Origin: Flavobacterium amniphilum
Lineage (GTDB): Bacteria > Bacteroidota > Bacteroidia > Flavobacteriales > Flavobacteriaceae
Assembly: GCF_023634845.1 (NCBI RefSeq)
Contig: NZ_JAMLJL010000003.1
Location: 1-64,000, forward strand
Direction of reading: 5' to 3'
Length of the DNA stretch: 64,000 nucleotides
The notes beneath the pieces were generated by a model that worked only from the letters and a program-made list of their open reading frames with translations, made no database searches and was not told the DNA's origin. The position numbers were made by a program, and so were the translations under genes. Shown here one piece after another: positions 1 through 64,000 of this stretch (the first letter of the stretch is position 1; each line of letters starts with the position of its first letter).

Positions 1-44
1 GCATTTACAGAGTAGCATTAAAATGAAAACTTATGAAATAAAAA

Positions 45-72
45 ACAGAAGTAACTATAAAGCTACTTCTGT
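45..72. terminator. Hairpin, possible minus-strand terminator
   Basis: A 9-bp inverted repeat (ACAGAAGTA / TACTTCTGT) with a 10-nt loop. On the minus strand it runs into a T tract, so it would terminate leftward transcripts. No minus-strand gene is visible to its right, so its client is unknown. Confidence 0.35.
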
Positions 73-210
73 CTAAAAATGTATTTTTACTATTATTAAT
101 CCTGTATCGTTATTTTAGGACTAGTCATAAACACCCTTGAAAATCAATTTAACTCTTAAAAAAGACACATCACAGAACAATAAAATTCTTCTAAAAAACA
201 GATTTACATA

Positions 211-242
211 AAAAAAGCCTTGCTTTTCCGCAAGGCTTTTTT
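211..242 (+). terminator. Intrinsic terminator hairpin
   Basis: A 13-bp stem, AAAAAAGCCTTGC / GCAAGGCTTTTTT, around a 6-nt loop, ending in a T run on both strands. It most likely ends a transcript that enters from the left of the window. Confidence 0.75.
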
Positions 243-1089
243 ACATCTGATATGTTAAATAATTAAATAAAACATTTCATAAAGGGCAATACAAATTTTA
301 ATATTTATAAATACTAACTAAATAATACAATACAAAAAGGTAAATCTCCCAAAACTGCTCTCAAACACAAATCATTCTTACAAAACTCATACATTTTCAA
401 AAACAGAATTAAAAATATAAATATCTCCAAAATCAGAAATGATTGTTTTTAATTTTAACAAAATTTTTCTCTCAAAAAGAAAAAATAATCGATTAAATGA
501 TGCACAATCAAGACAATAGAACTTAAAATATTTTGTTTAACAAAAACAAATAACTTAACTTTACAAAATAGTTTTCTTCATAAAATTCCTATAAAAAGGA
601 ATCCTATGAAGAAATAAACGTGTACTAAGAAGATAATTGTTCTAAAAAAATCATTTTTAAAAGAAAGACATTTTAAATATCAAGTCTGCAAACTTGTTAT
701 TCTAATTGATTAGCCCCCGCTTTTGTTGCTTTAAAATTATGTGGCAATAATTTTAAAATCAACTCAATTAAATTTTAATAGTGTCCAGTCCTTTTTATGC
801 TTTTATCTTTTTTAGTATTTGTACAATCAAAATTAAAAAAACATAACAAAATGATTTTACGGTTTTTCCGTAAAAATTGTTAAAAGTAATTTAAAAAGCA
901 AAAAGCATAACAAAAAGAAATGCTCTAAAACCCAAAAACCAAAGGCTTATGACAAAACACTACTTAAATTCTTAAAACTGATCAAAGAATATGCCTTCTG
1001 TACATCTTAAACCGAAACATATTCCAGTCCCCGCAAATCAGAGAGTCAGACACTCAAAAAATATTGTTCATTTTAAACTTAAGAATGCT

Positions 1090-4000
1090 ATGAAAATATA
1101 TTTTACACTTGATAAAACGAAGTATTTGGCATTTTTTGTTATTCTTTTTTTAGGACTAACAAACACCACAGTGGCACAAATAACACAAAGAGGAACCTCC
1201 ACAACTGGAAACTCAACAAACAATACACTGACCATTAACAAACCGACAGGAGTCATACAGGGTGATATAATGCTAGTCAACATATCACAAAGAGAAGACA
1301 GCGGAAACAATTTATCAACTGCATCTTTAGCAGGCTGGACTTCAATAGTTTCTTCAGACCTAGGATCTACAACCCGCTGGGGAAATGTCTTATATAAAGT
1401 TGCAGGTGCAGCTGAACCTGCAAATTATACTTTTACATTAGACAATGATGCCGATGTTACTGTAGGTTCTATAGTTGCTTTTTCAGGAGTCAACAACACA
1501 ACCCCCATAGATGTGACCGGTGCATTTGTTACTGCAAACGGTGGAACCGGATTAGCACCTACAACAATAACCACATTAACAAACAACGCCGCTGTAATGA
1601 TGTTCTCCATGTCTGGCGGAAGTTCTGTATCATGGAGTGGATGGTCAACCGTCACCTCGCCAGGAGCACTTACTGAATTATACGACAATTTATACAATAA
1701 TGGAGACCAAGCATCAGTTGGAGCTGCATGGGCAATTAAAGCAACTGCTGGCAACACAGGCAATGGTTCAGTCACAATTTCAACATCTGAAAGAAGAGGA
1801 GGAATATTAATAGCCCTAAGACCATCAATCCCTCCAACCATAACAAGTTTGGCCGGATCTCCAGCATGCGCAGGAGGAAACATAACCATAAACGGAACTA
1901 ATCTGACAGGAGCCACAAGTGTAACCATTGGAGGAACCCCAGTCGCTTCAATTACAACCAATACAGCCACACAAATTGTAGCCGTAATAGGAACCGGGAC
2001 AACAGGACAAGTAGCAGTTACAACACCAGGCGGATCTGCCAATAGTGGCGCAACAAACTTCACCGTAACACCTTTAACAACAATTACATTAACATCTGCA
2101 GCTGGTACAAACAACCAAACCAGATGTATAAATACACTAATAACACCCATAACCTATAGTCTTACTGGAGGAGGAGTTACCGGGGCAACGGTATCCGGGC
2201 TACCAGCAGGCGTAACAAGCCTATACGCAGCAGGAACTTTAACCATTTCAGGGACTCCGACTGCATCAGGAACTTTCAACTATACCGTTAACAGTACCGG
2301 AGGTTGTACAAATACAGCAACGGGAACAATTACAGTTAGCGCTTTACCAACAGCCACATTGTCATCAGCAGCAGGAACAAACAATCAAACAGTTTGCCAA
2401 AATGCTTCCATTACAAATATAGCTTACAACATAGGAGGCAGTGCCACTGGTGCTTCAGCTTCAGGATTGCCTGCAGGTGTTAGTGGAAATTATGCAGCGG
2501 GTGTTTTTACAATAAGCGGAACACCATTAGCATCAGGAATTTTTAATTACACAGTCACTACCAGCGGAGGACCATGTACCGCAGCAACTGCATTAGGAAC
2601 AATCACAGTCAACAGCTTACCGGCCGTACCAGGAAATCCAACCAGTAATTCACCACAATGTAACCCGGGCGGTGTAACAATCACACAAAGCGGATCTGCA
2701 CCTGTCGGAGTTACCTGGTATTGGCAAACAATAGCAGCCGGAACATCCACAGCCAATAATGCAAGTACACCATGGGTTGTAAATACCAGTGGAACTTACT
2801 ATATCCGCGCATACAACGGAAACTGCTGGAGCAATGGAGCAGGAAGTGTGGCAGTAACTGTCAACAATCCAATAAACAGCTTAGCAACAGTAACAAGCCC
2901 AACAAACGGTGCAACCGGAATATGTTACATAGGAACCGGAGCCACAACACAAATTAGTTGGGGAGCAGCTGCAGGAGCATCAGGATATGATGTTTATTTT
3001 GGCACAACTGCTTCACCTGCATTAGTAAGTTCAAATCAAGCCGGAACCACTTGGACCATTTCACCTGCATTAGTTGCTAATACAACTTATTACTGGAAAA
3101 TAGTACCAAGAAATATTTGTGGCGTAACGACCGGAACACCTGTAAATTGGACTTTTACCACCGGAAGCACACCTTGCTACTGCACACCATCATCCTCAAC
3201 CTCATTATATTATATTGCCGGTGTAAGTTCTGAAGGAACCTTAACAAACGGAACTAATTCTCCTACAGGATATTCAGCTGGCGGGTATGGAAATTACACA
3301 GCCATAACAATGGCAAGCCAAATACCAGGAGGCGGAATCAACATCAACATTAACCTTCAGGGAGCAGGCGGACAAGGAATGAGAACTTATGTTGACTGGA
3401 ACAATGACGGAATTTTTGCAGATCCAGCCGAAGAGGTATACAACACAGGATCAACATTATTAACAGGACCAACAACTTATGGCTTTGTCGTTCCTTCCGG
3501 ACAAACCCCTGGAAACTACAGAATAAGAATCAGATCAAGAGGTGCATCAACTATTGACCCATGTTCAAATTTAGCTTCTGGCGAAGCCGAAGATTACACT
3601 ATTGTAGTAGTAGCTGATTGTACACAAAAAATAACAAGTGTAACAAACGGATCTGCCTGCGGTTCACCGAATACAGTTAATCTTTCTGCTGTTTCCGCTG
3701 GAGCAACAGGTTTCAGATGGTATAGTGCCGAAACAGGCGGTAGCCTACTGGCAACAACTGCAGCTGGAAACTGGACAACACCTTCAATAGCTACAACCAC
3801 AACATATTATGTTACCGCTTACAATGGAACTTGTGAATCATTATACAGAACTCCGGTTAAAGCAACCATCTTAACAACAACAAACATAACAGTAACACCT
3901 TCGACACCAACCATATGTGGCGACAACAATCCTATTTCGATTACTGCAGCTGGAGACACAACTCAAGAAGATTTGTTAGTTCAGGATTTTGAAAGCGGAA

Positions 4001-6444
4001 TGGCTCCTTTCACTGCAACCATCCCAACAAATACAAATGCAGGAGCTGATTCGCCTTGGAGTGTTAAAACCAGTCCATATCAGCCATCAGGAACTTCGGT
4101 ATGGAAACCTGCCATAAACTCAGGCTCTGTCGCAACAATTGGCAATAAATTTGCATTAACTACATCTGACTATAACGGTTCAAACATAGTAAGCATCATA
4201 ACTTCGCCTATTGTCAACCCTTCAGCCTATACAAGCCTTACACTAACATTTGATCATTACTATTCTAATTTCTCAGGAGATACTGCTGCTGTACAGGTTT
4301 CAGTCAACGGAGGTGCTTTTGCCGCAATAACCCCAACTCCAGCCCTTTACAATACCGACATAGGAACACCTTCTGATTTTGTTACCCAAACAGTTGATTT
4401 AAGTGCTTATGCATTACCGGCAAATACAAGTTTACAATTCCGTTTTGTATATACAGCTCAATTTGACGACGGATGGGCAGTTGACAACATCAAACTATCA
4501 GGTGTAAAACCACTAAACACAACTTTTACTTGGAGTGGCGGTGTTGATGCATTTACTGATGCAGCTTGTACTATTCCATATGTTGCACAAAGCGTTACAA
4601 CCATTTATGTAAAACCAAATGCTACTCAGATCAATAGTCCATCATGGGCATTTACAGCAACAGCAACTTTATCAAACGGATGTGCCGTAGTTAAAAATAT
4701 TACAGTAACCAATAACACCAAAAGTTGGACAGGAGCAAGTTCCACATTATGGAATGATGCCAACAACTGGGTTCCTGCAGGAGTTCCAACATCTGCTAAC
4801 TGCGTAGTAATACCAAGCACAACCCAAATTACCGGTTCAGGATACAATGCTCTTGCTAAAAACGTAACCATTAAATCAACCGGTAACTTAGAACTTCAGT
4901 CATCGAATAACCTAACTGTTTCTGACGAAATAACCGTAGTTCCTTCAGGAGTATTCAATGTTCGCAACAACGCAAATCTGGTTCAGGTTAATAATGTTGC
5001 CAACAGCGGAAACATCAACATGGAAAGAACAGCAAACATCAGAAGATTAGATTATGTTTACTGGTCATCTGCTGTTGCTAATTTCCCTGTAACTTCAATT
5101 TCTCCTGGAACTTCATCTGGTTTTATTTACAAATGGCTTCCAACAACCCCTACTGCATATGCAAGTAATTTTGGAGCTTGGTCAAATACAACCGAAAACA
5201 TGGTAACCGGTAAAGGGTATATTGTTCGCGGACCGAATGCTTATTCGACTTCGGTATTAACCAATTACACAGCAACTTTTACGGGTGTACCAAACAATGG
5301 AATCATAACCACTCCTATATCAAGAAGTACATATAATGGAGCAAGTTATGCCGGACCTACATCAACTTTGGTAACTGCAAATGATGACAACTTCAACCTT
5401 GTTGGAAATCCATACCCGTCATCAATAAGAGCAATAGATTTCTTAAATGCCAACTCTAATATTGCCGGATTTGTAAATATTTGGACGCACGGAACTTTAC
5501 CAACCACATCTGCTCCTAATCCTTATTATGCAAATTACACCTATAATTACACAACGGCCGATTACATCACTTACAATGTTTCCGGAACATCAAGTGGTCC
5601 TGGCACATTCAATGGCTATATTGGTTCAGGACAAGGTTTCTTCGTTTTAATGAATCATACATCGGCTGCTACAACGGAGACAGTTACTTTCAATAACACA
5701 ATGAGAAGTGCAGCCTATAGTAATTCACAATTTTACAAGACTTCTGAAAATGACACTCCAGTTGACATTGAAAGAAATAGAATCTGGCTTGATTTAATCA
5801 AATCTTCTGATCTTACAAACAGAAGAGCAATGGTTGGTTATATTGAAGGAGCAACCAATGAGAAAGATCGTTTATACGACGCCTTAGGAAGCGAAAAAAT
5901 GAATTTCAATATTTATTCAGTACTTGACAATGAAGCACAGATCATTCAGGGAAGATCTTTACCATTTGACAGCAATGACCAAGTACAGTTAGGAGTTAAT
6001 ATTCCTCAAGATGGAGAATACAAAATTGGAATTGCAACATTAGACGGTTTATTCACTGATGCGGCTCAAAATATTTATATTGAGGACAAAGTACTGAATA
6101 TTACACACAATATAAAAAGTAGTCCTTATACATTTATGGCCAATACAGGTAGATCAAACGACCGTTTTGTTCTTAAATTCGTAGACCAATCACTTTCAAA
6201 TGATGACAATACATTTGCTAACGACATTAAAATATATGCCACAAATCACTTGAATATTGAGTCATTAAAACTTGACATCAATACTATTGAAGTTTATGAC
6301 ATTGTAGGTAAAAATTTGTTGAGTTTAAAAAACATCCAGCAAAAACAATTAACTGTCAACCAATTAAAACCAACAACAAATGTCATCTTGGTTAAAGTAA
6401 CTTTAGAAAACGGTTCAGTAGTTACCAAAAAAGTTATCTACTAA
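1090..6444 (+). CDS. Giant secreted T9SS-sorted multidomain surface protein (adhesin-like)
   Basis: About 1784 residues, predicted to be exported by Sec and then by the type IX system to the cell surface. An ATG at 1090 gives a good signal peptide ending TTVAQ. An in-frame ATG at 991 would add 33 polar residues, so 1090 is preferred. Domains by rough position, numbered from 991: IPT/TIG-like 280-360, two Ig/PKD-like repeats 365-540, a fibronectin III-like module 628-725, a GEVED domain 735-873 ([10 protein letters not shown], then GEAEDYT), another Ig-like module, and a jelly-roll module 990-1173 (DFESG to [11 protein letters not shown]). A C-terminal module shared with the next gene follows, then a type A sorting domain ending [13 protein letters not shown]. 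Composition is very rich in Thr, Ser, Asn and Gly. Ligand and exact role are unknown; adhesion is inferred from domain type. Confidence 0.85.
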
Positions 6445-6467
6445 AAACACAAAATACAACCCGTAAG

Positions 6468-6498
6468 AAAAAACTCCACAATTGTGGGGTTTTTTTTA
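6468..6498 (+). terminator. Intrinsic terminator after the first adhesin
   Basis: A 12-bp stem (AAAAAACTCCAC with GTGGGGTTTTTT, one T-G wobble) around an AATT loop, ending in a run of T. It lies 24 nt past the stop codon of the upstream gene. Confidence 0.75.
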
Positions 6499-6667
6499 TA
6501 CCACTATTTGATTTATAATCGATTAACGAATCTGATATTGCAATTCATCGGCGTTTTTTGAATTTAATCGAATTTTTATGCTTTTTATCGATTTGACCAA
6601 AATAGCTTGAATATTTTTTAATATTTTTAACAAAATTTCTAAAAAACAACAACTAAATAACTAAAAA

Positions 6668-9600
6668 GTGAAAAAAAATTACGTTCTAGCTAATTTTTTT
6701 CCAAGCTTACTATGGCGGAAAAAAATGACCCAATTTTTCTGCTTGCTGCTTTTTGTTTTACTGTCACCACTTCAAAAAACAATAGCACAAGCTAATGACT
6801 GTACCGCTTCATTAACTTCATTAACTATCGGAGCTACCTGTACAACTACCAATTACACAGTATCAAGTTCATTTACCAATGACGGCCCTACTCCTTGTAG
6901 TGGAACCTCTTACCGCGACGGCTGGTATTCCTTTACAACCGATGCAACGACAAATTCGATAACAATTACAGGTACGAGTAACCGCCAAATGGGGTTGGCT
7001 GTTTATTCCGGAACCTGCGCCTCTCCTTCATCTATCGCGTGTGAAGTACCAAACAATGCAAACGCAACACTTACCACAGCCGTAACACCAAATACAACTT
7101 ATCGTCTTCGGATTATGCGTACAAATAATGCAAATACAAACGACATGACAGGAACAATTTGCATAGCAGGGACAGTAATACCTATAGCCCCAACAGGCTG
7201 TACAAACACCACACAATACCCATCATCAAGTGTAGCTGCACCTTCAGCCGGAAATACAGCCACAATCTCAACCTGTAATTATCAGACAGAATATAACGCA
7301 ATAAGCGGCATCGTTTCAGGAACAACCTATACCTTTACAAATTCAGCTGGAGGATTTATAACAATAAGATCAGGATCATACAACGGAACGGTTGTGGCCA
7401 GTGGCAATTCTCCTTTATCCTTTACTGCTGCTTCATCAGGAACATTTTATGTACACTACAATACAAATTCATCATGTGGCACAGCCTCAAACTGTACAAC
7501 CACATCTGTAACTAACGGAACTGCTTCCGGTGGAGGCGGATGTACTCCGGGTTCAGGAACTGGCACTTCTGCAGCCGGTTGTCCTTCGGTTGTTTCTGGC
7601 GGTTTAGGCCTTAGCGGTTCAGATCCGGCCGCAATTACCTGTTCAACTTCAAGTTGTGTAGATTTAGAAGCAACCTATTTACAATTAGGACAAACAACAA
7701 GCTATTCGGTACAATCGATTCCATACAGTCCTCCATATCAATTTGGCTGTCTGGCAAATGCTGTCAGCGTTAACACTGATGATGTTTGGTCACCAACAAT
7801 CAATTTACCGTTTAATTTCTGTTTTTACGGAACAAATTACAATCAATGTTTAATTGGATCGAATGGGGTATTAACCTTCGACACAACAAACAATACACCG
7901 GGAGGATTCTCAGAATGGGAATTCATTGACAACCTACCAAATGCAGCACTTTTCAGAAATAGCATATTTGGTGTTTACCATGACATCGACCCAAGTGTGG
8001 GTGGAACTGTAGGATGGGAATTAGTAACTTTATCTACAGGTTGTAGAGCCCTTGTCGCATCATGGAATGATATCCCAATGTTCTCGTCTTCTTGTAATTC
8101 AATTTTATACACCGGCATGATGGTCTTATATGAAAACACAAATATCATCGAAGTATACATTAAACAAAAAAGTGTTTGTGCTTCATGGAATAGTGGAAAT
8201 GCAATCGTAGGTGTTCAAAATGGCGCAGGAACAGTTGGAACAGTAGCTCCTAACAGAAATGGATTAAGCCCTGATTGGACCACAACAAACGAAGCTTGGC
8301 GATTTGTACCATCAGGAACTTCGATCACATCAATCAAATGGTATCAGGGAGCAGGAACCGGCGGACCTGTAGTTGGAACAACCGATGTAATCAATGTTTG
8401 TCCTGCTGCCACAACGACTTATACAGCTGAAGTTACTTATACTTTATGCAGCGGTTCGACAGTAAAAGTTACAGACCAAACAACTGTTACGGTCTCAGGA
8501 AATAAAGTTTGGAATGGCTCTGTTAACACCGATTGGAACACTGCCGCCAACTGGACTCCGTCTGGAGTACCAAACAACACCCAACCGGTTGTTATTGCTA
8601 ATGTTACAAACAAACCTGTAATTACCGGAGGCATCAATGCACAGGCATGCTCATTGACAGTTCAAACCGGAGCTCAATTGACGGTTGCAACAAATAATAA
8701 CATTACCGTAACCAATGGTGTTACTGTTCAGGGAACGGGAGCCTTCATTATCAATGATGATGCAAGTTTAGTTCAGGTTAACAACGTAACAAATACAGGT
8801 AACATTCAGTATTCAAGAACTGCAAATATCAGAAGACAGGATTATGTTTACTGGTCATCACCAGTAGCAAATTTCTCTTCGAGCTCTATATCTCCGGGAA
8901 CAAACAGCGGTTACATTTACAAATGGCTACCAAGTACAACAACCGGCTATACAAGTAATTTTGGAAACTGGACTAATGGCAATGAAACAATGGTAACCGG
9001 AAAAGGATACATTGTCCGTGGACCCGATGCTTATTCAAGCTCGGCAGCAACTAACTACACTGCAACATTTATTGGTGTACCAAACAACGGAACCATAACC
9101 AGCCCAATTTCACGAAGCACTTACAATGGCACAAGCTATGTGGGACCAACTTCAACATTGGTTACAGCTAATGATGACAACTGGAATCTAATCGGAAATC
9201 CATATCCGTCTTCAATAAGAGCAATTGATTTCCTTAACGCGAATACAAATCTTGCAGGATTCATCAATGTCTGGACACACGGTACTTTACCGGTTTCATC
9301 AACGGATCCGTTCTATGCAAATTACAATTACAACTATACGTCTTCTGACTACATCACATACAATTCAGCTGGAGCTTCTTCAGGACCGGGAACATTTGGA
9401 GGATATGTGGGTTCAGGACAGAGTTTCTTTACAATTATGAATCACAGTACTCCTTCCACAACAGGAACAGTTACCTTCACTAACGCGATGAGAAGTGCAA
9501 CTTATGCTAATTCACAATTCTTCAGGGATTCTGACAACAACAATACAATAGAACCTGAATACAACAGAATTTGGCTTGATTTAATCAAATCATCAGATAA

Positions 9601-10231
9601 CACAAACAGACGTACGTTAGTTGGTTATATGGATGGTGCAACAAACGATAAAGACCGCATGTATGATGCATTGGGAAGTGAAAAATTAAGTTTTAATATC
9701 TATTCATTACTAAACAATGAAATACAAGTCATTCAAGGTAAAGCACTTCCATTTGACAGCAACGACACTATTGCTTTAGGAGTTGGAATACCCGAAACCG
9801 GAGAATATAAAATCGGAATTGCGGCTGTTGACGGATTATTTGAAAACAGATCACAAAATATATTTCTTGAAGACAAATTATTAAATATCACACACGACCT
9901 AAAAGAAAGTCCATACACTTTTACAGCGCAAAAAGAAAGATTTAATGACCGCTTTATTTTGAAATATATCAATCAGGCACTTTCAAATGACGATTTTGTT
10001 TCACCAAACGACATCAAAATATTCGCCATGGGCAGTCTGAATGTCGAATCTTCAAAATTAGACATTAACGAAATTAGTGTTTATGATGTATTGGGCAAGA
10101 AATTACTGAATTTGAAAAACATCCAGCAAAAACAAATTACTATCAGTCAGTTAAAACCAACGACAAATGTTATTTTAGTAAAAGTAACTTTGGAAAACGG
10201 AAGTGTGGTAACTAAGAAAGTAATCTACTAA
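6668..10231 (+). CDS. Secreted T9SS-sorted surface protein, paralogue of the preceding adhesin
   Basis: 1187 residues from a GTG at 6668. An ATG at 6725 is an alternative and still leaves a full signal peptide (hydrophobic core FFCLLLFVLLS, then TIAQ). The N-terminal half differs from the neighbour: a Cys-containing beta module at 42-165, a second at about 180-275, and a nidogen-like module near 370-520 (LPFNFCFYG, GSNGVLTFD, ending in a VGVQNG motif). From about residue 612 to the end it is closely similar to the upstream protein, including [42 protein letters not shown] and the type A sorting domain ending VVTKKVIY. The pair look like a tandem duplication with swapped N-terminal halves. Likely a surface adhesin; the ligand is unknown. 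Confidence 0.83.
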   Translation: MKKNYVLANFFPSLLWRKKMTQFFCLLLFVLLSPLQKTIAQANDCTASLTSLTIGATCTTTNYTVSSSFTNDGPTPCSGTSYRDGWYSFTTDATTNSITITGTSNRQMGLAVYSGTCASPSSIACEVPNNANATLTTAVTPNTTYRLRIMRTNNANTNDMTGTICIAGTVIPIAPTGCTNTTQYPSSSVAAPSAGNTATISTCNYQTEYNAISGIVSGTTYTFTNSAGGFITIRSGSYNGTVVASGNSPLSFTAASSGTFYVHYNTNSSCGTASNCTTTSVTNGTASGGGGCTPGSGTGTSAAGCPSVVSGGLGLSGSDPAAITCSTSSCVDLEATYLQLGQTTSYSVQSIPYSPPYQFGCLANAVSVNTDDVWSPTINLPFNFCFYGTNYNQCLIGSNGVLTFDTTNNTPGGFSEWEFIDNLPNAALFRNSIFGVYHDIDPSVGGTVGWELVTLSTGCRALVASWNDIPMFSSSCNSILYTGMMVLYENTNIIEVYIKQKSVCASWNSGNAIVGVQNGAGTVGTVAPNRNGLSPDWTTTNEAWRFVPSGTSITSIKWYQGAGTGGPVVGTTDVINVCPAATTTYTAEVTYTLCSGSTVKVTDQTTVTVSGNKVWNGSVNTDWNTAANWTPSGVPNNTQPVVIANVTNKPVITGGINAQACSLTVQTGAQLTVATNNNITVTNGVTVQGTGAFIINDDASLVQVNNVTNTGNIQYSRTANIRRQDYVYWSSPVANFSSSSISPGTNSGYIYKWLPSTTTGYTSNFGNWTNGNETMVTGKGYIVRGPDAYSSSAATNYTATFIGVPNNGTITSPISRSTYNGTSYVGPTSTLVTANDDNWNLIGNPYPSSIRAIDFLNANTNLAGFINVWTHGTLPVSSTDPFYANYNYNYTSSDYITYNSAGASSGPGTFGGYVGSGQSFFTIMNHSTPSTTGTVTFTNAMRSATYANSQFFRDSDNNNTIEPEYNRIWLDLIKSSDNTNRRTLVGYMDGATNDKDRMYDALGSEKLSFNIYSLLNNEIQVIQGKALPFDSNDTIALGVGIPETGEYKIGIAAVDGLFENRSQNIFLEDKLLNITHDLKESPYTFTAQKERFNDRFILKYINQALSNDDFVSPNDIKIFAMGSLNVESSKLDINEISVYDVLGKKLLNLKNIQQKQITISQLKPTTNVILVKVTLENGSVVTKKVIY

Positions 10232-10556
10232 AAACAAACCTACTAAATCCCCAAAAAGGCCTTGATTTTAAATAATCAAGGTCTTTTTCGTTTGCATAAG
10301 CTTCACGCTCAAAACAAATATTCCGATACGCTTTATGGCGGTTTTTATATTGAATCAACCGGATCATAAATTCTATTCCGTACCAGATAAAAAAAGGAAT
10401 AACCAGCAATTCTAACTGCTGTTTTATATGAATATGTTCATGATTGACAAAAACAGGATTTTGCTTATCTTTTTTATCAGTCATAATAACAAACGGATAA
10501 AAAGTAATCCCTCTGAATCCTTTCGGTGTCAAATATTTAAAAACAATCAAAATCAT
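10212..10556 (-). CDS. Small membrane protein with an HExxH motif, Bacteroidota-conserved type
   Basis: 114 residues. Residues 39-43 read HEHIH, which fits an HExxH zinc-peptidase motif. They are followed by a hydrophobic segment at about 50-68 and then FEREAYANE at 82-90, whose Glu residues could supply a third ligand. I recall similar short proteins in other flavobacteria that keep the H-E-x-I-H and EREAYAN blocks, so it is probably real, but no function is established from the sequence. Its last 20 nt overlap the convergent adhesin gene, and that gene's terminator hairpin lies inside its C-terminal codons. It could be a minimal membrane metalloprotease or a degenerate non-enzymatic relative. 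Confidence 0.65.
   Translation of the reverse strand: MILIVFKYLTPKGFRGITFYPFVIMTDKKDKQNPVFVNHEHIHIKQQLELLVIPFFIWYGIEFMIRLIQYKNRHKAYRNICFEREAYANEKDLDYLKSRPFWGFSRFVFSRLLS
10253..10288 (+). terminator. Intrinsic terminator of the second adhesin, inside the convergent gene
   Basis: A 15-bp stem (AAAAAGGCCTTGATT with AATCAAGGTCTTTTT, one wobble) around a 6-nt loop, 21 nt after the adhesin stop. It lies within the 3' coding part of the minus-strand HExxH gene. Confidence 0.7.
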
Positions 10557-10584
10557 ATGCTACAAAATTGATAAATTTGCGCAC

Positions 10585-10764
10585 ATGAACAATGATTTGA
10601 ATCCAAATAATTTAATCGAAGGCGAAGATTTTTATTACACGCCGGAAGGTTACAAATGTTTTACCGAAAAATACCATTTAAAAAGAGGGTATTGCTGTAA
10701 AAGCGGATGCAGGCATTGCCCATACGGATTTGATAAAAAAACGGGGAATTTCATTAAAAAATAG
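10585..10764 (+). CDS. Small cysteine-rich protein of the DUF5522 type
   Basis: 59 residues from an ATG at 10585. The block C37-C38-K-S-G-C42-R-H-C45-P-Y-G-F, preceded by a KCFTEKYHLKRGY stretch, is characteristic of the short DUF5522 proteins found across Bacteroidota. The clustered Cys and His suggest metal binding, but no biochemical role is known to me. The start lies 28 nt from the divergent HExxH gene. The stop codon (10762-10764) abuts the structured repeat that follows, so the repeat may serve as its 3' untranslated region. Confidence 0.75.
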   Translation: MNNDLNPNNLIEGEDFYYTPEGYKCFTEKYHLKRGYCCKSGCRHCPYGFDKKTGNFIKK

Positions 10765-10827
10765 GGCGTGCCCCTACGGGTCGGGCTATCCGCGCTGCGT
10801 GGCAGCCAGCTTCTATCCCTCACGCGA
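10764..10827. repeat. GC-rich structured intergenic repeat element (copy 1)
   Basis: A GC-rich island in an AT-rich genome. An outer stem GCGTG (10766-10770) pairs with CACGC (10821-10825), and an inner hairpin GCTGC (10794-10798) pairs with GCAGC (10802-10806). GCCC/GGGC pairing is also possible near 10770-10785. Read on the minus strand it contains GGATAGAAGC and GCGGATAGC flanking the inner hairpin. The same core, in the plus orientation, occurs at 16339-16431. From memory such elements recur in many intergenic regions of flavobacterial genomes. Whether this matches the Flavo-1 RNA family could not be tested here. Confidence 0.6.
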
Positions 10828-10970
10828 ACAAACAACTAAAAGAATGGACCACCATTTAAGAAAATACAGAGTCAAAATACATAAGTCCTATCATAGGTCT
10901 GACATTCGTTATCCCTAGTTGTCCCACTAAACACGACAACTTAATAATTGAATAATTTAAAACACTAAAC

Positions 10971-12956
10971 ATGACTTTTCAAGACCAGATATTAGAAGGT
11001 ATCCCTTCTGTTTTACCGCAACAAAAAGTATACGAAACGGCAATCAATCATGCGCCTAAGCGTAAAGAAATACTAAATGACGAAGAAAAAAAATTAGCGT
11101 TAAAAAATGCTTTACGTTATTTTGAAGCAAAACATCACACCGAATTAATTCCTGAATTTAAAGAAGAGCTGGAAAAATACGGGCGTATTTACATGTATCG
11201 TCTTCGTCCGGATTATGAAATGAAGGCGCGTCCAATTTCAGATTATCCGGGAAAAAGCGAACAAGCCAAAGCTATCATGCTGATGATCCAGAACAACCTG
11301 GATTATGCAGTGGCACAACATCCACATGAATTAATTACATACGGTGGAAACGGAGCTGTATTCAGTAACTGGGCGCAGTATCGCTTAACCATGAAATACC
11401 TGGCCGAGATGACTGATGAACAAACATTGGTTATGTATTCAGGTCATCCTATGGGATTATTTCCGTCCCACAAAGAGGCACCGAGAGTAGTTGTTACAAA
11501 CGGAATGATGATCCCTAACTATTCAAAACCGGATGACTGGGAAAAATTCAATGCTTTAGGTGTTACGCAATACGGACAAATGACTGCCGGAAGTTATATG
11601 TACATAGGTCCTCAGGGAATCGTTCACGGAACAACCATCACCGTTTTGAACGGCTTCAGAAAAATTAAAAAAAATCCATCCGGTGGCTTATTTGTCACTT
11701 CAGGCTTAGGAGGTATGAGTGGTGCTCAGCCAAAAGCCGGTACTATTGCAGGATGCGTGACCGTTTGTGCTGAAGTAAATCCGAAAATCACTAAAATCCG
11801 CCATGAACAAGGCTGGATTCATGAAATCGTTGAAGACCTTGACCTTTTGGTAGCAAGAACACGAAAAGCATTAGAAAACAAAGAAGTGGTTTCAATCGCT
11901 TATTTAGGCAATATAGTTGATGTTTGGGAAAAATTCGATCAGGAAAATTTACATATTGATTTGGGTTCAGATCAAACTTCTTTACACAATCCTTGGGCCG
12001 GCGGATATTACCCGGTTGGTCTATCGTTTGAAGAATCGAATGAAATGATGGCTAACAATCCTGAACAATTCAAAGAAGAAGTTCAGAAAACCTTACGCCG
12101 TCATGCTGCTGCCATCAATAAACACACTGCCAAAGGAACTTATTTCTTCGATTACGGAAATGCTTTCCTTTTAGAAGCTTCAAGAGCCGGAGCCGATGTT
12201 ATGGCTGAAAATCCAACTTTAGGCAGGGAATTCAAATATCCTTCTTACGTTCAGGATATCATGGGACCAATGTGTTTTGATTACGGATTTGGACCATTCC
12301 GTTGGGTTTGTACTTCAGGAAAACCAGAAGATTTAGCCAAAACCGATGCAATCGCCTGTGACATTTTGGAAGAAATGATGAAAAATTCACCGGAAGAAAT
12401 CCAACAGCAAATGGCCGACAACATCCAATGGATCAAAGGAGCACAGGAAAACAAACTGGTTGTAGGATCGCAAGCCCGAATTTTATATGCAGATGCTGAA
12501 GGACGTATGAAAATAGCAGAAGCCTTTAATAGAGCAATTGCAAAGAATGAAATCGGACCGGTTGTTTTAGGACGTGATCATCATGATGTATCCGGAACAG
12601 ATTCACCTTACAGAGAGACTTCCAACATTTATGACGGTTCGAGATTTACTGCAGACATGGCTATACATAACGTAATTGGTGACAGTTTCAGAGGTGCGAC
12701 CTGGGTTTCCATACACAATGGCGGCGGCGTTGGATGGGGCGAAGTAATCAACGGTGGCTTCGGAATGTTGCTTGATGGTACTGATGATGCTGACAGACGA
12801 TTAAAATCAATGTTATTCTGGGATGTTAACAACGGAATCTCAAGAAGAAGCTGGGCACGTAACGAAGGAGCAATTTTTGCCATAAAAAGAGCTATGGAGA
12901 CGCAACCTTTATTAAAAGTGACCATCCCTAATATAGTAGACGAAAATTTATTATAA
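10971..12956 (+). CDS. hutU: Urocanate hydratase
   Basis: Cytoplasmic NAD-dependent enzyme that hydrates urocanate to 4-imidazolone-5-propionate, the second step of histidine breakdown. 661 residues, about 100 longer than the best-known proteobacterial enzymes, through a longer N-terminus and internal segments; this long form is usual in Bacteroidota as far as I know. Visible motifs: ITYGGNGAVFSNW near 120, the Gly-rich GLGGMSGAQPKAGTIAGC segment near 245-262 (NAD contact), GPMCFDYGFGPFRWVCTSG near 431-449 with Cys447 at the conserved catalytic-site position, and HNGGGVGWGE near 580. No hutH, hutI or hutG gene lies beside it, so the pathway is split in this genome. Confidence 0.96.
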   Translation: MTFQDQILEGIPSVLPQQKVYETAINHAPKRKEILNDEEKKLALKNALRYFEAKHHTELIPEFKEELEKYGRIYMYRLRPDYEMKARPISDYPGKSEQAKAIMLMIQNNLDYAVAQHPHELITYGGNGAVFSNWAQYRLTMKYLAEMTDEQTLVMYSGHPMGLFPSHKEAPRVVVTNGMMIPNYSKPDDWEKFNALGVTQYGQMTAGSYMYIGPQGIVHGTTITVLNGFRKIKKNPSGGLFVTSGLGGMSGAQPKAGTIAGCVTVCAEVNPKITKIRHEQGWIHEIVEDLDLLVARTRKALENKEVVSIAYLGNIVDVWEKFDQENLHIDLGSDQTSLHNPWAGGYYPVGLSFEESNEMMANNPEQFKEEVQKTLRRHAAAINKHTAKGTYFFDYGNAFLLEASRAGADVMAENPTLGREFKYPSYVQDIMGPMCFDYGFGPFRWVCTSGKPEDLAKTDAIACDILEEMMKNSPEEIQQQMADNIQWIKGAQENKLVVGSQARILYADAEGRMKIAEAFNRAIAKNEIGPVVLGRDHHDVSGTDSPYRETSNIYDGSRFTADMAIHNVIGDSFRGATWVSIHNGGGVGWGEVINGGFGMLLDGTDDADRRLKSMLFWDVNNGISRRSWARNEGAIFAIKRAMETQPLLKVTIPNIVDENLL

Positions 12957-13029
12957 CATTGTATTTCAGTTTTTTAATAAATTTCGGTATAGATTTTGTG
13001 CAAATTATTTAAACTAAAATTATTAAAAA

Positions 13030-13563
13030 ATGAAACTATTCAAATTACTGTCGTTAATCGGATTGTTCATTATCACTTCCTGCAGTTCAGTAAGGGTTAA
13101 TGCCGATTATGACAAAAACGCTAATTTTGGTCAGTATAAAACTTATGCCTTTCACAAAAGCGGAATAGACAAAGCGGAGATCTCTGATTTGGATAAAAGA
13201 AGAATTTTACGTGCTATCGACGCCCAAATGTCAGCCAAAGGTTTTACGAAAAGTGAAACTCCCGAATTATTGGTTAATATTTTTACCAAGGAAAGGGAAA
13301 AAGTAGATGTAAACAACTTCTCTGCCGGATGGGGATATGGCTGGGGTTACGGCTGGAATCCTTATTTATGGGGAGGAAGAACTTATGTATCTACTTCAAC
13401 TGAGGGAACATTATACATTGATTTAATTGATGCAAAGAACAAAGAATTGATCTGGCAGGGAATGGGAACCGGTTATCTGACTCACGATACCGAGAAAAAA
13501 GATCAAAGAGCCAACGAATTTGTAACCAAAATTCTTGAGCAATTTCCTCCACAATCGAAATAA
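13030..13563 (+). CDS. DUF4136-type lipoprotein
   Basis: 177 residues. A lipoprotein signal ends at IITSC (Cys18), so the mature protein should be lipid-anchored in the envelope. The following pattern, NADYDKNANFGQYKTYAF, is typical of DUF4136 lipoproteins. An aromatic Gly-rich patch (GWGYGWGYGWNPY) lies near 105-117, and the C-terminal part contains LYIDLIDAKNKELIWQG. The molecular role of the family is not established. It ends at a strong bidirectional terminator that it shares with the convergent graspetide operon. Confidence 0.85.
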   Translation: MKLFKLLSLIGLFIITSCSSVRVNADYDKNANFGQYKTYAFHKSGIDKAEISDLDKRRILRAIDAQMSAKGFTKSETPELLVNIFTKEREKVDVNNFSAGWGYGWGYGWNPYLWGGRTYVSTSTEGTLYIDLIDAKNKELIWQGMGTGYLTHDTEKKDQRANEFVTKILEQFPPQSK

Positions 13564-13590
13564 AAAAAGACTGCAGATGCAGTCTTTTTT
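13564..13590. terminator. Bidirectional terminator between the DUF4136 gene and the graspetide operon
   Basis: A perfect 12-bp stem, AAAAAGACTGCA / TGCAGTCTTTTT, with a 2-nt GA gap, starting directly after the DUF4136 stop codon. T tracts flank it on both strands, so it can stop both converging transcripts. Confidence 0.8.
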
Positions 13591-13601
13591 TATTCTTATA
13601 A

Positions 13602-14621
13602 TTAAACCATTTGGCTTGTTTCAAACTGCAATGGCACATAGCGTCTGTTTGCTTTCCCTAACAAAACTTTTGCGATTTGCGTGGATATTTCACCGTCAAT
13701 CAGCATATCCAGCCAGAAGAATTCCCCAGCCGAATTGATTTCCAGAAAATAATATTCGTCTTCCGGTGTTACAATAATATCAGCTGCGCCATAATTCATT
13801 CCGTAGACATCCATTAACTGAAGTAATTTTTCCTTTATTTCCAGAGGCAATTCATACGGAACCCAATCCTGTAAGAGCTTCACTCCTTCTCTTCTCCAGT
13901 CTAATTTTGCATTATCCAGTTTTTGTGAATCAATTGCAAAAGCATATACTTCTTCTCCAACAATTGTGATTCTCAATTCTAATTTCTTTTCTAATTTTTG
14001 CTGAAACTGCATTGGGCAATATTGCAATGTATCAATACTGTCCAAATCTTCTTCTTTAACTTCATTTGTAAAAACAACATTCTCAACACCGTCCTTATAA
14101 ATTGCAAAAGAACTCTGCATTTTTGTAATCACACTGTTATGGCTTCTTACAAAACGTCTTGCTTCTTCCGGGCTGTTTGTAATACAGGTTTCAGGAACTT
14201 TCAATCCTAAACCCGAAGCAATTTTCATCTGCTCTTCTTTACTATCCAATCTTCTGTACATACTGTACTTCCCTAATTGAAAACAGTTAAGACCTTCTAA
14301 CATACCATTAAGGGTTGTTCTGATTTCCCCATGGATACTACTTAAGAATTCCCCTTCCACCAAACCATTCAGGCCACTCCCTAAATTATGGCTTCTTCTG
14401 TACCATAATGACGCAACATCGTGTATAGTAGTCCGCTCCCCTTCATAATCCAGATACATTTTCCATTCACCGTTTTCATAACAAGTACTCAATCCATATT
14501 TTAAAGGATACTCGTCCACATTGAAACGGATAGGTATGCCATTATTTTCCCTAATTTTTTGTGAAACTACTTCAACACTGTTATTATCACCTGTGTGCGT
14601 AATTATTAATACTTTTTCCAT
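13602..14621 (-). CDS. mvdD: MvdD-type ATP-grasp peptide ligase (omega-ester forming, graspetide maturation)
   Basis: 339 residues. ATP-grasp ligase of the microviridin maturase family. The best-known MvdD enzymes form the two omega-ester bonds in the precursor core. Visible features: N-terminal LIITHTGDNNSVEVV; VASLWYRRS near 90; TKMQSSFAIY and VVFTNEVKEEDL (a segment typical of MvdD); YCPMQFQQ; LELRITIVG; LDWRREGV; and the C-terminal ATP-grasp metal and ATP block GAADIIVTPEDEYYFLEINSAGEFFW. It lies 35 nt downstream of the mvdC-like gene and is the last gene of the operon. Assignment to MvdD rather than MvdC rests on remembered family signatures; a domain search would settle it. Confidence 0.87.
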   Translation of the reverse strand: MEKVLIITHTGDNNSVEVVSQKIRENNGIPIRFNVDEYPLKYGLSTCYENGEWKMYLDYEGERTTIHDVASLWYRRSHNLGSGLNGLVEGEFLSSIHGEIRTTLNGMLEGLNCFQLGKYSMYRRLDSKEEQMKIASGLGLKVPETCITNSPEEARRFVRSHNSVITKMQSSFAIYKDGVENVVFTNEVKEEDLDSIDTLQYCPMQFQQKLEKKLELRITIVGEEVYAFAIDSQKLDNAKLDWRREGVKLLQDWVPYELPLEIKEKLLQLMDVYGMNYGAADIIVTPEDEYYFLEINSAGEFFWLDMLIDGEISTQIAKVLLGKANRRYVPLQFETSQMV

Positions 14622-14656
14622 AATTTATTTATTTGATAAACTAAATTCCAATTTTA

Positions 14657-15637
14657 TTAATTAATTCTGGCTACCAGCTTTTCAGCTATTGTTTCCCCAA
14701 TTGGGTAGCCTAAATCCCTTTGAATCATTCCCCATTCCCCTTGCGGGTTCACTTCCAGGAAAACATATTTGCCTTCACTGTCACGGATCATATCGATTAC
14801 ACCAAAAAGCAATCCCATATTTTCCATCATTGCGGTTAAAGACATACAAACCAGTTCAGGCAATGTATACTCTTCCCATGTTGACTGAAGATCATTTGCG
14901 ATTCTCCAATCTGTTTTACCTGTTACAGAAGCTGTTGCATTAATTTTTCCGGCAAAAAAAGTACCGTCTACGTAAGCGATACGCAGTTCATATGATTTTT
15001 CGATTTCCCTTTGGAATATCATTGGGCAATACGGTAAAGTATCCAAATTATCCAAATCTTCTTCCCGAATAACTGTTGTCGGAAACATTGGTGTATTCCC
15101 GGACATGCTTCTGGATAAAGCGCCGTGAAGTTTTACTATCATGCGCCCTTTACAGGTTGAATGGAAGAATTCTATAACCTGCGGCTGGGAATTTGTAAAT
15201 AAACTTTCCGGTATGATCAATCCGGCTTTACGGGCCTGATTCAGCTGCTCAAATTTGTTCTCTCCAACTTTATGGTCTGTATCCATGATATTCATCCATG
15301 GAACATGACTGATTGACTCAAAAAACAAATTCCGCATGGTAGTGTATTCCTGTTTATGAATAGGCTTAAAAGAATTATCCAAATCTTCAGGAACAGAAAC
15401 TCCCCATAATTTTCTATACCAAACAGCTTCAACATCCTGAGCTGTAAATTTCCTGTCATTATAATTAACCTCAACCAATGTCTCCTCTGAATTCACTTTG
15501 TATTCAAATGATAACAATTCAGAAAACTGATCTGAGTTGAGTCTTAAAACATCTTTTCCTAATTCCCTGAGTTTCTTTTCGACTATATCAATCGTATAAA
15601 AATCGTTAGAATGACTAATACATAAAACCATAAGCAT
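14657..15637 (-). CDS. mvdC: MvdC-type ATP-grasp peptide ligase (omega-amide forming, graspetide maturation)
   Basis: 326 residues. Second ATP-grasp maturase of the graspetide cluster. Characterised MvdC enzymes form the Lys-Glu amide that closes the third ring after MvdD has made the two esters. Visible features: LCISHSNDFYTIDIVEKKL at the N-terminus, VEAVWYRKLWG, MIVKLHGALSRSMSG, IREEDLDNLDTLPYCPMIFQ, ELRIAYVDG, TDWRIAN and YVFLEVNPQGEWGMIQRDL. The last block, with E-V-N-P-x-G-E-W-G-M, is typical of MvdC. The start is ATG at 15637 or 15631 (reading M-L-M). The start codon sits directly against the T tract of the terminator hairpin that separates it from the precursor gene. Confidence 0.87.
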   Translation of the reverse strand: MLMVLCISHSNDFYTIDIVEKKLRELGKDVLRLNSDQFSELLSFEYKVNSEETLVEVNYNDRKFTAQDVEAVWYRKLWGVSVPEDLDNSFKPIHKQEYTTMRNLFFESISHVPWMNIMDTDHKVGENKFEQLNQARKAGLIIPESLFTNSQPQVIEFFHSTCKGRMIVKLHGALSRSMSGNTPMFPTTVIREEDLDNLDTLPYCPMIFQREIEKSYELRIAYVDGTFFAGKINATASVTGKTDWRIANDLQSTWEEYTLPELVCMSLTAMMENMGLLFGVIDMIRDSEGKYVFLEVNPQGEWGMIQRDLGYPIGETIAEKLVARIN

Positions 15638-15675
15638 AAAAAAATAAGAGCAACGGCATAACCGTTACTCTTATT
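15638..15675 (-). terminator. Intra-operon terminator/attenuator between precursor and ligases
   Basis: On the minus strand an 8-bp outer stem (AATAAGAG / CTCTTATT) and a 5-bp inner stem (AACGG / CCGTT) with one mismatch are followed by seven T residues. It starts 13 nt past the precursor stop and its T tract ends at the mvdC start codon. It should let only a fraction of transcripts continue into the ligase genes. Confidence 0.78.
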
Positions 15676-15688
15676 CCACTATTTAATA

Positions 15689-15931
15689 TTAGATAGCAGT
15701 TCCATCCTCATCACTGTCAGATGGGTATTTCATTGTCTCATAAACATCAGCAGACGGTTTTGTAGTTCCCCCAGGTCCTTCTTCTCCGTCAGATGGATAT
15801 TTCATAGTTTGCACAGTATCTCTTAGTACTGAAGTGATAGCACCACCTTGAACTGCATTAGCTTCTTCTTTTGACATTTGGTTTTCTAAAAAGCTCGCGA
15901 AAAACGGCTTTTTCAATTCATTTTTTTTCAT
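15689..15931 (-). CDS. Graspetide (microviridin/marinostatin-type) precursor peptide with two cores
   Basis: 80 residues, ribosomal precursor of an omega-ester-containing peptide. The leader carries KPFFASFLENQ (8-18), which corresponds to the conserved PFFARFLE helix recognised by the ligases, and a Gly-Gly at 29-30. Core 1 is T42-M-K44-Y-P-S47-D48-G-E50-E51. Core 2 is T66-M-K68-Y-P-S71-D72-S-D74-E75-D76. The spacings T-D (6), S-acidic (3) and K-E (7) match the microviridin tricycle in both cores. Core 2 has Asp74 where core 1 and classical microviridins have Glu. The two ATP-grasp ligases follow immediately. The mature product is probably a serine-protease inhibitor by family analogy; this is not shown by the sequence. 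Confidence 0.92.
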   Translation of the reverse strand: MKKNELKKPFFASFLENQMSKEEANAVQGGAITSVLRDTVQTMKYPSDGEEGPGGTTKPSADVYETMKYPSDSDEDGTAI

Positions 15932-16338
15932 GAGATTAAAAATTTAATTTTAAAAAAATTTGTTTACTTAGTCTGTCTATTTGCAAATATTCGACAGAGC
16001 TAAATTACCCTTAATTCTACCCTCAAAAAATCCAAATCCGGCAAGGTGATTGATTTTCTACCTTAAATTTATAAAAATAGGTACCCTTTTTCGCACAAAA
16101 AAACACTCCTTATCCATTATAAATCAACCTCTTTTGACCTGAATTTACACCAAATAAAAAAAAGTAAAAAATTTCTGTTAAAAAAAACTAAAAATCAAGG
16201 CTAAATCCAGCCATTTTTCGTTATATTATTGATAATACCGAATGCTTTTACAGTTAAAAAACAATCTTCATCCTTCAATTTCCGGGACAGTTGAAATTTC
16301 ATTTTTACTAAAGATATCAATTTTTAAGACAACCCCAA

Positions 16339-16431
16339 TAGCCCTGATGGAAGCGGCATCCTTTTTTTGAATGCATGGAGTTTCGGAATGCCTTCAAAAA
16401 AAGATATAGCGGACAGCAGGAATAAGCTCCT
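16339..16431 (+). repeat. Structured intergenic repeat element (copy 2)
   Basis: It begins AGCCCTGATGGAAGCGGCATCC. An 11-bp inverted repeat CTTTTTTTGAA (16361-16371) / TTCAAAAAAAG (16393-16403) follows, then ATAGCGGACAGCAGG and AGCTCC. The core GAT-R-GAAGC, hairpin, GCGGA-Y-AGC is shared with the minus strand of copy 1 at 10764-10827. The variable hairpin between conserved flanks looks like a dispersed RNA or DNA structural element rather than part of the downstream gene. It ends 10 nt before the promoter box of the hydroxylase gene. Confidence 0.6.
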
Positions 16432-16440
16432 AAGATTTAT

Positions 16441-16448
16441 TAACTTTG
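16441..16448 (+). promoter_or_regulatory. Bacteroidota -7 promoter box (TAACTTTG)
   Basis: A perfect TAnnTTTG 25 bp upstream of the hydroxylase ATG, giving a 5' leader of roughly 15-20 nt. No clear TTG -33 element is present at 17-23 bp. Confidence 0.5.
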
Positions 16449-16472
16449 TAAACGAGCACAACTATTAAAACG

Positions 16473-18230
16473 ATGAATACAGAATACGAAAGCAACCCAT
16501 TGATAGACCGACTTCCGAAGCATTTGAAGCAATTTATCAAACCTCAGGATTACAATGATTACACACCTGTTAATCAAGCCGTGTGGCGCTATGTAATGCG
16601 CAAAAACGTAGATTATTTAGGAAAAGTGGCTCATGAATCCTATCTGGACGGATTGCGTCAAACAGGAATTGATATTGAAAACATTCCGAATATGTACGGG
16701 ATGAACCGGATTTTACAGGAAATAGGCTGGGCTGCAGTTGCAGTTGACGGTTTTATTCCGCCGAGTGCCTTTATGGAATTCCAGGCCTATAATGTATTGG
16801 TTATTGCCAGTGACATCCGTCAGTTAGAACATATTGAATATACACCGGCACCGGATATTATCCACGAAGGCGCCGGTCATGCTCCTATCATAGCCAATCC
16901 TGAGTATGCTGAATATTTACGTCGTTTTGGAGAAATCGGATGTAAGGCAATTTCATCTGCAAGGGATTATGAAATGTATGAAGCAGTACGATTGCTTTCT
17001 ATTTTAAAAGAAGCTGAAGATACGCCGGAAGAAGAAGTCAAAAAAGCAGAAGAGCAGGTAGATTTCCTTCAGAACAATATGGGAGAATTGTCCGAAATGT
17101 CCAAAATCAGGAATTTACACTGGTGGACAGTTGAATACGGATTAATTGGTACTGTTGAAAATCCGAAGATATATGGAGCCGGATTACTTTCATCAATTGG
17201 CGAAAGTGCTTGGTGCATGACCGATAATGTAAAGAAAATACCGTATGATATTGCTGCGGCTGATCAAAGCTTTGACATTACAAAACCGCAACCTCAGCTA
17301 TATGTTACACAAGATTTTGCACAACTGAATCAAATCCTTGAAGAATTTGCCAATACGATGGCTTTGAGAACGGGTGGTTTATCCGGAATCAAGAAAGTCA
17401 TCCAATCAAAAGCGTTAGGAACGATTGAATTGAGTACCGGTTTACAGATTTCAGGCGTATTCACCAATGTTATAGAACATGACAACAAACCTGTTTATGT
17501 TCAATGTACCGGAAAAACGGCTCTATCCTACCGTGAGAAAGAATTGGTTGGCCATGGAACCGAATATCATGCAGAAGGTTTTGGTTCGCCTATCGGAAAA
17601 CTGAAAGGTATAAACCTTGCAATAGAAGACATGAGTCCGCGTGATTTAAAAGCCTACGACATCTACGAAGGCAAACACATCACATTGGAATTTGAAGGAG
17701 ACATTACAGTTTCTGGAGAAATTATCACCGGAACCCGTAATATTCAGGGGAAAATTTTATTGATTAAGTTCAAAAATTGTACCGTAACACAAGGAGATAC
17801 TTTACTATTCAGTCCGGATTGGGGAATTTACGACATGGCCGTTGGTAAAGAAGTTATTTCCGCTTTTTCAGGTCCGGCCGATGTGAACAGTTTTGACATG
17901 ATCAATCACGTTCCGTCATCCAAAACGATTAAGCAAAAGAAAACAGAAGAAAGAGAAGAACTGGAAAATTTGTACCTGAACATCCGCAATATACGCGAAA
18001 ACAAAGAAGCCGAAATCACTTTAAAAGAAGCTTTCGGAGCTGTTTCAGGATGCCATCCGAACGATTGGCTGTTATCGGTAGAAATAGCTGAACTGGCATA
18101 CAAAAACCATAACAATGATTTAATGGACAAAGTGGTGAATCATTTGGAAAACGTAAAAAGAAGACGTCCGGAAATTACGCATTTAATTACAAACGGACTG
18201 GATTTGATTTTAGAGAAAGTTTCAACTTAA
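16473..18230 (+). CDS. Aromatic amino acid hydroxylase (phenylalanine 4-monooxygenase-like)
   Basis: Non-haem iron, pterin-dependent monooxygenase that would hydroxylate phenylalanine to tyrosine. 585 residues, about twice the usual bacterial length of 260-300. The catalytic part spans roughly 25-340. Iron ligands are visible as H131 and H136 in HEGAGH and E221 in WWTVEYGLIG. PDIIHEGAGHAPI matches the family signature. The C-terminal 240 residues after about 340 are an extra domain of unknown role, ending in a helical segment (VVNHLENVKRRRPEI). The long form is common in Bacteroidota as far as I know. A pterin-recycling dehydratase is not seen nearby. The first residues are MNTEYESN, placed well behind the promoter box. 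Confidence 0.88.
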   Translation: MNTEYESNPLIDRLPKHLKQFIKPQDYNDYTPVNQAVWRYVMRKNVDYLGKVAHESYLDGLRQTGIDIENIPNMYGMNRILQEIGWAAVAVDGFIPPSAFMEFQAYNVLVIASDIRQLEHIEYTPAPDIIHEGAGHAPIIANPEYAEYLRRFGEIGCKAISSARDYEMYEAVRLLSILKEAEDTPEEEVKKAEEQVDFLQNNMGELSEMSKIRNLHWWTVEYGLIGTVENPKIYGAGLLSSIGESAWCMTDNVKKIPYDIAAADQSFDITKPQPQLYVTQDFAQLNQILEEFANTMALRTGGLSGIKKVIQSKALGTIELSTGLQISGVFTNVIEHDNKPVYVQCTGKTALSYREKELVGHGTEYHAEGFGSPIGKLKGINLAIEDMSPRDLKAYDIYEGKHITLEFEGDITVSGEIITGTRNIQGKILLIKFKNCTVTQGDTLLFSPDWGIYDMAVGKEVISAFSGPADVNSFDMINHVPSSKTIKQKKTEEREELENLYLNIRNIRENKEAEITLKEAFGAVSGCHPNDWLLSVEIAELAYKNHNNDLMDKVVNHLENVKRRRPEITHLITNGLDLILEKVST

Positions 18231-18289
18231 TGTAACAAAAGTCACCAATAATAAAACGGAATGCCCATATTTTTGATAAAAAACAAAGT

Positions 18290-18601
18290 ATGGGCATTTT
18301 AGATATATTAGGTTTAGGAGACAAAAACAGTGAGATTAAAGATTTCATTGAAAAAGGAGCAGTAATCATTGATGTGAGGACAGTAGGCGAATTTGAATCA
18401 GGTCACATTACCGATTCAAAAAACATCCCTTTAGACACCATAACAGAAGCTGTTGGCAGTATAAAATCCCTTAATAAACCAGTAATAGCATGTTGCCGTA
18501 GTGGCATGCGCAGCGGTCAGGCAACTTCAATCCTGAAGCAACACGGTATTGATGTGATCAATGGCGGTGGCTGGGAAGATTTGAACAGTAGATTAAACTA
18601 A
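18290..18601 (+). CDS. Rhodanese-like single-domain protein
   Basis: 103 residues, a single rhodanese domain with no signal peptide, so cytoplasmic. The active-site loop is C69-R-S-G-M-R74, matching the CxxGxR sulfurtransferase pattern, and the domain opens with VIIDVRTVGEFESGHI (residues 25-40). Such proteins carry a persulfide on the loop cysteine. The substrate here is unknown. It lies 59 nt after the hydroxylase and could be cotranscribed with it. A strong terminator follows 16 nt after the stop. Confidence 0.88.
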   Translation: MGILDILGLGDKNSEIKDFIEKGAVIIDVRTVGEFESGHITDSKNIPLDTITEAVGSIKSLNKPVIACCRSGMRSGQATSILKQHGIDVINGGGWEDLNSRLN

Positions 18602-18616
18602 CTGCTCTATATATTG

Positions 18617-18650
18617 AAAAAGAGACTTTCATCAGAAAGTCTCTTTTTTT
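18617..18650. terminator. Bidirectional terminator between the rhodanese and DUF4230 genes
   Basis: A 14-bp perfect stem, AAAAAGAGACTTTC / GAAAGTCTCTTTTT, around a 4-nt loop, with A and T tracts on both sides. It serves both convergent genes. Confidence 0.82.
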
Positions 18651-19261
18651 TACGGTTTGAATTGTTTTTCGGAAGTAACCCTTTCACCCTTATACTCCAC
18701 TTTCCATCCGGCTGCATGGGTAACCAATAAAATCTTTGACAGTTCACTGATCAATCTGTTTTCGGCATTTGATTTCAAAGTTGATTTCTCAATCTTTTTA
18801 GCCAAATCTGCTTTTACTTTTTTAGTGATATTATTAAAATCTGTGCCGGTAAATTCATTGAATTTACTCTGTTCGATATCATAGTACTGAATATCAGGAT
18901 TGATTTTAATTTCTTCTTTAGGAATACTGACAATCGTAATCGTTTTGCTTTTCTCGTCAATTTCATATTCCATTTTACGCAAATCATAACTTACCGTCAC
19001 ATCTGAATTGACTACAACCAATGCTTTTTTATCGAAAGAAACGAGTCCACCCAGATATTGATCCTGATCTTTGAATGTTAGCACCTGCGAAAAATGACCT
19101 TCGGTAACAACTAATTTACCCACATTTTTGATCTGTTCCTGAATTAAATTAGAATTGTATTCAGTTGTACCTTCATCATCAGAAGCAAAAAATTTAAACG
19201 TAAAAAAGCCCAGAACAAGGATGAGTAATCCGTAAAATAGTTTCTTGTATAAATTGATCAT
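18650..19261 (-). CDS. DUF4230 membrane-anchored protein
   Basis: 203 residues. One N-terminal membrane segment (about 8-25, LFYGLLILVLGFFTFKFF) is followed by an extracytoplasmic domain. The domain has the usual DUF4230 features: a KLVVTEGHFSQVLTF start, VVVNSDVTVSYDLRKM, and a C-terminal NRLISELSKILLVTHAAGWKVEY. Function of the family is unknown to me. The start lies 10 nt downstream of the GSCFA stop, so the two genes are probably cotranscribed. Confidence 0.8.
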   Translation of the reverse strand: MINLYKKLFYGLLILVLGFFTFKFFASDDEGTTEYNSNLIQEQIKNVGKLVVTEGHFSQVLTFKDQDQYLGGLVSFDKKALVVVNSDVTVSYDLRKMEYEIDEKSKTITIVSIPKEEIKINPDIQYYDIEQSKFNEFTGTDFNNITKKVKADLAKKIEKSTLKSNAENRLISELSKILLVTHAAGWKVEYKGERVTSEKQFKP

Positions 19262-19271
19262 AAATTGGCGT

Positions 19272-20219
19272 TTAAAACTTCATAAAAGGATAATCAATGG
19301 CTAATGTATTGATTTTTTGGCTCAGATTTTCCAAAAATTTCCGGTGACTCTCACTATCCGGGTTAAACGGACGGTGGCTGATGGCTTTTTGGATATCCGA
19401 TACTTTTTCCATTACGGAAAATGCTTTGGCATCGATATAATTTTCAAAAAAACGGCTCCAGATATAATCGATTGCCGTTGCATTTGGGTGTAACATATCT
19501 TCGGCATAAAATCTGTAATCCCTGAGCTCGTCCATCATGATTTCGTAACTTGGAAAATAGCTGGAAGAAGAAAATCCAGCAACAACTTTATAAACAGCGG
19601 CAATCAAATGTGACTTGCTCACGTTGTTTTCAACAAAACCATCTTTGATATGACGTACCGGAGAAACCGTAAAAATGAATTTAGCATTAGAATTGACAGA
19701 GCTAATCAATGAAATAATCTCTGCCAGACTCTGTTCAATTACCGCCACTGAAAGCAATTCTTTCCCAAACTGTTTTTGTGGAACCTTATGGCAATTTGCC
19801 ACAATTTCTCCGGAATCCAAACTTCGGTAAATCCAGGCTGTTCCCAATGTGACAATAAAATGCGAAGATTTAATAAGTTGCAGGTAAGTTGATTCTATTA
19901 GTTCATTCAGAACTTTTAAAAAAGATTCTTTATCAGGATTTGAAAGTTCAGAATGCACTTCATAACAATGCCACAAACCATTATACTGGAAAATATCATC
20001 TTCGGTGAAATACTTTTTATGGACACTTCTGCTTATTATTTTTTTCAAAGAGACAGGGTTGAAAATAATTCCGAAAGGATTTACCACTGAACGGAATTTA
20101 AAATACCCGAATTTCTCTCCCATATTCTCGGCAAAACAGGAACCTAAGGACAAAACTTCCGACTGATAATCAATGGGAAAATCAGTTTTATTAATCGGAA
20201 TCTGTGTTCTGAATTGCAT
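19272..20219 (-). CDS. GSCFA domain protein (SGNH/GDSL hydrolase-like)
   Basis: 315 residues, no signal peptide. SLGSCFAEN at 26-34 is the family signature and supplies the candidate nucleophilic serine. Further blocks are VVNPFGIIFNP, FIVTLGTAWIY, NCHKVP, FTVSPVRHIKDG, and DMLHPNATAIDYIW with a candidate catalytic Asp-x-x-His pair. By family this is an SGNH-hydrolase-like enzyme; the substrate is not known. It sits between xrtN (42 nt upstream) and the DUF4230 gene. Whether it works with the exosortase system is unclear. Confidence 0.88.
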   Translation of the reverse strand: MQFRTQIPINKTDFPIDYQSEVLSLGSCFAENMGEKFGYFKFRSVVNPFGIIFNPVSLKKIISRSVHKKYFTEDDIFQYNGLWHCYEVHSELSNPDKESFLKVLNELIESTYLQLIKSSHFIVTLGTAWIYRSLDSGEIVANCHKVPQKQFGKELLSVAVIEQSLAEIISLISSVNSNAKFIFTVSPVRHIKDGFVENNVSKSHLIAAVYKVVAGFSSSSYFPSYEIMMDELRDYRFYAEDMLHPNATAIDYIWSRFFENYIDAKAFSVMEKVSDIQKAISHRPFNPDSESHRKFLENLSQKINTLAIDYPFMKF

Positions 20220-20261
20220 AGCGGCTTATAATTTTACCAAAAATACAAAATTTGGTTTTCC

Positions 20262-21491
20262 TTAATCAACTTCCACTTCATTAATCAAACGTATTGGTTT
20301 ATTATAAACCAATCTTTGCAACATTACATCAATAAATGACGTATACTTTTTGTTTCCGCATTCATACCACCAGAATGATTTGTAGTGCAGATTGTTTTTC
20401 TCCATTTTGTTAAACCAGACTTTTGAATGATTAACTTCTACAATTTCAGATTCCGAGATTTTATACCCATCACCTGTCCAACAAATTAAAGGTTTGTGGG
20501 AAGGCGCTTTGATATACGTTAGTTTTTCCGGGGTTGAAATTTTAAAGACTTCGGGATTGACCCACTTCCCCTTTTTAATATCATACTTCGGATCGATTTG
20601 GTACAATAAATTGAAATTTTGATCATTTTTAATTTCCAGACTTGTGATAAAAATCAAAACAAATGCTCCCAAAACAGGATAAAAACCAAGTGAGTGACCC
20701 AATTCTTTTAATTGTTCTTGTTTGGGTTTGATATAACGGATCAAAAAAAGCATCGGCATAATTTGATACAAACCAAAACAGACTAAACCAACCATATGAT
20801 GCAATACATTTTCCTGTGTACAATCCAATAAAACCAAAGTGATAATTCTAAAGAAATTGGAAACAATGTTTAAGAGTATTACCAAAAGACAAAAAAGAAT
20901 GATTTGGATATTCTTATAGTAAAAGCCGCTCTTTTTTTCTTCAATTGTAAGAAGTACCGCAGCCGCTAATAATCCGGTTTTAAACATCGATAAGCCCATA
21001 CAAGCCGTATCAACGGTAATTTTAGCACCTTTGATGAAAAAATTGACACCTTCAGCCTTATCTATGTTTATGGTGTTTTTTAACGTAAGATACACACCCT
21101 GACACAACCACTGTTTGATTTCTGCGGATAAATGTTCAAAAAACTTATTAAACAGTGAAGAAAATAACAACAAACTGATAAACGCTATAAATGAAAATCT
21201 CCTGGTAATTGTATAATAAGTCAAACAAATGATCATACACAATGACAGAAAATGCAGTGATCTCGTATGCAATCTATAACTTATAAATTCAAGCAAAACC
21301 AGTAAAAAAAGAAGCGGATAATGGACTTTTAAATTTGTTGTCCTTCCTCCCACGAAAAACAAAACCATAGAAAGAATAACTCCGAAGAAATCGTTTTCAA
21401 GAGCAAAAAAAAACAACTCATAATTCATGACCAACAGTATTATTGGAATCATAATCATGAGTGTTTTTTTATTTTGTAGTACAAACTGCAT
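20262..21491 (-). CDS. xrtN: Exosortase N (XrtN-type membrane protease/transpeptidase)
   Basis: 409 residues, multi-spanning inner-membrane protein. Exosortases cut or transfer proteins that carry a C-terminal PEP-type sorting tail. The catalytic triad positions are visible: C164 in ITVDTACMGLSMF, R215 in SNFFRIITLVLLDC, and H231 or H232 in ENVLHHMVG. The first 120 residues are mostly membrane helices, and a soluble C-terminal domain follows at about 295-409. Its start codon overlaps the stop of the upstream VIT-domain gene by one base (TAATG), so translation is coupled to its presumed substrate. Assignment to the N subtype rests on this partner. Confidence 0.85.
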   Translation of the reverse strand: MQFVLQNKKTLMIMIPIILLVMNYELFFFALENDFFGVILSMVLFFVGGRTTNLKVHYPLLFLLVLLEFISYRLHTRSLHFLSLCMIICLTYYTITRRFSFIAFISLLLFSSLFNKFFEHLSAEIKQWLCQGVYLTLKNTINIDKAEGVNFFIKGAKITVDTACMGLSMFKTGLLAAAVLLTIEEKKSGFYYKNIQIILFCLLVILLNIVSNFFRIITLVLLDCTQENVLHHMVGLVCFGLYQIMPMLFLIRYIKPKQEQLKELGHSLGFYPVLGAFVLIFITSLEIKNDQNFNLLYQIDPKYDIKKGKWVNPEVFKISTPEKLTYIKAPSHKPLICWTGDGYKISESEIVEVNHSKVWFNKMEKNNLHYKSFWWYECGNKKYTSFIDVMLQRLVYNKPIRLINEVEVD

Positions 21492-23977
21492 TAATAAGCG
21501 GATTTATTCATTTGCCTTTTATAATAAAACAAAAGAGTCAATACCAATATAATAATCATAGCCCATTCATGCGGCTCCGGAACAGCTCCGTCATTATTAA
21601 CCGACGCATTACCAAGTGTATTTACATTTTTTTCAATTCCGTTATTTTCATAATCTTCATCTGTTTCAAGTACGATTAACGATGAAACCGGCGAAACAAC
21701 ATTCGCTTCTTTAGCCAGATCAACAAATTTATTAGTTGATAAAGTATCTTCCTGTATTTTGATTTGTTCGTCTAAAATCCTTGCAAAGGCGTACATTCTG
21801 AAAATATGATTGGAACCGTTGTTTTTTGAATTGGTATTGGCAGGACTTTCTTCAATAGCAACATCTGCCACTTCGAGATTTACACGGTTTTCATTTCTCC
21901 TAATGATTATAAAATGGTTTTTAGCAATTAACTCTACACATTCTTTGAGATTTGTTTGCAGAAAATCTACATACTTCTGTTCTTTTACTGTCTGCCAAAA
22001 CGGATTGATATCAGAAGAAATCGCTATTACTTTTATATTTTTTGATTTAGCATTTTCTTTAACTTTTTTAAGGTAAGGAGATGCTTCCAATTCTTCAAAA
22101 TTAGCTGAAATTGAACCGCTTTTTGTCACTACCAGAGCATTCTCTTTCAATTTGTAAAAAGGGATTAACGAGTACTGTAACGATTTAAACTGATCAAAAA
22201 AAGATTCATAATTCTCCTTATTGATTTCCAGTTTTTCATTATTAATAAATACATAATACGTTGAATTTGAATTTTCTAAAATGGCTTCTAATTCTTCTTC
22301 TTCCCAACTCGCATTCAGGTCTAAAACCACTTCACTCGGTTTGAATGAAATTTTTTCTTTATCTGTTTTCTTTATCTCGTATGCCTTATTTTCCCAAACA
22401 AAAGAACTTCCAAAAGCATTATTATTCAAAGGCATGACAGCCTCCCACTTATCCAAACCTTCTGACTCATTGATATAAAAGCCGTTTTTCAATTCAAATT
22501 CTTTACTCGATTCAAACTTTCCATTTCCAACCATTTGTATTCTGGATAATGTTTCAGCATTTGAAATATTAGGCCCTTTAATATTTAAGCTGGAATAAAC
22601 CATTTCATTTCCACTTACCTTCAACGGTGTGGTAAAACCACATTTAAAAGTTCTGGGTAAAGCTTCATTGATAGGAAAAACACGAACTACAACCCTATTA
22701 CCTTCTTTCCATTGCATTAATGAGGGATCTCGGGATTCCACCCCTACAATTTGGTTATAAGCAGCTTTAGCCTTCTCCTTTGTTGTCAAAACACCTTTAC
22801 GTTCCACCCCGTTAACCCATAAAGAAAGTGACGTTGCCACAGAACCTTCCGGTAATTGAAAAGAATAAATAGCTTCCTTGTCAACGCGCCCAGAACCTTC
22901 ATCACAGGCCACATCCATTGTAATTTCGGTGTATGCTAATCTTTCATTGGAATATATCTTAACATCTTCCTTGATATTTTTAGTTACCAAATCCATACCA
23001 CTCCATAATTGTTCTTCAGTCTCCAATCGCTTATCAAAATTTGACTTCAGAATATTGATACGGTCATCAGCAGTCAACGAAAGATTATGCATAAACATAT
23101 AAGCAATATTTACAATTGGATTGTGCGTCTTTCTTTCATTATATTGTTTAGTTCCCAAACCATCCAGGCCCCTGAATTCAAAAAAGTCTTCACTGTGAAT
23201 ATAAACAATCCCTTTCTTGAGAAGTATTTCATTGCAGAAATTAGGTTCCAAATTTTGGGATACTCTTATATAACCCGGCAAATCACTGTTTGTATCAAAA
23301 GTTTTTGTAATCAGAAAACTGTTTATTTTTTGATTCTCTCCATGCAGTACAATGACAAACACGACAATACCGGCTATTCCTAATGTAATCCCTGAAAAAA
23401 ACTGAAGTAGGTTTTTCTTTTCAATCGAGGCATTGTAAAACAGCTTCATTATATGCCAAAAAGATACAATTGCCGGTACCAATCCGTAAAAACCCAATCC
23501 AACAGCCAAAATACCCACAAAAGAAATCGGCATTATTGGGATTAAATAAAACATAAAATAAATAATCATCAAAAATGAAATCCCATTCGAAAAATAAGCA
23601 AGAGGTGTTATAATTTTATGCTTGTAGTTATTGTAGATAAAAAAGTTAGACAAACAAAAGATAAAAGTCACAACATAAACCCAAACAGGCAGATTTTCAA
23701 AAACACATATCAGAATATTTGTTGAAAAACAACCTACAAACCAGTTTAAGAACAGAAATGGTATTATATGATCGTACTCATTCTTATTGTTTAGTATTTT
23801 TAAGATAAAAATACCCCCGTAAAGTATTTCAATGAGCAAACCCAAAAGACAAACAGACTCCAAGCCTCTGACATCAAATTCTATTCCCACCAAAGCAGTT
23901 ATCAAAAAACAAACACTCAGTATAGTAACCACTATACTTGCATAAACCCCTTTTTTATTGAAAAAATTTTCTTTCAT
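21491..23977 (-). CDS. VIT-domain membrane protein with C-terminal PEP-type tail (XrtN substrate)
   Basis: 828 residues from an ATG at 23977 (MKENFFNKKG). A frame extension to 24085 lies upstream of the promoter and is rejected. The N-terminal 240 residues contain many membrane helices. A VIT-like domain follows near 390-520 (AYTEITMDVACDEGSG, YSFQLPEGSVATSLSLWVNG, AKAAYNQIVGVESRDPSLMQW). The C-terminus reads VPEPHEWAMIIILVLTLLFYYKR, a PEP motif, hydrophobic helix and basic tail, the classical exosortase sorting signal. The following xrtN overlaps its stop, which fits a dedicated one-substrate exosortase pair. The biological role of the pair is unknown. Confidence 0.85.
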   Translation of the reverse strand: MKENFFNKKGVYASIVVTILSVCFLITALVGIEFDVRGLESVCLLGLLIEILYGGIFILKILNNKNEYDHIIPFLFLNWFVGCFSTNILICVFENLPVWVYVVTFIFCLSNFFIYNNYKHKIITPLAYFSNGISFLMIIYFMFYLIPIMPISFVGILAVGLGFYGLVPAIVSFWHIMKLFYNASIEKKNLLQFFSGITLGIAGIVVFVIVLHGENQKINSFLITKTFDTNSDLPGYIRVSQNLEPNFCNEILLKKGIVYIHSEDFFEFRGLDGLGTKQYNERKTHNPIVNIAYMFMHNLSLTADDRINILKSNFDKRLETEEQLWSGMDLVTKNIKEDVKIYSNERLAYTEITMDVACDEGSGRVDKEAIYSFQLPEGSVATSLSLWVNGVERKGVLTTKEKAKAAYNQIVGVESRDPSLMQWKEGNRVVVRVFPINEALPRTFKCGFTTPLKVSGNEMVYSSLNIKGPNISNAETLSRIQMVGNGKFESSKEFELKNGFYINESEGLDKWEAVMPLNNNAFGSSFVWENKAYEIKKTDKEKISFKPSEVVLDLNASWEEEELEAILENSNSTYYVFINNEKLEINKENYESFFDQFKSLQYSLIPFYKLKENALVVTKSGSISANFEELEASPYLKKVKENAKSKNIKVIAISSDINPFWQTVKEQKYVDFLQTNLKECVELIAKNHFIIIRRNENRVNLEVADVAIEESPANTNSKNNGSNHIFRMYAFARILDEQIKIQEDTLSTNKFVDLAKEANVVSPVSSLIVLETDEDYENNGIEKNVNTLGNASVNNDGAVPEPHEWAMIIILVLTLLFYYKRQMNKSAY

Positions 23978-24006
23978 GATTAAAATTTTAAAAGTACTTT
24001 GAATTA

Positions 24007-24036
24007 CAAAGTTACTGTAAATTTTAAACCGGCAAA
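24007..24036 (-). promoter_or_regulatory. Promoter of the VIT-xrtN operon
   Basis: On the minus strand, TTTG (24036-24033), an 18-bp spacer and TAACTTTG (24014-24007) match the Bacteroidota -33/-7 promoter. Transcription would start near 24000, just upstream of the ATG at 23977. Confidence 0.65.
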
Positions 24037-24152
24037 TAATTTTTCGATAAACTTTCAAAAAAATCACAATAAGCATCATACTCATTATTTCTGTTTATTC
24101 CGATATAAATTTATTCCGATAATTTTAACGATTTCTTCACTCTTTATTTCCT

Positions 24153-24160
24153 TAATTTTG
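24153..24160 (+). promoter_or_regulatory. -7 promoter box (TAATTTTG) of the ABC exporter gene
   Basis: A perfect TAnnTTTG 37 bp upstream of the ATG at 24197. It supports that start over the upstream extension beginning at 23999. No clear -33 element is seen. Confidence 0.45.
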
Positions 24161-24196
24161 TTCGTCCGCCAAACAACCGGACCATTCAAAAACACT

Positions 24197-25957
24197 ATGA
24201 AGCTACTATACTGTTATCTCAAAAAACATAAAACCCTATTATTTTTTGCCTTGTTGATGGCCGCCATTAATATTTGTTTCAGTTTAAGTGATTCCATTAT
24301 TACCGGTAAACTGATGCAGGATTGCGGTGTTGGTATTGCCAAATATAAAGGACGGGAATTGGATTTTATTAAGGCCGTTGGCTTTTGGCTTGGGCTTTCC
24401 CTTGGTGCAGCCATGATTTCCAGAATCACTAAAAATTTCCAGGATTATTTTACCAATATTGTCATTCAGCGTACCGGTGCTGAAATGTATACAGACGGAA
24501 TTAAAAAATCATTGGATTTGCCCTATGAAGATTTTGAAGATCAACGAAGCGGAGAAACTTTGAGCAAACTGCAAAAAGTCCGCACCGACTCAGAAAAACT
24601 AATTACACTTTCCATTTCATTGATTTTCCAGACCATAATCGGTTTCATATTCGTATTGGTTTATATATCAAGGATTGATTACAGAGTTGCCGTCATATTT
24701 ATTTTAACTGCTCCGATCATTGCTTATGTAAGCTCATTTTTGGGCAAAAAAATCAAGGCTGTTTCCAGAAGAATTGTACAGCAAACCAATTCACTTGCCG
24801 GATCGACAACCGAAAGTTTACGCAACATCGAATTAGTAAAAAGCTTGGGACTTATCCATCAGGAAGAAGAACGCTTGAATTCAAATACACACAAAATTTT
24901 ACATCTAGAACTACAGAAAGTCCGCTTTATCAGAAGTTTAAGTTTTATTCAGGGAACTACAGTTCATTTCATGCGTACCTGCGTAGTTTTCACGTTGTAT
25001 TATTTTTTATTCGGAGGAAAAATTGTTGTGGGAGACCTTTTAACAATGGTGTTTTTCACCTTCTTCATTTTTAATCCGTTACAGGAATTAAGCGCCTACA
25101 TCATTGCTAAAAATGAAACAAAAGTTTCAATGGAAAATTTCGAGAAGCTTTTAAAAGCAAATTCAGAACACCGTCCTGAAAATCCAGCGACAATCGGAAC
25201 CATAAAATCGATGACATTCTCCAATGTGAGTTTTAAACATAAATCGGCGAGCCAACCCGCAGTAGAAAATATTAATTTTGACATAAAACAAGGTGAAACC
25301 ATTGCATTCGTAGGACCTTCAGGAGCCGGAAAGACAACTTTGGTAAAATTACTGGTAGGATTGTATCCACCGGCGCAAGGACAAGTTTTATATAATGGTA
25401 TAGATTCAAAAGCAATTGATATTTTAGAGCTACGTAAACAATTAGGATTCGTAACTCAGGACGCTCAGTTGTTTTCCGGAACGATAAAAGAGAATTTATT
25501 ATTTGTTAAACCCGATGCCACCGATCAGGAATTGCTGGACGCCTTACATAAGGCAAGTTGTGAAAAATTGCTAAACAGAGCCGAAAACGGTCTAAACACA
25601 ACTATAGGAGAAGGTGGAATAAAAGTATCCGGAGGGGAAAAACAACGCTTATCAATTGCCCGTGCCATATTGCGCCATCCTAATTTATTGATCTTTGATG
25701 AAGCAACATCAGCATTGGATTCTATAACAGAAGAAGAAATCAACAGTACAATTAGAAGTATTTCTGACCAAAACAGAATTACCATCCTTATTGCCCACCG
25801 TTTATCAACGATCATGCACGCTGACAAGATTTTCGTACTGGAACAAGGCAAAATCATCGAGCAGGGTAAACATTCGGATTTACTGGACGAAAAAGGATTG
25901 TATTATGCCATGTGGAGACAACAAATAGGAGAACGGAAAAGTACCGCCGTTGCATAA
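24197..25957 (+). CDS. ABC exporter, fused membrane and ATP-binding domains
   Basis: 586 residues from ATG at 24197 (MKLLYCYLKK). Half-size exporter with a six-helix membrane domain in the first 320 residues and an ATPase domain after about 345. Walker A is GPSGAGKTT, the Q loop is in GFVTQDAQLFSG, the signature is SGGEKQR, Walker B is LLIFDEATSALD, and the switch His is in IAHRLS. No N-terminal C39 peptidase domain is present, so it is not a leader-cleaving bacteriocin exporter. The layout fits the MsbA-like or multidrug group; the substrate cannot be told from sequence. It is divergent from the VIT-xrtN operon and ends at a strong terminator. Confidence 0.9.
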   Translation: MKLLYCYLKKHKTLLFFALLMAAINICFSLSDSIITGKLMQDCGVGIAKYKGRELDFIKAVGFWLGLSLGAAMISRITKNFQDYFTNIVIQRTGAEMYTDGIKKSLDLPYEDFEDQRSGETLSKLQKVRTDSEKLITLSISLIFQTIIGFIFVLVYISRIDYRVAVIFILTAPIIAYVSSFLGKKIKAVSRRIVQQTNSLAGSTTESLRNIELVKSLGLIHQEEERLNSNTHKILHLELQKVRFIRSLSFIQGTTVHFMRTCVVFTLYYFLFGGKIVVGDLLTMVFFTFFIFNPLQELSAYIIAKNETKVSMENFEKLLKANSEHRPENPATIGTIKSMTFSNVSFKHKSASQPAVENINFDIKQGETIAFVGPSGAGKTTLVKLLVGLYPPAQGQVLYNGIDSKAIDILELRKQLGFVTQDAQLFSGTIKENLLFVKPDATDQELLDALHKASCEKLLNRAENGLNTTIGEGGIKVSGGEKQRLSIARAILRHPNLLIFDEATSALDSITEEEINSTIRSISDQNRITILIAHRLSTIMHADKIFVLEQGKIIEQGKHSDLLDEKGLYYAMWRQQIGERKSTAVA

Positions 25958-25962
25958 AAAAC

Positions 25963-25992
25963 AAAAAAGCCTTTCAATTGAAAGGCTTTTTT
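25963..25992. terminator. Bidirectional terminator after the ABC exporter
   Basis: A 13-bp stem, AAAAAAGCCTTTC / GAAAGGCTTTTTT, around an AATT loop. It separates the convergent exporter gene and the minus-strand gene ending at 26013. Confidence 0.82.
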
Positions 25993-26012
25993 GTTGTTAT
26001 TACTTTCTTCTC

Positions 26013-26528
26013 TTAATCAAAAGTAAAAGCTAATAATATATTCGCTGAATAAAATGTATTTACATTATTAAAATTCACGTTAGGATTTATACCTATTTTA
26101 AAATCGTCACTTGTTTTGAAATATAATTTTGCTCTTACAGGAAATCCGATAGCTTCTTTATTCCCTGAATCTGAAGTGTTTCCATTAGCAAAATATCCAA
26201 CTCCTACCTGTGGTTGAAGAGAAATAACTTTTGATAGTTGAAATTCTCTTCCGTACAACATATCGATTGTCATAATTGCCTGTAAATCATGATTACCGTC
26301 ATTTTGTTTTACCAACCCAAAACCCGTCATACAATTCAATGAAAAGAGATTTTTTTTATAACCGGTTATCAACTCTCCGTTAATAGCCAAACCTCTCATT
26401 CCGTCACTTCCTAAATCAGTATAAATACCAATTCCTCCTTCAATTGCTTTAACTTCGAATGTATTTGTTTCCTGTGCTTGTAATTGACAACTTAAAAAGA
26501 ATGCAAGTAATACTTTTATTTTTTTCAT
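26013..26528 (-). CDS. Secreted or outer-membrane beta-barrel-like hypothetical protein
   Basis: 171 residues. A signal peptide (KIKVLLAFFLSCQLQAQ) is followed by alternating polar and hydrophobic strands: NLFSLNCMTGFG, VISLQPQVGVGYF and FKIGINPNVNFNNVN. It ends NILLAFTFD, and a terminal aromatic residue followed by a short end is usual for small outer-membrane barrels. I do not recognise the family. A terminator hairpin lies between it and alaS, and its ATG sits directly after that T tract. Expression would therefore need read-through or a promoter hidden in the 50-bp gap. Confidence 0.65.
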   Translation of the reverse strand: MKKIKVLLAFFLSCQLQAQETNTFEVKAIEGGIGIYTDLGSDGMRGLAINGELITGYKKNLFSLNCMTGFGLVKQNDGNHDLQAIMTIDMLYGREFQLSKVISLQPQVGVGYFANGNTSDSGNKEAIGFPVRAKLYFKTSDDFKIGINPNVNFNNVNTFYSANILLAFTFD

Positions 26529-26530
26529 AA

Positions 26531-26558
26531 AAAAAGAAAGCGGAAAAAATTCCGCTTT
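26531..26558 (-). terminator. Terminator after alaS, abutting the next start codon
   Basis: A 9-bp stem, AAAGCGGAA / TTCCGCTTT, with a 4-nt loop, followed on the minus strand by a T tract that ends 2-3 nt before the ATG of the downstream gene. Confidence 0.7.
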
Positions 26559-26578
26559 ATAAGATCTAATTAATTATT

Positions 26579-29215
26579 TTATTTCACAAATTCAATTGCC
26601 TTCTCCAAAGCTTCTTTTACACCTGCCGGATTTTTACCTCCCGCCGTTGCAAAGAAAGGTTGACCGCCACCGCCACCTTGAATATATTTACCCAATTCAC
26701 GTACGACCTGACTGGCATTCAATCCTTTGCTTTCCACTAATTCTTTAGAAACATAACAAGTTAACATTGGTTTATCTTCTGCAACTGTAGCCAAAACAGC
26801 AAACAGGTTACTTTTATTATTTCCTAATTCGTAAGCTAAATCTTTAGCTCCGTTTGCATCCAGATCAACCTGAACGGCAAGGAAATCAATTCCGTTAATA
26901 TGTTGCAATTGAGAAGCTAATTCACCTTTCAGGTTTTTCGCTTTTTCTTTTAACAGTTGTTCTACTTGTTTTTTCAACTTCGCATTTTCATCCTGTAATG
27001 AAACAACTGATTTCATTACATCCTGCGGATTTTTCAACGTCTCTTTAATTTCAGCAATCAAGTTCTCCTGATTTGCAAAGAAATCTTTCACCGCAGAGTT
27101 AGTAATTGCCTCTATACGACGGATACCTGCTGCAACAGCTCCTTCCGAAACAATTTTGAAATACCAGATTTCTGCTGTATTCTTCACATGGATTCCTCCA
27201 CACAATTCCATACTTTCACCAAATTTTATTGCACGTACATTATCTCCATATTTCTCTCCGAATAGTGCCATAGCACCTTCTTCAATAGCCTGTGCAAACG
27301 GAATGCTTCTCCTTTCAATCAAAGGTAAATGTTCCTGAATTCTTGCATTCACAAAATCCTCAACTTGTTTTAACTCTTCATCGGTCACTTTTGAGAAGTG
27401 TGAGAAGTCAAAACGCAAATAGTTTGGCGCTACCAATGATCCTTTTTGCTCCACATGTGTACCTAAAATAGTACGCAATGCTTGATGCAACAAGTGTGTA
27501 GCTGAGTGATTACTTGCACACAAATCACGCAATTCGGTATTTACTTTAGCCTGAAATGTACCATTTACATTTTCAGGTAAACTTTTGGCAAAATGTAAAA
27601 TCAGGTTGTTTTCTTTTTTGGTATCGATGATTTCAATGGTGTCATTAGCCGAAACTAAAGTTCCTTTATCACCAACCTGCCCTCCTCCTTCCGGATAGAA
27701 AGGTGTATTATCCAAAACAATTTGGTATAAAATTCCGTCTTTCTTTGAATCCACTTTACGGAAACGGGTAATCTTTACATCATTTTCAGCTTGATCATAC
27801 CCAACAAAAGTTTCCACATTTCCGTCAATTAAAACCGTCCAGTCATCTGTAGACATTTCAGAAGCAGCACGTGAGCGGTCTTTCTGTTTCTTCAATTCAG
27901 CTTCAAATTCAGCTTCATTATAGGAATATCCTTTTTCCTTCAGAATCAAAGCCGTTAAATCCTTCGGAAATCCGAAAGTATCGTACAATTCAAAAACTTT
28001 AGCTCCGGAAACTTCTTTTCCGTTAGTTTCTGAAACCACTTTATCCAACAATTGTAAACCTTGATCCAATGTTCTCAGGAAAGAAGCTTCTTCTTCTTTG
28101 ATTACATTGGTAACCAAATTTTGCTGTGCTTTGATTTCCGGGAAAAATTCTCCCATCTGAACAGCCAAAACAGCAACTAATTGATTAATAAAAGGCTCTT
28201 TTGTATTTAAGAATGTAAATCCGTAACGAATCGCACGACGCAAAATACGACGGATTACATAACCGGCACCTGTATTTGAAGGCAACTGGCCGTCAGCAAT
28301 AGCAAATGCAACTGCACGTACGTGATCTACGATTACACGGATGGCAATATTGATTTTATTTTGCTCTTCCGAGATATTTTTAACTTCGTTACTGGTATAT
28401 TTCAATCCAGTAATTTCTTCAACTTTTGCGATTAGCGGTGTAAACACATCAGTATCATAATTTGAAGTTACATCTTGCATTGCCATACACAAACGCTCAA
28501 ATCCCATTCCTGTATCCACGTGTTGTTCCGGTAATTTTTCCAAAGATTTATCAGCCTTACGATTGAATTCCATAAATACGTTATTCCAGATTTCAACAAC
28601 CTGTGGATGATCAGCATTTACCAGATCACGGCCTGAAACGGCTGCTCTTTCTTCTTCCGAACGCAAATCAACATGAATTTCAGAACAAGGTCCGCACGGT
28701 CCCTGATCCCCCATTTCCCAGAAGTTATCTTTTTTATTTCCTAAAATGATTCTGTCTTCTGAAACATATTGCTTCCAGATATCAAATGCTTCCTGGTCAA
28801 ACGGAACATTTTCGTCAGGGTTTCCTTCAAAAACCGAAACATACAAACGGTCTTTTTCAATTTTCAATTCTTCTGTTAAGAACTCCCAAGCCCAAGCCAA
28901 TGCTTCCTTTTTGAAGTAATCGCCAAATGACCAGTTTCCTAACATTTCGAACATGGTATGGTGATAGGTATCAAAACCTACATCTTCCAAATCGTTATGT
29001 TTACCTGAAACACGAAGACATTTTTGAGTATCGGCAATACGCTTACTTTTAGGCGTTCCGTTACCTAAAAAGAATTCTTTGAACTGGGCCATTCCCGAGT
29101 TGTTGAACATCAGGGTTGGATCATCTTTTAAAACAATAGGCGCCGATGGCACAATCAAGTGACCACGGTTTTCAAAGAATTGCAAATACTTTCTACGAAT
29201 GTCTTGTGATTTCAT
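26579..29215 (-). CDS. alaS: Alanyl-tRNA synthetase
   Basis: 878 residues, full length for the enzyme. It charges tRNA-Ala and edits Ser- and Gly-tRNA-Ala in the cytoplasm. The class II catalytic core occupies the first 460 residues ([39 protein letters not shown]). The editing domain shows the zinc or metal motif NHSATHLLH and the later C-G-G-I-H. The C-terminal DHHA1-type domain ends with the Gly-rich [20 protein letters not shown]. The divergent M23 peptidase gene starts 185 bp away. No T-box-like leader was recognised upstream, as expected outside Firmicutes and Actinobacteria. Confidence 0.97.
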
Positions 29216-29399
29216 TATTTAACTTTATTCGGTTATATTTAATCAGGCTTTTGAGTTTCAATCAAATACCTGAATTAACAAATTGACTCCTTCATAATTA
29301 CAAAATATGACAAAAGTTTATGCTTTAAAAAGTTTAACTTTTTGGCTAATATTTCGTTTCTTTGTAATAATGTGTGCAAAAATAGTACATTTTTAAGGA

Positions 29400-30374
29400 A
29401 TGGGGAAAGTAAAATATTATTTCGATACCGAAAATTTAGCCTACCGGAAAATAAAACCCAAAAAAGCCAGAAATATAGGTTACATCACCTTGTTTTTATT
29501 AGCTTCGGCTCTATTTGGATTCCTTTCTTTTTTCATCGCTTCAAACTCCAGTTATTTTGAAACTCCGAAAGATAAAATCCAGGCACGCCAGCTGGAAAAC
29601 ATGAAAATAAATTATGCGCTTTTAAATGAAAAAATAGACGAACTGGACGAAGTTATACTTGCCATGCAGGAAAGGGATAACAACATCTATAAAGTATATT
29701 TCAACTCGGCCGGTTTTGACGATGAAGTAAAAGACAGTATAAATGCCAAAGCTACTTTTAAGCAATTAATCAATTATGACAATCAAAAAATCATCAATTT
29801 CACCAACGGAAGGGTTAAAACCATTTCAGGAGAATTAGCCACACAATCCAAATCATTGGATGATATTTTGAAACTGGCCAAAAACAAACAGAAATTTCTT
29901 TCCTCAATACCAGCCATCCAACCGGTTAAAAATGAGCAGTTAAAACATATGGCGTCCGGTTTCGGATACCGAAGCGATCCATTTACAAAGGCACGTAAAA
30001 TGCACAAAGGAATGGATTTCACATCGCCAACCGGAACTCCCGTTTATGCAACCGGTGACGGTGTGGTACGCAGAGCCGATGCAGGTGCTTCAGGTTTTGG
30101 AAATCATATTGTGGTAAGCCACGGTTTTGGATACGAAACTGTTTATGCACACTTGAGTCGCTACAACTGCCGCCCTGGAAAACGTGTAAAACGTGGTGAC
30201 ATCATCGGATTTGTGGGAAGCACAGGACGTAGTCAGGCGCCTCACTTACATTATGAAGTACATAAAGGCGGAAAAGTAGTCAATCCAATTAATTTCTATT
30301 ACGGTGATATTTCAGCCGTTGAATATACTGCGATTGCTAAAATGGCCACACAAGAAAACCAATCTTTTGACTGA
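29400..30374 (+). CDS. M23-family cell-wall endopeptidase, membrane anchored
   Basis: 324 residues. One membrane helix at about 28-47 (YITLFLLASALFGFLSFFI) is followed by a coiled region to about 180 and an M23/LytM domain from 190 to 310. Zinc ligands are visible as H202 and D206 in HKGMDF and H284 in H-L-H-Y-E-V-H. All catalytic residues appear intact, so an active peptidoglycan endopeptidase is likely. Its stop codon overlaps the ATG of the MerR gene by one base (TGATG), so the two are translationally coupled. Confidence 0.92.
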   Translation: MGKVKYYFDTENLAYRKIKPKKARNIGYITLFLLASALFGFLSFFIASNSSYFETPKDKIQARQLENMKINYALLNEKIDELDEVILAMQERDNNIYKVYFNSAGFDDEVKDSINAKATFKQLINYDNQKIINFTNGRVKTISGELATQSKSLDDILKLAKNKQKFLSSIPAIQPVKNEQLKHMASGFGYRSDPFTKARKMHKGMDFTSPTGTPVYATGDGVVRRADAGASGFGNHIVVSHGFGYETVYAHLSRYNCRPGKRVKRGDIIGFVGSTGRSQAPHLHYEVHKGGKVVNPINFYYGDISAVEYTAIAKMATQENQSFD

Positions 30375-30703
30375 TGCACATCGATTTACCTCAAAAATTA
30401 TACTACAGTATGGGCGAGATCGCCAAAGCTTTCAACGTAAACCAATCGCTCATTCGTTTTTGGGACAAGGAATTCGATATCCTGAAACCAAAGAAAAACG
30501 CGAAAGGAAATCGCATGTTTACTCCTGAAGATGTAAAAAACCTTCAGTTAATATACCATTTGGTCAAAGAAAGGGGCTTTACACTTGAAGGCGCAAAAAT
30601 ACATCTGAAGGAAGGCCAGAAAAAAACACTGGACAAATTTGAAATTATACGCAAATTGGAAACCATCAAAACACAACTCATTAATATCAAAAATGAATTG
30701 TAA
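30374..30703 (+). CDS. MerR-family transcriptional regulator
   Basis: 109 residues, a short MerR-type DNA-binding domain. The winged helix-turn-helix reads YYSMGEIAKAFNVNQSLIRFWDKEF (11-35) and RMFTPEDVKNLQLIYHLVKERGFTLEGAK. There is no C-terminal effector domain or metal-binding Cys pair, so the inducer, if any, is not clear. Coupling to the M23 peptidase gene by a one-base overlap is a layout I recall from other Bacteroidota, which suggests a link to cell-wall control. The targets are unknown. Confidence 0.88.
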   Translation: MHIDLPQKLYYSMGEIAKAFNVNQSLIRFWDKEFDILKPKKNAKGNRMFTPEDVKNLQLIYHLVKERGFTLEGAKIHLKEGQKKTLDKFEIIRKLETIKTQLINIKNEL

Positions 30704-30758
30704 CTTTTTTCCAACTTTTCCGTACAATCATAAATTCAAATAATTAAAACAAACAAAT

Positions 30759-31355
30759 ATGAAAAAATGGATCGTTCCGGTAATTATTATCGGGGTATTA
30801 GTTGTATTCGCAATTTCATCTTATAACGGATTAGTGGGTGTTCAGGCAGATGCCAAAACAGCTTGGTCTAAAGTGGAAAGTGCTTACCAAAGAAGAAATG
30901 ACTTAATTGGAAACTTGGTTAAAACAGTTCAGGGAGCTGCTGATTTTGAGAAAGGAACTTTAACCGCTGTTATCGAAGCCAGAGCTAAGGCTACTTCTGT
31001 AACAATAGACCCAACTAACGTTACTCCTGAGCAATTAGCTCAATTTCAACAAGTACAGGATGGATTAAAAGGTTCTTTATCTAAATTATTGGTAACTGTA
31101 GAACAATATCCTGAACTGAAAGCGAACCAAAACTTTCTTGAATTACAATCTCAGTTAGAAGGAACAGAAAACAGAATTAATGTAGAAAGAGACCGTTACA
31201 ATGATTCGGTTAATACATACGACAAAAAAATAAAAACATTCCCTTCTGTTCTTTTTGCCAAAATGTTTGGATTTGATGAGATGGCAAGATTCAAAGCTGA
31301 AGAAGGTGCCGAAAAAGCTCCGGATGTAGAATTTGATTTTGGTAACAAAAAATAA
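30759..31355 (+). CDS. lemA: LemA family protein
   Basis: 198 residues. An N-terminal membrane helix (IVPVIIIGVLVVFAISSY) is followed by a long helical domain with the family pattern YNGLVGVQADAKTAWSKVES, YQRRNDLIGNLVKTVQG and a C-terminal FPSVLFAKMFGFDEMARF. The biochemical role of LemA is not settled. It is followed after 8 nt by two TPM-domain genes; lemA-TPM-TPM is a recurrent bacterial operon. Confidence 0.93.
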   Translation: MKKWIVPVIIIGVLVVFAISSYNGLVGVQADAKTAWSKVESAYQRRNDLIGNLVKTVQGAADFEKGTLTAVIEARAKATSVTIDPTNVTPEQLAQFQQVQDGLKGSLSKLLVTVEQYPELKANQNFLELQSQLEGTENRINVERDRYNDSVNTYDKKIKTFPSVLFAKMFGFDEMARFKAEEGAEKAPDVEFDFGNKK

Positions 31356-31363
31356 GCTGCACA

Positions 31364-31801
31364 ATGTCTAAAACCGAAGATTTCTTAACAAAAGCCGAAG
31401 AAAAGGAAATTGTTGAAGCTATTATCCAGGCTGAAAAAAACACTTCGGGGGAAATTCGTGTACACATAGAAGAAAACAATCAAAAACCTCCTCTCGAAAG
31501 AGCCCAGGAGGTTTTTCACCACTTAGGCATGGATAAAACCGGATTAAGAAACGGTGTATTATTCTACGTTTGTATGCAAAGCAGGACTTTTGCCGTAATT
31601 GGCGACAAAGGAATCAATGATTTGGTTGAATCTGATTTTTGGGATTGTACCAAAGATGCGGTCGTTTCAAATTTCAAGCAAGGTCAATTCAAAAACGGAC
31701 TGGTTTCCGGAATTTTACGTGCCGGCGAACGCCTGAAAGAACATTTCCCTTTTGAAGATGACGACACAAACGAATTGTCAAACGAAATCTCAAGAGGATA
31801 A
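31364..31801 (+). CDS. TPM-domain protein (short, cytoplasmic or membrane associated)
   Basis: 145 residues, one TPM domain with no signal peptide. Landmarks are FLTKAEEKEIVEAIIQAEKNTSGEIRVHIE at the N-terminus, ERAQEVFHHLGMDKTGLRNGVLFYV and FAVIGDKGIN. TPM domains occur in a thylakoid PSII repair phosphatase and in bacterial envelope proteins; enzymatic activity is uncertain. Its stop overlaps the start of the next TPM gene by one base (TAATG), so the two are coupled. Confidence 0.88.
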   Translation: MSKTEDFLTKAEEKEIVEAIIQAEKNTSGEIRVHIEENNQKPPLERAQEVFHHLGMDKTGLRNGVLFYVCMQSRTFAVIGDKGINDLVESDFWDCTKDAVVSNFKQGQFKNGLVSGILRAGERLKEHFPFEDDDTNELSNEISRG

Positions 31802-32562
31802 TGAAAAAGTTATTTTTATTTGCAATTCTCCTTTTCGGAATAGTTGCACAGGCACAAATCAGAATTCCTGAGAAACCTTCCTTTATCCCTCCTGTAATTG
31901 ACAGCACCAAAACTCTGAGTGAAATACAATTAAGCCAACTTTACCAAAAGCTGAAAATTTATTCTGACAGTACTTCAACGCAAGTTCTGGTTATGATGGT
32001 ATCAACCACGCAAGGTGAAGATGTGGCGAGATATGCTACTGATTTAGGTCAGAAATGGCAAATCGGACAAAAAGGAAAAGACAACGGAATTATCGTATTG
32101 ATTGCCAAAGACGACCGAAAAATAACCATTCAAACCGGTTACGGCATCGAACATTTACTGACCGATGCACTTTCAAGGAGAATCATCGAACAGGAAATCA
32201 AACCCAATTTTAAAGCCGGTAATTTTTACGATGGAATAGATCAGGGAACCACTGCTATTTTCAAAGTAATGAAAGGCGAGTACAAAGGTGAACCTAAAGA
32301 TAAGGACGGCAATACGGCCGGAATCTTTTTCTTCATTTTTATCGTTATATTGTTCATCATCATTTTTGCCAGAAGCAAAGGAAACAGAAACGGCGGAAGA
32401 GGCGGCGGAGGCGGACTCGATTTAACTGATATCATTATCCTGAGCAGTCTGGGACGCGGCAATAGCGGAAGCAGCTGGGGAGGATCCTCAGGCGGCAGTG
32501 ACTGGGGCGGTTTCGGAGGTGGCGGAAGCTTTGGTGGTGGTGGCGCCAGTGGAGATTGGTAA
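31801..32562 (+). CDS. TPM-domain protein with signal peptide, transmembrane helix and Gly-rich tail
   Basis: 253 residues. The signal peptide ends at VAQAQ. The TPM domain at about 30-160 has the core QVLVMMVSTTQGEDVARYATDLGQKW, IVLIAKDDRKITIQTGYGIEHLL and IIEQEIKPNF. A membrane helix lies near 175-192 (FFIFIVILFIIIFA). The tail is almost all Gly and Ser and ends GGGGASGDW, as is common in this group. Third gene of the lemA operon. The molecular function is unknown; envelope maintenance is an inference. Confidence 0.9.
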   Translation: MKKLFLFAILLFGIVAQAQIRIPEKPSFIPPVIDSTKTLSEIQLSQLYQKLKIYSDSTSTQVLVMMVSTTQGEDVARYATDLGQKWQIGQKGKDNGIIVLIAKDDRKITIQTGYGIEHLLTDALSRRIIEQEIKPNFKAGNFYDGIDQGTTAIFKVMKGEYKGEPKDKDGNTAGIFFFIFIVILFIIIFARSKGNRNGGRGGGGGLDLTDIIILSSLGRGNSGSSWGGSSGGSDWGGFGGGGSFGGGGASGDW

Positions 32563-32581
32563 ACATAACACTTAAAATTAC

Positions 32582-32620
32582 AAATGCAGATTATTCAATT
32601 CTTGAAAATCTGCATTTTTT
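32582..32620. terminator. Terminator after the lemA-TPM operon
   Basis: An 11-bp stem, AAATGCAGATT / AATCTGCATTT, with a 14-nt loop and a T run. It lies between convergent genes. Confidence 0.72.
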
Positions 32621-32634
32621 ATATTTCAAAAGCA

Positions 32635-33423
32635 TCACCTCACTTTACTTCTAATTACAAAATAATGTAACAAAGTTGGGAAGAAACGCTTCATCAAAAC
32701 GCCAAGTGTTTCTTTTCCGCCTATATAAGCTTCAAATTTTCCTTTTTCAATAGCACGGATCATTCTTTTGACAAAAACGTAAACAGGCATACCGCTTTTA
32801 GTTGCTTCATCATCAACAATTTGTTTAGAACCATCTGCTGTTAAGGCATTTTTAGCCACATTCGTCTGTATAAACCCGGGACAAATCATTGTCACATTCA
32901 CACCGTCTTTTTGATGTTCCATCCGCATCACATCAAAAAAACCATGCAACGCGTGTTTTGCACCACAATATCCCGAACGGTAAGGTGACCCAAATTTTCC
33001 CATCAAACTTGTCACAACTGCAAAATGACCATTCTTATTATGCAGGAAATGTGGCAAAATAGCTTTGGCTAAAGCTACATTACCAAGATAATCGACTTCA
33101 ACAAGTTTCTTATCAACACTGAAATCGGTTTCAACAATCAAAGAGCGCTGGCTTACACCGCCATTCAGAATCAATACATCAATCTTCCCAAAAACAGCAA
33201 TAGCCTTTTCTACATACAGCTTAGCATTATCAAAATCGGCCAAATCAAAAGGCAGGATTTCGACCCTCCCATAACAAACAGACTTAACTTTCTCCAAAGC
33301 TTCAACATTCCGGGCCGAGATAATCAATTTGCAGTTTTTAGCTGATAATCCATAAGTCAAGCCTTCCCCTATTCCGGAAGAAGCTCCTGTTATCCATACA
33401 ATCTTACCGTTCAGTTTATCCAT
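32635..33423 (-). CDS. Short-chain dehydrogenase/reductase (SDR)
   Basis: 262 residues, classical SDR. The cofactor motif TGASSGIG is at 12-19, the NNAG-like element reads LILNGGV near 84-90, and the catalytic residues are S139, Y152 and K156 (YCGAK). MICPGFIQTNVA follows. The last 35 residues hold a hydrophobic segment (LMKRFFPTLLHYFVI), as in SDRs related to the DHRS7/dhs group. NAD(P)H-dependent; the substrate cannot be inferred. Neighbours give no pathway clue. Confidence 0.9.
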   Translation of the reverse strand: MDKLNGKIVWITGASSGIGEGLTYGLSAKNCKLIISARNVEALEKVKSVCYGRVEILPFDLADFDNAKLYVEKAIAVFGKIDVLILNGGVSQRSLIVETDFSVDKKLVEVDYLGNVALAKAILPHFLHNKNGHFAVVTSLMGKFGSPYRSGYCGAKHALHGFFDVMRMEHQKDGVNVTMICPGFIQTNVAKNALTADGSKQIVDDEATKSGMPVYVFVKRMIRAIEKGKFEAYIGGKETLGVLMKRFFPTLLHYFVIRSKVR

Positions 33424-33586
33424 TTTTTCTTTAAAAATAAAACAATTAGATCAATATCACCAAAAACCCGTAGGACAAAAAAGGGAAAAACACCCCATCA
33501 AAATACGACTATTCCCCTACAACTATTTTTCTCACACAAACCATCTTTGCATCAGACAATTAGAAATAAAACAAACTAACGATACA

Positions 33587-34120
33587 ATGAAAAACTTTCT
33601 ATTAACCGCAGCACTTTTATTAATTGGGGAATTAATGTGTGCACAAACAAATGAATCAGCTTCAACTGACAAAGAAACCAATAAATGGGCATGGTCTCAT
33701 TCAAATTTAGGAAATGGCATCAACGTCGATTTCAATTTTGAAAAAGACAAAACCTATGAAATTACTTTTTGGGTAAAAACATCATCAAACATTTCAAAAC
33801 CAAACAAAAAAGCGATACAGCAATCTACAATTAATATCAGGACAGCTTCCAATACATCATACAATGCACTGGAATACACATTACCGAATTTCACCGAATA
33901 CAGTGAAGTGGTTTGGTCACAAAAAGCCAGCGACAAATTCAACCAATGGCAACAAAAGAAAATTTATTTCACACCTGAATATAACAACATGCAATTATGG
34001 TTTTTCCCTTTAATGACTGCCAAAGCAAACGACAACGGAGGAACCAGGCTAGAAATGGAAATCGAAAACATATCCATAAAGACGGTTTCAGACAAGCAAA
34101 TCAGTTTGTCTTCATTATAG
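33587..34120 (+). CDS. Secreted hypothetical protein, beta-sandwich-like
   Basis: 177 residues with a signal peptide (MKNFLLTAALLLIGELMCAQ). The mature part, with GINVDFNFEKDKTYEITFWVKTSS, QQKKIYFTPEYNNMQLWFFP and LEMEIENISIKTV, resembles carbohydrate-binding jelly-roll domains in strand pattern only. No sorting domain is present. I do not recognise a family and assign no function. It is a monocistronic unit ending at a clear terminator. Confidence 0.6.
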   Translation: MKNFLLTAALLLIGELMCAQTNESASTDKETNKWAWSHSNLGNGINVDFNFEKDKTYEITFWVKTSSNISKPNKKAIQQSTINIRTASNTSYNALEYTLPNFTEYSEVVWSQKASDKFNQWQQKKIYFTPEYNNMQLWFFPLMTAKANDNGGTRLEMEIENISIKTVSDKQISLSSL

Positions 34121-34124
34121 AAAG

Positions 34125-34150
34125 AAAAGCAGCTTAACAGCTGCTTTTTT
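34125..34150 (+). terminator. Terminator after the secreted hypothetical gene
   Basis: A 10-bp stem, AAAAGCAGCT / AGCTGCTTTT, around a TAAC loop, followed by a T run, 5 nt after the stop codon. Confidence 0.78.
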
Positions 34151-34349
34151 ATTACTTTTCTTTTTCTTCCTCAATAAAAAACCGGAAAATCACCTCTCTA
34201 AATTGCGGCAATCACCTGTAATCCAATTCACATAAAAACAAAACCTTTGTTACTTACAAACAAACTAAGGAACAATCGGAAAATCCTGAAAAAGAGTACG
34301 ACAGATAAGCCGAAAACTGATTAGAGTAGGCAATTTAAAACCTAGTATT

Positions 34350-36221
34350 ATGAAAAATATTTTTAAAGGTTCCCTAAAAGGGTACTTATGTGAAGAATGT
34401 TTTGAATCGTTATCTGAAGTAGAAGTTCTTCTGTATCATCCCTACAACAGGGAAATTATAGCGAACAGCGCAGTTGCAGATGCTAAAGAAACTTTCCATT
34501 ACGTAACGGAAGAAGAGGCAAAAAAAAGAGAAAGTCTTTTAATCGCCAGAACTAAAACTGACATTGACGGAAACTTTGAATTTGAGATTGATGATGAATT
34601 CAAATATGGAGCTTTTGATATTGATTTTGTTTGCGGAACTGTTCCGCCGAAACCTCCGGTTCCAAGAAGAAACAAACCGGTACAATTTCACATTACAACT
34701 TTAGTAATGCAATGGCGAGACAGTGCAGAACAGGATTACAGCATCTACAGTTGGGAACATTACATTTCCTATAAATGGTGGTGTTTTATCAGAGGTTATT
34801 ATTTTGATGCATGGGTAATTTGCGGCCGTTTGATGAACTGCAAAACCAACACACCGATTGCTAACGCCACAGTTACAGCATTTGACGCCGACTTCATAAG
34901 CGATGATAATTTAGGAACCGTAACAACCGACAGTAACGGACACTTTAGGATTGATTATTCCTCCATCCAATTCAAACAAACCTTTCTGTCTCCTTTAATT
35001 AATGTTGAAACCGACCCTGCATTGCCATTAACTTTTCAAAGTGGTCCCGATGTTTACTTCAAAGCTGAATTAGCAGGAACCAATTTAGTTAATGAAACCA
35101 AAGCAAATGCCCGTAAAAATGTAGGCTATTGTCTTTGCGTCAAACTTTGTTCAGAAGTAAATGTTGTAAATCCGGAAGATCCTAACTTTCCAAGTGCATG
35201 GACCGGTATTGGTGACACATTCAATTCTGTTTTTGGATCTGGTCCCGAAGACTTTGATACAGATGGTTATGCAGGAGCAGGAAAATATGCTCTATATTCG
35301 GTTATAGATCTTACTGGGCAGGCAGCTCTAAAATCGGCCGCTAACAGAGCTATTGAATACCGTTTTTTAATCAGTCACGTGACAACACCAAATGATATGG
35401 CAAGTCCGACAATTGGCGATTTTACAAAAATCATAGGTGTAACACCTAATTTATTCTGGCCAAGCAAAGTAATCAAACTTAACAAAACAAGCTCTGATCC
35501 TTCATTACCCAGTATAATAAGTGTATATAGCCACCAAAGTGATTTCGATTCAGATGGCTGGTTTGATGCCAACAAGTCCATCGACAGAACATTAATCAGC
35601 ATAGGACTGACTCCAGGTGATTTAGGTTCCTACCAGATTATTGAAGAAGACCCACTTATTTCATTAGACACCAGAGCTCTGACAACAGCTCTTAGTGTTC
35701 CGGATAGCGCTGCAAATGCCGGAGAAGCAATACCAAACGGAAACACGATTTCTATAGAAAAAATTGCCATCCGCTTTGAAATCAGGGAATCAGTAACAAA
35801 TAATCCAATTCCCGGTAACGGTAGAACGTTAAATTCAATCGTAATCAACAACAACCCGGTATTCATGAAGCTTGCCATCAAAGAATTGGAAGACACCACC
35901 CTTTGTTCACCAATTAGCGGTGATGTACATGCAAAATACACTGTTTACCATCCACATCTTGCTGCGTCAGCTACTACATTGGAAATCAAAAAAAACAGTG
36001 TTCCTACATGGGAAAATGTTTCAATAGCTCCATTGTTAGACGGTGACGGCAATCCTTCGGTAGATGAAGTTGTAAAAAATCTTTTAAAACTTAACAATCC
36101 GCCAACATTAGGAAGATGTACTTATGCATTAAGATTACGTTCTGTACCAAGATTACACAATGGAAAATCATCATATCCGACACAAGAAGCACCTATTCAA
36201 ACATTCTTTTATGAAGGCTAA
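34350..36221 (+). CDS. Hypothetical protein with transthyretin/carboxypeptidase-regulatory-like modules
   Basis: 623 residues, no signal peptide. Two segments look like short beta-sandwich regulatory domains: residues 5-80 (GYLCEECFESLSEVEVLLYHP, later TKTDIDGNFEFEIDD) and 150-210 (VICGRLMNCKTNTPIANATVTAFDAD, TDSNGHFRIDYSSIQF). Both follow the pattern of a variable loop and a D-x-D/N-G-x-F turn. The middle part carries two acidic D-x-D-x-D-G-like turns (FDTDGYAG and FDSDGWFD) that could bind calcium. I do not recognise the family. The lack of a signal peptide is odd for such modules and may mean non-classical export or a cytoplasmic structural role. Confidence 0.6.
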   Translation: MKNIFKGSLKGYLCEECFESLSEVEVLLYHPYNREIIANSAVADAKETFHYVTEEEAKKRESLLIARTKTDIDGNFEFEIDDEFKYGAFDIDFVCGTVPPKPPVPRRNKPVQFHITTLVMQWRDSAEQDYSIYSWEHYISYKWWCFIRGYYFDAWVICGRLMNCKTNTPIANATVTAFDADFISDDNLGTVTTDSNGHFRIDYSSIQFKQTFLSPLINVETDPALPLTFQSGPDVYFKAELAGTNLVNETKANARKNVGYCLCVKLCSEVNVVNPEDPNFPSAWTGIGDTFNSVFGSGPEDFDTDGYAGAGKYALYSVIDLTGQAALKSAANRAIEYRFLISHVTTPNDMASPTIGDFTKIIGVTPNLFWPSKVIKLNKTSSDPSLPSIISVYSHQSDFDSDGWFDANKSIDRTLISIGLTPGDLGSYQIIEEDPLISLDTRALTTALSVPDSAANAGEAIPNGNTISIEKIAIRFEIRESVTNNPIPGNGRTLNSIVINNNPVFMKLAIKELEDTTLCSPISGDVHAKYTVYHPHLAASATTLEIKKNSVPTWENVSIAPLLDGDGNPSVDEVVKNLLKLNNPPTLGRCTYALRLRSVPRLHNGKSSYPTQEAPIQTFFYEG

Positions 36222-36233
36222 TTAATTGAAAAC

Positions 36234-36262
36234 AAAAAAGCAGCTATGAAAGCTGCTTTTTT
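36234..36262. terminator. Bidirectional terminator between the hypothetical gene and der
   Basis: A 12-bp stem, AAAAAAGCAGCT / AGCTGCTTTTTT, with a 5-nt loop. It lies between convergent genes and touches the der stop codon. Confidence 0.82.
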
Positions 36263-37573
36263 CTATTTCTGTCTGAAGTAAATATCCATCGGAACTCCTT
36301 CGAAATCCCAATTTTCGCGGATTTTATTCTCTATAAATCGCTTATATGGATCTTTCACATATTGCGGAAGATTCGCAAAGAATACAAATTGCGGAACCGG
36401 AGTTGGCAACTGCATACAATACTTAATTTTAATGTATTTCCCTTTTAACGCCGGTGGCGGCATATGCTCGATAATATTAAGCATATGTTCATTGAATTTC
36501 GAAGTTGAAATACGCTGACTTCTGTTTTCATATACTTTCACAGCTGTTTCCAACGCTTTCAGTAAACGTTGCTTTGTTAATGCCGATACGAATAAAATAG
36601 GCACATCAGTAAAAGGTGCTATTTCCTCTCTGATTTTCAATTCGTAATCACGGGTTGACATGGTATCTTTTTCAACCAAATCCCATTTATTCACTAAGAT
36701 CACAATTCCTTTACGGTTTTTTTCGGCCAACCAGAAAATACTTTGGTCCTGACCTTCAAATCCGCGGGTTGCATCAATCATTAAGATACAAACATCACTA
36801 TGCTCAATAGCACGGACAGATCGCATCACTGAATAAAACTCCAAATCTTCCTTAACTTTGGCTTTACGTCTGATACCGGCTGTGTCCACCAAGTTAAATT
36901 CAAAACCGAAACGGTTGTATTTTGTATCAATGGCATCACGTGTTGTTCCGGCAATATCAGTCACCACGAAACGATCTTCACCAATTAAAGCATTGATAAA
37001 TGATGATTTTCCTGCATTTGGTCTTCCAACCACACAAAAACGCGGCAATGGATTTTCCTCTTCAACTGCATCCGGCATTTCCGGTAAAACTTCTACAAGT
37101 TTATCTAATAACTCACCTGTTCCACTTCCGTTCATACCGGCAATAGTGAAATATTCGCCTAATCCTAAGTTGTAAAACTCGATAGCATCCTGTTCACGCT
37201 TACCGTTATCTACTTTATTCACGGCAAGAAGTACAGGCTTAGTAACTTTACGAAGTAATTTTGCCACTTCTTCATCCATTGGCGTAACTCCTTCTTCCAC
37301 ATCTACCACAAAGATGATTGCATCCGCTTCATCAATGGCTAATTCTACCTGTTTACGGATTTCACCTTCAAAAATATCGTCAGAACCTTTAATATATCCA
37401 CCGGTATCAATTACCGAAAACTCCTTCCCGTTCCACTCACTTTTTCCATAGTTACGGTCACGGGTTACTCCCGAAACAGAATCTACGATTGCTTCACGAC
37501 GTTGAATCAATCGATTAAAAAATGTCGACTTTCCAACATTAGGTCTTCCTACAATGGCTACGATATTGTTCAT
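36263..37573 (-). CDS. der: Ribosome-assembly GTPase Der (EngA)
   Basis: 436 residues, with tandem G domains and a KH-like C-terminal domain, the usual Der length. It helps mature the 50S subunit. First P loop GRPNVGKST, second GRPNAGKSS, with DTGG and DTAG switch motifs and NKVD and NKWDL base-recognition motifs. The C-terminal part has [22 protein letters not shown]. It lies 36 nt downstream of era on the same strand and has its own promoter-like box in that gap. Confidence 0.97.
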
Positions 37574-37597
37574 CCTTAATTTCTGTTATTTTTTTTG

Positions 37598-37605
37598 CAA
37601 AAGTA
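37598..37605 (-). promoter_or_regulatory. -7 promoter box (TACTTTTG) upstream of der
   Basis: A perfect TAnnTTTG on the minus strand, 25 bp upstream of the der ATG and within the era-der gap. No -33 TTG partner was found. Confidence 0.45.
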
Positions 37606-37609
37606 CGTT

Positions 37610-38494
37610 TTATTTCTGATTGTATCCGAATCGTTTTAATTGGTAAGCATTGCTTCTCCAATCCTTATTGACTTTCACATACATTTCGATATGGATTTGT
37701 TTTCCAAAGAATTTTTCCAGATCCTGACGCGCTTCGATTCCTACTCTTTTAATTGCAGATCCTTTATGACCGATGATAATTCCTTTTTGGGTATCACGTT
37801 CCACCATAATCACGGCACGGATTCTGATAATATTTTCATCCTCGATAAATTCCTCGGTTTCAATTTCCACCGCATATGGGATTTCTTTATCATAATGCAG
37901 TAAAATCTTCTCACGGATGGTTTCATTTACAAAGAAACGTTCCGGTTTATCTGTCAAAGCATCTTTAGGATAAAATGCAGGTGATTCCGGAAGCAATTCC
38001 AAAATACGGTCAAAAACAGTCTGCACATTAAAGTTTTCCAAAGCTGAAATCGGAAAAATCTCTGCATTAGGAACTTTTTCCTTCCAAAGCGCAACCTGTT
38101 CTTCCAATTGCTCCTGATTTGATTTATCAATCTTGTTCAGCAACAATAAAACCGGAATTTTAGAATGAATAATTTTATTGAAGAAAGCTTCGTCTTTTAA
38201 TTCTTTTTCACCAATCTCAACCATATAAATCAACACATCGGCATCTTCAAAAGCTGATTTCACAAAGTCCATCATGGAACTTTGCAACTCATATGCCGGT
38301 TTGATAATTCCCGGAGTATCTGAAAACAACACCTGAAAATCATCTCCGTTCACAATTCCCAAAATACGGTGACGGGTTGTTTGTGCTTTCGAAGTGATAA
38401 TCGAAAGACGTTCACCAACTAACGCATTCATCAAAGTGGATTTACCAACGTTAGGATTACCGATAATATTAACGAAACCTGCTTTATGTGTCAT
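37610..38494 (-). CDS. era: GTPase Era
   Basis: 294 residues. Membrane-associated GTPase that binds the 16S rRNA 3' end through a C-terminal KH domain during 30S assembly. P loop GNPNVGKST, switch II DTPGI, base-recognition NKIDK. The KH region has KGIIIGHKGSAIKRVGIEAR near 250-270 and ends VKVNKDWRSNAYQLKRFGY. It lies between the tRNA-fMet gene and der. Confidence 0.97.
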   Translation of the reverse strand: MTHKAGFVNIIGNPNVGKSTLMNALVGERLSIITSKAQTTRHRILGIVNGDDFQVLFSDTPGIIKPAYELQSSMMDFVKSAFEDADVLIYMVEIGEKELKDEAFFNKIIHSKIPVLLLLNKIDKSNQEQLEEQVALWKEKVPNAEIFPISALENFNVQTVFDRILELLPESPAFYPKDALTDKPERFFVNETIREKILLHYDKEIPYAVEIETEEFIEDENIIRIRAVIMVERDTQKGIIIGHKGSAIKRVGIEARQDLEKFFGKQIHIEMYVKVNKDWRSNAYQLKRFGYNQK

Positions 38495-38504
38495 ATATTG
38501 CTGA

Positions 38505-38544
38505 ATAAAAAAACCGAAAACTCCTGTTTTGGTGTTTTCGGTTT
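38505..38544 (-). terminator. Terminator of the tRNA-fMet gene
   Basis: On the minus strand an 11-bp perfect stem (AAACCGAAAAC / GTTTTCGGTTT) followed by a T run, 13 nt past the tRNA 3' end and 11 nt before the era start codon. Confidence 0.75.
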
Positions 38545-38556
38545 ATTTGGTTTTAG

Positions 38557-38629
38557 TAGCGGGAACAGGACTCGAACCTGTGACCTTCGGGTTATGAGCC
38601 CGACGAGCTGCCTACTGCTCTATCCCGCG
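38557..38629 (-). tRNA. Initiator tRNA-Met (CAU anticodon)
   Basis: 73 nt, complete cloverleaf without an encoded CCA: acceptor CGCGGGA/TCCCGC, D stem GAGC/GCTC, anticodon stem TCGGG/CCCGA with loop CTCATAA, T stem ACAGG/CCTGT with loop TTCGAGT. The three G-C pairs under the anticodon loop and the unpaired first acceptor position mark it as initiator rather than elongator. The mismatch here is C1-T72, while the common bacterial form is C1-A72. It has its own promoter and terminator. Confidence 0.93.
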
Positions 38630-38641
38630 TTGTTTCGAGTG

Positions 38642-38671
38642 CAAATATACAACCATTATCCATAAATGCAA
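38642..38671 (-). promoter_or_regulatory. Promoter of the tRNA-fMet gene
   Basis: On the minus strand TTG (38671-38669), a 19-bp spacer and TATATTTG (38649-38642) match the Bacteroidota promoter consensus exactly. Transcription would start about 6 nt before the mature tRNA 5' end. Confidence 0.75.
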
Positions 38672-38727
38672 GCCTTTTTTAAAAAAATAATAATTTTATT
38701 TTTCAAGCTACTTATTTTCAGGTTTTA

Positions 38728-38735
38728 TACATTTG
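38728..38735 (+). promoter_or_regulatory. -7 promoter box (TACATTTG) of the MarR gene
   Basis: A perfect TAnnTTTG 20 bp upstream of the MarR-family ATG at 38755. It is divergent from the tRNA promoter and gives a very short leader. The -33 element is weak. Confidence 0.5.
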
Positions 38736-38754
38736 AAAAATATGAAAATTAAAA

Positions 38755-39183
38755 ATGGAAAAGCTTAACGACATTATATTTTACAATTTAGATAAGGCTA
38801 TAAAAACCTATAGAATGTATGCCATGAAGAAAATCCGCGAAAACGGATACAAAATCACGACCGACCAATGGCTTATTATTAAATCGATACTGGAAAACCC
38901 AAAAATAACCCAACAGGAACTAGCCAGGAATGTTTTTAAAGACAATGCATCGGTTACAAGAATCATTGAACTGATGGTAAAGTCAAATTACTTAAACCGT
39001 AAAGTCGATTCAAATGACAGAAGAAAGTCCGTATTATCAGTCACAAAAGAAGGCAAAGATATTATTGAGAAAGTTCAAAGCATTATTCTTGAAAACAGAA
39101 AAGAAGCATTGGAAAGCATAAGTAAAGAAGACCTGAACACAATGGATATAATCCTACAAAAGATCATCAAAAACTGCTCTTAA
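38755..39183 (+). CDS. MarR-family transcriptional regulator
   Basis: 142 residues. Winged-helix regulator with KITTDQWLIIKSILENPKITQQELARNVFKDNASVTRIIELMVKSNYLNRK as helix-turn-helix and wing entry, DSNDRRKS as the wing (the D-x-R-R-K motif is typical), and long terminal helices for dimer formation. These dimers usually repress genes and release on binding a small ligand, unknown here. The subtilase gene follows 138 nt downstream and could be a target. Confidence 0.9.
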   Translation: MEKLNDIIFYNLDKAIKTYRMYAMKKIRENGYKITTDQWLIIKSILENPKITQQELARNVFKDNASVTRIIELMVKSNYLNRKVDSNDRRKSVLSVTKEGKDIIEKVQSIILENRKEALESISKEDLNTMDIILQKIIKNCS

Positions 39184-39321
39184 TCCAAATTAAAAGTTAA
39201 TATTTTGCTAAAATACAGCAAAACTGTAACAACACTCAGGCAATGAATACTTACCTTTAGATATTTATTTGATATATCAAGTTTCAATCAGTCGATCAAT
39301 TACAAAATCAAATTTGAAAAA

Positions 39322-40935
39322 ATGAAAAAAGGAAATTTAATGTATCTGTTTGTTGGATTAGCATTGTCAACAACAGCATTCGCCCAAGGACCAAATCCGA
39401 GTGTCACAAAAAAACAAAAGATGACCGAAAACCAACTAAAGCGTTGGAGTCATTTGGATTTAGAAAAAGACAGCATTCCCGGAATGAGCATAGACCGCGT
39501 TTATAGCGAATTACTAAAAGGAAAGAAAGGCAAAAAAGTTATTGTGGGTGTTGTAGACTCTGGCGTTGACATTGACCATGAAGATCTGAAACCGGTAATC
39601 TGGGTTAATAAAAAGGAAATCCCGGGTAACGGCATAGATGATGATAAAAACGGATACATTGATGATGTTCACGGATGGAATTTCTTAGGAAACATTGAAA
39701 ATGAAAACCTGGAGTTAACACGACTTCTTAAAAAAGGTGATGATGGCTCCCAAGCCTATAAGGATGCAAAAGCGGCATACGACAAAAAAATGGAAGCCCT
39801 TTTAGCCAATAAAAAGCAAGTGGATGCCATTTTTGATGCCAACAAAGCCATCAGCGACCATCTTAAAAAAGAAGATTTCACTATCGATGAAGTAAAAGCC
39901 ATCACAACTGAGGATGCCGAATTAAAGAAAAGCATCGAAGTATTCACAAAAATAGGCAAAGCAGGTCCGGCTTTAATGGCAAACGTAAACAAATTCAAAA
40001 CACAGGTTTACAACCAATTAAACTACAATTACAATTTAGAATACGATGCACGTAAATTAGTTGGTGACAATCCTAACGATATCAATGATAAAATTTACGG
40101 AAACAATATCGTTTACGGACCAACCAAGGAAGGCGCATTACACGGCACACACGTAGCCGGAATCATCGCACAGTCACGCAACAACAACTTAGGCGGTGAC
40201 GGAGTTGCCGACAACGTTGAAATCATGTCTGTCCGTGCCGTGCCTAACGGAGATGAGTACGACAAAGACGTTGCATTAGCCATTAAATATGCCGTGGATA
40301 ACGGTGCCAAAGTAATCAACGCCAGTTTTGGAAAAGATTTTTCACCAAATAAACAATGGGTTTACGACGCCATAAAATATGCCGAAAGCAAAGACGTTCT
40401 AATCATCCATGCTGCGGGTAACGACTCAAAAGATATTGATGTCGAGCCAAATTTCCCTAATGATTCTGATGATAAAAAGATCGAATTCGCAGACAATGTA
40501 ATCACCGTTGGTGCCTTAAATTTTGAAAACGGTAAAAAAATCGTTGCCAACTTCTCTAATTACGGAAAACTGAATGTTGATGTTTACGCACCGGGTGTAA
40601 AAATATACGCTACAACTCCAAACAGTGAATACCAGTATTTACAGGGAACATCAATGGCATCGCCAAATGTTGCCGGAGTAGCAGCAATGATCCGTTCATA
40701 CTACCCGAATTTATCAGCAAAAGAAATCAAAGGCATAATCATGAACAGCGGAACTACCATTTCAGAGGATGTAGTGGTTGGTGGTGATGCAAAAGATGTA
40801 CGTCCTTTCAATTCCCTGTCAAAATCAGGAAAAATTGTAAACGGCTATACAGCAATGACTTTGGCTGAAAAAATGAGCAAAGAAAAAATGAAACCAAAAA
40901 AATTCCCAAAAGAAAAGAAAACACTTAAAAGCTAA
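39322..40935 (+). CDS. Secreted subtilisin-like serine protease (S8 family)
   Basis: 537 residues with a signal peptide ending TTAFAQ. The catalytic triad is visible: D79 in VGVVDSGVDIDHEDL, H274 in HGTHVAGIIA and S444 in GTSMASPNVAG. Nearly 195 residues separate Asp from His, against roughly 30-40 in subtilisin. The insert holds charged helical segments (about 140-240, Lys- and Glu-rich), as I recall for other Bacteroidota S8 enzymes. There is no T9SS sorting domain; the C-terminus is a Lys-rich tail. Probably periplasmic or outer-membrane associated. The substrate is unknown. Confidence 0.92.
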   Translation: MKKGNLMYLFVGLALSTTAFAQGPNPSVTKKQKMTENQLKRWSHLDLEKDSIPGMSIDRVYSELLKGKKGKKVIVGVVDSGVDIDHEDLKPVIWVNKKEIPGNGIDDDKNGYIDDVHGWNFLGNIENENLELTRLLKKGDDGSQAYKDAKAAYDKKMEALLANKKQVDAIFDANKAISDHLKKEDFTIDEVKAITTEDAELKKSIEVFTKIGKAGPALMANVNKFKTQVYNQLNYNYNLEYDARKLVGDNPNDINDKIYGNNIVYGPTKEGALHGTHVAGIIAQSRNNNLGGDGVADNVEIMSVRAVPNGDEYDKDVALAIKYAVDNGAKVINASFGKDFSPNKQWVYDAIKYAESKDVLIIHAAGNDSKDIDVEPNFPNDSDDKKIEFADNVITVGALNFENGKKIVANFSNYGKLNVDVYAPGVKIYATTPNSEYQYLQGTSMASPNVAGVAAMIRSYYPNLSAKEIKGIIMNSGTTISEDVVVGGDAKDVRPFNSLSKSGKIVNGYTAMTLAEKMSKEKMKPKKFPKEKKTLKS

Positions 40936-41002
40936 TTCAGTAAAAAATTTAACTTTTTTTCATTTAAAACAAAATAGTACGAAATTATCTAATTGATTTC
41001 TA

Positions 41003-41010
41003 TACTTTTG
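41003..41010 (+). promoter_or_regulatory. -7 promoter box (TACTTTTG) of the J-domain/KTSC gene
   Basis: A perfect TAnnTTTG 51 bp upstream of the ATG at 41061. No clear -33 TTG is seen at the expected distance. Confidence 0.45.
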
Positions 41011-41060
41011 CACCGCAAAAAAAATAATCCTCAAATCCGGGTTATTACTATTTTACATAT

Positions 41061-41507
41061 ATGAAAAGAGTTGTTGAGTACAGAAAATTACTTGAAGTTG
41101 ACAAAAACGTAACTTTAAAAGAGCTTAAAACCATTTACAGAAACAGCATGAAAGAAACTCATCCTGACAAATTTGTAAATGATGATGAAGGCAAACTTGC
41201 TGCTGAAGAAAAAAGCAAAGCTGTTATCAGCGCATATCACTTCTTAGTAAGCATTGCTCCTGAAACTCTTGAAAAAAACCTTCCGGAATATCAGGAAACC
41301 ATAAACGGTTCGACTATTTTGGATTTCTATCTGGAAAAACAAACATTGCATGTTACCTATTTGAACGGAGTATCGTATGAATACATCGGAGTTCCTAAAA
41401 ATGTGTACATCAAAATGATTAATGCCGAGTCACCAAACCGTTTTGCAAAACGTCATATCTATGGTAATTTCATCTACAGAAAATCAGGAGAAGCTGTTGA
41501 AGTTTAA
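41061..41507 (+). CDS. J-domain plus KTSC-domain protein
   Basis: 148 residues, cytoplasmic. The N-terminal 65 residues form a DnaJ-like J domain with H34-P35-D36 in MKETHPDKF, preceded by LKELKTIYRN. The C-terminal part (about 83-145) is a KTSC domain: STILDFYLEKQTLHVTYLNG, YEYIGVPKNVYIKM, FAKRHIYGNFIY. This suggests recruitment of DnaK to a KTSC-bound partner, possibly RNA or the ribosome; that is inference. It is an autonomous transcription unit with its own promoter box and terminator. Confidence 0.85.
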   Translation: MKRVVEYRKLLEVDKNVTLKELKTIYRNSMKETHPDKFVNDDEGKLAAEEKSKAVISAYHFLVSIAPETLEKNLPEYQETINGSTILDFYLEKQTLHVTYLNGVSYEYIGVPKNVYIKMINAESPNRFAKRHIYGNFIYRKSGEAVEV

Positions 41508-41529
41508 TCCGTTACAATCAAAATAAAAG

Positions 41530-41558
41530 AAAGGCTTTCAGAAATGGGAGCCTTTTTT
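41530..41558 (+). terminator. Terminator after the J-domain/KTSC gene
   Basis: A 7-bp stem, AAAGGCT / AGCCTTT, with a 12-nt loop and a T run, 22 nt after the stop. Confidence 0.6.
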
Positions 41559-41607
41559 AATTAAATATTTTCTTATATTTGGGTAACTAACAAAAAAACA
41601 AAACACT

Positions 41608-42090
41608 ATGCCTTTTAACTTTTATGCAGTATTGGTATCTTCATTGGTCACTTTACTTGTCGGATTTGTATGGTATCATCCAAAACTTTTCGGAACCGCC
41701 TGGATGAACGAAAGCGGAATGACGGAAGAAAAAGCCAAACAGGGAAACATGGCAAAAATCTTCGGACTTACTATTTTCTATTCTTTCATGATTTCATTTT
41801 TAATGCCGGCACTAACCGTACATCAAATGGGAGCATTAGGAATGATTGGCGGTGACCCAACATTGGCAAAACCTTCTTATACTGCTTTCTTAGCAGATTA
41901 CGGAGATGCCTTCCGCACATTTAAACACGGCGCTTTACACGGCTTAATGACAGGTATATTCCTGGCTTTGCCAATTACAGCCATCAATGCTCTTTTCGAA
42001 CAAAAATCATGGAAATACATTTTGATTAATGCAGGTTTCTGGATGGTTTCTTTAACTATCATCGGAGCTATCGTTTGCGGCTGGAAATAA
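41608..42090 (+). CDS. DUF1761-type integral membrane protein
   Basis: 160 residues, four membrane helices, near 6-24 (FYAVLVSSLVTLLVGFVWY), 47-66, 106-125 and 136-155. The start YAVLVSSLVTLLVGFVWYHPKLFG and the following AWM are typical of DUF1761. Transport or structural role is not known. A perfect terminator hairpin lies 31 nt after the stop and abuts the next gene. Confidence 0.82.
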   Translation: MPFNFYAVLVSSLVTLLVGFVWYHPKLFGTAWMNESGMTEEKAKQGNMAKIFGLTIFYSFMISFLMPALTVHQMGALGMIGGDPTLAKPSYTAFLADYGDAFRTFKHGALHGLMTGIFLALPITAINALFEQKSWKYILINAGFWMVSLTIIGAIVCGWK

Positions 42091-42120
42091 TATTTTTCTT
42101 AACATTTATTTATAACAACA

Positions 42121-42149
42121 TCGCTCTACATTTGTGGAGCGATTTTTTT
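42121..42149 (+). terminator. Terminator after DUF1761, overlapping the next gene's start
   Basis: A 9-bp stem from TCGCTCTAC with a T-G wobble, pairing with GTGGAGCGA, followed by seven T. The T tract runs into the TTG at 42148 taken as the next start. Confidence 0.75.
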
Positions 42150-43296
42150 GATTTTGAATTCGACTTTTAAAATTTACTCAGCCATTAACGAATTGCCGGC
42201 CTCCTGGGATCAGGTTACCGAAAGCAATGTATTCTTACAAACTCCTTACCTGAAAGTTCTGGAAGAATCTGCTCCCACAAACATGCAGTGCTTCTATATC
42301 GGGATATTCGAAGACAACAACCTTATCGGCGTGGCATTGGCCCAATACCTGAATGTTCACAAACTGGAATCCTTCGGGGAAAGGGACAAATGTTTCAAAA
42401 CTGCCATCCGTAATTTTGTATTCAAGAATTTTGCCTCGCATGTGCTGTTCCTCGGAAACAACATGATTACAGGCCAAAACGGCTATGTTTTCAATAAACC
42501 GATGGATTTCAAACACATCAGCAACTTACTGATTCAATGTTCGGAAGCTATTATAAAATACTTTAAAGAGAAGGGAATCAAAATCCATATCGTTTCGTTT
42601 AAAGATTTCTATCAGCATTGTTCGGATGAATTGAAGAAATACGACTTTGCAAACATGCACGACTTCAACATTCAACCGAATATGATTTTTGAACTTCAGC
42701 CTGAATGGAAATCAGAAACCGATTATGTCGCCGCCTTTTCAAAAAAATACCGTGACCAGTACAAACGTTCGCATAAAAAATGTGAAGGGGTTGAAGTAAA
42801 GGAATTATGCTACGAAGAAATTTTGTCCCACGAAGAACGTATTTACGAATTATACCATTATGTAGCCAAAAACGCTCCATTCAATACATTCTTTTTGGCC
42901 AAAGACCACTTCTCTACTTTCAAAAAGCAATTGCAGGAAGACTTGCGTGTATCGGGTTACTTTTTAGACGGAAAGCTAGTTGGTTTTCACACTATCCTCT
43001 TGAACGGAGAAACACTGGAAACGTATTTCTTAGGCTATGACGAACATGTACAGAAGGAAAAAATGCTGTATTTAAACATGCTTTACAACATGACCAAATT
43101 CGGTATTGAAAACGGATTTAAGAAAATTATCTTCGGAAGAACTGCTCTTGAAATCAAAAGCTCCATCGGCGCACAACCTGTTTTGATGTCGGGTTTCATT
43201 TACCACACAAACAAACTCATCAACAAACACATTGATAAAATTTTCAAAAGACTGGAACCTAATGTCGATTGGCAGCAAAGACATCCTTTTAAGTAG
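42148..43296 (+). CDS. FemAB/GNAT-like acyltransferase family protein
   Basis: About 382 residues. The C-terminal half has a GNAT/FemAB-like layout: KKYRDQYKRSHKKCEG, LRVSGYFLDGKLVGFHTILLNGETLETYFLGYD, KMLYLNMLYNMTKFGIENGFKKIIFGRTALEIKSSIGA. No signal peptide, so cytoplasmic. The start is uncertain. No ATG occurs before residue 45, and the frame opens with TTG at 42148 or 42154, both at the end of the preceding terminator T tract. Such proteins transfer acyl or aminoacyl groups; the substrate is unknown. Its 3' end overlaps the convergent DUF4345 gene by 8 nt. Confidence 0.7.
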   Translation: MILNSTFKIYSAINELPASWDQVTESNVFLQTPYLKVLEESAPTNMQCFYIGIFEDNNLIGVALAQYLNVHKLESFGERDKCFKTAIRNFVFKNFASHVLFLGNNMITGQNGYVFNKPMDFKHISNLLIQCSEAIIKYFKEKGIKIHIVSFKDFYQHCSDELKKYDFANMHDFNIQPNMIFELQPEWKSETDYVAAFSKKYRDQYKRSHKKCEGVEVKELCYEEILSHEERIYELYHYVAKNAPFNTFFLAKDHFSTFKKQLQEDLRVSGYFLDGKLVGFHTILLNGETLETYFLGYDEHVQKEKMLYLNMLYNMTKFGIENGFKKIIFGRTALEIKSSIGAQPVLMSGFIYHTNKLINKHIDKIFKRLEPNVDWQQRHPFK

Positions 43297-43678
43297 TTTT
43301 GTTTTGGTGGTATTGGTAAATATAAACACCATAAAATCCTAAAATTAATTCTCCCGATACACCAAGAAGCAACAATGCCGAAGGTATACCATCCAAAACC
43401 ATACTGATAATCCGGCCAAAAGCTAATCCGAACATGAATATAAAATTGGAAACGGTCGCTATCTTCCAGAATTTCAGTTTGCATACTCCCAGAATCCAAA
43501 GCACCGCAAAAGCAATATAAATCCCCATTATTGCCTTCAGGATATTTTGCTCATCGATGGTATTGACGGTCAGCTTAAAGAAAAAATCGGGCGCAAAGCC
43601 ATAGATAAGCGACACTGGAAGAACCACGAAAGAAGAGATAATTAAATGGGTATTTTTAAGTGCATCGCTTCGTCTCAT
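43289..43678 (-). CDS. Four-helix integral membrane protein, DUF4345-like
   Basis: 129 residues with four predicted membrane helices (about 10-30, 45-65, 73-92 and 98-120). The pattern, GFAPDFFFKLTVNT, ILKAIMGIYIAFAVLWILG, LAFGRIISMVLDG and GELILGFYGVYIYQ, resembles DUF4345. No function is known to me. It starts 16 nt downstream of the ABC-F stop, probably in one transcription unit with it. Confidence 0.72.
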   Translation of the reverse strand: MRRSDALKNTHLIISSFVVLPVSLIYGFAPDFFFKLTVNTIDEQNILKAIMGIYIAFAVLWILGVCKLKFWKIATVSNFIFMFGLAFGRIISMVLDGIPSALLLLGVSGELILGFYGVYIYQYHQNKTT

Positions 43679-43694
43679 AGGCTACATTTAGTTC

Positions 43695-45602
43695 CTACAA
43701 GTTATCAATTTCCATCTGAACTGTTTCCCAATCTTCCAATAATTTTTCCAATTCCTGCTTTTTCTTTTCATAAGCAGCAAAAAAACTGGCATTCTCTATA
43801 TGTTTATCATAATTGGAAGCCAACTCTTTATCGTCCTGCTGAATATCTTTTTCCAACTGCTGGATCTGACTTTCAATTTTAGACAATCGGTTCTGCAATG
43901 ATTTTTGTGCTTTTTGATCTTCGTAAGAAAGATTTTTAATCTGTTTTGGTACTTCTTTAACCACAACATCTTTCTTTTCAACCTCACGCATATTTTCCAG
44001 ATTCCGCTGTTCTAAGAAATAATTGATATCTCCTAAATACTCTTTGATCTTTTGGTCTTTAAATTCATAAACAAGATTGGACATGTCCTGAAGAAAATCC
44101 CTGTCATGGGAAACCAGCAAAAGTGTTCCTTCATATTTTTGAAGTGCGGCTTTCAGTACGTTCTTTGATTTTATATCCAAGTGATTCGTTGGCTCATCCA
44201 TCACCAAAACATTGATCGGCTGCAATAATAATTTACAAAGCGCCAAACGATTTCTTTCACCTCCGGAAAGAACTTTCACTTTTTTCTCTACGTCATCTCC
44301 CCTAAACAGGAAAGAACCTAACATATCGCGTACTTTCGAACGGTTGGTATCTGTTGCGGCATCTTCCATAGTTTGCAGCAAGGTAATCTCACCGTCTAAA
44401 TATTCCGCTTGGTTTTGGGCAAAATAACCCACTTGTACATTATGCCCCAATTTGATCGAACCTTCATATTCAAACTCATTGACTATCGCTTTTATAAGTG
44501 TTGATTTTCCTTGACCGTTCTGACCTACAAAAGCAATTTTACTGCCTCGCTCCACTAAAAGTGAAATATCTTTCAAAATGGTCTTGTCTCCGTATGCTTT
44601 AGTCACATGCTCTGCCTCAATCACTACTTTCCCTGGTACTTTTGACACCGGAAACGAAATATTCATCACCGAATTATCATCTTCATCTACTTCAATACGT
44701 TCCACTTTGTCCAGTTTTTTAATCAATGACTGGGCCATGGAAGCTTTAGAAGCTTTGGCACGGAATTTCTCAATTAACTTTTCCGTTTCTTCAATTTTCT
44801 TAGCCTGGTTCTTTTGTGTGGCCAATTGCTTTTCACGGATTTCATGACGCAATTCTAAATATTGTGAATACGGCTTATTAAAATCGTATGCTTTTCCTAA
44901 CGAAATCTCAATGGTTCTGTTCGTTACATTATCTAAAAACATCTTATCGTGGGAAACAATAACCACAACTCCGGGATAATTACGAAGGAAACTCTCCAGC
45001 CAAATGATACTTTCAATATCCAAGTGATTGGTTGGCTCATCCAAAAGCAGTATATCGTTCGACTGAAGCAATAATTTCGCTAATTCGATACGCATACGCC
45101 ACCCTCCGGAAAAAGTCTCTGTCTGGTTGTTAAAAACATCTCTTTTAAAACCTAATCCCAATAAAATTTTCTCTGTATCTCCTACATAATTATACCCGCC
45201 TAACAATTCAAAACGGTGGGTATAATCAGATAAATCTTCTATAATCTGTGAATACTCTTCGCTTTCATAATCGGTTCGGGTAACCAATTGATGGTTAATT
45301 TCAGCGAGTTTTTTCTCTACTTCTTTAATATCTGTAAATGCCTGATAGGCTTCTTCAAGCACGGTTCTTCCTTGCTCAAAATCGATATCCTGACGCAAGA
45401 AACCTATTCTCACTTCTTTCTCTGTTGCTATACTTCCTGAATCGGGCGCAAAATCCCTAGCTAAAATCTTCAGCATCGTCGATTTTCCGGCACCGTTTTT
45501 CCCTACAAGTCCTACTCTATCGCCGGCCCCCATTCTAAAAGTGACTTCTTCAAATAAATAAGTGCCTCCAAAAGAGACCGACAAATTGTGTATATTAAGC
45601 AT
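43695..45602 (-). CDS. ABC-F family ATPase (ribosome-associated, Uup/EttA type)
   Basis: 635 residues with two ATPase domains and no membrane segment. Walker A motifs GKNGAGKST and GQNGQGKST; signatures FSGGWRMR and LSGGERNR; Walker B LLLDEPTNHLD and LVMDEPTNHLD. The linker between domains is long and basic, and the C-terminus from about 545 is a coiled coil (NRLSKIESQIQQLEKDIQQ). That tail is typical of Uup-like members, which act on ribosomes or branched DNA. The exact subfamily is not certain. A promoter box lies 26 bp upstream, divergent from DUF983. Confidence 0.92.
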   Translation of the reverse strand: MLNIHNLSVSFGGTYLFEEVTFRMGAGDRVGLVGKNGAGKSTMLKILARDFAPDSGSIATEKEVRIGFLRQDIDFEQGRTVLEEAYQAFTDIKEVEKKLAEINHQLVTRTDYESEEYSQIIEDLSDYTHRFELLGGYNYVGDTEKILLGLGFKRDVFNNQTETFSGGWRMRIELAKLLLQSNDILLLDEPTNHLDIESIIWLESFLRNYPGVVVIVSHDKMFLDNVTNRTIEISLGKAYDFNKPYSQYLELRHEIREKQLATQKNQAKKIEETEKLIEKFRAKASKASMAQSLIKKLDKVERIEVDEDDNSVMNISFPVSKVPGKVVIEAEHVTKAYGDKTILKDISLLVERGSKIAFVGQNGQGKSTLIKAIVNEFEYEGSIKLGHNVQVGYFAQNQAEYLDGEITLLQTMEDAATDTNRSKVRDMLGSFLFRGDDVEKKVKVLSGGERNRLALCKLLLQPINVLVMDEPTNHLDIKSKNVLKAALQKYEGTLLLVSHDRDFLQDMSNLVYEFKDQKIKEYLGDINYFLEQRNLENMREVEKKDVVVKEVPKQIKNLSYEDQKAQKSLQNRLSKIESQIQQLEKDIQQDDKELASNYDKHIENASFFAAYEKKKQELEKLLEDWETVQMEIDNL

Positions 45603-45627
45603 AGTATATTTTTAATTATTTCACTTC

Positions 45628-45635
45628 CAAAAATA
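45628..45635 (-). promoter_or_regulatory. -7 promoter box (TATTTTTG) of the ABC-F gene
   Basis: A perfect TAnnTTTG on the minus strand, 26 bp before the ABC-F ATG. It lies back to back with the plus-strand box at 45644-45651, so the two divergent promoters share one short region. Confidence 0.5.
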
Positions 45636-45643
45636 CAATAGTG

Positions 45644-45651
45644 TACCTTTG
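45644..45651 (+). promoter_or_regulatory. -7 promoter box (TACCTTTG) of the DUF983 gene
   Basis: A perfect TAnnTTTG 17 bp upstream of the ATG at 45668. It rules out the upstream GTG at 45641 as the translation start. Confidence 0.55.
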
Positions 45652-45667
45652 TAGAAATTTTTTGCAA

Positions 45668-46054
45668 ATGTTAAAAAAAGGATCCAAACTAAATAGTATT
45701 TTAACAGGAAGTTGTCCTAAATGTCAGGAAGAAAGCATGTATAAAGGAAAAAACTTATACAATCCTGAATATACCATCAAAATGAATGATACTTGCAGTC
45801 ATTGTGGTACCCGATACAAAATAGAACCTTCTTTCTTTTACGGATCCATGTATGTGAGTTATGCATTGGGTGTAGCTTTAGGAGTTGCCGCGTTTGTGGT
45901 TTTTTATTTCTTTATGAAAACCAATTTAAAAACAGCTTTCATAGGTATTACCGCCACTTTGGTACTATTGATGCCTTTTATCATGCGGATCTCCCGCAAC
46001 ATATGGATTAATCTCTTTATCAGTTACGATAAAAACTGGAGGGAAAAGAAATAA
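45668..46054 (+). CDS. DUF983 membrane protein with zinc-ribbon-like N-terminus
   Basis: 128 residues from ATG 45668. Two CxxC pairs (C16/C19 in CPKCQEE and C43/C46 in CSHCGTRY) form a probable zinc ribbon. Two membrane helices follow (about 57-78 and 85-105). EPSFFYGSMYVSYALG is typical of the DUF983 family. The role of the family is not firmly known to me. It ends at a strong terminator. Confidence 0.85.
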   Translation: MLKKGSKLNSILTGSCPKCQEESMYKGKNLYNPEYTIKMNDTCSHCGTRYKIEPSFFYGSMYVSYALGVALGVAAFVVFYFFMKTNLKTAFIGITATLVLLMPFIMRISRNIWINLFISYDKNWREKK

Positions 46055-46070
46055 ACCACTTTTTAAATTA

Positions 46071-46101
46071 AAAAACCCACAACCATAAGTTGTGGGTTTT
46101 T
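46071..46101. terminator. Terminator after DUF983
   Basis: A 12-bp stem, AAAAACCCACAA / TTGTGGGTTTTT, with a 7-nt loop. It lies between convergent genes and can act in both directions. Confidence 0.82.
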
Positions 46102-46177
46102 ATTTAAAAGCTAAAACAGCAATGAGTCATTTTAATTATATAAACATGCTTAAACAACCTTATTAAGTGATAGAGAG

Positions 46178-46801
46178 TTACAAATCTTCATACCCCATAT
46201 CTTGTTCTCCTTCCACTCTAATTTTATCACCATCGAATACATTATCATGTTGAATGACAAAACTGAGTAAAACACTGTAAAAAGTTTGATAATTTTTATG
46301 ATTCATTTTTTTATCATCAACTGTTTTATAACCAAAATGATATACTTCACTCCCTGTGTCATATAGAAAATTATAAAATTTATGACGGACATTGTTGTTT
46401 CCATCTGCATAAAGTTCTACTCTAAAACAATCCCGTTTGTTTTTTAAATTGAGTTTCCTCAAAAAATATTTAGGGTTTTTACTTTCCGCAGTAAACTGCT
46501 TAAGTAGTAACTTTATATAGTTTCTACAACTAATTTCAGATGGACCAACCCTTTCTATAACATAAAACAAATCCTTATCAACATCAATTGGTATATATAA
46601 AAGAGTGTTCTCCCTACTTTCTGGCAGCCAGGTAGAGGGAATGTTAACTTCAATACTATCTTTAGAATAGGTTCTCCATCCTTTTAGCAATTCGTTCTTT
46701 GAAAAAACTCTATCTTCTTTATTCAAATTAGGTTTCGGTTTCTCATCTCTACACCCTAAAATGGCAAAAAACAACGCAAAATATAGTAACGAATTTCTCA
46801 T
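46178..46801 (-). CDS. Lipoprotein of unknown function downstream of the RHS gene
   Basis: 207 residues. A lipoprotein signal ends at AILGC (Cys17). The mature domain has WRTYSKDSIEVNIPSTWLPE, LFYVIERVGPSE, FRVELYADGNNNVRHKFYNFLY and FYSVLLSFVIQHD. This resembles small surface-exposed or periplasmic domains of unknown role, with an N-terminal pattern recalling PsbP/MOG1-like folds (uncertain). It starts 10 nt after the stop of the RHS protein, so it is cotranscribed with it. The position is that of an immunity or accessory gene for a polymorphic RHS protein, but nothing in its sequence proves this. Confidence 0.7.
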   Translation of the reverse strand: MRNSLLYFALFFAILGCRDEKPKPNLNKEDRVFSKNELLKGWRTYSKDSIEVNIPSTWLPESRENTLLYIPIDVDKDLFYVIERVGPSEISCRNYIKLLLKQFTAESKNPKYFLRKLNLKNKRDCFRVELYADGNNNVRHKFYNFLYDTGSEVYHFGYKTVDDKKMNHKNYQTFYSVLLSFVIQHDNVFDGDKIRVEGEQDMGYEDL

Positions 46802-46811
46802 CTTGTTTCAA

Positions 46812-49800
46812 TTAATCATATCCTGGTGTCTCTGGAGCCTCTCTGTTTCCAAATGTCTCATTATATCTATCTTGCAGATCTCGGGCACTTTTTTCTGCTG
46901 CTTCTTTTTCTTTTTGTGTAGGCTGGTCTTTTGTCTCTCTGTTTTCTTTTTGTCCCACTGTAGCACTCACTCCTGCGTTAAACTCAAAACCAGCCACTTT
47001 TATTGGAGTTTTAGCTTCAAGTTGTACTCCAGCCCTAGTCGTTGTTTGACCTGTCTGATGATTTAAAGTAGTAACGGTAACTACAGTAGCTCCTCCGGCA
47101 CCAACTGAAGTTGACACTTCAGTTGTAGAACTAAAAGTAAAGAAATTTAATTTATCAGCAACTTTCATCTCAAAATCAACACATTCAAACTTACCTGCGA
47201 TACAGTATTCTTTAACTAATCCTAAAAAAGCTTCAAACTGAATATCAAACAACGTTTGTGGCGATGTAGGATCGCGAGTAATTTCTGACAAGTATGCTGT
47301 AGCCGTTGGAGAAGCTGTGTATGACAATTCTCCTTGGATTGAATTATTCCCACCAAGATCATAACTACCGCTAACATAGGTTTTTCCTTCAAATCCAAAG
47401 AAATCTACAATATTGGCCATAGCATAAGAAAATTGTCTTGAAAGTGCCTGAAACTGGTCCATCCCTGTCCCACTTCTTACTTCTAACCCTTCTAATTCCC
47501 TACCTATCCCTATTTTGTTTTCCTGGAAAGCATAAGTAGAATTATAAGTGTATTTTTCAGCCAATGGGTCAATACTCATAAACCTTCCGATAGCCGGATC
47601 ATAATTCCTCCATTTAAAACTGTCCCACATCAAACCAAGTTCTTCCTGACGCTCCTGACCTTGATATTTAAACTGTTGTGCAATGGCATTACCGCCCGCA
47701 ATAGCATTATTGTACCCTTCATGCTTTAAACCAAAAGGATAAAAATTATTTTCATCAACAATCTCGATATCATTGGCTGCATTTACCTTTCTGATACTTA
47801 AATCATCAAACCAAACTGTCCCTCCACCATTATTATCGATACGTAGATTCAATTTTGTAAAGTTAGCAGGAACTGTCACTCTTTTCTCAACATAAACCCA
47901 ACGGTTTTTTTGAGAAGTATTGATATAATCAAAATTAGCAGGATAACCTGTTTCTGCAGCATTGCTTTTAAACAAAAAAATGTCGACAGATGGATTATCG
48001 CTATAAATCCATGCTGAGAAAATATAATCTGTCGACTGCGAATTGTTAATGGCAACCCAGTTATTACTATGTGCTACCCTTTCTCCTGCAGTAAGTTTTT
48101 CAATTTTTCCAGATACGTTTCCTGAATGCTTTTTCACATTATCATAAGAACTGACTGATTGTCCCCATGAAAATCCTTGACTCTCCCAACCGCTGGCTGT
48201 TTCAAAACCATCATAAAAAACTTCAGTAGTGGCTCCAGTAATTACACCGTCATTATTAGCATCTGCATAAGACAATCTTATATTCCCAACTTGATCTTTA
48301 TACTGAAATACGTAGGAATATTTATTGTCTACTGCGGCACTAGCATTATAAGCCACATAACCTTCTGATTGTGAAAAGAATTGTAAATCTCCGTTCAAAT
48401 ATACCGCACTACCATCATACTGAGTCGTGGTAGTCGTATTGGTTAAGACTCCTGAAATTGATTTAGGTTCCTTAACTGTTTTTTCAATTTTAATACCATC
48501 TGCATTATACTTAAAAAATATCACTTTAGGGTTTGGAGAATTTTCATCAGCATTATTAAATACAATTTTAATAGGTAAATTCAAGTGGTTGTACTCAATA
48601 GCAGTGATATCCTTATTCTTATCTTTAGTCATGTTACCATTAGCGTCATAAGTATAATCGTCTCCTACGGTATTTCTGTCCTTAAATCCTTTAGCTCCGT
48701 TAACAGAAAGCCCATAAGCATCTGTTACTGAAAGCAATTGATTCCCTTTATATTGATATGCTAAATAATCAATTGTTTCACCATAATTAGTATTGGTTGT
48801 AGATTGTGTATTCCTAAACAAATCTAAAATATTACCATTTCTATCATACTTACTTATAGATTCATTGTACTTATAATTAAGAATACCATTTTCAGCATAA
48901 TTAGCCGACTTCATTCTATCAAGATTATCATAATCATAATAATACGACTTTAAAGTAGAGGAGATATTATCTGTTTTCCAGGTCATACCACTTATATTCC
49001 TATTAAATAAAGGCTGACCGGGACCATTCGTATAAGGCTGATTTTGTTCATCATAATTCAGTTTTAAAGCAAATAGGTCATTCTCCATGTGGGAGATATT
49101 ATTAATATCTTTTAACCATCCACGTACATTATGACTAAAATCTACTTTTTGTAATCCTTTCTCACCGGAAACATTTGTTTTTCCTCCAACATTTGTGGTT
49201 ATTAAATTACCCACTTCATTATATTCATTCTTAACAATTAACTGCTCTGCCTGATTGTCAATTTGTTGTTTTTGAGTTAAAATTCTTCCTGTCGCATCAT
49301 AGGTAAATTTATCTTTGATTACTACAGTAAAAGCTCCTTTAATATAAGATGATTCTGTTTCCAAGAGCTTATTAGCAAAATCCAACTTCCTCTTAACTTT
49401 ACTTGCTGTGCCCAAATATTCATTATTGGAAGCATTATAAATTAGACGGCCTCTATCATCATAATAATTCACATTAGTTTTCCATAAACTTGTCCCTAGA
49501 ATTTTAATTTTGGTTCCCGTCTCCAAAGATTTAGCATTGGTTACAGGAATAATTCCAAAGGACACATCCGAATCTAAACTTGGATTGCTAACAAAAGTAT
49601 AATTGTCATAATAAGTAATACTTAAAACTTCTAAATTTAGTTTTGGAAATGCATTGTTAGTGTAATAAACAGTTGTTGATGGCGATCCAATAGTTTGTGC
49701 TGAAACTGATTTTGCTTCGCTCCAAACAGGACTAACCTGAGCATCTACCAATCCCTGAACATCTTGTCTGCTTTGATTGGCAACAGTATTTGTCCAGATT

Positions 49801-52211
49801 CCTGAATAAATTAATCTATCAAAAGCACCATATTTAATAAACACCCATTTGTTCTGAGTTCTTAAATTACCATCCTGAGTTAAAATAGGACGATCCAAAT
49901 TATCATAAACAGTATAATCCCAATCTTTACCTGGTAATTTTTTCTCAATTAATCGATTTCTGCTATCATACTTATACTGATAACCCAACTCATTAATCAT
50001 CGTAGCATCAACAGCAGGTACCGTAGCTGTTGCAACTGTACTCAAATTAACACCAAAATTAATGTAAGCGTCATACACAGGTGTTCCATCTCCTGAAAAA
50101 TAAATATTTCCATCCTGAATATAAGCTCTATAATGTACATTGGAAGGATTCGTTCCATTAAGACCTCCAGTAGTGGTAAAAAAACCTAAATCCATATCGG
50201 GTAATTTTGGATCAAAATTTAATGTTATTGCCGGAACTGTCGTACTGATATTTAATGGACTAGGTGTTGTCTCACCGTAAGTAGATAAATAGACATATAA
50301 TTCATTACTATTAAGACTTACCTCTGCTTCATTTCCTCCGACATCTATACCATTTTCGGTAATTGTATTGATATCAGTCATATAGACATATTGGTCATTC
50401 CATATTTGTTGTTCACTAGGATAAGTGTTAATCATTGGAGGCAATATATATGCGAGATTTCCGTAAGCATCATACACATTATAAGTATCATGCCATTTTC
50501 CTCCACTAACACTTCTTTTCAAAATGGTGCTACCTAACTTGTCGTTAAATTCAATCGTTGTATTATCAGTTAAATTAGGTTGAGTCGGCGTCCAGTTTTC
50601 ATTTTTTGTAACTACTTTAAAAAGTTCGTTTACCGAATAATAGCCCCCATCCTGAAGCGTATAAACATCTGTAGGGGAAATATTTACAGAATAATTTTTA
50701 ACTTTATCAGTGGCGGAATTAAATAGATTATCGCGTTTAATTGTCCTATCGGCATCACTATTAGCAATAACTTTCCAAGCATTTCCTGGAGCTCCTTCCT
50801 CTAAAACTTCATCTAAAGGAGAGGCATCATATCTTTTCTCAGTATATGGATTTTGTGTGAAATCATATTTTGAGGTATTATAAAAATTATTCAAATCCGT
50901 AACCGGATTAGCATAATCATACCCTTTTAATGTATTATTCGAGGCGTATGTCAAATAATCTTTCGACTCTCTCCCGAAGCTATCATAGGCGATGTGTTTT
51001 ACTAAATCGGAAGGATATGGGTTACTCGTAAATTGAGCTATAGAGTACTGTGTTCCATCAAATTTCTGTAGAGTTGGACTATAGAAATATTGTTTGGCAT
51101 TTAAATCAGTAGCATAATAGAAGTAACTTCTGAATATCGTACTAGTAGTGGTAGAATCCCATTTAAATTCGTCACCGTCCATTACTTTATTTCCATTAAC
51201 ATCATAAAGTCCACTTACCCCTGTATCTCCACCAGTATAAGAAGCCGGATGTACAACACCCACAACCAGATACCATTTATCTAATTCAGGTGTATCTCCA
51301 ACCCAAAAGTAAGGATTTGAATCTACTACTCCTGCTAAATTACGCACATTTAGTGTCCCATGATGACCATAACCATCCATATTACCTGTACGTTTTATCC
51401 ATACTGCATATTGATACTTCACATTCTTATCTATAGCAATACTGTTGGTATTCCATCCTCCATCCTCATTACTTCCAGTATCACTACCACATTCCCATAT
51501 CACACTTGTCAATCCAAAAGGATTCATTCCATTTATTCTTTTATTTTCAGCAGTAGTACCATTTAAATTAAAAAAAGTAGGCATCCCATTACCAAGCGTC
51601 CAGGTACTTTCCCAATCGAATAAATTATTTTTTACACTAAGTTTTGGCGCTTGACCAACACCTATTTTTTGAATAGGCCTCCCTATTCCATCAAAATAAG
51701 TCACGCTTTCAATTTTTTCAGATGGAATGATATTCGGATTTAATGAAATAATAAAAGTTTCATTAAAAGAATTAAAAGGCGCATAACTGTAATTCTCTTC
51801 CAAATAAAGCATATTATTCAATATCGATACCTTAACTACGTCAGCATGACCCGCTGCATCAAGATCACCCAAAACCACATTAGGCAAAGGAATATTAGAT
51901 GCAATCGCTGTAGTTTGTGACTCTGTCTGATAACGGGCAGGTGCATTAAATGTCCCTTTAAATTCAACGGTCAGAATATCATTCAAGATAGTGACATCAA
52001 CATATCCAGTAGCATAATCAGTCAGAAAATCCTGAGCATAGCTAGTGGAAAGATCCATATGTAGATTATAATTATCATATAGATTAGTGCCCCCTCCATT
52101 TGGTGGTGCAGAGTGATTGTATTTTGTGGTTTTAACGAAATTCTTCGTCACGTTTTGACCAAAAGCAAGTATCGGGAGAAGGAATATAAAGGCTATTAAA
52201 TATTTTTTCAT
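46812..52211 (-). CDS. Secreted DUF6443/RHS-repeat protein with inserted domains and variable C-terminus
   Basis: 1799 residues, signal peptide ending LAFGQ. The DUF6443 start is at about 155-190 (ESVTYFDGIGRPIQKIGVGQ) and resumes at 403 (DLVKHIAYDSFGRESKDYL); the residues between are an insertion with aromatic beta-sandwich character. RHS/YD repeats follow (YDNLDRPILTQDG, YDATGRILTQKQQ). The core closes with ENNFYPFGLKHEGYNN, KYQGQERQEELGL, WRNYDPAIGRFMSIDPLAEKY and ENKIGIGRELEGLE. The last 250 residues are unlike RHS and end in a charged helical stretch; I recognise no toxin motif. RHS shells in other bacteria encase C-terminal effector domains. The upstream split gene and downstream lipoprotein gene are 15 and 10 nt away. 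Confidence 0.85.
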   Translation of the reverse strand: MKKYLIAFIFLLPILAFGQNVTKNFVKTTKYNHSAPPNGGGTNLYDNYNLHMDLSTSYAQDFLTDYATGYVDVTILNDILTVEFKGTFNAPARYQTESQTTAIASNIPLPNVVLGDLDAAGHADVVKVSILNNMLYLEENYSYAPFNSFNETFIISLNPNIIPSEKIESVTYFDGIGRPIQKIGVGQAPKLSVKNNLFDWESTWTLGNGMPTFFNLNGTTAENKRINGMNPFGLTSVIWECGSDTGSNEDGGWNTNSIAIDKNVKYQYAVWIKRTGNMDGYGHHGTLNVRNLAGVVDSNPYFWVGDTPELDKWYLVVGVVHPASYTGGDTGVSGLYDVNGNKVMDGDEFKWDSTTTSTIFRSYFYYATDLNAKQYFYSPTLQKFDGTQYSIAQFTSNPYPSDLVKHIAYDSFGRESKDYLTYASNNTLKGYDYANPVTDLNNFYNTSKYDFTQNPYTEKRYDASPLDEVLEEGAPGNAWKVIANSDADRTIKRDNLFNSATDKVKNYSVNISPTDVYTLQDGGYYSVNELFKVVTKNENWTPTQPNLTDNTTIEFNDKLGSTILKRSVSGGKWHDTYNVYDAYGNLAYILPPMINTYPSEQQIWNDQYVYMTDINTITENGIDVGGNEAEVSLNSNELYVYLSTYGETTPSPLNISTTVPAITLNFDPKLPDMDLGFFTTTGGLNGTNPSNVHYRAYIQDGNIYFSGDGTPVYDAYINFGVNLSTVATATVPAVDATMINELGYQYKYDSRNRLIEKKLPGKDWDYTVYDNLDRPILTQDGNLRTQNKWVFIKYGAFDRLIYSGIWTNTVANQSRQDVQGLVDAQVSPVWSEAKSVSAQTIGSPSTTVYYTNNAFPKLNLEVLSITYYDNYTFVSNPSLDSDVSFGIIPVTNAKSLETGTKIKILGTSLWKTNVNYYDDRGRLIYNASNNEYLGTASKVKRKLDFANKLLETESSYIKGAFTVVIKDKFTYDATGRILTQKQQIDNQAEQLIVKNEYNEVGNLITTNVGGKTNVSGEKGLQKVDFSHNVRGWLKDINNISHMENDLFALKLNYDEQNQPYTNGPGQPLFNRNISGMTWKTDNISSTLKSYYYDYDNLDRMKSANYAENGILNYKYNESISKYDRNGNILDLFRNTQSTTNTNYGETIDYLAYQYKGNQLLSVTDAYGLSVNGAKGFKDRNTVGDDYTYDANGNMTKDKNKDITAIEYNHLNLPIKIVFNNADENSPNPKVIFFKYNADGIKIEKTVKEPKSISGVLTNTTTTTQYDGSAVYLNGDLQFFSQSEGYVAYNASAAVDNKYSYVFQYKDQVGNIRLSYADANNDGVITGATTEVFYDGFETASGWESQGFSWGQSVSSYDNVKKHSGNVSGKIEKLTAGERVAHSNNWVAINNSQSTDYIFSAWIYSDNPSVDIFLFKSNAAETGYPANFDYINTSQKNRWVYVEKRVTVPANFTKLNLRIDNNGGGTVWFDDLSIRKVNAANDIEIVDENNFYPFGLKHEGYNNAIAGGNAIAQQFKYQGQERQEELGLMWDSFKWRNYDPAIGRFMSIDPLAEKYTYNSTYAFQENKIGIGRELEGLEVRSGTGMDQFQALSRQFSYAMANIVDFFGFEGKTYVSGSYDLGGNNSIQGELSYTASPTATAYLSEITRDPTSPQTLFDIQFEAFLGLVKEYCIAGKFECVDFEMKVADKLNFFTFSSTTEVSTSVGAGGATVVTVTTLNHQTGQTTTRAGVQLEAKTPIKVAGFEFNAGVSATVGQKENRETKDQPTQKEKEAAEKSARDLQDRYNETFGNREAPETPGYD

Positions 52212-52226
52212 GATGGTAAATCTTAA

Positions 52227-54014
52227 TTATTGATGGAAATTATATTCGTTTTTGGTTATAATTTTCCCTTCTGGATTTTTTTCGCTTATTAATCTGCCTA
52301 ATGAATCATACTCATAATAAATGGTATAACCTCTTACATCTGTGACACTGGTAATTCCTACTAACCAATCGTGAGTATAAGTAGTTACCTCTGCATCAGG
52401 CAAAGAAACTCTTAATGCCTCTAATGCGTTTCTAAGCAGTTGCTCTTTACAAGTACTGTCTTTGCAATTATCGTTATCAGCATCTGATAAAGACTGTAAA
52501 TTCACAATCGTTGCCGCAGGTATCGAAGCGTAAGTAGCATTACCAATCTTAGCTAATAATTTCCCTTTTTTATATCCCCAAATTAATACCGTCTTTTCTC
52601 CTTGTTCCTTAGATATTTCTATAGGATTACTTGTTCCGTCTTCATATTTATGGATAGTATATTCATTTAACAATGAATCGCTGTCCTTAGCAGTTTTCAT
52701 TGTTTCATACAATATTCCGCCTCCTAAAGAAACTGGGCGCTCTTTAAAAGTTTGGCGTCGTGTTGCCATCTTAGTTGTATTTAAGAAATTCTCTATCTGT
52801 ATTTGCTCGGAAATGTTATTAATCCCGTTTGACTTCATCCCTTGATAAGCTGAAAGCTCTGAAGTCGTCAGTGTACCACCCGGCAAACTTGTAGCAGTGG
52901 TTACATCTGTTGGATAATAAGTCTGACTTATCTTACTATTACCTCTACTGTCTTTTACAGCTCTTGTCTTAAGTAAACCATAAGTATTATAGGCAAAGTC
53001 TACTTCTACTATATTTGGTGCACCATTATTGTCATAAGATGTAGTTGTTTCCTTAATAGGTAAAAACTGGCTAATTCTATAATCTTTCTCTGCTGTAAAA
53101 AATCCCCTTACATTATCTTCTTCACTTTGTGAGGGTACAGGAGCAATAAAGCCTTGTGCATAATTATATTTTGTAATCAAAAAATCGGTATAGTCAACAA
53201 AAGTTTTCTTTAAAAGTTGATTGGATTCATTAAAAACATTTTCTTCCAGTAATTTTCCTCTTTTATACGAATTATCATTGAATATTTCTGAACCAAAACC
53301 GCTATTGGCTACCATGAATTCTGTAATACAATTATTTAGTATGCTCATTCCATATAAATCTCTTGACTTTTGAGGAATAACTCTATAGAATTTATTCTTA
53401 AAACCAGCCAGATCGCTCGAAGTATATAAAAATTCTTTATAACCGTTATTTACTTCTTTTTCAATAACCCTTGAGTATCCTACAAAAGACCCACTTGTAA
53501 TATCTGCATTTAGCTTCCCTTTATCATATAGTTTCCAATGATCTATATCAAATGATGTTCCCGAAGGTGTTACTGTACTGACTGCATCGTAAAACTCATC
53601 ACGGGGCACATGAGGATAATCAATGGAAACAGGAAAAAAACCAACCGTAGGGTGACCAAAATAAGGAAAAGAACCCAATGAACCTGAGGTACCTCCACCT
53701 GCTTTTGTATACGTATATTGAATTTCCCTTGTATTCCCTAAACCGTCTTTTAATAATTGCTTAGCAATTCGAACCCCCCCTCCTTTTATCGTCTGACCAA
53801 AAACTTCAAACTCATTAGACTCATAAACATATTCCGAAGAGCCTCCTGTTGGATACTCTACTTTATTCAAACTCCAGGCTTTGGCATAATCATTAGCCTG
53901 TCTGTTAAAAATTCCAGGTATAGTAGTATACTGCATTCCAGGAACTGGAAAAGGCAATAATGATTTTTCAAATTGATTCGGATAATAATACAGGGTTGGA
54001 TTTGGACGCATCAA
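52227..54014 (-). CDS. C-terminal fragment of a split YD-repeat cell-surface protein
   Basis: 595 residues from TTG 54014 or ATG 54011 (MRPNPTLYYYPNQ). The frame is the same as that of the fragment ending at 54045; only ten sense codons and one TAG lie between them. It has no signal peptide, and its beginning reads as the middle of a domain. Features: VEYPTGGSSEYVYESNEFEVFG, GGGVRIAKQLLKDGLG, KTTTSYDNN-type repeats and a closing YD-like DVRGYTIYYEYDSLGRLISEKNPEG. It cannot be exported alone by Sec. The likely states are loss of function, amber suppression or a sequencing error. Confidence 0.7.
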   Translation of the reverse strand: MMRPNPTLYYYPNQFEKSLLPFPVPGMQYTTIPGIFNRQANDYAKAWSLNKVEYPTGGSSEYVYESNEFEVFGQTIKGGGVRIAKQLLKDGLGNTREIQYTYTKAGGGTSGSLGSFPYFGHPTVGFFPVSIDYPHVPRDEFYDAVSTVTPSGTSFDIDHWKLYDKGKLNADITSGSFVGYSRVIEKEVNNGYKEFLYTSSDLAGFKNKFYRVIPQKSRDLYGMSILNNCITEFMVANSGFGSEIFNDNSYKRGKLLEENVFNESNQLLKKTFVDYTDFLITKYNYAQGFIAPVPSQSEEDNVRGFFTAEKDYRISQFLPIKETTTSYDNNGAPNIVEVDFAYNTYGLLKTRAVKDSRGNSKISQTYYPTDVTTATSLPGGTLTTSELSAYQGMKSNGINNISEQIQIENFLNTTKMATRRQTFKERPVSLGGGILYETMKTAKDSDSLLNEYTIHKYEDGTSNPIEISKEQGEKTVLIWGYKKGKLLAKIGNATYASIPAATIVNLQSLSDADNDNCKDSTCKEQLLRNALEALRVSLPDAEVTTYTHDWLVGITSVTDVRGYTIYYEYDSLGRLISEKNPEGKIITKNEYNFHQ

Positions 54015-54044
54015 TCCAGTTACTACACTATAACTGGTAATATC

Positions 54045-55520
54045 CTAAGAATTATTAAAATAACCTAAAAAGTCAACTGAAAATGAATTAACAGGCGGTA
54101 GTTTTATACTTTCTTCATAAGAAAATTTATAAGGAGGCATTCCTACTTCTTCGAAAGAAAGTAATTTCAATCTTTTATATCTATAAGTATTTAATTCTCC
54201 ATCAGGATTGAACTCACCAACATTATAATCCGAATTAAAAGTGCTGTATTTTAAATCAAACGACTTGATAGCTTTAAAATTTTTGTCTTTAAGATACACT
54301 TGGGTTAAAAAATCTCCATTATACAAGTCATTTCTTCCAACTCCCCATTGACTTGCAATACCTTCTTGATTATAATTAAAAAAAACTTGACCTTCATCAA
54401 AAAGAATCTTTCGTAATCGCTTCTTCTGAACATCAATTCTTGCTATAATTTTTTTATCAAAAGTCTCATAGCCTGAGTAAGGAACATAATAAGAACAGTT
54501 CCCTGGTGAGTTGGTAGAAGGATCTTCGTCTAGTTCAAACGAACGTTGCGCATATTTCTGAATTATTGTTGTATTCGGCATTCCTTGGTTCGGATTCGAA
54601 CTGCTATTTTCATAAACAAAATCTATTTTTTTTCCCGTTTTAAGATCCTCAATTTTAGTTACGTGCCAAGCTGATATTTGCGCTGGCGAATGAGCGAGTT
54701 CAAAAGACGAAGCAGTTGTACGACCACCCACTACCTGATTTAAGCTTAAATCACAGTCAGAAAAAGTATACTTTATTCCTTCATTGGTGGTAATAATAAT
54801 GGTGAAAAAATCACGGGTAGGAATCGTCACTTCAACATTACCCATATAATTAACTCTTCCCACATCAAAACGCTGGGTCGAAGCTATCGCTTCAATTTTA
54901 GTTCCCTTAGGGTTAATTTCTACAGGGGTGTTCTCATCATTAAAAAAGAAACTGGTACTAAACCCATCAATATAAAAACTATAGATATCCGGCATAAAAT
55001 CAACATATTGACTATTCGGAGTTATTTGGATGTTATCTCTTTTCTGCAAAAAATAACCTACTTTGTATTCACTGTTATAATCATATCTTGCATCCGAGTC
55101 AGCATTTTTTTCAGATGTTGTGTACAGATTATAATCAGGACGAAGATTTCTGGCACCTAAATTATCAAAATCATTTTCATGTATTATAGTTCTTGTAATT
55201 ATAGCTTGCGATAAACTCCAACCTAAACCTACGTCGGATGCCAGTTGATCTACTTTAATTCCACCAGTTGCATAATTTAGCTTGATAGGATAGTTTATAC
55301 CCCCAGATTCAATTGTATATATAGGCACATTAACAGACTGTTTACCAACATAGTTAGTTACAGGGCTAAAACTGTATTTTTCAAAACTGTAAACATCAGG
55401 ATTGGATAAAGAAAATTGCCTCGAATACTCATTAAAATCCGGCATGACATTTGACTGCCCATATATTAAACCGGAAAAATTCAGAATAATCAGACAGAAA
55501 GTAATAGATAAACGCTTCAT
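54045..55520 (-). CDS. N-terminal fragment of a split secreted cell-surface protein
   Basis: 491 residues with a clear signal peptide (LSITFCLIILNFSGLIYGQ). The sequence has the usual start of large Bacteroidota RHS-partner proteins: NVPIYTIESGGINYPIKLNYATGGIKVDQLASDVGLGWSL, then ISAWHVTKIEDLKTGKKIDFVYE. It ends in SVDFLGYFNNS followed by TAG, in the middle of what is normally a continuous domain. If translated alone it would be a secreted truncated protein. A promoter-like pair lies just upstream. Confidence 0.72.
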   Translation of the reverse strand: MKRLSITFCLIILNFSGLIYGQSNVMPDFNEYSRQFSLSNPDVYSFEKYSFSPVTNYVGKQSVNVPIYTIESGGINYPIKLNYATGGIKVDQLASDVGLGWSLSQAIITRTIIHENDFDNLGARNLRPDYNLYTTSEKNADSDARYDYNSEYKVGYFLQKRDNIQITPNSQYVDFMPDIYSFYIDGFSTSFFFNDENTPVEINPKGTKIEAIASTQRFDVGRVNYMGNVEVTIPTRDFFTIIITTNEGIKYTFSDCDLSLNQVVGGRTTASSFELAHSPAQISAWHVTKIEDLKTGKKIDFVYENSSSNPNQGMPNTTIIQKYAQRSFELDEDPSTNSPGNCSYYVPYSGYETFDKKIIARIDVQKKRLRKILFDEGQVFFNYNQEGIASQWGVGRNDLYNGDFLTQVYLKDKNFKAIKSFDLKYSTFNSDYNVGEFNPDGELNTYRYKRLKLLSFEEVGMPPYKFSYEESIKLPPVNSFSVDFLGYFNNS

Positions 55521-55546
55521 CTTGTATTTTATGTTAATTTTTTGGA

Positions 55547-55575
55547 CGAAAGTAACCAGAAATTCTCATTACAAA
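55547..55575 (-). promoter_or_regulatory. Possible promoter of the RHS locus
   Basis: On the minus strand TTTG (55575-55572), a 17-bp spacer and TACTTTCG (55554-55547, one mismatch to TAnnTTTG), 27 bp before the ATG. Confidence 0.4.
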
Positions 55576-55766
55576 GCGTAATGATTTTAATAAAAATCCT
55601 ACTAAAAAAAAGAACAGCACTTACCCTTAAAAATCAACAAGTTACAACCATCAAAAACCATTATCCAAACAACCTTATAAAACTTTTTATTATTTTGTAA
55701 GAATTTTGGCACAATGTTGGTTAGGACTTAAAACTATAAATCATTTAAATCCTAAAAATTAAAATT

Positions 55767-56468
55767 ATGAGTTCACATTCAGAAACAAGTTACGGGGCAC
55801 GTATCGGAAATGCCGAAAAATTACTTACCGCATTGCAAACCTTCCACAATTACCAACCTCAAAAACCAGAGTTCAGCATCACCCACCTCACAGCAATGAT
55901 TGCCCAAATCAAAAACCAAAACAGCGACATCGCTTCCAGAAAACAAAACTATTCCCTGGCGGTAGAAAACAGAAAACAACAGTTTGAAAAAAAACCGTAT
56001 TCCATCAAAAAAATCCTGTCTCCCATTAACGCTACCGTCAAAGCAAGCTATGGCAAAGAAGCTAAAGAAGCCACTGATGTAGCCACAATCATTGCCAAAA
56101 TAAGAGGTGCCAATGGCAAATCCGGTCTCCAAAACAACCCAACTGCGGTAAGCCAGTCGTACCAATCCTTCAATTCAAGAACCCAGTTCTTCTCCGATTT
56201 AATTGCCTATCTGAAGAATTTTGATACCAATTACAATCCGTCAAACAATGAACTCATCATTGAAAGCCTGCAAACATTACTCACTAATACAACAATCGCA
56301 AACAATGAGGTGATGAATACCTATTCCCAATTCATCCAAAACAACAACATACGCATTCGGGCATACGCCGAATTAACGCAAACGACAATCCGAATCAAAG
56401 ACGGGGTCAAATCACAATACGGACTGCATTCAAGCGAATACAATCTGATCAAAAGTCTGAAAATCTAA
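55767..56468 (+). CDS. Helical hypothetical protein
   Basis: 233 residues, no signal peptide or membrane helix, rich in Gln, Asn, Ser and Lys. It is probably mostly helical: IGNAEKLLTALQTFHNYQ, SDIASRKQNYSLAVENRKQQFEKK and VMNTYSQFIQNNNIRIRAYAEL. I do not recognise a family and give no function. It is divergent from the RHS locus. Directly downstream are a long hairpin and an array of 21-bp repeats, which may belong to the same mobile or fast-evolving unit. Confidence 0.6.
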   Translation: MSSHSETSYGARIGNAEKLLTALQTFHNYQPQKPEFSITHLTAMIAQIKNQNSDIASRKQNYSLAVENRKQQFEKKPYSIKKILSPINATVKASYGKEAKEATDVATIIAKIRGANGKSGLQNNPTAVSQSYQSFNSRTQFFSDLIAYLKNFDTNYNPSNNELIIESLQTLLTNTTIANNEVMNTYSQFIQNNNIRIRAYAELTQTTIRIKDGVKSQYGLHSSEYNLIKSLKI

Positions 56469-56612
56469 TAGGTTGAAATGATAAGCATGTAGTGAAAAAC
56501 ACTTCATTTCCGGTTGGTAAAGCCAAAAATCCTGCCCCTTTCTACCAACTGAAACTGAGAATGAAGTTTCTCAAGTAAGGAAAGTATTCCGTTTATCGTT
56601 TAAATACCCTCC
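56469..56612. other. Non-coding segment with a long imperfect hairpin
   Basis: CTTCATT (56502-56508) pairs with AATGAAG (56560-56566), and GTTGGTA (56513-56519) with TACCAAC (56543-56549). Together they form a nested stem of some 65 nt. There is no T run, so a simple terminator is unlikely. It directly follows the helical protein gene and precedes the 21-bp repeat array. Confidence 0.5.
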
Positions 56613-56843
56613 CTTGTCTTTAGAATGACTTCCTTTGCCATGGAAATAATCTGGCTTGCCATTGAAATAAAGATCCTTATTCTTTGAATAACTGCCCTTG
56701 CCAATGGAATAGTCAAGCTTGCCCTTTGAACGACCGCTCTTGTTCTTTGAATAACCCAGCTTGCTGCATGAATTACCTGACTTGCCGCTTCAATTACGAA
56801 GCTTGCCAATCAAACAATCCCACTTGCTACTGATTAAACACAG
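56613..56843. repeat. Tandem array of eleven degenerate 21-bp repeats
   Basis: Units start every 21 bp at 56613, 56634, 56655, 56676, 56697, 56718, 56739, 56760, 56781, 56802 and 56823. The consensus is about CTTGCCNNTTGAATAANNNNN. Phase is exact across all copies, although individual units diverge. On the minus strand the units read as a seven-residue repeat (A-S-x-V-I-x-x), open over nine to ten units but preceded by a stop and lacking a good start codon. It is not CRISPR-like, because there are no unique spacers. Confidence 0.75.
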
Positions 56844-56963
56844 TGAATCAATAATAGTAGTATAGACTTCTTTTGATTTGAATTAGTCATCAACAAAATC
56901 AGCTTATGCTACATACTAATGAAGAATCTAATCGATAAACTAACTCTCGATTTCAACAATTGC
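56844..56963. other. Short AT-rich stretch between the repeat array and the FAD oxidoreductase gene
   Basis: About 120 bp with no open frame, no clear terminator hairpin and no promoter box that I could recognise. Confidence 0.4.
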
Positions 56964-58019
56964 TTACCTATTCTTATTCATTTTATCAAATCGCTTTATA
57001 TCAATCTGAAGATCTAAAGCAATTCCGCCTTCAATATTTTCAAATAAAGCTTTCGCTAACCAAGGCCCAAGCATAACTCCTCTTGTACCGAGACCATTCA
57101 ACAAATGAATAGTACTATGCGCTGAATGTGTTCCTACCAAAGGACGTCGGTCTTTAACCGTTGGCCGAACACCTGCAAAGTGTTTCACAATTTCAAAGTC
57201 GCAATCAATTAATTCCTTTAAACTCTCAATAAGCTCTTGTTTCCCTTCTTCTGTAGGAGTACTGGTTTTATCATCCCAATTATAAGTGGCACCAACTTTA
57301 AACATATTGTCACCTATTGGCAAAATGAATATACTGGATTTCAAAACCACATCCAGATCAAGATCAGGCGCTTTGATAATAAGTAGTTCCCCTTTAGTAC
57401 CATCCAACGGAAATTCATTAAAGAAAGGATTATACTGAAGTCCGAAACCTTCTGCAAAAACAATATGTCTCGCCTGATAACCTTTATAAACAACATGATC
57501 ATCTGCAAACTCAACACCCGAGTAATCAAAAGTTTCATTTACAAAAAGCATTTGACTTTCCAAATAAGCGTTGTAAGCATCCAATAAAGCAGCAGTATCA
57601 ACATAACCGGTATGCAACACCTCACCAAAACCAAATTCAGAATGAATTGATTGGTATTGCTTGTGAATAATCCTAGTCGATAAAAAAGGAGATAAAGTAG
57701 GTTTATCCGCAGCCTGAAACCAGTTATTCTGTTCTTCAATAGAAGCAAACTTTCTGTAAATCGGAATTTTATAATCGAACTTCAAATTGATTCTATTTGA
57801 AATCCGCTCGTAAAAAGAAAGTCCGTAGTCTAATTGCTCCTTCGCTTTCCAAACTTGACTGAAACGCTTTAAAATAACAGGATTATACAATCCTCCGGCT
57901 ATCTTGGATGATGAAGTCGAGTAATCATCAAAAACCAAAAAAGTCTTATCATTCTCAAAACACAACTCTGAAAAACAAATACCGGCTAACCCGGAACCTA
58001 CAATGATATAATCTAACAT
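56964..58019 (-). CDS. FAD-dependent amine/amino-acid oxidoreductase (DAO family)
   Basis: 351 residues from ATG 58019 (MLDYIIVGSGLAG). A GTG at 58043 lies within the preceding terminator and is rejected. The Rossmann motif IVGSGLAGICFSEL and a following acidic residue mark FAD binding. Other DAO landmarks are GGLYNPVILKRF, DAYNAYLES near the middle, and the C-terminal FAGVRPTVKDRRPLVGTH, with LLNGLGTRGVMLGPWLA binding FAD. The substrate is unknown. It lies immediately downstream of gldN, a position I recall as common in flavobacteria, but a link to gliding is not shown. Confidence 0.85.
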   Translation of the reverse strand: MLDYIIVGSGLAGICFSELCFENDKTFLVFDDYSTSSSKIAGGLYNPVILKRFSQVWKAKEQLDYGLSFYERISNRINLKFDYKIPIYRKFASIEEQNNWFQAADKPTLSPFLSTRIIHKQYQSIHSEFGFGEVLHTGYVDTAALLDAYNAYLESQMLFVNETFDYSGVEFADDHVVYKGYQARHIVFAEGFGLQYNPFFNEFPLDGTKGELLIIKAPDLDLDVVLKSSIFILPIGDNMFKVGATYNWDDKTSTPTEEGKQELIESLKELIDCDFEIVKHFAGVRPTVKDRRPLVGTHSAHSTIHLLNGLGTRGVMLGPWLAKALFENIEGGIALDLQIDIKRFDKMNKNR

Positions 58020-58030
58020 AATGCAAAAAT

Positions 58031-58061
58031 AAAAAACTCCCACGCATTGTGAGAGTTTTTT
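58031..58061 (-). terminator. Terminator of the gldKLMN operon
   Basis: A 9-bp stem, AAAAAACTC / GAGTTTTTT, with additional inner CAC/GTG pairing, followed by a T run on the minus strand. It is 22 nt past the gldN stop and 11 nt before the next ATG. Confidence 0.7.
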
Positions 58062-58083
58062 ATGTAATTGGAGAAATTAACTA

Positions 58084-59079
58084 TTAGTAATTCCACATAT
58101 CTTGTTCAAAATTACGAATCTTATCTTTTACTCTTTCTGATTCGATTAACTGCATTAACGAGTTATCTTTCATGTATTCAGAAATTTCTCTGTCGTTGTA
58201 AACGTTTTCTTCTTTGTAAGTCAACGCATTGAAACGACGTGAGTTTAACAAGTGATCAAAAGAGATTGGCATAGATGAGTTTTTGTCATTGAATGCTTTC
58301 CACTCATGTAATACCTCACGGGCTCCAGGGTAGAATACCCAGAATAACTCGATATAATCTTTCTCTTCTTCAGTTTTACCCATTGTATAAACGTCAGGAA
58401 TAACAGGACAAATACCTAAAATTCTGTAACGTAAATCAGACTGTCTTTTATCGAAATACCATAATCCTACAACTTTGTAGTCAGATACATCAATTGAAGC
58501 TAAATCAGTTTTGTTGATGTACTCAGGAGAGATAAATTTAGAAGCCGGGATTGTTTTAGTTTCAACACCAATTTTCTTCTTTTTCCTACCTGTTCCTTGA
58601 TAGATAGGCACTTCAACAGTTCTGGTACGGTACGCATCAATATCTGTATTCATTTCCTCTCTACCAGCATCAGTAGTATCAATTTTAGTTAAAGAAGCAT
58701 TAATATCTTTTAATGTTTTCTTTTCTCTGAAATAACTATCTGAATACACTTCAGTAATTTTTCCAGACTTGATACCTTTTACCAATACATCGTACAAAGA
58801 ACGACGGTCGCTACCGATAGCAACTGTATCAATTGGGTAATACAACGGGAAATTGATTCTTTCATCAAGGTCAATGATTTCCCATACTTTCTTTGACATT
58901 AAGATATCACGATCATCAATATAACCGTAATCTAAAGGCTTGTCGTTATCTTTTTGTTGTTGAGCTGCAGATTTCAAACCAATTTGGTCTGGTGTTTTAG
59001 CATTCAACAAGTTTGATTGTGCAAAACCAGTTGCACTACCAGCAAGAAAAACAACTAATAATAAATTTCTCCAATTCAT
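58084..59079 (-). CDS. gldN: Gliding motility / type IX secretion protein GldN
   Basis: 331 residues, signal peptide ending TGFAQ. GldN is a periplasmic component that, with lipoprotein GldK, forms the ring of the type IX system. Visible family features: KPLDYGYIDDRDILMSKKVWEIIDLDERINFPLYYP, DRRSLYDVLVKGIKSGKITEVYSD, VGLWYFDKRQSDLRYRILGICPV and IELFWVFYPGAREVLHEW. Last gene of the operon, 51 nt after gldM. The following terminator separates it from the oxidoreductase gene. Confidence 0.97.
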   Translation of the reverse strand: MNWRNLLLVVFLAGSATGFAQSNLLNAKTPDQIGLKSAAQQQKDNDKPLDYGYIDDRDILMSKKVWEIIDLDERINFPLYYPIDTVAIGSDRRSLYDVLVKGIKSGKITEVYSDSYFREKKTLKDINASLTKIDTTDAGREEMNTDIDAYRTRTVEVPIYQGTGRKKKKIGVETKTIPASKFISPEYINKTDLASIDVSDYKVVGLWYFDKRQSDLRYRILGICPVIPDVYTMGKTEEEKDYIELFWVFYPGAREVLHEWKAFNDKNSSMPISFDHLLNSRRFNALTYKEENVYNDREISEYMKDNSLMQLIESERVKDKIRNFEQDMWNY

Positions 59080-59130
59080 AATTTTTATTATTTGAGGCGT
59101 TTAAATAAATTAAACGAAATTTAATTTTTT

Positions 59131-60660
59131 TTATTGTATCTCGTAAGTACAAGAAGAAACTCTCTTAGCAACCTGGTCAATTCCTGAGAAACTAGCTTTA
59201 ATTTCAGAAATTACAACCACATCACCTCTTTGAGCTTTTTGGATAGCACCTTTAGCTCTTCCATCCATTTTACTTCCTGAAACTACAATTGTAGGTTGAC
59301 CAGGAACTTTAATGTTGAATTGTGTTACATTAACTGTTACAGGGAAATCGAAATCTTCCATTACAGCTGAAACAGAACACACTTCTAAGTTTGATTTAGA
59401 ACCTTTAGCAGCAACTTCACCACGGATTTTTCCGGTTGGAGCAGGCAAACCTTTAATTCTGAATTCTTTCTTATCAGAAACCACTTTACCATCAGGTAAT
59501 GTAGCACTTACATTTACCATTACCGTAGATCCAGGACCCGGTTTGATAACATATTTACCAGCAGCACCAGCAGGAGACATTCCAGGAGCATTAGCTCTTA
59601 CTTTGTCAGAACCTACACCAGCAAATGAAATTGTCATTGGGTTAGGTACACCACGGTAAACAACGTTCATTTTATCAGCAGAAATAGTAGCTGAGTTAGG
59701 ACGAGGCACTACAACATATCCACCTTTAAATGGCAAGTTGATAGGTTTTCCATCTTCAATAAAGTTAAATGAACCAGCAAGCGTTTGTTCTCCAACACCA
59801 CCAGCTGTGGTAGAAATAATTGCCTGACCGTTTACTAATTTACCAGGACCTTTAAAACCTGAAAATTGCGCGTTAGGATCATACTTACCCAAAACAACTT
59901 TACCAGTAACACTTTCTCCTTGGAAATAAGCATTCTTATCCAAAACTACAATAGCCTGAAACTTACTATAAGAAGCTTCTGAAACTGCTGCTTTTCCTAA
60001 AGCAGCACTAATTACATCAGATTCTGCTTTTTTAGCATCATTTTGCCAAGCTGATAATTTTGCTAAAGAAGCAATTGCAGGGAAACCTTTAAAATGGTAA
60101 TCTAAAAATTTAATTTTAATACCTTCTTTATTAGCTACATCTGACAAATCGAACTTCTTTTCAATTTCTCTTAATATTGGCGCATATTTCACATCTGACA
60201 AAGCCGCTTTAACATCAGCTTTGTAAGTTTCAATAGCCTTAATTACATCTTTTCCTCTTTGAGTATATCCTTCACCACGGAACCAGCTGTTATCTAAATT
60301 ATCAGCTTTATCCATAGCCTCATAAGGCAATTTACCATCTTCAGGTTGCACTCCAGTCAATACATCTTGCTTCAATGTACCAACGAAATCATAGAATTTT
60401 TTAGTAGCTACTTCAACTTTATGCGCAGTCAAAGCTGCTTTTTCGAATTCACCTTTTGATTCTGAAGCCTTTTTATCCAATGCAGCTAACATCTGCTCAT
60501 TTGTAGCTTGAGCCGCTTGGTTAGAACCTTCAAATCTTTCATTCATCAATCCAAAAGCAGATAAAACTTCTTTTGACATATTCATTGCCAACATCGCGAT
60601 GAAAACCAGATACATCAGGTTAATCATCTTCTGTCTAGGGGTTAATTTTCCTCCTGCCAT
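59131..60660 (-). CDS. gldM: Gliding motility / type IX secretion motor protein GldM
   Basis: 509 residues. One inner-membrane helix near 12-30 (INLMYLVFIAMLAMNM) preceded by KLTPRQK, then a long periplasmic part with four domains. GldM spans the periplasm and couples the GldL motor to the GldK-GldN ring. SKEVLSAFGLMNERFE follows the helix, and the C-terminus has the repeated Ig-like blocks of the family (VVLDKNAYFQGESVTGKVVLG; VVVPRPNSATISADKMNVVYRGVPNP). 53 nt after gldL. Confidence 0.97.
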   Translation of the reverse strand: MAGGKLTPRQKMINLMYLVFIAMLAMNMSKEVLSAFGLMNERFEGSNQAAQATNEQMLAALDKKASESKGEFEKAALTAHKVEVATKKFYDFVGTLKQDVLTGVQPEDGKLPYEAMDKADNLDNSWFRGEGYTQRGKDVIKAIETYKADVKAALSDVKYAPILREIEKKFDLSDVANKEGIKIKFLDYHFKGFPAIASLAKLSAWQNDAKKAESDVISAALGKAAVSEASYSKFQAIVVLDKNAYFQGESVTGKVVLGKYDPNAQFSGFKGPGKLVNGQAIISTTAGGVGEQTLAGSFNFIEDGKPINLPFKGGYVVVPRPNSATISADKMNVVYRGVPNPMTISFAGVGSDKVRANAPGMSPAGAAGKYVIKPGPGSTVMVNVSATLPDGKVVSDKKEFRIKGLPAPTGKIRGEVAAKGSKSNLEVCSVSAVMEDFDFPVTVNVTQFNIKVPGQPTIVVSGSKMDGRAKGAIQKAQRGDVVVISEIKASFSGIDQVAKRVSSCTYEIQ

Positions 60661-60713
60661 TTCTTTTTAATTAGTTTTGTTAATAAATACTTTTATGATT
60701 TAGTTAAAACTAA

Positions 60714-61361
60714 TTAACCTCTGTTACTCATTGCAGAAAGCATACCTCCGTAAACATTGTTCAATGTAGCAATGTTAGAAGTCATTGATTGCATTTGTTC
60801 TTTTAATTTAGATGCATTTTCAGCAATTTCTTTGTTAGCTTCTGCGTTACGTGCAGCGCTATCCAATTGCAATTTGTACAAGCTGTTCAATGATTCCATT
60901 GAAGCCGCAGCTGTAGTCATTTCTTCAGCATATTTCTTTTGTGAAGCAATAGCATCTACTGTTGGAGAAATACTCTTAGCAGCTCCTTCAAAGTTTTTGA
61001 TACTGTTTCCTAAGCTAGACATTAATTCGCCGTCAATTTTAGCCTCTTTAAGCATAGCGTCTAATTTTTGAGACAATAAACCTTGAGCCTCAGTCGCATC
61101 TTCTTTTTTAGCCTTTCTATTAGTAACTTCTCCACCTGCTAATTCCGGATATACCAATGACCAGTCCAAGTCTTTTTCTACTGGTTCAAATGCAGATAAA
61201 GCGAAGATTAATGCTTCTGTTACCAATCCAATTGTTAACATCACTGTTCCTGTTAAAAATCCGAATTCAAAGTGAGCGATTTTGAATAATGCTCCAAGGA
61301 TAACAACTGATGCTCCCATACCGTAAGCGAAATTCATTGCTTTTTTGCTTAAAATTGCCAT
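60714..61361 (-). CDS. gldL: Gliding motility / type IX secretion motor protein GldL
   Basis: 215 residues with two inner-membrane helices near 12-30 (FAYGMGASVVILGALFKIA) and 33-55. The second includes TEALIFALSAFEP, whose membrane-embedded Glu is a candidate for proton coupling in the GldL-GldM motor. The rest is cytoplasmic and coiled (residues 90-215), with QKLDAMLKEAKIDGELMSSLGNSIKNFEGAAK. 50 nt after gldK. Confidence 0.97.
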   Translation of the reverse strand: MAILSKKAMNFAYGMGASVVILGALFKIAHFEFGFLTGTVMLTIGLVTEALIFALSAFEPVEKDLDWSLVYPELAGGEVTNRKAKKEDATEAQGLLSQKLDAMLKEAKIDGELMSSLGNSIKNFEGAAKSISPTVDAIASQKKYAEEMTTAAASMESLNSLYKLQLDSAARNAEANKEIAENASKLKEQMQSMTSNIATLNNVYGGMLSAMSNRG

Positions 61362-61411
61362 AATAATAAATTTAGTTAAGTTAATATAAATATTTGTGTT
61401 TGGTTTTTTTC

Positions 61412-62800
61412 TTATTTAGATGCATTTCCTGTTACATCAGTACCCATATAATCCTGGATTGTACGGAAACCAATATAACTTCTTGCTGAATCTGCGTATT
61501 CGAAATCACGAGTACTTACTTGTAAGTAGTAAGAAACATCTTTCCAAGAACCACCTCTTGTAACTTTACGCATATTTTTCAAATCAGAAACATTTGGATT
61601 CATTGTAGAAACAAATTCATAAGCTGTTGGATCATAAGAAGAGTCAGTCCACTCAGCAACGTTTCCAGCCATATTATACAAACCATAATCATTTGGCTCG
61701 TAAGCATCAGCCTCAACAGTATATAAAGCTTGATCAGCAGCATAATCCCCTCTTACCGGCTTGAAGTTAGCCAAGTAACATCCTCTGTCGTTTTTAGCAT
61801 AAGGACCACCCCATGGGAAAGTTCCAGATTCTAAACCACCACGTGCAGCATATTCCCATTCAGCTTCTGTTGGAAGTCTGTATTGGTTAACAAATTCTTG
61901 GTGACGGTCTTTTCTAGCCGCATTGTGATATAAAGTTCTCCAAGCACAAAACGCTTTAGCCTGCTTCCAGCTCACCCCAACTACTGGATATTCGCCATAT
62001 GCCTGGTGCCAAAAATAATCATTGTGCATTGGCTCATTATAAGAATAAGCAAAGTCTTTAATCCATACTGTTGTATCAGGATAAACTGTTACTTTTTCCT
62101 TACGGATAAACTCTTTTCTTTTTCCAGCTTTATTTTTAGCAGCAGCCTGAATATCCATCCAAGAATAACGGAATTCCAAGTTTTCAACTCTTAAAGTTCT
62201 CAAACCGTTATAAGCCTCTTCAGCAGGAATATACATAGAATCCATTACCTCAGCATAATATGCATCAGGATACTCTCCAGTCTTCCACTTAAGTTCAACT
62301 TTTTTGTTCAACTTTCTACCCGCATAAGGATCATCAGCTGTTCCCATGCTGTAGTAGTTATCATACATATACTTATCGTAAACACTCATGTTAGCAGTGT
62401 CCGCATCCATAAATGCATAATCAGCAATACTTCCGCCTTTTGACGATTTTGAATCCGGATCATTTTTCTGACCTAATTCATCGGCAGCAATTGCTAATCT
62501 TGTTCTAACAACTGAATCTCTTACCCAGTTCACATACTGTCTGTACTCACTGTTAGTAATTTCAGTCTCGTCCATATAAAACGAACGAACTGTAACTGTT
62601 TTTGTAGGCGCATCCTGAACGCTTGCTAAATCATCATCGGATTTACCCATAATGAAAGCACCTCCAGGAATCAAAGTCATACCGAAAGGTTTTTCGGGAT
62701 GCCAAGCTTTTCCCTTAACACCTACCAGTTGACCATTGTCTTTTGATCCGCAGCTGTATAAAAATGAAACAAAAACTGCTAATAAAATGAACTTCTTCAT
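61412..62800 (-). CDS. gldK: Gliding motility / type IX secretion lipoprotein GldK
   Basis: 462 residues from ATG 62800. The in-frame TTG/ATG at 62827 adds nine residues ahead of the signal peptide and is rejected. Lipobox FLYSC (Cys17) means an outer-membrane lipoprotein. The body is a formylglycine-generating-enzyme-like fold: MTLIPGGAFIMGKSDDD, FYMDETEITNSEYRQYVNW, YPVVGVSWKQAKAFCAWR, YRLPTEAEWEYAARGG, NVAEWTDSSYDP and GGSWKD. It pairs with GldN in the periplasmic ring. First gene of the gldKLMN operon. Confidence 0.97.
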   Translation of the reverse strand: MKKFILLAVFVSFLYSCGSKDNGQLVGVKGKAWHPEKPFGMTLIPGGAFIMGKSDDDLASVQDAPTKTVTVRSFYMDETEITNSEYRQYVNWVRDSVVRTRLAIAADELGQKNDPDSKSSKGGSIADYAFMDADTANMSVYDKYMYDNYYSMGTADDPYAGRKLNKKVELKWKTGEYPDAYYAEVMDSMYIPAEEAYNGLRTLRVENLEFRYSWMDIQAAAKNKAGKRKEFIRKEKVTVYPDTTVWIKDFAYSYNEPMHNDYFWHQAYGEYPVVGVSWKQAKAFCAWRTLYHNAARKDRHQEFVNQYRLPTEAEWEYAARGGLESGTFPWGGPYAKNDRGCYLANFKPVRGDYAADQALYTVEADAYEPNDYGLYNMAGNVAEWTDSSYDPTAYEFVSTMNPNVSDLKNMRKVTRGGSWKDVSYYLQVSTRDFEYADSARSYIGFRTIQDYMGTDVTGNASK

Positions 62801-62912
62801 ATAAATTGGGGTTATGTATGTATTCATATAGTTTTAAGGCCGTAAACCTATCTATTTATTTTCTAAAAAACAATTTTTTTATTAAAAAAACCTTAATTTT
62901 TTTTATTCCTTG

Positions 62913-62920
62913 CAAATATA
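62913..62920 (-). promoter_or_regulatory. -7 promoter box (TATATTTG) of the gldKLMN operon
   Basis: A perfect TAnnTTTG on the minus strand, 113 bp upstream of the gldK ATG and only a few bases past the stop of the arginase-fold gene. It predicts a leader of about 105 nt. No -33 element stands at the usual distance. Confidence 0.5.
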
Positions 62921-62926
62921 TACTAT

Positions 62927-64000
62927 TTAAAGCAAATTTTTCCTTTGTGCTTTCCACCATCTTTCAGGAACATCTCCATTGCAGGCGGATAAATAATCAT
63001 TGTGCGTGCAGGGGAATAACGTAGCTTTTTTCAATTTATTGTTCTGTCCCGCTATAAATGGAATCTCAATCCACCATCTTTCCGTCTTATTACTCTTATA
63101 AAAAATCACTTCATCTTCAAGAGTCACAATATATTTTATATAATTTTCCTTCGTACCAAACGGATATTCGTTTGATCTGTAATGAAAACCTTCTATAAAA
63201 TACCAAATGATTTGCGCTGCTAAAACAGATTCCGACTGTGTATTGTAATGATTAAAAACTCCAAAAGAACTTGTTTTATCACTTATGCCAGCATACCTGG
63301 AAAGGGCGCAAATTTCTTTACCATTAAAACCATTAGGAGCAAATTTAATGAAATTTCCTGAATCAGAAGACTTTACAGACAGCAAATCAATTGACACCAG
63401 ATCAGCATCACGGAAAACCGGCTCTGCAATGGCAGGATTATTACACACCTCACCTAAACGGTAAGCATCAAAATATAATTTTTCGATCAGATCAATCTCT
63501 TCCTGGGAATTGAAATACGTTTGATATCCTATATTACTATAATTAAATAAGTTGTTTGGCTCCTCCACAATCATTTTAGTCAAAAACGATTCGGCATTTG
63601 TTGCATTTTCTTTGGCAAAATCAAATTTACTATCCACAGAAACCACATTTACCATTTGCTCTAACTGATCGTAAGCACGGTACATCGCATAGGTTAAATC
63701 CTGTGATCCACCGATAACTATCGGCAACACATTATTTTTAATCAGATGAGCCACTGCATTTTTCAACACATAATAGGTATCTTCAACATCGCTTCCTCCT
63801 ATTATATTACCCAAATCAACAATTTGAGCCGACCAGTTACCCGGAAACAACGAATAAAGCTCTTTACGGATTGGCGTTAAATCAACTGTATCATTGTCGA
63901 ATTCCAAACCACGGTTTTCCAAAACTCCTATAATGGCAATTCTGGCCGATTCAATTTTAGGAAAATCGGTTTCCGTATGGAATACTATTTTTTTACCCAA
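62927..64000 (-). CDS. Arginase-fold protein with lost metal ligands, 5' end outside the window
   Basis: At least 357 residues; the frame runs past the right edge without a certain start (first codon TTG at 64000). The fold matches the arginase/agmatinase/formimidoylglutamase family, but key metal-binding motifs are changed. GGDH reads GGSQD (about 97-101), DAHxD reads DSKFD (123-127), and SxDxDxxDP reads SIDLLSVKSSDSG (203-215). The usual two-manganese centre is therefore not formed, and hydrolase activity is unlikely. It lies immediately upstream of gldK. A conserved scaffold or regulatory role is possible but unknown. Confidence 0.8.
   Translation of the reverse strand: MGKKIVFHTETDFPKIESARIAIIGVLENRGLEFDNDTVDLTPIRKELYSLFPGNWSAQIVDLGNIIGGSDVEDTYYVLKNAVAHLIKNNVLPIVIGGSQDLTYAMYRAYDQLEQMVNVVSVDSKFDFAKENATNAESFLTKMIVEEPNNLFNYSNIGYQTYFNSQEEIDLIEKLYFDAYRLGEVCNNPAIAEPVFRDADLVSIDLLSVKSSDSGNFIKFAPNGFNGKEICALSRYAGISDKTSSFGVFNHYNTQSESVLAAQIIWYFIEGFHYRSNEYPFGTKENYIKYIVTLEDEVIFYKSNKTERWWIEIPFIAGQNNKLKKATLFPCTHNDYLSACNGDVPERWWKAQRKNLL

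Follow-up and report, generated by a model that had tools for sequence, protein, structure and literature searches.

A two-module graspetide cluster in Flavobacterium amniphilum with a predicted attenuator between precursor and ligase genes

Introduction

Graspetides that have been characterised are protease inhibitors, and several described systems lie close to the locus analysed here. The cyanobacterial microviridins (mdn/mvd) combine a core of the form TxKYPSDxEE with a leader carrying PFFARFL and two ligases. Class I precursors are single-core and mostly lack a double glycine, according to the sections of the published accounts drawn on here; multicore microviridins of class II, such as AMdnA from Anabaena, place several cage cores behind one leader with a double glycine, and the same sections describe a C39 exporter as often linked. 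Chryseoviridin clusters (cdnA-B-C), from Chryseobacterium gregarium and relatives, often have several precursor genes, and their precursors carry a single C-terminal cage core preceded by one T-x4-D unit or several. For these, the sections of Makarova et al. 2022 (PMC8939145) used here give the conserved motif that is cross-linked as TxxxxDxxxTxKxPSDxD[DE], count three lactone or lactam linkages for it in Chryseobacterium, and describe the gain and loss of fragments of 6-10 residues able to form one lactone. Both multicore microviridins and chryseoviridins are already published, as far as these sources go, and no paper on Flavobacterium graspetides was found by title.

Here we describe a three-gene cluster from Flavobacterium amniphilum, found in a window comprising the first 64,000 nucleotides of contig NZ_JAMLJL010000003.1 (G+C 36%). 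It has the PFFASFL leader, double glycine, TxxxxDxxxTxKxPSDx[DE][DE] motif and ligase order of chryseoviridin clusters, and like the class II microviridins it sets more than one cage core behind one leader, but the module of unit plus cage occurs twice and there is one precursor gene. Class I precursors differ in both respects named above, two cores and a double glycine being present here. Judged from its sequence, we think it likely that this is a complete and compact two-module operon of the microviridin/chryseoviridin group, the product of which would be an eight-ring, two-headed inhibitor and the ligase genes of which would be transcribed only as far as a hairpin allows. Such a repetition of the module in one peptide would amount to a natural two-headed serine-protease inhibitor.

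Precursor architecture

The precursor gene (cdnA/mdnA-like, 80 amino acids) lies at 15689-15931 on the minus strand, as do its modules, both ligase genes and the hairpin that separates them from it. Its product scores 78 bits against the NCBIfam model NF033738, with a cut-off of 26, and 50.9 bits against Pfam Inhibitor_I10, with a cut-off of 21; these family scores and the conservation of the peptide rule out a chance or mis-called small open reading frame. The assembly as a whole (4.3 Mb, 56 contigs) holds a single NF033738 match and a single such ligase pair. An earlier note on this DNA had described an 80-residue precursor with PFFASFL and two TMKYPSD cores followed by two ATP-grasp genes, all of which were found again at the same coordinates, and its placement of the cluster among microviridin-type graspetides is borne out by matches to NF033738, Inhibitor_I10 and PDB chains far beyond chance.

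Read directly, the peptide consists of a leader with the recognition motif PFFASFL (residues 9-15, 15887-15907), a double glycine (residues 29-30, 15842-15847) that is the predicted leader cut, and two modules, all intact. It thus shows both the PFFAxFL leader and the TxKYPSDx[DE][DE] core by which microviridin and chryseoviridin precursors are recognised, in agreement with its family scores. Precursors of relatives also have a PFFAxFL-type leader motif, and most of them, though not all, keep the double glycine (locus L027 has GS).

Module 1 (TSVLRD-TVQ-TMKYPSDGEE) begins with the T-x4-D unit TSVLRD (T33-D38, 15818-15835), for which the chryseoviridin motif and an excess at this spacing predict a single ester ring, and ends with the cage core TMKYPSDGEE (T42-E51, 15779-15808), with predicted links T42-D48, S47-E50 and K44-E51. 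We take these cage links to follow microviridin connectivity, as known from the family and from parts of the literature; the spacing in core 1 equals the microviridin pattern, as had been noted before, and T42 and T66 are the first residues of the two cores. Module 2 (TKPSAD-VYE-TMKYPSDSDE) has the unit TKPSAD (T57-D62, 15746-15763), again a predicted single ester ring and of a kind kept before the last core in Flavobacterium, and the cage core TMKYPSDSDE (T66-E75, 15707-15736), with predicted links T66-D72, S71-D74 and K68-E75, in which D74 stands at the place of E50. The published chryseoviridin motif is matched letter by letter in module 2 and with E for D at the ninth core position in module 1. 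A second double glycine falls in the linker between the modules (residues 54-55), where relatives mostly have GPGN, GPGV or GPGQ.

Ligase assignment

The first ligase gene (14657-15637, 326 amino acids) follows the precursor gene after 51 bp and is separated by 35 bp from the second (13602-14621, 339 amino acids). The first encodes a predicted lactam former of the MvdC/MdnB/CdnB type; its best model is TIGR04185 (MvdC), with 370.2 bits against a cut-off of 425, and its nearest solved relative among PDB chains is the class II enzyme AMdnB (7m4s, E = 2.2e-69). The second encodes a predicted ester former of the MvdD/MdnC/CdnC type; its best model is TIGR04184 (MvdD), with 414.9 bits against a cut-off of 475, and its nearest solved relative is the chryseoviridin ligase CdnC (7mgv, E = 2.4e-124), which, to go by the title of its paper, reportedly acts as a dual ligase that makes both single and bicyclic esters. 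The model search that had been proposed as a check therefore returned the expected best models, MvdC and MvdD, but with scores below both cut-offs. These shortfalls weigh little against function because CdnC itself, as aligned with its last residues missing, reaches only 470.8 against the TIGR04184 cut-off of 475. Of the MvdC-like ligases from other Bacteroidota, two reach 410.7 and 386.8 bits with TIGR04185 (cut-off 425), and a Nostoc pair, over both cut-offs, was the only pair to pass in this calibration.

Grouping outside the MvdC and MvdD clades had been named beforehand as the result that would overturn the assignment; the ligase tree places one window ligase in each clade. This tree has 79 rows, part of 168 ligases gathered from 83 sources plus the window and the PDB, and is anchored by the solved MdnB, AMdnB, MdnC and CdnC. 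Its 39 MvdC-like and 39 MvdD-like rows each form one side of a branch, with support of 95 and 94-95, obtained by a quick method with SH-aLRT values only; the topology has long branches in its two stems and in the outgroup. The nearest rows to the window ligases in this tree are those of F. humi and other Flavobacterium, with identities of 66% and 76% to the nearest relatives and the motifs kept, and CdnC sits among Chryseobacterium ester ligases in the same clade as the second window ligase. Scores and tree together rule out that the pair is of the grasp-with-spasm or TgmB type. The order MvdC-like then MvdD-like holds in all 77 loci with both as separate genes among the best 80 of 133 loci.

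Ring number

We propose that the leader would dock on both ligases, and that the CdnC-like ligase (13602-14621) would close one ester ring per T-x4-D unit, T33-D38 and T57-D62, as well as two esters per cage core, T42-D48 and S47-E50 in the first and T66-D72 and S71-D74 in the second. The MdnB-like ligase (14657-15637) would add the Lys-Glu amides K44-E51 and K68-E75. Residues and spacing fit the predicted two esters and one amide in each cage core; the ester ring of the T-x4-D unit is transferred from chryseoviridin, on the strength of conservation and of Makarova et al. Each module would then hold one ester ring and a tricyclic cage, so that a single product of 50 residues (31-80) could carry up to eight rings, with a predicted mass change of -144 Da, from a computed monoisotopic, neutral mass of 5309.44 Da unmodified to 5165.36 Da after eight water losses.

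The earlier note had predicted a tricyclic product and a loss of 54 Da per core, or 108 Da in total. The cage spacing agrees with the tricycle, but the account was incomplete in passing over TSVLRD and TKPSAD (residues 33-38 and 57-62), and the expected full loss for residues 31-80 becomes eight waters instead. The difference is practical, since the ring count, -144 Da for eight or -108 Da for six, decides whether a mass-spectrometry search finds the product.

The spacing of the T-x4-D units was examined in 192 cores from 165 precursors and 82 sources (the window, one more genome of the genus and the best 80 of 133 loci); since these cores are related by descent, the counts show constraint and are not an independent test, and one precursor, that of L039, entered the spacing count with a wrong upstream start. 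The unit precedes the core at a spacer of 3 residues in 101 of the 192 cores and at a spacer of 2 in another 53, with no core showing both; 13 cores have it at spacer 4 and between 0 and 3 at each of spacers 5-8. With D fixed at position -4, T lies five residues upstream in 101 cores and at other distances in 0-32; its presence at distance 7 in 32 cores and at distance 2 in 21 shows that T is a common residue of such precursors. From this fixed distance and the published chryseoviridin motif, four rings per module are therefore predicted.

Should the T-x4-D segments be unlinked spacers, the product would carry two plain microviridin tricycles, six rings and -108 Da, with a computed mass of 5201.38 Da. 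The core spacing, exactly that of microviridins, is in keeping with such a product, and so are the 6 of 13 Flavobacterium precursors that have no T-x4-D unit before their first core, as well as the multicore microviridin-type precursor of Nostoc (L107), which has no such units where each core here has one. Against it stand the fixed distance of T and D in the 101 and 53 cores above, the naming of the motif as cross-linked in the consulted sections of PMC8939145, and the kinship of the ester ligase to CdnC, with its dual activity by title. Moreover, all 13 Flavobacterium precursors have the unit ahead of their last core, with varied residues between T and D, and 7 of them have it ahead of the first core; the 13 come from 11 sources, one of which, G194, was assigned to the genus by kinship. 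We consider this six-ring product distinctly unlikely.

A second way of arriving at six rings is that no amides form, each module holding three esters (T-x4-D, T-D and S-E/D) while the MvdC-like ligase is idle or serves few sites. The count of three linkages per motif in the sections of Makarova et al. (PMC8939145) is one below our prediction, so that one link, for example the amide, may not form, and the title of the CdnC paper names esters only. However, the MvdC-like gene is intact, a separate MvdC-like gene stands beside the MvdD-like gene in 77 of the best 80 of 133 loci, and the residues that an amide would need are retained: among the 192 cores from the 82 sources above, Lys at core position 3 is kept in nearly all and position 10 is E in 113, D in 73, A in 5 and S in 1, with D at position 9 in 167. 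We regard the loss of the amides as unlikely, and prefer the eight-ring prediction.

Release and target

The cluster has the minimal gene content noted previously; no dedicated protease or exporter and no acetyltransferase were found adjoining it. A search of the whole window with six of the genome's own C39-type proteins found no linked C39 gene. An ABC exporter at 23999-25957, 8 kb from the cluster, was considered as a linked C39 exporter and rejected, as it is without a C39 domain, and a second ABC-type match in the window is an ABC-F-like ATPase. The cluster thus has the double glycine of class II/III systems without the linked C39 exporter that often accompanies it, unlike the Nostoc L107 locus, where one is present. 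Strong matches to linked C39 exporters were found in 5 of the best 80 of 133 loci (L072, L082, L091, L094 and L095), a count that includes some loci ending at contig ends, and the C39 domain was confirmed by Pfam in both of the two that were scanned. The double-glycine leader site implies a C39 peptidase, and we infer that one encoded elsewhere would cut after residues 29-30; seven matches to C39 in the genome exceed the cut-off, and the nearest, which is on this contig, is some 311 kb from the cluster. No acetyltransferase was found by Pfam among 18 window proteins (the window to about 29 kb and 43698-45602), a difference from the cyanobacterial microviridins.

Counted against the two-module explanation are the Flavobacterium precursors without a first-core unit (6/13), the lack of a linked protease or exporter and the missed NCBIfam cut-offs. 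The two-headed release has a further point against it in the second double glycine at residues 54-55, where a linker protease might cut the modules apart and leave two small peptides. This glycine pair is not kept in relatives, however, and it appears to be without the hydrophobic leader context that is expected of a C39 site; we think separation of the modules improbable and favour release of both on one peptide.

Core position 2, occupied by Met43 and Met67, is presumably the position that sets target choice, as in microviridins. Its residues among the 192 cores from the 82 sources, M in 102, L in 53 and Q in 22, would fit elastase-, chymotrypsin- or subtilisin-like targets, and the product is probably a two-headed serine-protease inhibitor.

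Intergenic hairpin

The earlier note had overlooked a hairpin at 15641-15677 (minus strand), between the precursor stop and the first ligase start. It has 17 pairs followed by a T run, and its terminator-like fold and same-place equivalents in relatives make it a predicted attenuator; no Rfam family matched it over the gathering score. A terminator-like hairpin occurs in the gap between precursor and ligase genes at 79 of 81 loci (the best 80 of 133 confirmed loci and the window), against 4.4% of 810 dinucleotide shuffles of the same length. The two exceptions are L043, with a hairpin but no T run, and L059, with a 3-nt gap. There are 69 different sequences among the 79, so that position is kept while sequence changes: Chryseobacterium mostly has GGAAACTTA...TAAGTTTCC, and Flavobacterium, Sinomicrobium and Chitinophaga often have a AGCAATAGC-like form. 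Gaps between ligase genes of at least 20 nt have it in 0 of 11 cases and gaps between tandem precursors in 2 of 83, the latter control being partly one of length, since the median is 39 nt there and 80.5 nt in the gap before the ligase genes, and 29 of the 83 reach at least 45 nt. In Nostoc the gap measures 383 nt, and the hairpin of 9 pairs within it may be due to chance.

Partial termination after a structural gene is known from other ribosomal peptide operons. The hairpin is most likely a leaky terminator, perhaps an attenuator, of this kind, which would pass only part of the transcripts into the ligase genes and so keep the precursor in excess of the enzymes. Its place at the border between precursor and ligases makes it a candidate answer to how these operons produce substrate in large excess over enzyme. 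No paper on such a hairpin in graspetide operons was found, and the words 'terminator', 'attenuat' and 'intergenic' do not occur in PMC8939145. More tentatively, it is conceivable, though we would not call it the likelier case, that the clade makes two-headed, eight-ring inhibitors and that graspetide operons of Bacteroidota share a dedicated RNA attenuator fixing the ratio of precursor to enzyme.

Genomic context

The cluster is flanked by a DUF4136 gene, with a urocanase gene before it, and a phenylalanine hydroxylase gene, where the chryseoviridin clusters have an alpha/beta hydrolase and an epimerase (PMC8939145, in the sections used). In 11 relatives from 40 genomes searched, the two flank genes share a contig and are no more than 10 kb apart; other genomes have them on different contigs or far apart (e.g. 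G022). Ten of these 11 relatives were examined, and the cluster is absent from all ten. What they have in the slot is a different gene, threonine-dehydratase-like, truncated-haemoglobin-like or of another kind, named by eye. The cluster therefore occupies a variable chromosomal slot. Within the genus, 5 genomes out of 199 have the precursor, and in a sample of the family 2 out of 299, its own genome being counted in both; the simplest reading would be that the cluster was gained here and there by horizontal transfer. A phage or plasmid location was considered and rejected, since protein matches stay below 60% identity both in a phage collection (2 records) and in a plasmid collection (81 records), with 37.4% the best among the matches listed.

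So patchy a distribution (5/199 genus genomes, own genome included) might also suggest a silent or decaying cluster, as might the missing linked exporter. Silence or decay is very improbable, given three intact frames, ligases 66% and 76% identical to their nearest relatives with motifs kept, and the retention of the cluster's own hairpins and operon spacing.

The novelty that had been claimed for the precursor and its context was overstated, since two-core precursors of the same build and in the same gene order occur at no fewer than nine other Flavobacterium loci (at least nine) as well as in Sinomicrobium and Taibaiella, and multicore types are published. Clusters in F. humi, F. supellecticarium, F. 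terrae, F. jejuense, F. endophyticum, F. microcysteis and others share the two- or three-core precursor, the gene order and the place of the hairpin, and differ in their chromosomal sites and in that some (6 of 13 precursors) have no T-x4-D unit at the first core. At the loci looked at, these other Flavobacterium clusters lie elsewhere in the chromosome, three of them with a peptidyl-prolyl-isomerase-like neighbour. Between the cluster and the convergent DUF4136 gene, a further hairpin with flanking A and T runs (13559-13594) folds on both strands and is a predicted two-way terminator.

The DUF4136 gene and the phenylalanine hydroxylase gene enclose a variable chromosomal site (window 13030-18230), whose cargo changes from one group of relatives to the next: in the window it is the graspetide cluster, and in the relatives L109-L118 the site carries other genes and lacks the cluster. 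A Flavo-1 RNA (RF01705) at 16336-16427 on the forward strand (75.1 bits; gathering threshold 42) has the cluster on one side and the phenylalanine hydroxylase gene on the other.

Two loci from Taibaiella (L029 and L031) each carry four tandem precursor genes, with two or three cores per precursor. Since Taibaiella belongs to the Chitinophagaceae and yet its ligases are placed within the Flavobacteriaceae group of the ligase tree, this placement, together with the tandem multicore precursors, suggests a transfer between families. Among the best 80 of 133 loci, precursor genes are most numerous (five) in L096, from Chryseobacterium sp. ERMR1:04, where a single open frame on the forward strand (7974-9953) spans both ligases; this is either an MvdC-MvdD fusion of natural origin or an artefact of sequencing.

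At the border of precursor and ligase genes, a terminator-like hairpin (window 15641-15677, reverse strand) has equivalents elsewhere, being present in 79 of 81 loci (the window plus the best 80 of 133); it is possibly an attenuator common to Bacteroidota graspetide operons.

Elsewhere in the window, adjoining reverse-strand genes (20262-24085) encode an exosortase-like membrane protein of the EpsH family and an 864-residue VIT-domain protein, a pair that resembles the XrtN pairs of Bacteroidota.
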